Shown here one piece after another: positions 1-20,015 of a stretch of DNA of 20,015 nucleotides. The stretch's first letter is position 1, and every line of letters begins with the position of its first letter. Made by a program: the position numbers and the translations under genes. Source of the DNA: a virus; the IMG/VR virus record IMGVR_UViG_3300017776_000281, positions 1-20,015 of that record. The stretch is one strand, 5' to 3'. The notes under the pieces were generated by a model. It worked only from the letters and a program-made list of their open reading frames with translations, was not told the origin of the DNA and ran no database searches.

Positions 1-2
1 GG

Positions 3-3000
3 AAGATTCTTAATTTTATAGATCCCTCTTTTACTGCTGATACTTTTGCAGAAAGAGTAGCGGATAATATGGGTGCTTTTACAATTGATGCTTTACCTAT
101 ATCAGGTGGATTAACAAAAGTTACAAACGCAAATAAATTAAAAGTCAGTGATCCTGAAACTTTAAAAGGTATCTATGCAAATGGTAAAAACAACTTAAAA
201 ATTCTTCATAATTCAATTATTGATATTTATGATCTTGCAAAAAAAGAAGGTCGTTTAGGAAGAGTTGTAGCTGATGATATTTTAGCAACAATGGGATTTT
301 CAGCAGGTATGGATGTGGGTAAGAAATTATCAGAAGAGGCCACAACAGATGAGCCTGGTATCATTGGTGGTGCTTTAGGTCTTACAATTAATACACTATC
401 TCCTTTTATAGGAGCAGCGGGTTTTCAAAAGGCAGGAAGTTTTCTTTATGATATTCCTATAGCTACATTTAATGCAACCAAAAACTTTTATAATAAATGG
501 GCAGAAATGAATGCTGCAAATCCTGATAATAGCCCTGCAAACAATTTAGTAAAATTATATAAAGATAGTAAAACAGAAAAAAAGGCAAAACAAATAGCTG
601 AAGAAATAAATGGTCAAATAAATCCTGATGAAGTTGCTGCTAGAGAAGAATCTTTAAATTTAGAAAATAGAATAAATCAAGTTGTTGTTCAAACAATTAA
701 AAAAGATGCGGATGGCAATGAATATATTGCTCAAGAAATTAAAAACTTGAGTGAAGTAGATGGTCCTAGTTTAGATTTTTCTTTGGCTCAAGGTACAGAA
801 AACCCACAACTAATTGAAACGCAAAGAACAATTGAATCAAATTTGATAGATGGTGGATTTAAAATTACTACACCGGGCAGATCAAACCAAAAAAATGAAG
901 TGGCACAAAATGTTAAAGACCTTTCCTTATCTAATTATAAAGTTGTGGATGATGCCCTTCAAAGAGAATTTCCTGATGCACAATTTGTTTATACGACAGT
1001 TGAAAACGCTGATGGTAAAATACAAATTGTTGCTACAGAACAAAAAATAGGAAACTTTAACTCGTATTTTAACACAAATAATCGAGTAGGGGGTGTTGTA
1101 GATCAACAAATTGATGATGAATTAGCAAGTCAAACAAATATTTTAACTCCAGGAGCAACAATAAAAACAACCGATGCAGATGTAAGTATTGTAGGTGGAG
1201 ATATTAGAAATAAATATTTAAACGAAAAAGAAAGAGTAGGAAATATTTATGATCAGCAACTAATTAAACTTGTTGATGATAGTTTTGGTGATCGTTCTTT
1301 TGATATTACTAATTTAAAAGACACTATCATTACTAAAGTAAAACCAGAGTTAGGAACTAATCCTAATCAAATACCCACACAATTTTATGACATTAGAGAT
1401 TTAGGAAATGATTTTGCTCCAATTATAAATAATGCAAACAGAGCTATTACAAATGCCTATGAAGACTATTTAACTTCTCCTACAACAGCTAACTATAAAA
1501 CATATATGGAGAAAATTAAATCTGTTGAAAAAAATTTAGAAAATCAAATTAATAATTTAAATAGTAGATTACAAAAGCAATTTGAGGCTGGTGAAGTCAC
1601 CGTAGCTCCTACTTATAATTTAGGAGAGGTATCCTTCACTTATCCAAAAACAATTCAGTTTGATAATGCAGGTAACGTGATTGCAGGTGTTGATGATATT
1701 GGTAAAACTTATATGGGTAGAGATTTAAAAGCAGGTGAACCAATTGGTATAGGAGTGCCAGGAAGTAAAGTAGATGTCAATATTGAACAACCAACACTTG
1801 AAATCCCTATTAAACAATTAATAAAGTTGAAAGAAAACTTACAAAACGATCTTAATAAAGCCATCATAAAACCTAATGAAAACTCACAATTAATTCAAAG
1901 ATTAAGCACTATGATAAAACAAATTGATGGTGTTGTAGATGATAATTTACAAGGTATTCAAGTTTATGATGATTGGTTAAAACAAAAAAGAACAAATTAC
2001 ACAGACATATTTGAAAAAGGACAAATTAATAAAATACTGACACAGACAGGGACAGGAGAGTTTGCCATTCCTGATGAACTTGTTGGTAAAGCTTTTTTAC
2101 AAAATCCAAAATCGATTGAAGAATTTTTTTCAACATTTGGGGGTGATGCAGAAGCAGTTAAAGGTATCGAAGCCGCTTTTTTTGATATGCTTTTCAATGT
2201 TAAAGGTGGAATTTTAAATAAAGATGGTCTTATTGACATGACCAAACTCAAAAACTTTAAATCAAATAACGCTGATATGATTGAAGCTTTAGATGGATTT
2301 ATTCCAATCGCTGATCAATTAGATAGTCAACTTAAATTAGGTGTTAACGCTGCCAACAGATTAAAAATTCTTAATGATCGTAAAAAGTTTGCTGATTTTA
2401 TTGAGTTAGATGCTTATGTAAAAAATAATGAATTTAAAACAGGTCTTACCTATAAAAATACAGAACAAATGATTAATCAAGTTTTAAAAGATCCCGAGCA
2501 AATGAAAGATGTAGTAAATGTTTTAAATAAGGCTGAAGATAAAACACTACTAGGTGCATTTAAAAATCAACTTTTTGATAAATTTTTAGAATCTGCTAAG
2601 GGTTATAAACTTGATCAACCTATTGTCAAAGGAGGTACGCCTAAAGTTGGAGGAATGACTAAATTCCTTACAAAGAATGAAGATAGTATTAAAGCTTATT
2701 TTGATGCAACAGGAGATTCAAAAGGATATCAAAGGCTTTTAGATATAACAGAGGCTTATCGTAAGTTAAATCTCACAGGTTATCCTGCAAAATTACCTAA
2801 TGCAGTGCCTGATAAAGTGCAACAAATATTTGGTACTGGCATACCTCAAATCTTATCACGTGTTTTTGCAGTGCAATCAGGAAGAACAAGTTCACGATTT
2901 GTCAGTGCCGAATTAGGTATGAGATTTATGGAAAAATTAAATACTACTCAAAGAGAAAAAATAATAGCTGCTGCCCTTTATGATAAAGATAATGCAACTG

Positions 3001-3359
3001 CTCTTTTGAAAATGCTACAAGGTAAATCTTTAGACATGAAAGAACTTAATTTGTTAAAAGGTATTTTTGGAAAAACTTATGGTTTAATTGGCTCATCTGT
3101 ACAAGATGAAATAGATTCACAAGAAGAAAACAAAAATGCAGCTCCTTTTGGCTTTGAAGCAATTGATATACCTAAGGCTGATCAAAAAGCTCAATTAAAT
3201 CCATTAAATATTCCCTCCGTTTCACCTGCCTCAAGTTTGTCGGGAATCAATGTAGCGGGTGCAATGACATCGTCTACAACACCTAACACCTTAGAAAAAG
3301 GTAAAGCATTATTTGGAGCAAATGATCCTATATTTGGTGGAATAGGTTCCGTAGCCTAA
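3..3359 (+). CDS. Large virion/internal protein, 5' end outside the window
   Basis: Open from the first base of the window in this frame with no stop and no ribosome binding site before the first ATG (position 69), so the gene starts upstream; at least 1118 codons are present. The visible part is mostly hydrophilic, Asn/Gln/Lys-rich and predicted helical, with a Gly/Ala/Ile-rich hydrophobic stretch about 95-130 residues after the ATG at 69 (GIIGGALGLTINTLSPFIGA). The C-terminus is Pro/Ser-rich (NPLNIPSVSPASSLSG) and ends in ANDPIFGGIGSVA; I recall similar tails on large structural proteins of marine phages. Size and composition fit an internal core or DNA-ejection protein, or another large virion component. 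I see no catalytic motif such as a lysozyme or transglycosylase site. The call as a virion protein is inference; that it is a real, 5'-truncated gene is clear. Its stop overlaps the stop of a gene on the other strand. Confidence 0.7.
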   Translation, partial: KILNFIDPSFTADTFAERVADNMGAFTIDALPISGGLTKVTNANKLKVSDPETLKGIYANGKNNLKILHNSIIDIYDLAKKEGRLGRVVADDILATMGFSAGMDVGKKLSEEATTDEPGIIGGALGLTINTLSPFIGAAGFQKAGSFLYDIPIATFNATKNFYNKWAEMNAANPDNSPANNLVKLYKDSKTEKKAKQIAEEINGQINPDEVAAREESLNLENRINQVVVQTIKKDADGNEYIAQEIKNLSEVDGPSLDFSLAQGTENPQLIETQRTIESNLIDGGFKITTPGRSNQKNEVAQNVKDLSLSNYKVVDDALQREFPDAQFVYTTVENADGKIQIVATEQKIGNFNSYFNTNNRVGGVVDQQIDDELASQTNILTPGATIKTTDADVSIVGGDIRNKYLNEKERVGNIYDQQLIKLVDDSFGDRSFDITNLKDTIITKVKPELGTNPNQIPTQFYDIRDLGNDFAPIINNANRAITNAYEDYLTSPTTANYKTYMEKIKSVEKNLENQINNLNSRLQKQFEAGEVTVAPTYNLGEVSFTYPKTIQFDNAGNVIAGVDDIGKTYMGRDLKAGEPIGIGVPGSKVDVNIEQPTLEIPIKQLIKLKENLQNDLNKAIIKPNENSQLIQRLSTMIKQIDGVVDDNLQGIQVYDDWLKQKRTNYTDIFEKGQINKILTQTGTGEFAIPDELVGKAFLQNPKSIEEFFSTFGGDAEAVKGIEAAFFDMLFNVKGGILNKDGLIDMTKLKNFKSNNADMIEALDGFIPIADQLDSQLKLGVNAANRLKILNDRKKFADFIELDAYVKNNEFKTGLTYKNTEQMINQVLKDPEQMKDVVNVLNKAEDKTLLGAFKNQLFDKFLESAKGYKLDQPIVKGGTPKVGGMTKFLTKNEDSIKAYFDATGDSKGYQRLLDITEAYRKLNLTGYPAKLPNAVPDKVQQIFGTGIPQILSRVFAVQSGRTSSRFVSAELGMRFMEKLNTTQREKIIAAALYDKDNATALLKMLQGKSLDMKELNLLKGIFGKTYGLIGSSVQDEIDSQEENKNAAPFGFEAIDIPKADQKAQLNPLNIPSVSPASSLSGINVAGAMTSSTTPNTLEKGKALFGANDPIFGGIGSVA

Positions 3360-3532
3360 AGAGTTCTTCTTATAAAATTAGGAAATTTTCCCTCTTGTTT
3401 GTAAGTCATGTATGCGGCGTACCAATCTTTTTTATATTCTGCCTGACAAAAATCTTTAATAGTTTCGTCTTTATCATCACTCTTAAAAAAATTTAAAAAG
3501 TGGTCCATTGATCGTTTTGTTAAATTAAACAT
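3356..3532 (-). CDS. Small conserved-type phage protein (58 aa)
   Basis: A short reading frame on the minus strand, MFNLTKRSMDHFL... ending ...GKFPNFIRRTL. It has a strong ribosome binding site (AAGGAGC, 6 bases before the ATG at 3532) and lies 86 bases after the SNF2 helicase gene in the same direction, so the two probably share a transcript. It is charged, with an aromatic-rich centre (EYKKDWYAAYMTY) and no membrane segment or metal site. The 'KKDW.yAy' pattern reminds me of small orphan proteins in marine phages, but no function can be given. Its TAG overlaps by 4 bases, tail to tail, with the TAA of the large gene on the plus strand. Confidence 0.7.
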   Translation of the reverse strand: MFNLTKRSMDHFLNFFKSDDKDETIKDFCQAEYKKDWYAAYMTYKQEGKFPNFIRRTL

Positions 3533-3618
3533 AGTAAGCTCCTTAAATAATAAAAATTAGAGTAATAAGTAAATTAATTAAATAATTTGAAAAGTCTAAA
3601 AAATGCATAGCTGATATG

Positions 3619-5076
3619 TTAAACGATCCATTCTTTCAGTTCTTCACCTAAGACTTCACTAGAAATATTAATTTTTTTACGAAGTGATTTAATAATTTTC
3701 TCATCTACTGTTTTAGGTGTAAGAAGATCAATATAGGTAACTTTCTTTGTCTGCCCAATACGATGAACTCTTTCCTCTGACTGCATTCGTATTTCTAAAT
3801 CATAGGAATTAGAAAAATAAACAACTGTATGAGCAATGGTTAGAGTTAGTCCATATCCCGCAGTGCGAGGATTGGCTATAATATATTTTAATTCGCTACT
3901 CGGATCTTGAAACTCGGTCACAATATCTTGTCTTTCTTGATCTTTTGTATCTCCAAAGAAAGCTTTAATGGCATTAAAACCATACTTCTCCCTTATTGTT
4001 TTGAGTATCTTTTTTATATCATGACGATAATTAGCCCAGATGACCACCTTTTGATCACCCGTTTCATCTAATACATCTAACAAAGCTTGATATCTATTAT
4101 TATCAATAGGGGTAGCTTCTCTATTTTCATTTAAGATAAACCCACAAACAATCTGATGTAACTTAGTAATTTGAGATAAGACAGTAGTAACATTAATTAT
4201 ATCACCACCAATGATAGCCATTGCTTCACGCTTCATTTCATCATAGGCTTTTTCTTGTTCTCTCGTTAAATCTACAATACGAGGGGTGTAGACTTTGTCA
4301 GGTAAATCAAGACAATCTTTTTTTAAGACACGACTAGAGAAGGTTTCTAATTTATTATTTAACTCATCTAAATTTTTATAATCAACAATTTCTTGAAAGC
4401 TGTGAGAAGATGTATGTCGTTGCATTAGGACTGCATATCTTGCCCGAAAAGCATAATAACTTTCATAACCAAGTAATCCTGAATTTAAAAAATAACATTG
4501 ACTGTATAAGTCTAAGGGTGATTTTGTTACAGGAAGTCCTGATAAAATTCTTCTTTGCTTTGCTAATTTTCTTAAAGATAAAATATTTTTTGTTTGTAAG
4601 GCTTGAGGATTTTTAATTACTGTTGATTCATCAATTGCAAAAGAACATTCATTTGCTTCTAAAACTTTTTTGGTAAAATCAAGACCTTTTCTACTTCTAA
4701 ATGCTTCAATATTAATTACAAAAAACTTAAGTATATCATTATCAACAAACAATTTCCTTAGTTCTTTTTTATTTTTTGCAGTGTTTGCAGGTGACCAAGT
4801 TATGATATCTTTATCAATGTGGTCAGGTACGTGCTTCAAAAGTTCAAGTTGTGACCAATTTCGATATACACCTTTCGGTGCAACAATTACGGCACAATTA
4901 ATTCTTTTCTCTTCATAGGAAATACAGATATCATCGATGCACACTTTAGATTTTCCTGTCCCCATCTCCATAAAAAATGCATAGGCATCTTTTTGATATG
5001 CTTGATTTATGGCTTCTTTTTGATGGTCGTAGGGCAGAGTTTTAAACTTATACTCTTTTTCACTTGATAATTTCAT
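3619..5076 (-). CDS. SNF2-type SF2 helicase/translocase
   Basis: A 485-residue DNA-dependent ATPase of helicase superfamily 2. Walker A is MGTGKS (residues 38-43) after the Q-motif-like YDHQKEAI (16-23). Walker B is the DEST box (149-152), motif III reads LSGLP (178-182; usually SGTP), and the second RecA fold ends in a clear SNF2-type motif VI, EERVHRIGQ (434-442), preceded by the motif V region AGYGLTL. Such proteins translocate on duplex DNA, remodelling forks or stripping proteins; phage members of this short form often sit with replication genes. It lies on the minus strand directly opposite the replication operon, with only 40 bases between the two start codons. There is no nuclease or zinc domain added. 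The ATG at 5076 has only a weak GGGAT upstream and may start a leaderless mRNA. Confidence 0.93.
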   Translation of the reverse strand: MKLSSEKEYKFKTLPYDHQKEAINQAYQKDAYAFFMEMGTGKSKVCIDDICISYEEKRINCAVIVAPKGVYRNWSQLELLKHVPDHIDKDIITWSPANTAKNKKELRKLFVDNDILKFFVINIEAFRSRKGLDFTKKVLEANECSFAIDESTVIKNPQALQTKNILSLRKLAKQRRILSGLPVTKSPLDLYSQCYFLNSGLLGYESYYAFRARYAVLMQRHTSSHSFQEIVDYKNLDELNNKLETFSSRVLKKDCLDLPDKVYTPRIVDLTREQEKAYDEMKREAMAIIGGDIINVTTVLSQITKLHQIVCGFILNENREATPIDNNRYQALLDVLDETGDQKVVIWANYRHDIKKILKTIREKYGFNAIKAFFGDTKDQERQDIVTEFQDPSSELKYIIANPRTAGYGLTLTIAHTVVYFSNSYDLEIRMQSEERVHRIGQTKKVTYIDLLTPKTVDEKIIKSLRKKINISSEVLGEELKEWIV

Positions 5077-5092
5077 TTTATCCCATTATATT
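5064..5092 (+). promoter_or_regulatory. Sigma70-type promoter for the replication operon
   Basis: TTGATA (5064-5069), 17-base spacer, TATATT (5087-5092): 10 of 12 consensus positions. Predicted start near 5099, just before the AAAGGAG ribosome binding site (5102-5108) of the gene at 5117. The -35 box lies inside the start of the oppositely oriented helicase gene. Prediction from sequence only. Confidence 0.5.
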
Positions 5093-5115
5093 ACAATTAT
5101 TAAAGGAGATTTCAA
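5085..5115 (-). promoter_or_regulatory. Divergent promoter for the SNF2 helicase gene
   Basis: On the minus strand TTGAAA (5115-5110) and a perfect TATAAT (5090-5085) are separated by 19 bases, which is slightly long. The -10 box overlaps that of the plus-strand promoter. The start would fall at or next to the helicase ATG (5076), giving a leaderless or nearly leaderless message. Confidence 0.4.
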
Positions 5116-5116
5116 T

Positions 5117-5671
5117 ATGGAAGATAATATTCTTGAACAATTGGAAAATGATTTGCAGGACTTTGATACAAGTAAAGCAGATCTTAACAGTTTATCGGAA
5201 GCTTGTCGTAGCCTAATTCAATGGCAACGAGTAGAGGAAGCTAAAGAACAAGAACTGAAAGACGTTAAAGATAAAATAAAAAAGTTGTCAGAAGAAATAA
5301 TACCAGAGGCAATGCTTACTTTAAATTTAGACCAATTAAAATTAGATAATGGACTAAAATTATCTATTGTTGATAATGTCTATGCACACATATCAGAGGC
5401 TAATAAACCTGTTTGTTTTAATTGGCTGAGAGATAACAATCTTGGATCAATTATTAAAAACGAAATTGGGGTGCAGTTTGACAAAACACAAGACGCTGAG
5501 GCAGTGGATCTTAAAACACGATTATCTAATGAGGGTTTACCTGTCACGCATAAAGAATCTATTCATCCGAGCACTTTAAAAAGCACGATGAAAGAATTGG
5601 TCAAAAAAGGTGTAAGTGTTCCTGACACTTTTAATATTCACATAGGCAAAAAAACTAGAATACAAAAATAA
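5117..5671 (+). CDS. Coiled-coil protein heading the replication operon (184 aa)
   Basis: First gene of the replication operon, with a strong ribosome binding site (AAAGGAG, 8 bases upstream). Residues about 30-65 are highly charged and predicted to form a coiled coil (QRVEEAKEQELKDVKDKIKK); the rest is a mixed domain ending in a basic tail (HIGKKTRIQK). There is no catalytic motif, membrane segment or cysteine cluster. Proteins of this general form are found in phages next to single-strand-binding protein genes, and the position suggests a structural or loading partner in replication or recombination. That role is guessed from position only; I do not recognise the family with certainty. Confidence 0.8.
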   Translation: MEDNILEQLENDLQDFDTSKADLNSLSEACRSLIQWQRVEEAKEQELKDVKDKIKKLSEEIIPEAMLTLNLDQLKLDNGLKLSIVDNVYAHISEANKPVCFNWLRDNNLGSIIKNEIGVQFDKTQDAEAVDLKTRLSNEGLPVTHKESIHPSTLKSTMKELVKKGVSVPDTFNIHIGKKTRIQK

Positions 5672-5681
5672 AGGAGGTTAT

Positions 5682-6473
5682 ATGCCAAAACCAAAGAAAA
5701 AAGGTGCAGTAGCTACGGCTTCAAGTACCGCAGTTAGCGAAATTAATATTGCTGACTTTTTAGAATCAAACGCAGGTGACGGAATGCAAAACGTATCTAC
5801 TGATGATTTAAAAATACCTAGACTTAAAATTAAACAAAGAGTTGATGGTGATGCACCAGAAGAAGCAAAAGATGGTGCAATATACAATGACACGACTTTA
5901 GAAATATTTGAAGAAGGTGTCAAAGTTATCCCTTGTCTTTATGAAAAAGCTTATACGCAATGGGTAAAAGACCAAGGTGGTTTTATGGGATCGCATCCTT
6001 CTACAAGTGATATCTTAACAAGAACTAAAAAAGATGGTTCTAGAGATATGCTTTTAGATGAGGATGGGAAGCTTACCGATAACTACATTAGAACAGATGC
6101 AAATTTTTATGTCTTGTATCAATCTAAGGATGGTGGTTGGAAACCTGCAACTATTTCCATGTATGTCACCCAATTTAAAAAAGCAAAACAATGGAACACG
6201 GTCATTAAATCGCAAATCTTACAAGGAAAGAATGGAGTATTTAATCCTCCTTCTTATGCTTTCACTTATGATCTTTCCACTAAACCTGAAACCAACGATA
6301 AAAATAAATGGTTTGGTTGGTTGATAGGAACGGGTGATCAAGTATCTGATGGATCTCTTTTAACAACTGCCAAAAACTTAGCTCAGTCTGTTAGAAAAGG
6401 TGAGGTACAAGCTAAACCAGAAGATGATGTAGTTGTAGAAAATACTAACGCAGAAGATTCAGGTATGATATAA
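5682..6473 (+). CDS. Putative ssDNA-binding protein (263 aa)
   Basis: Starts behind a near-perfect ribosome binding site (AAAGGAGG), 10 bases after the previous gene. The N-terminus is lysine-rich and the core is beta-rich with many aromatics (e.g. KVIPCLYEKAYTQWVKDQGG and NKWFGWLIGTGDQ). The C-terminus is acidic and disordered (EDDVVVENTNAEDSGMI), like the acidic tails that phage ssDNA-binding proteins such as T7 gp2.5 and T4 gp32 use to contact partners. The pattern 'lKIPRlki...G.iyn..t..i...gvkViPc.y.k.y..W' matches a phage family I remember as putative ssDNA-binding or recombination proteins. Placement between a coiled-coil protein and a primase agrees. The family assignment is from memory, so treat the function as probable, not shown. 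Confidence 0.65.
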   Translation: MPKPKKKGAVATASSTAVSEINIADFLESNAGDGMQNVSTDDLKIPRLKIKQRVDGDAPEEAKDGAIYNDTTLEIFEEGVKVIPCLYEKAYTQWVKDQGGFMGSHPSTSDILTRTKKDGSRDMLLDEDGKLTDNYIRTDANFYVLYQSKDGGWKPATISMYVTQFKKAKQWNTVIKSQILQGKNGVFNPPSYAFTYDLSTKPETNDKNKWFGWLIGTGDQVSDGSLLTTAKNLAQSVRKGEVQAKPEDDVVVENTNAEDSGMI

Positions 6474-6480
6474 AAAAACT

Positions 6481-6527
6481 AGGGGGCGGGTGTTTTCTCT
6501 CTTTATTTCTCCTTTCTACCGCCCTCT
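6481..6527 (+). other. GC-rich hairpin with long pyrimidine loop before the primase gene
   Basis: AGGGGGCGG (6481-6489) pairs with CCGCCCTCT (6519-6527): 9 base pairs with one G-U. The loop is about 29 bases and almost all C and T (6492-6517). It lies in the only sizeable gap of the replication operon. The tract after the stem, TTAATCTTTA, is a poor U-run, so this is at best a weak terminator or attenuator; it could also protect the upstream mRNA end or control the primase start. Confidence 0.55.
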
Positions 6528-6537
6528 TTAATCTTTA

Positions 6538-8094
6538 ATGCTAGTAGACAAATTTAAAAAAATATTTGAAGGCCAGAATCGTGCCCATGGTATATTTATT
6601 AGTTCAGGTGAAGTATCTGATAAAAATAAAATAAAAGGTAGTGGTAAGGTCATACAAGAGCCTATTACCGATAAACTTTGGGAGAAACATATTAAAGGTG
6701 AAGGTGCCTCCCTCGGAGTTATTCCTATTAATGATGAAAGTAAATGTAAGTGGGGTTGTATTGATGTTGATACTTATCCGCTAGATCATAAGAAAATTGC
6801 AAAAGACATAAAAAATAAAAAGATTCCCTTAGTAGTTTTTAGAAGTAAATCAGGTGGTGCACACTTATTTTTATTTACAACAGATTTTATCCCTGCCGTA
6901 ATGATGAGAAAAAAATTGCAAGAGTTTGCGTCTAATCTCGGTTACGCTTCTTGCGAAATATTTCCTAAGCAAATAGAAATTAAAGTTGATCGAGGTGATA
7001 CAGGTAATTTTTTAAATTTACCTTACTTTGCAGGAGAGAGTTCCACTCGTTATGCTTATGATGATAGTGGAAATGCTTTAACGATTGATAAGTTTGTTGA
7101 TTATTATGACAACGTGGTTGTTAAACCAGAAGGTTTTAAAAAATTAAAAGCCAAAATAAAAGAGAAAGAAAATGAAGAGATATCAGATGGACCCCCTTGT
7201 CTACAAACCATGATGAGTTTAGGTATTCCAGAAGGTGGTCGTGATGAGGCTCTCTATCAATATACCGTTTATGCAAAAAGAAAATGGTCAGATGAGAATG
7301 AATGGGCATTAAAAGTTGATGAATTTAATCGTGATTATATGCAACCACCCTTGAGCTCTGCACAAGTTATGAAAACAATTAATCAACACAAAAAACAAGA
7401 TTATCAATACAAGTGTAAAGTCCCCCCTATGTGTAATCATTGTAATTCCACAGAATGTAGTGTTCGCAAGTTTGGTATTGGTGAGGACTATGCTTCACAG
7501 TTATCCGATTTACGTAAGTTCCAATCGGATCAATCAATATGGTTTATGAATATTGACGGCAAACCTATTGAATTAAATACCGATGAACTTTATTCCCAAA
7601 GTTTATTTTTAAAAAGATGCATTGATGAAATTAATATTATCCCTTTCCCTGAACCCATGCCTCAAAAGAAATGGATTAGATTATTAAATGAATTACTATC
7701 AAAGGTACAAGTTATAGAAATGCCTCGTGAGATTACGAAAGCAGGTCGTTTTGATTCTTTACTTAATTCTTTCTTAGATGAAACACCTATGGCTGATAGT
7801 CGTGAACAAATTAAGTTAGGAAATGTTTTATTTGAAAAAGATGAAAAGACAGAAAATTGGAAAGCATATTTTAAAATGGAATTTTTAATTAACTTTTTAG
7901 AAGAAAAGAAAAAGTTTAAGGGAATGACCACAACAGAAATGGCGGCACATATCCGTCTAAAAAGACGTGGTGGAGATCACCGTTTATCCATTAACAATAA
8001 AACAGAATTTGTTTGGATGGTTCCTCATGAGAGGTCACACGAAACAAGCTTCTCGGTTCCTGATATGGATGATGGTTCGGAGGCTCTTTTATAA
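6538..8094 (+). CDS. TOTE-type archaeo-eukaryotic primase (AEP), 518 aa
   Basis: The N-terminal half is an AEP primase domain of the kind first described from TOTE conflict systems. The metal-binding pair is D76xD78 (GCIDVDTY) and the nucleotide-binding motif is SGGAH (105-109, followed by LFLF). The EIFPKQ block (140-145) and GNFLNLPYF (156-164) are family hallmarks. A PriCT-like helical region follows (about 220-290). Next is a four-Cys cluster C293-x5-C299-x2-C302-x4-C307 that ends in FGIG and could bind zinc or an Fe-S cluster. The last 200 residues are helical with a winged-helix look and no helicase motifs. It should make primers for the PolA-type polymerase encoded downstream. The ATG at 6538 has no ribosome binding site and sits 10 bases after a strong hairpin. 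The stop overlaps the next start (TAATG). Confidence 0.85.
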   Translation: MLVDKFKKIFEGQNRAHGIFISSGEVSDKNKIKGSGKVIQEPITDKLWEKHIKGEGASLGVIPINDESKCKWGCIDVDTYPLDHKKIAKDIKNKKIPLVVFRSKSGGAHLFLFTTDFIPAVMMRKKLQEFASNLGYASCEIFPKQIEIKVDRGDTGNFLNLPYFAGESSTRYAYDDSGNALTIDKFVDYYDNVVVKPEGFKKLKAKIKEKENEEISDGPPCLQTMMSLGIPEGGRDEALYQYTVYAKRKWSDENEWALKVDEFNRDYMQPPLSSAQVMKTINQHKKQDYQYKCKVPPMCNHCNSTECSVRKFGIGEDYASQLSDLRKFQSDQSIWFMNIDGKPIELNTDELYSQSLFLKRCIDEINIIPFPEPMPQKKWIRLLNELLSKVQVIEMPREITKAGRFDSLLNSFLDETPMADSREQIKLGNVLFEKDEKTENWKAYFKMEFLINFLEEKKKFKGMTTTEMAAHIRLKRRGGDHRLSINNKTEFVWMVPHERSHETSFSVPDMDDGSEALL

Positions 8095-8390
8095 TGTACA
8101 AACAACACCTCAAAGGAATGATCTCTCATCAATTTGCTTTAGTTTGGTTAGCTGAAAATGGGTACATTCCCTTCGATAATATATATAAAATTGGTCCTGT
8201 AGATATCATTGGATTTCGTCATGGCACAGTGCATCTCTTTGATGTCAAGACAGAGCGATATTATTCTGATAAAGTAAAGGTTGCTAGACACCGTGGTAAA
8301 CGAATTTACTCTAAGAAATCTGATGAGCAAAAAAGCCTAGGAGTAAAGTTTATTTATGTCAATGATCAAGGAGAATGTAAGATAGTATGA
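8094..8390 (+). CDS. Minimal PD-(D/E)XK nuclease, possible junction resolvase (98 aa)
   Basis: A single compact domain with the PD-(D/E)XK signature: GPVDIIGF (D37) and HLFDVKTE (D50-x-K52). A helical N-terminus with a conserved-type KG...SH.fA..WLaenGY precedes it, as in archaeal Hjc-type Holliday junction resolvases and small phage resolvases. The expected order helix - D - DxK - helix is complete in 98 residues, so it is unlikely to be a fragment. It overlaps the primase stop (TAATG, with GGAGG upstream) and the next gene (ATGA), so it is made together with the primase and the SF1 helicase. Recombination-intermediate or branched-DNA cleavage is the most likely job. The exact substrate is unknown, and a restriction-like or homing role is less likely. 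Confidence 0.75.
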   Translation: MYKQHLKGMISHQFALVWLAENGYIPFDNIYKIGPVDIIGFRHGTVHLFDVKTERYYSDKVKVARHRGKRIYSKKSDEQKSLGVKFIYVNDQGECKIV

Positions 8391-8626
8391 AAAAAAGAAT
8401 TCACATTAATCAACACAAAATAAGATCAAATAAAAAGAACAACACCAAAGAGCCTGTCATTACAGTCAAGACATCGAAGTCAAATGATTATGCTCATGAA
8501 GTGAAAATAGAAGGTCCTTCAAAAGTTATTTACAGTCCTGATAAACCTCTTCCTTGTGGTGCAAGAGTCTGGATTGAAACAGAAGAGAAGGTCGTATTGG
8601 ATAACGGTTTATGTCTAGAAAAATAA
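8387..8626 (+). CDS. Conserved small phage protein (79 aa)
   Basis: Overlaps the nuclease gene by ATGA and the helicase gene by 16 bases. It begins with a basic region (KKRIHINQHKIRSNKK). Then comes a beta-rich core with the patterns VKTSKSNDYAHEV, GPSKVIYSPDKPLPCGARVW and IETEEKV. I remember this pattern from many unrelated phages, where it is an uncharacterised protein near replication or methylation genes. There is no enzymatic motif; a small OB- or SH3-like beta fold is possible. Function unknown; its place between a nuclease and a helicase suggests a DNA-linked accessory role. Confidence 0.8.
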   Translation: MKKRIHINQHKIRSNKKNNTKEPVITVKTSKSNDYAHEVKIEGPSKVIYSPDKPLPCGARVWIETEEKVVLDNGLCLEK

Positions 8627-10134
8627 TCTTTGGTCCACCCGGTACAGGAAAAACCACTCGGTTGTTAAGGATCGTGGAGCAAGAATTAGATAAAGGCGTA
8701 CCTCCTGATCGTATTGCCTATTTAGCATTTACTCGTAAGGCTGCTCAAGAAGCTGTTTATCGTGCCACTACAAAATTTAAAATAGATAAAAAAGATTTAC
8801 CTTGGTTTCGCACGATTCATTCCTTTGTATTTAAGGCAATGAATTATTCTCAAAATGAAATAATGAAATCAAAACATTATTCTGAATTATCAGAAATTAT
8901 AAAAGTTCCCCTAGTCAGCGTTACGTCAGCGGAAGAAGTTGGCGTATCCATTCATAACAATGAACATCTCCATATCTATGATCTCTCCAGGGCTAGGGGA
9001 ACTACTATCGAAGAAGAATACAATCGGTTTGGTCAGTTGGATGGTGGTGTTCAAAAAACAGAGTACATTGTAAAGTCCTTAAAAAAATACAAAGACACGA
9101 TGCATATACGTGATTACACAGATTTGCTTGTTGATTTTGTTCAAGAAGGACAGACACCTAAATTAGAAGTAGTCATTGTGGATGAAGCCCAAGACATGTC
9201 TTGGTTACAATGGAAAGTAATTGATAAAATTATGAAACACGCATCACGTGTCTATTTAGCAGGAGATGATGACCAAGCGATTTTTGATTGGGCTGGTGCA
9301 GATCCTACTCGTTTAATCAAAGCAGATGAGTGGGAGAAAGAAATCTTAGACCAATCTTATCGTATTCCTAAATCAGCACATTATATTGCTGATCGTTTAA
9401 TTTCTCGAATCAATGTACGACAACCAAAAAAATGGAGACCAAGAAAATATCGTGGATTTACTAATTCTTATGCTTATCGTTTATCAAGCGATTCTTTTGA
9501 CAATGGGCAATGGCTCATTTTAACACGCACCAATTATTTACTCGATCAAATAGAACATGACCTTCGACAATATGGTCATTACTATTCTCGGGGTAATCAA
9601 CCTTCTATTGCTCAAAAATTATTCACTGCCGTTAGTGCTTGGCACAAAATACAAACACGACAAGAACTCACGATTGATGAAGTTAAAGCTATTTATTATT
9701 ACATGACTGTTGGTCAAGGGGTAAAAAGAGGTTTTAAAGGAATGAATGTTCAAACAATTCCTGGACAAACATTTTCTTATACTGAACTCAGAGATAGCTA
9801 TGGCTTACTAGCTAAACCTAATATGCCATGGGAACACGCTCTTGATAAAGTTCCTAGCACTCGTTCTATTTATCTCCGAGCCATTATGTCCAGAGATAAA
9901 GAGGAATTGAAAAAAGATCCTCGCATCAAGTTATCGACCATACATGGAGCTAAAGGTGGTGAAGCCGATCATGTAATGTTATTAACTGATCTTTCTCGTA
10001 AAGCAGATGAAGGATTTATAAAAAATCGTGATAGTGAAAGGAGAGTTTTTTATGTGGGTGCAACACGAGCAAAAAAATCATTACATATTATACGAAGCAA
10101 CAGTAGTCGAGAGTTTACGGAGATATTTCAATGA
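8611..10134 (+). CDS. SF1 UvrD/Dda-like DNA helicase (507 aa)
   Basis: All main superfamily 1 motifs are in order: Walker A GPPGTGKTT (residues 8-16), Ia AYLAFTRKAAQEA (near 38), Ib RTIHSF, Walker B VDEAQD (190-195), III AGDDDQAIFDWAGAD (from 217), V STIHGAKGGEADHV (442-455) and VI RRVFYVGATRAK (477-488). At 507 residues it is much shorter than UvrD/Rep (about 670-720), closer to phage Dda-type helicases, so accessory 1B/2B insertions are reduced. It would be a 3'-5' or 5'-3' ssDNA translocase that unwinds forks or recombination joints; polarity cannot be read from sequence. Translation starts inside the preceding gene (16-base overlap) and its stop overlaps the next ATG. It and the SNF2-type protein are the only helicases seen here. 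Confidence 0.95.
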   Translation: MSRKIIFGPPGTGKTTRLLRIVEQELDKGVPPDRIAYLAFTRKAAQEAVYRATTKFKIDKKDLPWFRTIHSFVFKAMNYSQNEIMKSKHYSELSEIIKVPLVSVTSAEEVGVSIHNNEHLHIYDLSRARGTTIEEEYNRFGQLDGGVQKTEYIVKSLKKYKDTMHIRDYTDLLVDFVQEGQTPKLEVVIVDEAQDMSWLQWKVIDKIMKHASRVYLAGDDDQAIFDWAGADPTRLIKADEWEKEILDQSYRIPKSAHYIADRLISRINVRQPKKWRPRKYRGFTNSYAYRLSSDSFDNGQWLILTRTNYLLDQIEHDLRQYGHYYSRGNQPSIAQKLFTAVSAWHKIQTRQELTIDEVKAIYYYMTVGQGVKRGFKGMNVQTIPGQTFSYTELRDSYGLLAKPNMPWEHALDKVPSTRSIYLRAIMSRDKEELKKDPRIKLSTIHGAKGGEADHVMLLTDLSRKADEGFIKNRDSERRVFYVGATRAKKSLHIIRSNSSREFTEIFQ

Positions 10135-10340
10135 GTAGAATTATTTATCAAAACGGAAAATTATATTTGTCGTTAACAAGAAGTGAATGTCAAGAGGCGT
10201 ATGAGAATTTAGGCAAACCTTTGGAATTAGACATTGGTCAATTAAAAGTTTTACACGAAGATATTACAAAAATTGTTACAGAATATTGGAAAGATATCGA
10301 AGTGCCTTTAGAGATGACAAATTTACAGAGGAAAAAATAA
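10131..10340 (+). CDS. Unknown small protein (69 aa)
   Basis: ATGA overlap with the helicase gene, and followed immediately (TAA then ATG) by the next small gene. Sequence MSRIIYQNGKLYLSLTRSEC... is a mixed alpha/beta small soluble protein with one Cys and a basic end (QRKK). No motif, membrane segment or metal site is visible and the family is not recognised. Its position between helicase and polymerase genes, within a tightly coupled operon, supports it being translated. Confidence 0.65.
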   Translation: MSRIIYQNGKLYLSLTRSECQEAYENLGKPLELDIGQLKVLHEDITKIVTEYWKDIEVPLEMTNLQRKK

Positions 10341-10574
10341 ATGCCTAAGTTAAAGAAACATAAATATCTTTATGAGTTATCAAAAGATAAACTTTTTGCT
10401 CATGTTAAAAAAGCAACCTATGAGTCTTTAAAAATTCATTTTGAGGCTATCTATCGAAAAGGATTTGAAGATGGCGTCAAACATCATAGTCAAAAATCTG
10501 ATGAACAAATTATACAAGGCTATTTAAATGCGGAGTTCTTTAAAAATAAAAATGAAAAACACAATGATGAATAA
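10341..10574 (+). CDS. Unknown small helical protein (77 aa)
   Basis: Begins on the base after the previous stop. Basic N-terminus (MPKLKKHKYLYELSKDK), then a predicted amphipathic helix with a common small-phage-protein pattern (AIYRKGFEDGVKHH), and a charged tail (KNKNEKHNDE). No catalytic or binding motif. Its last codons overlap the start region of the DNA polymerase gene, so the two are probably translationally coupled. Function unknown. Confidence 0.65.
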   Translation: MPKLKKHKYLYELSKDKLFAHVKKATYESLKIHFEAIYRKGFEDGVKHHSQKSDEQIIQGYLNAEFFKNKNEKHNDE

Positions 10575-12444
10575 AGACGATAAACCTAAACCCTTCTCTG
10601 TACCCCCTGAGTGGATCCCACCCCAAGAGGTACCTAACTTATCCGATGCAGAGATGATCTGTATTGATGTTGAAACATGCGATCCTAATATCAAAACATT
10701 GGGGCCTGGATACTGTCGTCAAGATGGCTATGTGGCAGGGATTGCGATAGCCGTTGATGGATGGAAGGGCTATTTTCCCATTCGTCATGAAGGCGGTGGT
10801 AATTTTGATTTAGAAATAATTCGTGGTCCCCTTCAAAAAATCTTCGCCTCTGACGCTCCTAAACTTTTTCACAACTCCTCCTATGATATGGGGTGGTTAG
10901 AGGCGGAGGGCTTTACCCTGAGGGGTAGAATTCATGACACGATGATCATGGCTCCGTTAATTGATGAGAATCGAAGATACTTTAATTTGAATTCCTTAGG
11001 TTATGATTATTGTGGTGAAACTAAAAATGAGAGTGCCTTGTATGAAGCGGCAGCAGAATTTGGTGTCGATGCGAAAGCAGAAATGTACAAACTACCTCCC
11101 ATGTATGTTGGTGGATACGCAGAGCAAGATACCGTCTTAACGTTAAAATTATATGAACGATTAAAACATGAGATCGAGAAAGAAGAATGCGGACACATTT
11201 GTGAATTAGAAACGGATCTTATTCCTTTGACGTATGCAATGAAGAAGAAGGGTGTTTGTATTGATGAAAAAAACCTCGAGCTTCTTGAATCACGGCTCTT
11301 GTCGGAAGAAAAGAAAATCTTAAAACAAATAAAAAGTTTATCAGGAAAGGATATTGAAATTTGGGCGGCAGCTTCTGTTGCCAAAGCGTTTGATGCTTTA
11401 GATATTCCTTATGAACGTACTCCTAAAAGTAATGCTCCTAGCTTTGCGAAAAATTTTTTATCTACTCATACTCATGAGTTGCCTCAGTTAGTCGTCAAGT
11501 GTCGAGAAATTAACAAGGCCCGAACTACCTTTATTGAAACTATTAAGAAACATACTTACAAAGGTAAAATTCATGCAGAGATAAATCAATTACGCAGTGA
11601 GAAGGGTGGTACAGTGTCTGGTCGAATGAGTTATTCGAATCCTAATCTTCAGCAAATGCCAGCACGAAACAAGTACATTGCCGACTTAATTAAAAATATT
11701 TTTATTCCTGAGGAAGGAAAAAAGTGGCATGTGTTTGATTACTCGCAACAAGAACCTCGGATCTTGGTTCACTATGCTTTAAGTTCAAAAGGTGGATTAA
11801 CAGGAAGTGATAGAATTTTACAACAATACAATAGTGGTCAAGAGGTAGACTTTCACCAGATGGTTGCAGACATGGCAAGTATTAGTCGTGATGAAGCCAA
11901 GAGTATTAATTTAGGAATTATGTATGGAATGGGTAAAGGTAAAATGGCTATTGAATTAGGATTGGATATTCATGACGCTGAAATTATTTTAAATAAGTAC
12001 CATAAGACCGTTCCTTTTGTTAAAGAACTTCAAGAGATTGCTAGTCGTACTGCTAGTAAACATGGACACATACGAACTCTTTTAGGTCGTAAATGTCGTT
12101 TCCCTTTATGGGAACCTAATCGTTGGGGTATTTCGAAACCCCTTCCTCGTGAAGAAGCAGAAATAGAGTATGGTAATGACATAAGACGTGCTTTTACTTT
12201 TAAATCATTAAATCGATTAATTCAGGGTAGTGCAGCGGATCAGACAAAGAAAGCAATGCTTGATTTGTATCACGAAGGTTTTATTCCTGAAATCGCTATA
12301 CATGATGAGGTTGATATTAGCCTTGAAAACTCCCAACAAGTTGATAAAGTAAAGGAAATTATGGAAAACTGCGTAGAAAAACTGAAAGTGCCTAGCATGG
12401 TCAATGAACGTCGAGGAATGACTTGGGGTGAAGCAGGAAAATAA
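10528..12444 (+). CDS. polA: Family A DNA polymerase with 3'-5' exonuclease
   Basis: Replicative phage polymerase of the Pol I family, up to 638 residues. The proofreading exonuclease is intact: Exo I D47xE49 (IDVET), Exo II D120 (HNSSYDMGW), Exo III Y197xxxD201 (YAEQD). The polymerase domain has motif A D404YSQQE409, motif B R454xxxK458xxxL462xxxY466 (KSINLGIMYG) and motif C H592D593E594. There is no 5'-3' exonuclease domain, as usual for phages. The residue equivalent to E. coli Phe762 is Leu462. Start is uncertain: the ATG at 10528 has AAGG 10 bases upstream, but ATGs at 10564/10567 just before the end of the previous gene are alternatives; all lie ahead of Exo I. The stop overlaps the next ATG (TAATG). 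Confidence 0.96.
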   Translation: MRSSLKIKMKNTMMNKDDKPKPFSVPPEWIPPQEVPNLSDAEMICIDVETCDPNIKTLGPGYCRQDGYVAGIAIAVDGWKGYFPIRHEGGGNFDLEIIRGPLQKIFASDAPKLFHNSSYDMGWLEAEGFTLRGRIHDTMIMAPLIDENRRYFNLNSLGYDYCGETKNESALYEAAAEFGVDAKAEMYKLPPMYVGGYAEQDTVLTLKLYERLKHEIEKEECGHICELETDLIPLTYAMKKKGVCIDEKNLELLESRLLSEEKKILKQIKSLSGKDIEIWAAASVAKAFDALDIPYERTPKSNAPSFAKNFLSTHTHELPQLVVKCREINKARTTFIETIKKHTYKGKIHAEINQLRSEKGGTVSGRMSYSNPNLQQMPARNKYIADLIKNIFIPEEGKKWHVFDYSQQEPRILVHYALSSKGGLTGSDRILQQYNSGQEVDFHQMVADMASISRDEAKSINLGIMYGMGKGKMAIELGLDIHDAEIILNKYHKTVPFVKELQEIASRTASKHGHIRTLLGRKCRFPLWEPNRWGISKPLPREEAEIEYGNDIRRAFTFKSLNRLIQGSAADQTKKAMLDLYHEGFIPEIAIHDEVDISLENSQQVDKVKEIMENCVEKLKVPSMVNERRGMTWGEAGK

Positions 12445-12668
12445 TGTTTTATGTAATGGTATTGACGATTTGTATTGCGAGCCCTGTTATTGCGCATAAA
12501 GATTTGTGCCAGGTCTTTGTTGAGGATACACCTTTTAACTCTTTAGAACAGTGTATGACTCAGGGAAGGATGATAGCTAATACTTTGAATGAAGAAGGAT
12601 ACTATACAAGTGTCTTTTGCAATCAATCTCATGCCTATAACTTTGGTAGAAAGGATGCCACGTTATGA
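12444..12668 (+). CDS. Small protein with signal-peptide-like N-terminus (74 aa)
   Basis: Overlaps the polymerase stop (TAATG). Residues 1-17 are hydrophobic (MFYVMVLTICIASPVIA) with a plausible signal-peptidase site after the A before HKDL, although the usual basic residue at the very start is missing. The remainder has three Cys (DLCQV, EQCMT, FCNQS) that could form disulphides outside the cytoplasm. The pattern 'C..f.edTpf.S...C..q.r.iA......gyy....C' resembles short proteins I remember from marine phages, usually placed after the polymerase. Export, envelope action or a membrane-tethered role are all possible; function unknown. Confidence 0.7.
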   Translation: MFYVMVLTICIASPVIAHKDLCQVFVEDTPFNSLEQCMTQGRMIANTLNEEGYYTSVFCNQSHAYNFGRKDATL

Positions 12669-12850
12669 CAGATATAACGAAATATAAATCTTTAGCGGCA
12701 GATTTAGATGATTATGCAATAGTCGCTGAAATTAGAAAAACAACAGGACTACCTGTTAAAACCATTATCAAGCAATGTATTGCTTTAGGTAAAGACGCAT
12801 GGGAAAAAACAGGAAAAAAGTATATCCCTCAAGAAAATATAAACTCGTAA
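12665..12850 (+). CDS. Unknown small protein, possibly ribbon-helix-helix-like (61 aa)
   Basis: ATGA overlap with the previous gene. After a polar start, DDYAIVAEIRKTTGLPVKTI followed by IKQCIALGKDAWEK could form strand-helix-helix, faintly like an Arc/MetJ-type ribbon-helix-helix DNA-binding unit, but this is only a shape impression. No other motif. Its last 52 bases also encode the start of a zinc-knuckle peptide in another frame. Confidence 0.6.
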   Translation: MTDITKYKSLAADLDDYAIVAEIRKTTGLPVKTIIKQCIALGKDAWEKTGKKYIPQENINS

Positions 12851-12972
12851 GTGATAAGGATTGCCCTCTTTGTAATGGAGAGGGTTATTCTATAGCTACG
12901 TTTGGCGATAATTTGGTGGTGCTTCCCTGTGTTTGTGTCAAGGAAAAAAAGATAGAAAAAACCTTGCATTAA
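12799..12972 (+). CDS. Zinc-knuckle microprotein (57 aa)
   Basis: A short frame that begins inside the previous gene (AGGT about 9 bases upstream of the ATG) and ends in TAATG shared with the next frame. It has a basic start (MGKNRKKVYPSRKYK), then CPLCNGEGYS and, 14 residues on, PCVCVKEKK: a CxxC...CxC four-Cys site as in small treble-clef or DnaJ-like zinc knuckles. Conserved-looking Cys spacing in an AT-rich random background argues for real coding. Likely a small metal-binding nucleic-acid or protein adaptor; no partner can be named. Confidence 0.65.
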   Translation: MGKNRKKVYPSRKYKLVSDKDCPLCNGEGYSIATFGDNLVVLPCVCVKEKKIEKTLH

Positions 12973-13130
12973 TGTTACAAATAGTTATGCGAAATGATTT
13001 TGGTATATGTATGAAAGTTGGTGGTCTTGTCGGTGGTCAAAAAAAATTAGACAAGAACAAAGATGGTAAAATTACAGGTGCGGATTTTAAAATGATGAAA
13101 AAGAAATCCAAGAAGAAGGGTAAAAAATGA
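12972..13130 (+). CDS. EF-hand-loop, lysine-rich microprotein (52 aa)
   Basis: Shares TAATG with the zinc-knuckle gene. Contains GGLVGGQKKLDKNKDGKITG: a canonical calcium-loop pattern D27-x-N29-x-D31-G-K-I34-x-x-x-D38-F, with Asp instead of the usual Glu at position 12, followed by a Lys-rich tail (MMKKKSKKKGKK). I recall similar 'GGLVGGQKKLDKNKDGKI' peptides in marine phages; these begin near the ATG at 13011, so the true protein may be only 39 residues. It ends in ATGA shared with the next gene. Function unknown; a single EF loop may be structural only. Confidence 0.65.
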   Translation: MLQIVMRNDFGICMKVGGLVGGQKKLDKNKDGKITGADFKMMKKKSKKKGKK

Positions 13131-13327
13131 CAATAAATAAAAAAAAGATAAATGCTATTGTAAGTGCAGTTCAATCAGGGAGAACAAGCCCAACTACAGG
13201 TTTAAAAATTATTGGTGCAGAATTAAAAGAAGGTATTTTTCCAGTAAAAAGTGGTAAAACTGAAACAGTAAATAAAGCTAGAGGTGGTTTAGTGAAGAAA
13301 AAGAAAACCAAGAAGAAGAAAAAATAA
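13127..13327 (+). CDS. Lysine-rich small protein (66 aa)
   Basis: ATGA overlap upstream, TAATG overlap downstream. A short folded-looking part (INAIVSAVQSGRTSPTTGLK) is followed by a stretch ending in GGLVKKKKTKKKKK. Very basic. Such tails suggest binding to DNA, RNA or packaged genome, but nothing defines a family. Part of a run of four basic microproteins. Confidence 0.65.
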   Translation: MTINKKKINAIVSAVQSGRTSPTTGLKIIGAELKEGIFPVKSGKTETVNKARGGLVKKKKTKKKKK

Positions 13328-13461
13328 TGGCAGGTCCTGGTCTTTATGCAAATATTCATGCGAAAAGAAAACGTGGAGAAAAGATGCGTAAAAAAGGCAC
13401 TAAAGGTGCTCCTACCGCTAAAGCTTTTGCACGAGCAAAGCAAACAGTAAGGAAAAAATAA
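13327..13461 (+). CDS. Conserved basic phage microprotein (44 aa)
   Basis: Reads MAGPGLYANIHAKRKRGEK... through KGTKGAPTAKAFARAK to ...TVRKK, with TAATG overlaps on both sides. The 'GLYaNIHaKRkR...GeKMRK.G.KGAPTakaF..A' pattern is one I remember well from many marine and T7-like phages, where it is a very short protein of unknown role, so I am fairly sure this is real although shorter than usual gene-calling limits. Strongly basic, no hydrophobic core; probably binds nucleic acid or a virion protein. Confidence 0.75.
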   Translation: MAGPGLYANIHAKRKRGEKMRKKGTKGAPTAKAFARAKQTVRKK

Positions 13462-13835
13462 TGGCTGAAGAAAAGAAAAAAACAGGTTTAACCGAGAAAA
13501 TCGGATTATTTATTGATAAAACTTTAACGTTTGGTGGTGGTTTACAATTTAAACAAAGCGATATTGATAATGCCGTCAATGCCATTGATGGTGAAACTGA
13601 ATATTCCATTGATAGTTGGAAAGATATTAAAACACAAAGTGATTTTGATAAGTTCAAATCCATTCTCAATTCTATGAAAAAAGACTCTGATTCAGGCGAC
13701 ACGCCTCCTACCTCAGGAAAAACCGGTGGTATGGTGATTAAAAGTAGAAAAGGGAATAAGATTTCCCCTAGAAAACCGAAGGTAGCGGGAAGAAGAGCTA
13801 CAAGAGGATACGGTAAAGCCTTCAAGGGTAGATAA
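13461..13835 (+). CDS. Unknown protein with basic C-terminal tail (124 aa)
   Basis: TAATG overlap with the previous microprotein. The N-terminal 75 residues look folded and mixed in charge (KIGLFIDKTLTFGGGLQF, then a helical part). A Ser/Asp/Thr/Pro linker follows (SDSGDTPPTSGKTGG), and the last 30 residues are very basic (PRKPKVAGRRATRGYGKAFK). The tail 'RRATRGYGKAFKG' resembles endings of small marine-phage proteins. A nucleic-acid- or capsid-binding tail is plausible; no function is known to me. Confidence 0.75.
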   Translation: MAEEKKKTGLTEKIGLFIDKTLTFGGGLQFKQSDIDNAVNAIDGETEYSIDSWKDIKTQSDFDKFKSILNSMKKDSDSGDTPPTSGKTGGMVIKSRKGNKISPRKPKVAGRRATRGYGKAFKGR

Positions 13836-13878
13836 ACATGCTCCACAGGGCTCTTAAAATGGGTTTTTGGGGGTAAAA

Positions 13879-14190
13879 ATGTCTGATTTAAAATCCATAA
13901 TGAATTTAGAATGGGTCCAAAGAGCCTTAGATCCAAAAACTCCAGAAATGAATGGTAAAACGGTATTTACACAGTCGAATGAATACGAGGGAAAAGAAAT
14001 TTTATACCCTACTATTAGGATGATTGAAGGTAAACTCGTGGATTTAGGTGATAAAGCCATGGGTTATGCCATTGAGAAGGGTGATTTTATAGCTTTAGAC
14101 AGTCCTGAGGAGGCTACAAAGCTTAGTAAAATGCTTAGTGATTTGATAAACGTAAGAAGAAAGGTCAATAAACCTTTATACGAGGATTAA
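13879..14190 (+). CDS. Conserved-type phage protein (103 aa)
   Basis: The ATG at 13879 is chosen over an upstream TTG because GGGGG lies 5 bases before it. Core pattern: ALDPKTPEMNGKTVFTQSNE, then KEILYPTIRMIEGKLVDLGD, then AMGYAIEKGDFIALDSPEEA. I recall this 'ilfPTIr.idGkl.dlg..Ai.yal...D.i.fdsp.eA...S..lS..i...R' module from phage proteins, alone or as part of large virion proteins. It looks like a small alpha/beta domain. No active site is evident, so the role is open; it is the last gene before the AT-rich gap ahead of the terminase gene. Confidence 0.75.
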   Translation: MSDLKSIMNLEWVQRALDPKTPEMNGKTVFTQSNEYEGKEILYPTIRMIEGKLVDLGDKAMGYAIEKGDFIALDSPEEATKLSKMLSDLINVRRKVNKPLYED

Positions 14191-14404
14191 TTTTCAGGTA
14201 TCATGTATCAAGGATCTCGGTACAAATTAGTTTCAGGAACAATATATAGTTATTTTTATAACAATTATTATATAAAAAATTTTTTCATTTCATTTTTTTC
14301 ACGTAATCAAGTAATGATGTATATATTATATATATATTTCAATAGTTTGAGCCATTACCCTGCCAATACTTTAGCCTTACCTCATTACTTTAGGAAAAAT
14401 AAAA
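14191..14404. other. Very AT-rich intergenic gap before the terminase genes
   Basis: No convincing gene. It holds a run of short features: a small hairpin GTTAT-TTTT-ATAAC, the palindrome AAAAAATTTTTT (14274-14285), T-tracts and an alternating TATATATA stretch near 14320-14338. GC bases are very rare from about 14240 to 14345. It could be bent or easily melted DNA (origin or packaging-site candidate) or a promoter region, but no clear -35/-10 pair stands out. The end carries TAGGAAAA, the ribosome binding site of the next peptide. Confidence 0.5.
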
Positions 14405-14476
14405 ATGACTGAAATTATTGACTTTTGCCCTTTATGTGGTTTAGATATAGAAGAAGATTGTGAGTGTGATGGCTAA
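14405..14476 (+). CDS. Four-Cys micropeptide (23 aa) upstream of terminase
   Basis: ATG with AGGAAA about 9 bases upstream. Reads MTEIIDFCPLCGLDIEEDC plus ECDG, giving CPLCG and CEC, a complete four-Cys metal site in 23 residues. It overlaps the terminase small subunit start by 8 bases, so it may act by its translation (coupling) as much as by its product. Tiny, so real coding is likely but not proven. Confidence 0.5.
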   Translation: MTEIIDFCPLCGLDIEEDCECDG

Positions 14477-14975
14477 AAATCATGGTGATATAATTGAGAA
14501 AGATGGATTGACCAGAAGGCAAAGGTCTTTTGTTCAAATGTTAGTAAAAGAAAATGGTAGAGCAACTCCAACGGAGTGTGCAAAACTCGCTGGATATTCT
14601 GAACATTCAGCTACTCAAATAGCTTGTAATTTACAAAATCCTAAAATGTTTCCTCGTGTTGTAGAATACATTGACGAACTCACAAAAGATTATGCTCAAG
14701 CGGCAAGAATAGATTTTATGAAACATGCAAGAGAAATGGCAAGATTAAGAGATTTAGCTATTGAGAAAGATCAGTTTAGTGCAGCGATCAATGCTGAATA
14801 CAGAAGAGGTTTACTGGGTGGTTTTTATGTTGATAGGAAAGAAGTAGTCACTGCTAGTCTTGATAATATGTCCAGAAAAGAATTAAAAGAAAAATTAGAA
14901 AAATATAAAGAGGAAAATCAATTGATTCAAGACGCTGAGTGGAAAGAGATTGATAATAAGATTGACGAAGAATAA
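14469..14975 (+). CDS. terS: Terminase small subunit
   Basis: 168 residues from the ATG at 14469 (a GTG at 14460 is possible but adds only MSV). The N-terminal domain reads LTRRQRSFVQMLVKENGR, then ATPTECAKLAGYSEHSATQI, a helix-turn-helix (about residues 33-55) typical of phage small terminase subunits of the Terminase_2 type, followed by the usual helical oligomerisation region and a charged C-terminal coiled coil (KELKEKLEKYKEENQ) that would contact the large subunit. It recognises the packaging site and starts genome packaging. It is preceded by the AT-rich gap and followed by an HNH endonuclease, but no large terminase gene follows within the window. Initiation is probably coupled to the four-Cys peptide, since no strong ribosome binding site is seen. 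Confidence 0.82.
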   Translation: MAKNHGDIIEKDGLTRRQRSFVQMLVKENGRATPTECAKLAGYSEHSATQIACNLQNPKMFPRVVEYIDELTKDYAQAARIDFMKHAREMARLRDLAIEKDQFSAAINAEYRRGLLGGFYVDRKEVVTASLDNMSRKELKEKLEKYKEENQLIQDAEWKEIDNKIDEE

Positions 14976-14978
14976 TTT

Positions 14979-15000
14979 ATATCCTATACAATTAGGATAT
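14979..15000 (+). promoter_or_regulatory. Hairpin over the HNH endonuclease start codon
   Basis: ATATCCTA (14979-14986) and TAGGATAT (14993-15000) form a perfect 8-base-pair stem with a 6-base loop TACAAT. The 3' arm contains the only ribosome-binding-like bases (AGGA) and the first two bases of the ATG at 14999. Folding would hide the start of the HNH gene. Confidence 0.6.
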
Positions 15001-15709
15001 GGAGATTATATCTAGAAAAGAAGCTAAGCAAAAAAATTTAAAAAGATATTTCACAGGCAAACCTTGTTTAAGAAATCATATTGCTGAGAGATTAGTTTCT
15101 ACCAAATCCTGTATTGAGTGTAATAAAATTCATGAGAAAAAATATTATTCAACTCCTTATGGAAAAAGTAAACGAGCAGAAAAAGATAAAAGATATAAAA
15201 TTAACAATATTGAAAAAATCCGAGAGAGAGATCGAAAGAGAAGTAAAACGCTTCAGTACAAAACAAGAGCAAAAGAATACAACCAAAGAGATTATGTAAA
15301 AGAAAAAAGAAGAGCCTATAATAAAAAATATAGAGAAGAAAATTTAGAAGTATTAAAAGAAAGAGATAGGTTATATGCAAAAAATGTTAAAAGAAAAAAT
15401 CCACAAAATCGTATAAAAGAAAATATAAGAAGAAGAATTTTATTAGCTTTAAAGAATAATTCTAAATCACTTCCTTTAGAGAAACTTATTGGATGTGAAA
15501 TTAGTTTTTTAATTCAGTACCTGGAGAATAAATTTATAAAAGGGATGTCATGGAATAATCACGGTGAATGGCATATTGATCATATAAAACCCTGTACAAG
15601 TTTTGATTTGTCTAAATTATCTGAACAGAAAAAATGTTTTCATTATAAAAACCTACAACCTTTATGGGCAAAAGATAACCTATCTAAAGGTGCTAAAATA
15701 AATAATTAA
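14999..15709 (+). CDS. HNH endonuclease (236 aa)
   Basis: C-terminal HNH (beta-beta-alpha-metal) site: WHIDHIKP (191-198) with D194/H195, followed by the NLQPLW.KDN block (N218 to N227) and a KGAK end, typical of phage HNH proteins. The N-terminus has a putative zinc site C23-x3-H27 ... C38-x2-C41 in the 'R.yFtGkPC...HiaeR' arrangement often seen in free-standing phage HNH homing endonucleases. The centre (60-150) is a long, very Lys/Arg/Glu-rich helix. It sits next to terS: HNH proteins there either help terminase cut at cos sites or are homing insertions. The rare large basic linker and separate hairpin-controlled start favour homing; both remain possible. The start has poor ribosome-binding context. 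Confidence 0.85.
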   Translation: MEIISRKEAKQKNLKRYFTGKPCLRNHIAERLVSTKSCIECNKIHEKKYYSTPYGKSKRAEKDKRYKINNIEKIRERDRKRSKTLQYKTRAKEYNQRDYVKEKRRAYNKKYREENLEVLKERDRLYAKNVKRKNPQNRIKENIRRRILLALKNNSKSLPLEKLIGCEISFLIQYLENKFIKGMSWNNHGEWHIDHIKPCTSFDLSKLSEQKKCFHYKNLQPLWAKDNLSKGAKINN

Positions 15710-15717
15710 TTTTATAT

Positions 15718-15746
15718 TTGACAATCCTATAAACTTAGAATAATAA
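15718..15746 (+). promoter_or_regulatory. Sigma70-type promoter for the structured leader and small-gene unit
   Basis: Perfect -35 TTGACA (15718-15723), 17-base spacer, then TAATAA (15741-15746); AATAAT at 15739-15744 is a better hexamer with a 15-base spacer. Predicted transcription start is near 15752, exactly where the structured RNA begins. It lies just after the HNH stop. Confidence 0.6.
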
Positions 15747-15752
15747 TTTAAT

Positions 15753-15920
15753 TATGGAGTTAGAAAGGAGAGAACACGATACTTTCATAATAGGCAGATT
15801 ATCAAATGTTAATTTCTCCTCGTACTTAACTACTAGCAAGTTTGCTTATGTGAAAAACTTTTTACTCCATACCCTGTGCTAGGCTTGTTCCCCTTTCGTG
15901 ATCATTGACAGGTCTAGCAC
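15753..15920 (+). ncRNA. Structured leader RNA, possible riboregulator
   Basis: Two helical domains can be drawn by hand. Domain 1 is closed by TATGGAGT (15753-15760) with ACTCCATA (15864-15871), 8 perfect pairs, and holds a nested stem AGGAGAGA (15766-15773) with TTTCTCCT (15813-15820). Domain 2 is a 13-pair hairpin, GTGCTAGGCTTGT (15876-15888) with ACAGGTCTAGCAC (15908-15920), with two G-U pairs and a 19-base loop. It starts at the predicted promoter start and ends 10 bases before a GGAG ribosome binding site. The stretch has no credible gene. It may be a cis-acting 5' leader of the operon at 15940 or an independent small RNA. I do not recognise it as a known riboswitch class. Confidence 0.55.
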
Positions 15921-15939
15921 TATTTAAAAAGGAGATAAT

Positions 15940-16134
15940 ATGAAAACTTACAAAGCCGTAGCCGAGTGGACTACTACTCACGAACTAATAATTGAAGCCA
16001 ACAATATTGATGAAGCCTTAGAGAAGGGTGCATCAGAACAAGTTGTTATGGAAAAAAGAATACGTTCAGCAGGATATGTTGTAAAAAAAATAGAAGAGAT
16101 TGCAGATATTGATAGTGAGAAAATCAATGACTGA
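15940..16134 (+). CDS. Small beta-strand protein, paralogue of the gene at 16299 (64 aa)
   Basis: Strong ribosome binding site (AAAAAGGAG). Sequence MKTYKAVAEWTTTHELIIEA then NNIDEALEKGASEQ fits the small 'strand, strand, EA..-DEA, helix' pattern seen in short phage and plasmid proteins of the DpnD/PcfM sort. The pattern recurs in the gene at 16299, so the two look like diverged copies. First gene behind the structured leader; its end overlaps the next start by 8 bases. No enzymatic motif. Function unknown. Confidence 0.72.
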   Translation: MKTYKAVAEWTTTHELIIEANNIDEALEKGASEQVVMEKRIRSAGYVVKKIEEIADIDSEKIND

Positions 16135-16312
16135 TAAACATGACATCATAATTGATGAAGATGAAATGGATGAAAAATTACAAGATTTAATTACAAACTT
16201 TTACCCTGAAGCTGAAATTGATCAATCCAATGAATTTTTTATGAAAAGATATGAGGATATAAAATTACAGTTGGTTGATTTAATAATGGATATCTGGGAT
16301 GAAAAAAAATAA
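16127..16312 (+). CDS. Small acidic protein (61 aa)
   Basis: The ATG at 16127 is used because it overlaps the previous gene by 8 bases; the upstream TTG is not credible. Strongly acidic (DEDEMDEKLQDL, EAEIDQSNEF), mostly helical, with a hydrophobic acidic end (LQLVDLIMDIWDEKK). No known motif. Small acidic phage proteins can act as DNA mimics or inhibitors of host enzymes, but there is no direct sign of that here. Confidence 0.65.
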   Translation: MTDKHDIIIDEDEMDEKLQDLITNFYPEAEIDQSNEFFMKRYEDIKLQLVDLIMDIWDEKK

Positions 16313-16511
16313 ATACAAAGTATATGTATATGAAGCTTATACAAAGACGTATGAGGTAGAAGCTAATAGCGAGATAGACGCAATTGTAGAAATAGAAACC
16401 AATGGGGAGAGATTAGATGAACAAAACATAATAGCACATGGCAAACAACAAATATTACCTAGATATCAAAAACAAGAAGAATTTAGAGTTGAGGAGGCAG
16501 TAAAAATATGA
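16299..16511 (+). CDS. Small beta-strand protein, paralogue of the gene at 15940 (70 aa)
   Basis: Overlaps the previous gene by 14 bases. MKKNKYKVYVYEAYTKTYEV then EANSEIDAIVEIETNG follows the same layout as the gene at 15940 (YK.y......yEvEAns..dAi). The C-terminal part (QILPRYQKQEEFRVEEAVKI) differs. ATGA overlap with a very short peptide gene downstream. Function unknown; resemblance to DpnD/PcfM-like proteins is from pattern only. Confidence 0.68.
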   Translation: MKKNKYKVYVYEAYTKTYEVEANSEIDAIVEIETNGERLDEQNIIAHGKQQILPRYQKQEEFRVEEAVKI

Positions 16512-16564
16512 TTTTACGTTGGTTGCTAGAAAAATTAGCAAAGTTTGTTGAAAAAATTACATAA
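16508..16564 (+). CDS. Amphipathic 18-residue peptide
   Basis: MILRWLLEKLAKFVEKIT, with GAGGAGG about 10 bases before the ATG and an ATGA overlap with the preceding gene. It plots as a clean amphipathic helix with Leu/Ile/Trp/Phe/Val on one face and Lys/Glu/Arg on the other, as in small membrane-active peptides. Last gene before the terminator. Too short to prove from one sequence. Confidence 0.45.
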   Translation: MILRWLLEKLAKFVEKIT

Positions 16565-16597
16565 TAATATAAAGATTAATTAATTCCCACTTTAACG

Positions 16598-16626
16598 AGC
16601 CCTCCTAAATACAGGAGGGCTTTTTT
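16598..16626 (+). terminator. Rho-independent terminator
   Basis: AGCCCTCCT (16598-16606), loop AAATAC, AGGAGGGCT (16613-16621), then five more T bases. A perfect 9-pair GC-rich stem plus U-tract; the clearest terminator in the window. It ends the 15718-16564 unit. Confidence 0.93.
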
Positions 16627-16629
16627 CAT

Positions 16630-16659
16630 TTGACATTTACTAAAAAATATTCCTATAAT
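16630..16659 (+). promoter_or_regulatory. Perfect-consensus sigma70 promoter
   Basis: TTGACA (16630-16635), 18-base spacer, TATAAT (16654-16659): both hexamers match consensus exactly. It begins 4 bases after the terminator and would start transcripts near 16666, ahead of GGAGAG and the ATG at 16693. Expected to be recognised by host RNA polymerase, so the following operon is probably early. Confidence 0.85.
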
Positions 16660-16692
16660 ATCCCAATTAATATTTTATGGAGAGAAATAAAT

Positions 16693-17577
16693 ATGAAACT
16701 TAATCAAACCTTAAGAACTCAGATACTTGACGAGCATGGTCGTATCTATTTACAAACAACAACTGATGAGAGAAAAAAATTAGATGAGGAAGTAGAAACT
16801 TTTAAATCTTTACGATTAGCTTCTCATGAGATCGTTAAAAAAATGTGTTATGAATTTTTTGGTGATCAAGATTTAGCAACCTTACGAAAGTTTGGACTAA
16901 CAACAACAAGAAGCAATTTTAATGCAGAAACAACATTTGATGTGGAACAGGACGAAGATACTTACATTGAGGGTACAAGAGAAAAAATTAGAGTGAAAAA
17001 GCCTTATTATCATAATTGGAAAAATGAAACGATCAGTTTTGACTTAAATGATTCTTATATAGCTTGTTTGTACTTTGATCAATTTTTAAAAGATAATCAA
17101 AATCCTTTTGTGATGTGCACTAGAGATGATACACAAAACTTTGACAAGGAAAGAACTTATTACAGAAAGGTAGGTGAAACCAATAGTTATATTTATATGG
17201 ATGATAAATTTGTTGAAAGAAATAATATAGAATCAAATAAAAATCCCTTTGCCTTAGAAATACCTGACGCCAGACATGAGAAACTAAGATTTAAGGTTAG
17301 AGATTTAGGGGAACATAATACTTTGTGTGAATTTTCAACACAAAAAAATATTATGTATCAAGCTTTAAGAAAGTATTGCAAGAAGTATTATGAGGTGCAA
17401 ATAATTATGAGAGAGTATTTAAAAACTTGTAAAACTACAGATGATGTCAAAAAAGTTTGGGAAGATTTTAACCCAAGTATCTTGAAACCTAATATGGGAA
17501 CAAGTGTTGCTTTGAATACTGTAATCATGATGAGCCAATTAAAATCATTTCATGCAGATAGGTTGGCAAATGTTTAG
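16693..17577 (+). CDS. Unknown phage protein (294 aa)
   Basis: The ATG at 16693 is used because GGAGAG lies 8 bases upstream; an in-frame extension to 16630 would run through the promoter. Opens MKLNQTLRTQILDEHGRIYL and has a predicted alpha-helical N-terminus, a beta-rich middle with many Tyr/Asp/Asn, and a helical C-terminus. The opening is faintly like phage 'Nmad5'-type proteins proposed to be linked to nucleotide modification ('mrLt..lr..Il..a'), but I cannot confirm it and see no catalytic motif. No membrane or signal segment. First gene of the operon behind the strongest promoter in the window, which suggests abundant early expression. Confidence 0.78.
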   Translation: MKLNQTLRTQILDEHGRIYLQTTTDERKKLDEEVETFKSLRLASHEIVKKMCYEFFGDQDLATLRKFGLTTTRSNFNAETTFDVEQDEDTYIEGTREKIRVKKPYYHNWKNETISFDLNDSYIACLYFDQFLKDNQNPFVMCTRDDTQNFDKERTYYRKVGETNSYIYMDDKFVERNNIESNKNPFALEIPDARHEKLRFKVRDLGEHNTLCEFSTQKNIMYQALRKYCKKYYEVQIIMREYLKTCKTTDDVKKVWEDFNPSILKPNMGTSVALNTVIMMSQLKSFHADRLANV

Positions 17578-17989
17578 TATAGATATTAAAGATATTCACC
17601 TTGATGAAGGTGAAAGTAGTACGGCTTGTTGTCCAATCGCTTTATCTTTTGTAGAAAAGTTTTTAGGCACACACCCAACAACATATTCTGTATGGAAAAA
17701 AAATGGCATTCCCTTAATGCGAGGGGATGTCATAAGTGTTAAAACAGAACATACGAGGTTTTGGCATCCAGAAAAAAATAAAATGTATGAATTTTTACAT
17801 GACCAAAGAACACAAGATTTTATAATTGAATTTGACGCTTGGCTTGAAAATGGTTGTTCAGAAATGGATAGACCAGATGAAACTAGCATTACTTTTAAAA
17901 AGCCTTGGCATGTATCAAAGACAGATAAAACACTTGTCGAATATTTTCATTCCTATAATATCCCAGATGAAGCGGAGGTAAACACATGA
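17570..17989 (+). CDS. Unknown phage protein (139 aa)
   Basis: The ATG at 17570 is preferred over 17552 because AGG precedes it by 7 bases and it overlaps the previous stop by 8. Pattern: STACCPIALSFVEKFLG, a Trp-rich middle (FWHPEKNKMYEFLHD), then QDFIIEFDAWLENG and a charged end. It begins with acidic residues (DIHLDEGE). I remember 'cPiAlal.r.f....v.v......' proteins from several phages, of unknown role. Two adjacent Cys (CCP) are notable but do not make a known site. ATGA overlap with the next gene. Confidence 0.72.
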   Translation: MFSIDIKDIHLDEGESSTACCPIALSFVEKFLGTHPTTYSVWKKNGIPLMRGDVISVKTEHTRFWHPEKNKMYEFLHDQRTQDFIIEFDAWLENGCSEMDRPDETSITFKKPWHVSKTDKTLVEYFHSYNIPDEAEVNT

Positions 17990-18288
17990 GTGAAGATAGT
18001 TATAAGTATGAACATTTAGTTGATAAATGCGGATTTAAAAAAAACGAAAGAAAAGTATATTTTGATATCATTGAAAAGCTTTTTGCAATTACAGGTGATA
18101 TGGATGAATTTCATGAAAAAAATACTTTTAATTCTGAAACGAAAAAAATTTCTAATGTTGTTTGTGAGTTGTCTGAAACAATTAAACTTGAACTTTGGAG
18201 GGAGTTAGAAAGACAAGGTTTAAGTATAGTTTATGAAAAAGAAATTTTAGACATTACTAGAAATGATAATGGAGAAATTGTTTCGTGA
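17986..18288 (+). CDS. Unknown small protein (100 aa)
   Basis: ATGA overlap upstream with GGAGG about 7 bases before the ATG; GTGA overlap downstream. Charged, helical protein (KKNERKVYFDIIEKLFAITG, later ETIKLELWRELERQG). No membrane segment, cysteine cluster or catalytic motif. Not recognised. Confidence 0.68.
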   Translation: MSEDSYKYEHLVDKCGFKKNERKVYFDIIEKLFAITGDMDEFHEKNTFNSETKKISNVVCELSETIKLELWRELERQGLSIVYEKEILDITRNDNGEIVS

Positions 18289-18509
18289 GTGAAGAAAAAA
18301 TTTACAACATACAAATTGAATGCTCAGGTGGTTTGCATACGTTAATCACCGAGCATGATTTTGACGATTATTATAATCATGATTATTTTCTTAGAAAAAC
18401 CATAAAATATTTTGGTAATCAATGGGGAAACTATCCTGAAAAATGTAAATATAAATTTTCAAGTGATAAGAAATGGAGAGAGGTAGCGGTTAAACATTAT
18501 GTCCTATAA
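18285..18509 (+). CDS. Unknown small protein with GTG start (74 aa)
   Basis: Starts with GTG overlapping the previous TGA. Rich in aromatic residues, Asp and His (HDFDDYYNHDYFLRKTIKYF) and predicted mixed alpha/beta. No known motif. The TAA partly overlaps a 19-residue frame that follows. Confidence 0.62.
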   Translation: MSEEKIYNIQIECSGGLHTLITEHDFDDYYNHDYFLRKTIKYFGNQWGNYPEKCKYKFSSDKKWREVAVKHYVL

Positions 18510-18558
18510 AATATTAAATACTGACTTTGTTAAAGCTAGTGATGAAATAGAAGAATGA
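18499..18558 (+). CDS. Possible 19-residue peptide
   Basis: Frame MSYKILNTDFVKASDEIEE overlaps the previous gene by 11 bases and ends in ATGA shared with the next frame. It mainly bridges two genes and may serve to pass ribosomes on. GAGAGG lies about 17 bases before the ATG, too far to be convincing. Confidence 0.3.
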   Translation: MSYKILNTDFVKASDEIEE

Positions 18559-18626
18559 GCCTTTATATTGGATTGACTATTCTTGTAATAATTCTTATAT
18601 TCTTAGGATATAAAATATTTAAATAG
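18555..18626 (+). CDS. Single-helix membrane micropeptide (23 aa)
   Basis: ATGA overlap with the frame before. Reads MSLYIGLTILVIILIFLG, then a basic end YKIFK: an 18-residue uninterrupted hydrophobic helix with a positive C-terminus, fitting an inner-membrane peptide (N-out). Phages use such peptides as pinholin-like, anti-exclusion or regulatory factors. The length alone cannot prove coding. Confidence 0.5.
   Translation: MSLYIGLTILVIILIFLGYKIFK
18573..18601 (+). promoter_or_regulatory. Candidate internal promoter
   Basis: TTGACT (18573-18578), 17-base spacer, TATATT (18596-18601), 10 of 12 consensus positions, inside the membrane micropeptide frame. Transcripts would begin near 18608 ahead of AGGGAG and the ATG at 18640. 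In AT-rich DNA such matches arise by chance. Confidence 0.35.
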
Positions 18627-18639
18627 GGAGAAATTAAAT

Positions 18640-18948
18640 ATGAACTCAAAAAAAGATGATTGTTTTACCTTTGCAGATTTATCAATTTGTGATGTTGCTA
18701 CTATTCGTATGGCTTTAAAAGATAGTGTTGAATTAGCCATAATTATTCATGAAAAATTTGTTAGTCAAAAAAGATCCAGTAAAATGATTAATCAAGCTAA
18801 GTCTAATATTGATCATGCAAAAGAAAAGTTAAATTACTTTGAAAAAAAATTACATTATCAAAGTGAATGGGTTGAAAAATATTTAACCATTTATAATGGA
18901 TCAAATAGTTCAGTTGTGGGAAAGAGTTGGTTTGTAGAATGGTTTTAG
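18640..18948 (+). CDS. Unknown helical protein (102 aa)
   Basis: Ribosome binding site AGGGAGA 8 bases upstream. Begins MNSKKDDCFTFADLSICDVA and is then almost all helix, with a heptad-like section (AKSNIDHAKEKLNYFEKKL), so it may oligomerise. Ends in WFVEWF, overlapping the next start by 10 bases. No metal or catalytic site. Not recognised. Confidence 0.68.
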   Translation: MNSKKDDCFTFADLSICDVATIRMALKDSVELAIIIHEKFVSQKRSSKMINQAKSNIDHAKEKLNYFEKKLHYQSEWVEKYLTIYNGSNSSVVGKSWFVEWF

Positions 18949-19769
18949 CTAGAGATTTACATGAAAAAATTCAAGATATGCAAATTAAAATAGAGGGATC
19001 AAAGAGAATTGCACATCTTGAAAATGAAATTACAACACTAACTGATGCAGTTCATCTCTTGGTTAGTAAATTAGAAAAACCTATTGAAGAAGAAAATACC
19101 CCTGATCCTTATAAAGATGAAACTGGTAAAACTAAAAAAATAAAAAGAGAAGCTATACCAAAAGATAATAATGAAGAGGATGAAGAAGAGCCTGAGGTAG
19201 ATGAGGTAGATGAAGATGATGAAGATGAAGAAGAGCCTGAGGTAGATGAAGATGAAGATGAAGAGGATGAAGAAGAGCCTGAGGTAGATGAAGATGATGA
19301 ATATGAAGAAGATGAGGATGAAGAAGATCCTGAAGAAGATCCAGAACTTGCTAATCAGGAAGTTGAGAAAAAAGAGTTAAAAGAGTTATCAGGCTATAAA
19401 GAAGATAAAGAAAAGATAATACATGGTATAGCCCACGATTGGACAGAACGAGATGATATTTTGTCAGATAATTTTACAGTTATAGCAAAAAGAATAATTT
19501 TTTATAAGAATAAAGGTTATGAACATTTAAAGCATATTGAGTATCTGGACATTAGATGTAAGAATAAATTAAAATACATAACACTCACTAATCTATTACA
19601 GTTAATTTTATCAATAACTAATAAAAGGTGGAATTTAGAAAAATCTATTGAATTTTCTATATGTAATGCCAAATATGAATTTAATAATAAAAGTAAGTAT
19701 CTAGTTCATAATTTAGTTGAATTCTTTAAAAAAGTATCAAGATTAAAAGATAGCCGTTTTTCAGAATAA
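18939..19769 (+). CDS. Coiled-coil protein with long acidic repeat (276 aa)
   Basis: Start at ATG 18939, inside the end of the previous gene; a TTG at 18927 is not needed. Domain 1 (about 1-45) is a coiled coil (HLENEITTLTDAVHLLVSKL). It is followed by a 60-residue, almost wholly Asp/Glu region (about 75-140) built on repeats of EEEPEVDE, and then a folded C-terminal domain of about 130 residues (from HGIAHDWTERDDI) with Lys/Asn/Ile-rich helices. Long acidic tracts can mimic DNA or bind basic proteins such as host nucleoid proteins or the basic phage microproteins. The domains do not match a family I know. Confidence 0.72.
   Translation: MVLARDLHEKIQDMQIKIEGSKRIAHLENEITTLTDAVHLLVSKLEKPIEEENTPDPYKDETGKTKKIKREAIPKDNNEEDEEEPEVDEVDEDDEDEEEPEVDEDEDEEDEEEPEVDEDDEYEEDEDEEDPEEDPELANQEVEKKELKELSGYKEDKEKIIHGIAHDWTERDDILSDNFTVIAKRIIFYKNKGYEHLKHIEYLDIRCKNKLKYITLTNLLQLILSITNKRWNLEKSIEFSICNAKYEFNNKSKYLVHNLVEFFKKVSRLKDSRFSE
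19179..19291 (+). repeat. Three imperfectly spaced copies of a 26-base coding repeat
   Basis: Exact 26-base copies at 19179-19204, 19224-19249 and 19266-19291, each beginning GATGAAGAAGAGCCTGAGG, spaced 45 and 42 bases apart. They encode DEEEPEVDE in the acidic protein. Surrounding GAT/GAA triplets suggest slippage expansion. Confidence 0.9.
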
Positions 19770-19794
19770 ATTTTTTCCATTTTAAGAGCCATAC

Positions 19795-19816
19795 AGGGTA
19801 ATTTAAATATTGCCCT
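19795..19816 (+). terminator. Weak terminator candidate
   Basis: AGGGTAAT (19795-19802), loop TTAAAT, ATTGCCCT (19809-19816): 8 pairs with one G-U. The following TTGGGATTT is a poor U-tract, so it may be only an RNA hairpin after the acidic protein gene. Confidence 0.4.
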
Positions 19817-19844
19817 TTGGGATTTATTAGGATATTTTTATAAT
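19817..19844 (+). promoter_or_regulatory. Candidate promoter for the last gene
   Basis: TTGGGA (19817-19822, 4 of 6), 16-base spacer, perfect TATAAT (19839-19844). Would start near 19851, leaving only a few bases before GAGGA (19851-19855) and the ATG at 19863. Confidence 0.4.
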
Positions 19845-19862
19845 AGAAATGAGGAATTAACT

Positions 19863-20015
19863 ATGAAACTACTTACTAAAGAACAAGAACAAAAACTTAT
19901 AAAAAATCGTGAACTCCAAGAAGCACACCCAGATAAGGATATGAAGAATATTTCGTCCGAGAATGAAGCGCATTTTGGAAGAATTGAAGTACAAGTACAT
20001 TGTAGAATGCTGTAA
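19863..20015 (+). CDS. Small protein at window end, DUF2958-like N-terminus (50 aa)
   Basis: GAGGA lies 7 bases before the ATG. It begins MKLLTKEQEQKLIKNRELQE, then AHPDKDMKNISSENEAHFG. The opening resembles the first residues of DUF2958-type phage/plasmid proteins, which normally run past 100 residues with a conserved 'vKlf.p....WlltE' block. Here that block is missing and a stop falls on the last base of the window. It may be a short relative, a broken gene, or a joint at a contig end. Function unknown. Confidence 0.5.
   Translation: MKLLTKEQEQKLIKNRELQEAHPDKDMKNISSENEAHFGRIEVQVHCRML

Follow-up and report, generated by a model that had tools for sequence, protein, structure and literature searches.

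A structured RNA element behind a promoter-like region of a phage contig as one case of a mosaic of exchangeable modules

Closest described systems

Phage tRNA arrays string together small structured RNAs and differ in content from phage to phage, and in type III toxin-antitoxin systems a small gene is preceded by consecutive pseudoknotted RNA units (ToxI). Both were considered for the element described here and rejected. No tRNA (ARAGORN) or tmRNA was found in the window, i.e. the whole 20,015-base stretch of DNA that was analysed (IMG/VR virus record IMGVR_UViG_3300017776_000281), or in 16 scanned loci, and the modules do not fold as tRNAs. As to type III systems, the units of the array differ from one another, no terminator follows it and the downstream proteins have no Pfam match.

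manA (RF01745) and wcaG (RF01761) are pseudoknotted RNAs known from marine phages and metagenomes, where they lie in potential 5' UTRs (PMC2864571). Along with ornate phage RNAs and phage tRNA arrays they come closest in kind to the modules, but they are single RNAs and not reassorting arrays; no module matches them at threshold, and just one RNA neighbouring an array (contig L142, see below) resembles manA, below the cut-off. ROOL, GOLLD and other ornate large RNAs are elaborate RNAs of phages and prophages with unknown function (PMC12286853). ROOL and GOLLD each consist of one large conserved RNA, frequently close to tRNA islands and in the case of GOLLD often exceeding 800 nt, whereas the arrays reported here are composites of 40-120 nt modules; an assignment to these RNAs was rejected, as there is no Rfam match and neither the window nor the 16 scanned loci contain tRNAs. 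Finally, the 5' leader of the T4 gene 32 mRNA contains a pseudoknot (PMC3014915), i.e. one gene-specific autoregulatory site, whereas in the present case the modules change while gene and promoter stay. Regarding the criteria for riboswitches, conserved cores are present, while a given module is found ahead of various genes and a given gene behind various modules.

In Rfam 15 no array module matches at the gathering cut-off (window, arrays and most of the relatives' loci), and permissive thresholds gave nothing convincing; the lone match above threshold, a hammerhead II in L148, lies outside the array. BLAST searches of the region and the modules against 50,697 phage records returned chance matches only, and nine scattered matches of the core pattern to unrelated bacteria among 84,980 genomes were also read as chance. 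Both the modules and their reassorting arrays are undescribed in the open-access full texts searched, most subscription papers being outside the scope of this search. The proposal that the locus harbours an undescribed phage RNA element is thus borne out, the element being structured, conserved and without a counterpart in Rfam. The element is larger than first described, being one case of a mosaic of exchangeable modules. Judged from sequence, its modules A and B appear to be RNA modules of an undescribed kind, among about two dozen such modules. What is new is the way in which the RNA modules are organised, as reassorting composites; biochemically they may still turn out to be of a known kind, e.g. 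a stabilising leader.

Promoter-like region and modules A and B

In short stretches the DNA polymerase of the window resembles, at 68-71%, Pelagibacter phages HTVC027P and HTVC023P. A terminase-like gene and a small operon flank the element:

14469-14975: terminase-small-subunit-like gene (Pfam PF03592 just under the cut-off)
14999-15709: endonuclease-VII/HNH-like ORF, between terS and the RNA array
15718-15747, + strand: promoter-like region (consensus scan; register kept in 16 relatives)
15753-15871, + strand: module A, 119-nt structured RNA domain, first of the array (homologues, covariation, covariance model)
15753-15760, + strand: module A, P1 5' arm, pairs with 15864-15871; in L014/L059 one pair double-changed from G-C to A-U
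15754-15882, + strand: 42-codon ORF from the predicted RNA 5' end, probably not coding
15767-15773, + strand: GGAGAGA, candidate pseudoknot partner to UUUCUCC (15813-15819)
15782-15789, + strand: module A, P2 5' arm, pairs with 15849-15856; two double changes
15792-15798, + strand: module A, P3 5' arm, pairs with 15841-15847; four double changes, paired in all haplotypes
15808-15830, + strand: module A, P4 hairpin (15808-15812 with 15826-15830), UUUCUCC in the loop
15841-15847, + strand: module A, P3 3' arm
15849-15856, + strand: module A, P2 3' arm
15864-15871, + strand: module A, P1 3' arm
15876-15920, + strand: module B, 13-pair hairpin with a 19-nt loop (z -4.5; double changes in L009)
15930-15934, + strand: Shine-Dalgarno (SD) sequence AGGAG for the first downstream gene (from sequence)
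15940-16134, + strand: first small operon ORF, 64 aa, no Pfam or PHROG match
16130-16312, + strand: second small ORF, coding-like codon usage
16299-16511, + strand: third small ORF, 70 aa, weak phrog_10718 match
16597-16628, + strand: intrinsic terminator ending the three-gene unit (16597-16622 plus T-run)

The HNH ORF (14999-15709) is missing from L004 and most relatives. As L004 lacks it but has terminase gene, element and first small ORF, the HNH gene is an insertion outside the element. A 65-bp piece of this ORF shows 88% identity to a 735-kb uncultured phage. None of the downstream small-operon proteins matched a Pfam family; the ORFs at 15940-16134 and 16299-16511 are similar (K-x-Y-K-V..T..E-V/I-E-A-N) and may be paralogues. 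Right behind the terminator a perfect 12/12 promoter (TTGACA-18-TATAAT, 16630-16659) drives the next gene. A 127-bp piece between listed ORFs (13339-13465) shows 73% identity to HTVC033P DNA under gp37/gp36 and is possibly an overlooked short gene.

TTGACA is found at 15718-15723 and the -10 element is either TAGAAT (15736-15741) or AATAAT (15742-15747). In the consensus scan TTGACA and AATAAT, separated by a spacer of 18, give 11/12 matches and a predicted start near 15754, consistent with the earlier suggestion of a TTGACA-led promoter starting transcription at the very edge of the structured stretch. Promoter consensus matches are not commoner in this region than in shuffled sequences (12 vs 10.1), and the promoter claim therefore rests on the conserved register: TTGAC(A/T)...TATAAT/TAGAAT/TATAGG is located 12 nt (13 in L065) 5' of the module in 16 relatives, for module A as well as for its variant A'.

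The 169-nt stretch has a folding energy of -45.3 kcal/mol, compared to -32.0 kcal/mol in shuffles (z -3.47; 1/200 shuffles as good). Two domains had been drawn for it, one closed by eight pairs (15753-15760 with 15864-15871) and one formed by 13 pairs (15876-15888 with 15908-15920). Both helices are present in the sequence, two of the 13 pairs being G-U, and the two domains correspond to modules A and B, which are separated by other modules in relatives. Module A alone reaches z -2.6 against shuffles.

Covariation in the main stems, named in the preliminary description as a test of the element, is found. Among 13 distinct haplotypes of module A seven proposed pairs are double-changed (one in P1, two in P2, four in P3). 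In a tree-aware null, in which each tree substitution is moved to another column sharing its parental base, the mean is 1.27 compensated pairs and seven were reached in 0/1000 cases; moreover, 96.5% of the cells pair vs 89% in the null. Module B contributes two double changes, both in L009. The limit of this test is that the divergent rows of module A, i.e. those with insertions, were placed in the alignment by hand, which is a lean towards the structure. If only the eight unedited gapless rows are considered, 27 column pairs are double-changed and just two of them are proposed pairs; this is not decisive, as these rows diverge too little, and it is thus the divergent haplotypes that carry the claim of covariation. 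When six rows, none of them divergent, were used to build a covariance model, it detected L009, L010, L014, L038 and L059 (E of about 6e-9 or lower) and placed their P3-P4 core as had been done by hand. P4 is invariant in A, and A' has another, still pairable stem; GGAGAGA and UUUCUCC are complementary in 12/13 haplotypes, with one G-U/A-U change and no double change. Since both hardly vary, covariation provides no test for P4 or for the GGAGAGA:UUUCUCC pairing.

Arrays in related phages

Relatives were traced via the downstream protein, two core patterns and the terminase, followed by searches with single modules, yielding homologues in about 50 IMG/VR contigs (51 besides the window, counted by contig name). 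In the A-clade, module A leads right after the same promoter and is followed by one to five further structured modules in variable combination: A-B in the window, A-C-B (L029), A-B-J-E (L016), A-D-B (L006), A-D-C-B (L010), A-I-I2-B-F-E (L031), A-C-B-F (L038) and A-G-H-E-C-B (L033). In a second clade (L063-L068, with 83-85% terminase identity) A' takes the place of module A and is followed by C, K, M, N or I2 (A'-C-K-M, A'-N-C-K, A'-I2-K). A' shares the UUUCUCC loop and an ACUAG core with A; as the six-row covariance model of A does not detect A', the kinship of A and A' is based on position and the shared UUUCUCC...ACUAG core only. Arrays without A also occur (X-Y-C-Z, X-I-C, X-C-K), and in eleven contigs module C is led by the different hairpin X or cut off by the contig end. 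Module E is found together with J in L150/L151, module I in L164-L167, module R in L072-L076, and module S in L164 and also nested within A' of L063/L064. Usually there is one array site per genome; arrays contain up to six modules and comprise about 470 nt, and the loop sequences of the modules are strictly conserved. The terminase relatives L071-L076 have no array at this site, keeping a short stem-loop near the 5' end, and no module was seen on inspection by eye of the gap beside terS in the cultured phage HTVC027P. L072, L074 and L076 have an extra first module (GCGTAG...CTACGC) by module R, which L075 (4193-4500) does not have.

Compensated changes also occur in other modules, e.g. in the hairpin of C (AGAGG/CCUCU to AGGGG/CCCCU) and in the pseudoknot of K (GGGUGGU/ACCACCC to GGGUAGU/ACUACCC), as well as in B (L009), the closing stem of I and hairpin X. 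Nested folding energy is strong for B, E, G, K and X, whereas A, H, I, M, R and Z reach moderate values. The modules C, D, F and S fold no better than shuffles (z -0.3 to -0.9) and are supported by recurrence and conservation; the pseudoknots proposed for C and J are invisible to the nested-energy folding program.

C, I, K, E, J, S and R recur across phages with hardly any or no other detectable nucleotide similarity. According to blastn, L014 and L133 have only C in common (95%, 63 nt), L066 and L137 only C-K (95.7%, 116 nt), L142 and L164 only I (98%, 49 nt) and L016 and L151 only the J-E leader region, all referring to the stretches compared, as some contigs were compared in part; L031 and L164 share I and one 37-base match. 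Conversely, L151 and L164 are 88% identical over 1.7 kb around the terminase and have both promoters in common as well as, without any change, one gene and its SD, with the leaders swapped: J-E in L151 vs S-T in L164, and R in L151 vs I in L164. On the strength of these alignments, the modules look as if they are exchanged as cassettes among phages, and hence resemble a hitherto unknown kit of functional viral RNA elements.

Most arrays are 5' leaders, i.e. a promoter is followed by modules, SD and gene. In the window and most relatives there is no terminator between array and operon (in the window, no intrinsic terminator was found between 15920 and 15940), the last module is located about 10-20 nt before the SD, and the ATG is preceded by AGGAG/GGAG in the A-clade leaders listed. 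In L136 and L137 the array lies between operon genes, and in L133, L135 and L142 it lies behind a gene, several hundred bases from the next SD. L075 contains a stand-alone unit, in which a terminator (4118-4145) and a promoter (4162-4189) precede R and a further domain, followed by a 12-bp stem and U7 and then by the next gene's own promoter (4516-4545). Judged by layout alone, the window element is co-transcribed with the operon, whereas in L075 a module of the same pool forms a promoter-terminator unit of its own.

Possible roles of the modules

We tentatively favour, at somewhat less than even confidence, the reading that a phage transcript begins with this stretch, that A and B are taken from a pool of exchangeable, independently folding modules, which phages reassort as cassettes at a single transcribed position or at a few of them, and that the RNA acts in trans. 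The sequences show the modules, their mosaic arrangement, their presence in otherwise dissimilar phages, the RNA-type conservation of A, the constant promoter register and the one stand-alone unit; that the RNA itself is the product that matters is inferred, and no transcript, protein partner or phenotype is known. Most likely, the modules would be made in quantity during infection and act in trans as stable structured RNAs. Each would bind some factor of the host or the phage, such as a nuclease, the ribosome, a defence sensor or an RNA-binding protein, and they may ride on any transcript that offers a strong promoter. A trans-acting structured RNA is favoured because exchange is independent of the gene, the loops are conserved, the composites are long and a stand-alone unit exists. 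The lack of a terminator before the operon and the closeness of the SD count against it, as they also suit a role in cis. Further points against it are the modules that fold no better than shuffles and the covariation of A, which does not decide the matter once the divergent rows are left out. If the modules act as RNA and are swapped intact, phage genomes hold a modular RNA layer that is missed by gene annotation, and the module list constitutes about 20 candidate RNA families. It is conceivable, although we consider it rather unlikely, that a pool of about two dozen structured-RNA domains circulates among marine phages as RNA decoys or inhibitors directed against host ribonucleases or defence systems; such a pool would be the RNA counterpart to accessory-gene islands, with composite RNAs exchanged between lineages.

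Nearly as likely as the trans-acting RNA, since nothing parts the array from the operon in the window, but likewise held with less than even confidence, is a generic leader acting in cis, i.e. interchangeable structured ends that block 5'-end decay or tune ribosome loading for any gene. Such a leader would fit the constant start of A and A' 12 nt (13 in L065) past the TATAAT-like box, the short distance from the last module to the SD in the window and the A-clade arrays, and the different modules between the same promoter and gene in L151 and L164. Moreover, the short stem-loop near the 5' end persists in L071-L076 without an array, and the T4 gene 32 leader pseudoknot provides a precedent (PMC3014915). 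However, the size of the arrays, which in a compact genome run to six modules and about 470 nt, and the strictly conserved loops count against a generic leader, as do the arrays of L133, L135 and L142, which follow genes at a distance from any SD, and the stand-alone unit of L075. The natural swaps, in which promoter and gene are the same and the module is different, make the choice between cis leader and trans RNA directly testable.

We regard as quite improbable an anti-SD switch, in which the UUUCUCC loop of A would pair with the inner GGAGAGA or with the downstream SD and thereby switch translation. UUUCUCC is present in both A and A', and A' lacks the inner GGAGAGA, yet its downstream SD is AAGGAGAGAU; complementarity to GGAG-type SDs is, however, trivial, 0-400 nt of other modules intervene, and the same position can be occupied by modules that lack this loop (I, J-E, S-T, R).

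The preliminary description held that no gene fits the stretch. It had overlooked the 42-codon ORF starting at ATG 15754, although this ORF does not look coding. The frame of the first ATG is open in 18/18 distinct A/A' haplotypes (20-112 codons), with the other frames closing earlier; the ATG stays even where its P1 partner is lost, indels at the 5' end are mostly multiples of three, and R has a 72-codon ORF at its 5' end in L072-L076, which stops just before the terminator. On the other hand, GC3 exceeds GC1 in the window ORF (0.43 vs 0.29), the reverse of the phage genes (GC3 0.22, GC1 0.46), and its codon score is below that of real genes of equal size. The substitutions give no sign of purifying selection on the ORF, 7/19 changes being synonymous vs 25% expected, which is not distinguishable from neutral, and between L014 and L059 there is a 1-nt deletion besides substitutions that are for the most part nonsynonymous. 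Module C occurs in three reading frames across different phages, and R differs in frame by one base between L151 and L075 at 88% identity, which argues that the RNA and not a protein is conserved. A protein-coding gene as main explanation is thus rejected on the grounds of frames, substitutions and codon usage, and a leaderless short ORF or leader peptide from ATG 15754 is kept only as a minor rival with very little weight, in view of the constancy of its ATG. Repeats acting at the DNA level (hairpin or recombination sites, MITE-like elements) could account for the inverted-repeat ends and the cassette-like exchange, but they are hardly credible given the G-U pairs in the helices, the sense of the modules, which is that of transcription, the fixed promoter register and the compensated stems.

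Apart from the modules, some contigs contain further RNA candidates. About 220 nt downstream of the X-I-C array of L142 lies the manA-like RNA mentioned above (5362-5543, - strand; 30.2 bits, cut-off 55.2), which towards its 3' end contains a sequence resembling the T-arm of a tRNA, and a sequence akin to it follows module C in L131, L133, L135 and L149. The type II hammerhead ribozyme above the Rfam cut-off is located at 3289-3352 (- strand) of L148, which also has an X-Y-C array. In L165 (3717-3944) module I is nested in a larger structured leader (CTCTGATCCAATCA...TGGTTGGATCTGAG) directly after a terminator and ahead of an SD, and this leader probably holds further undescribed modules.
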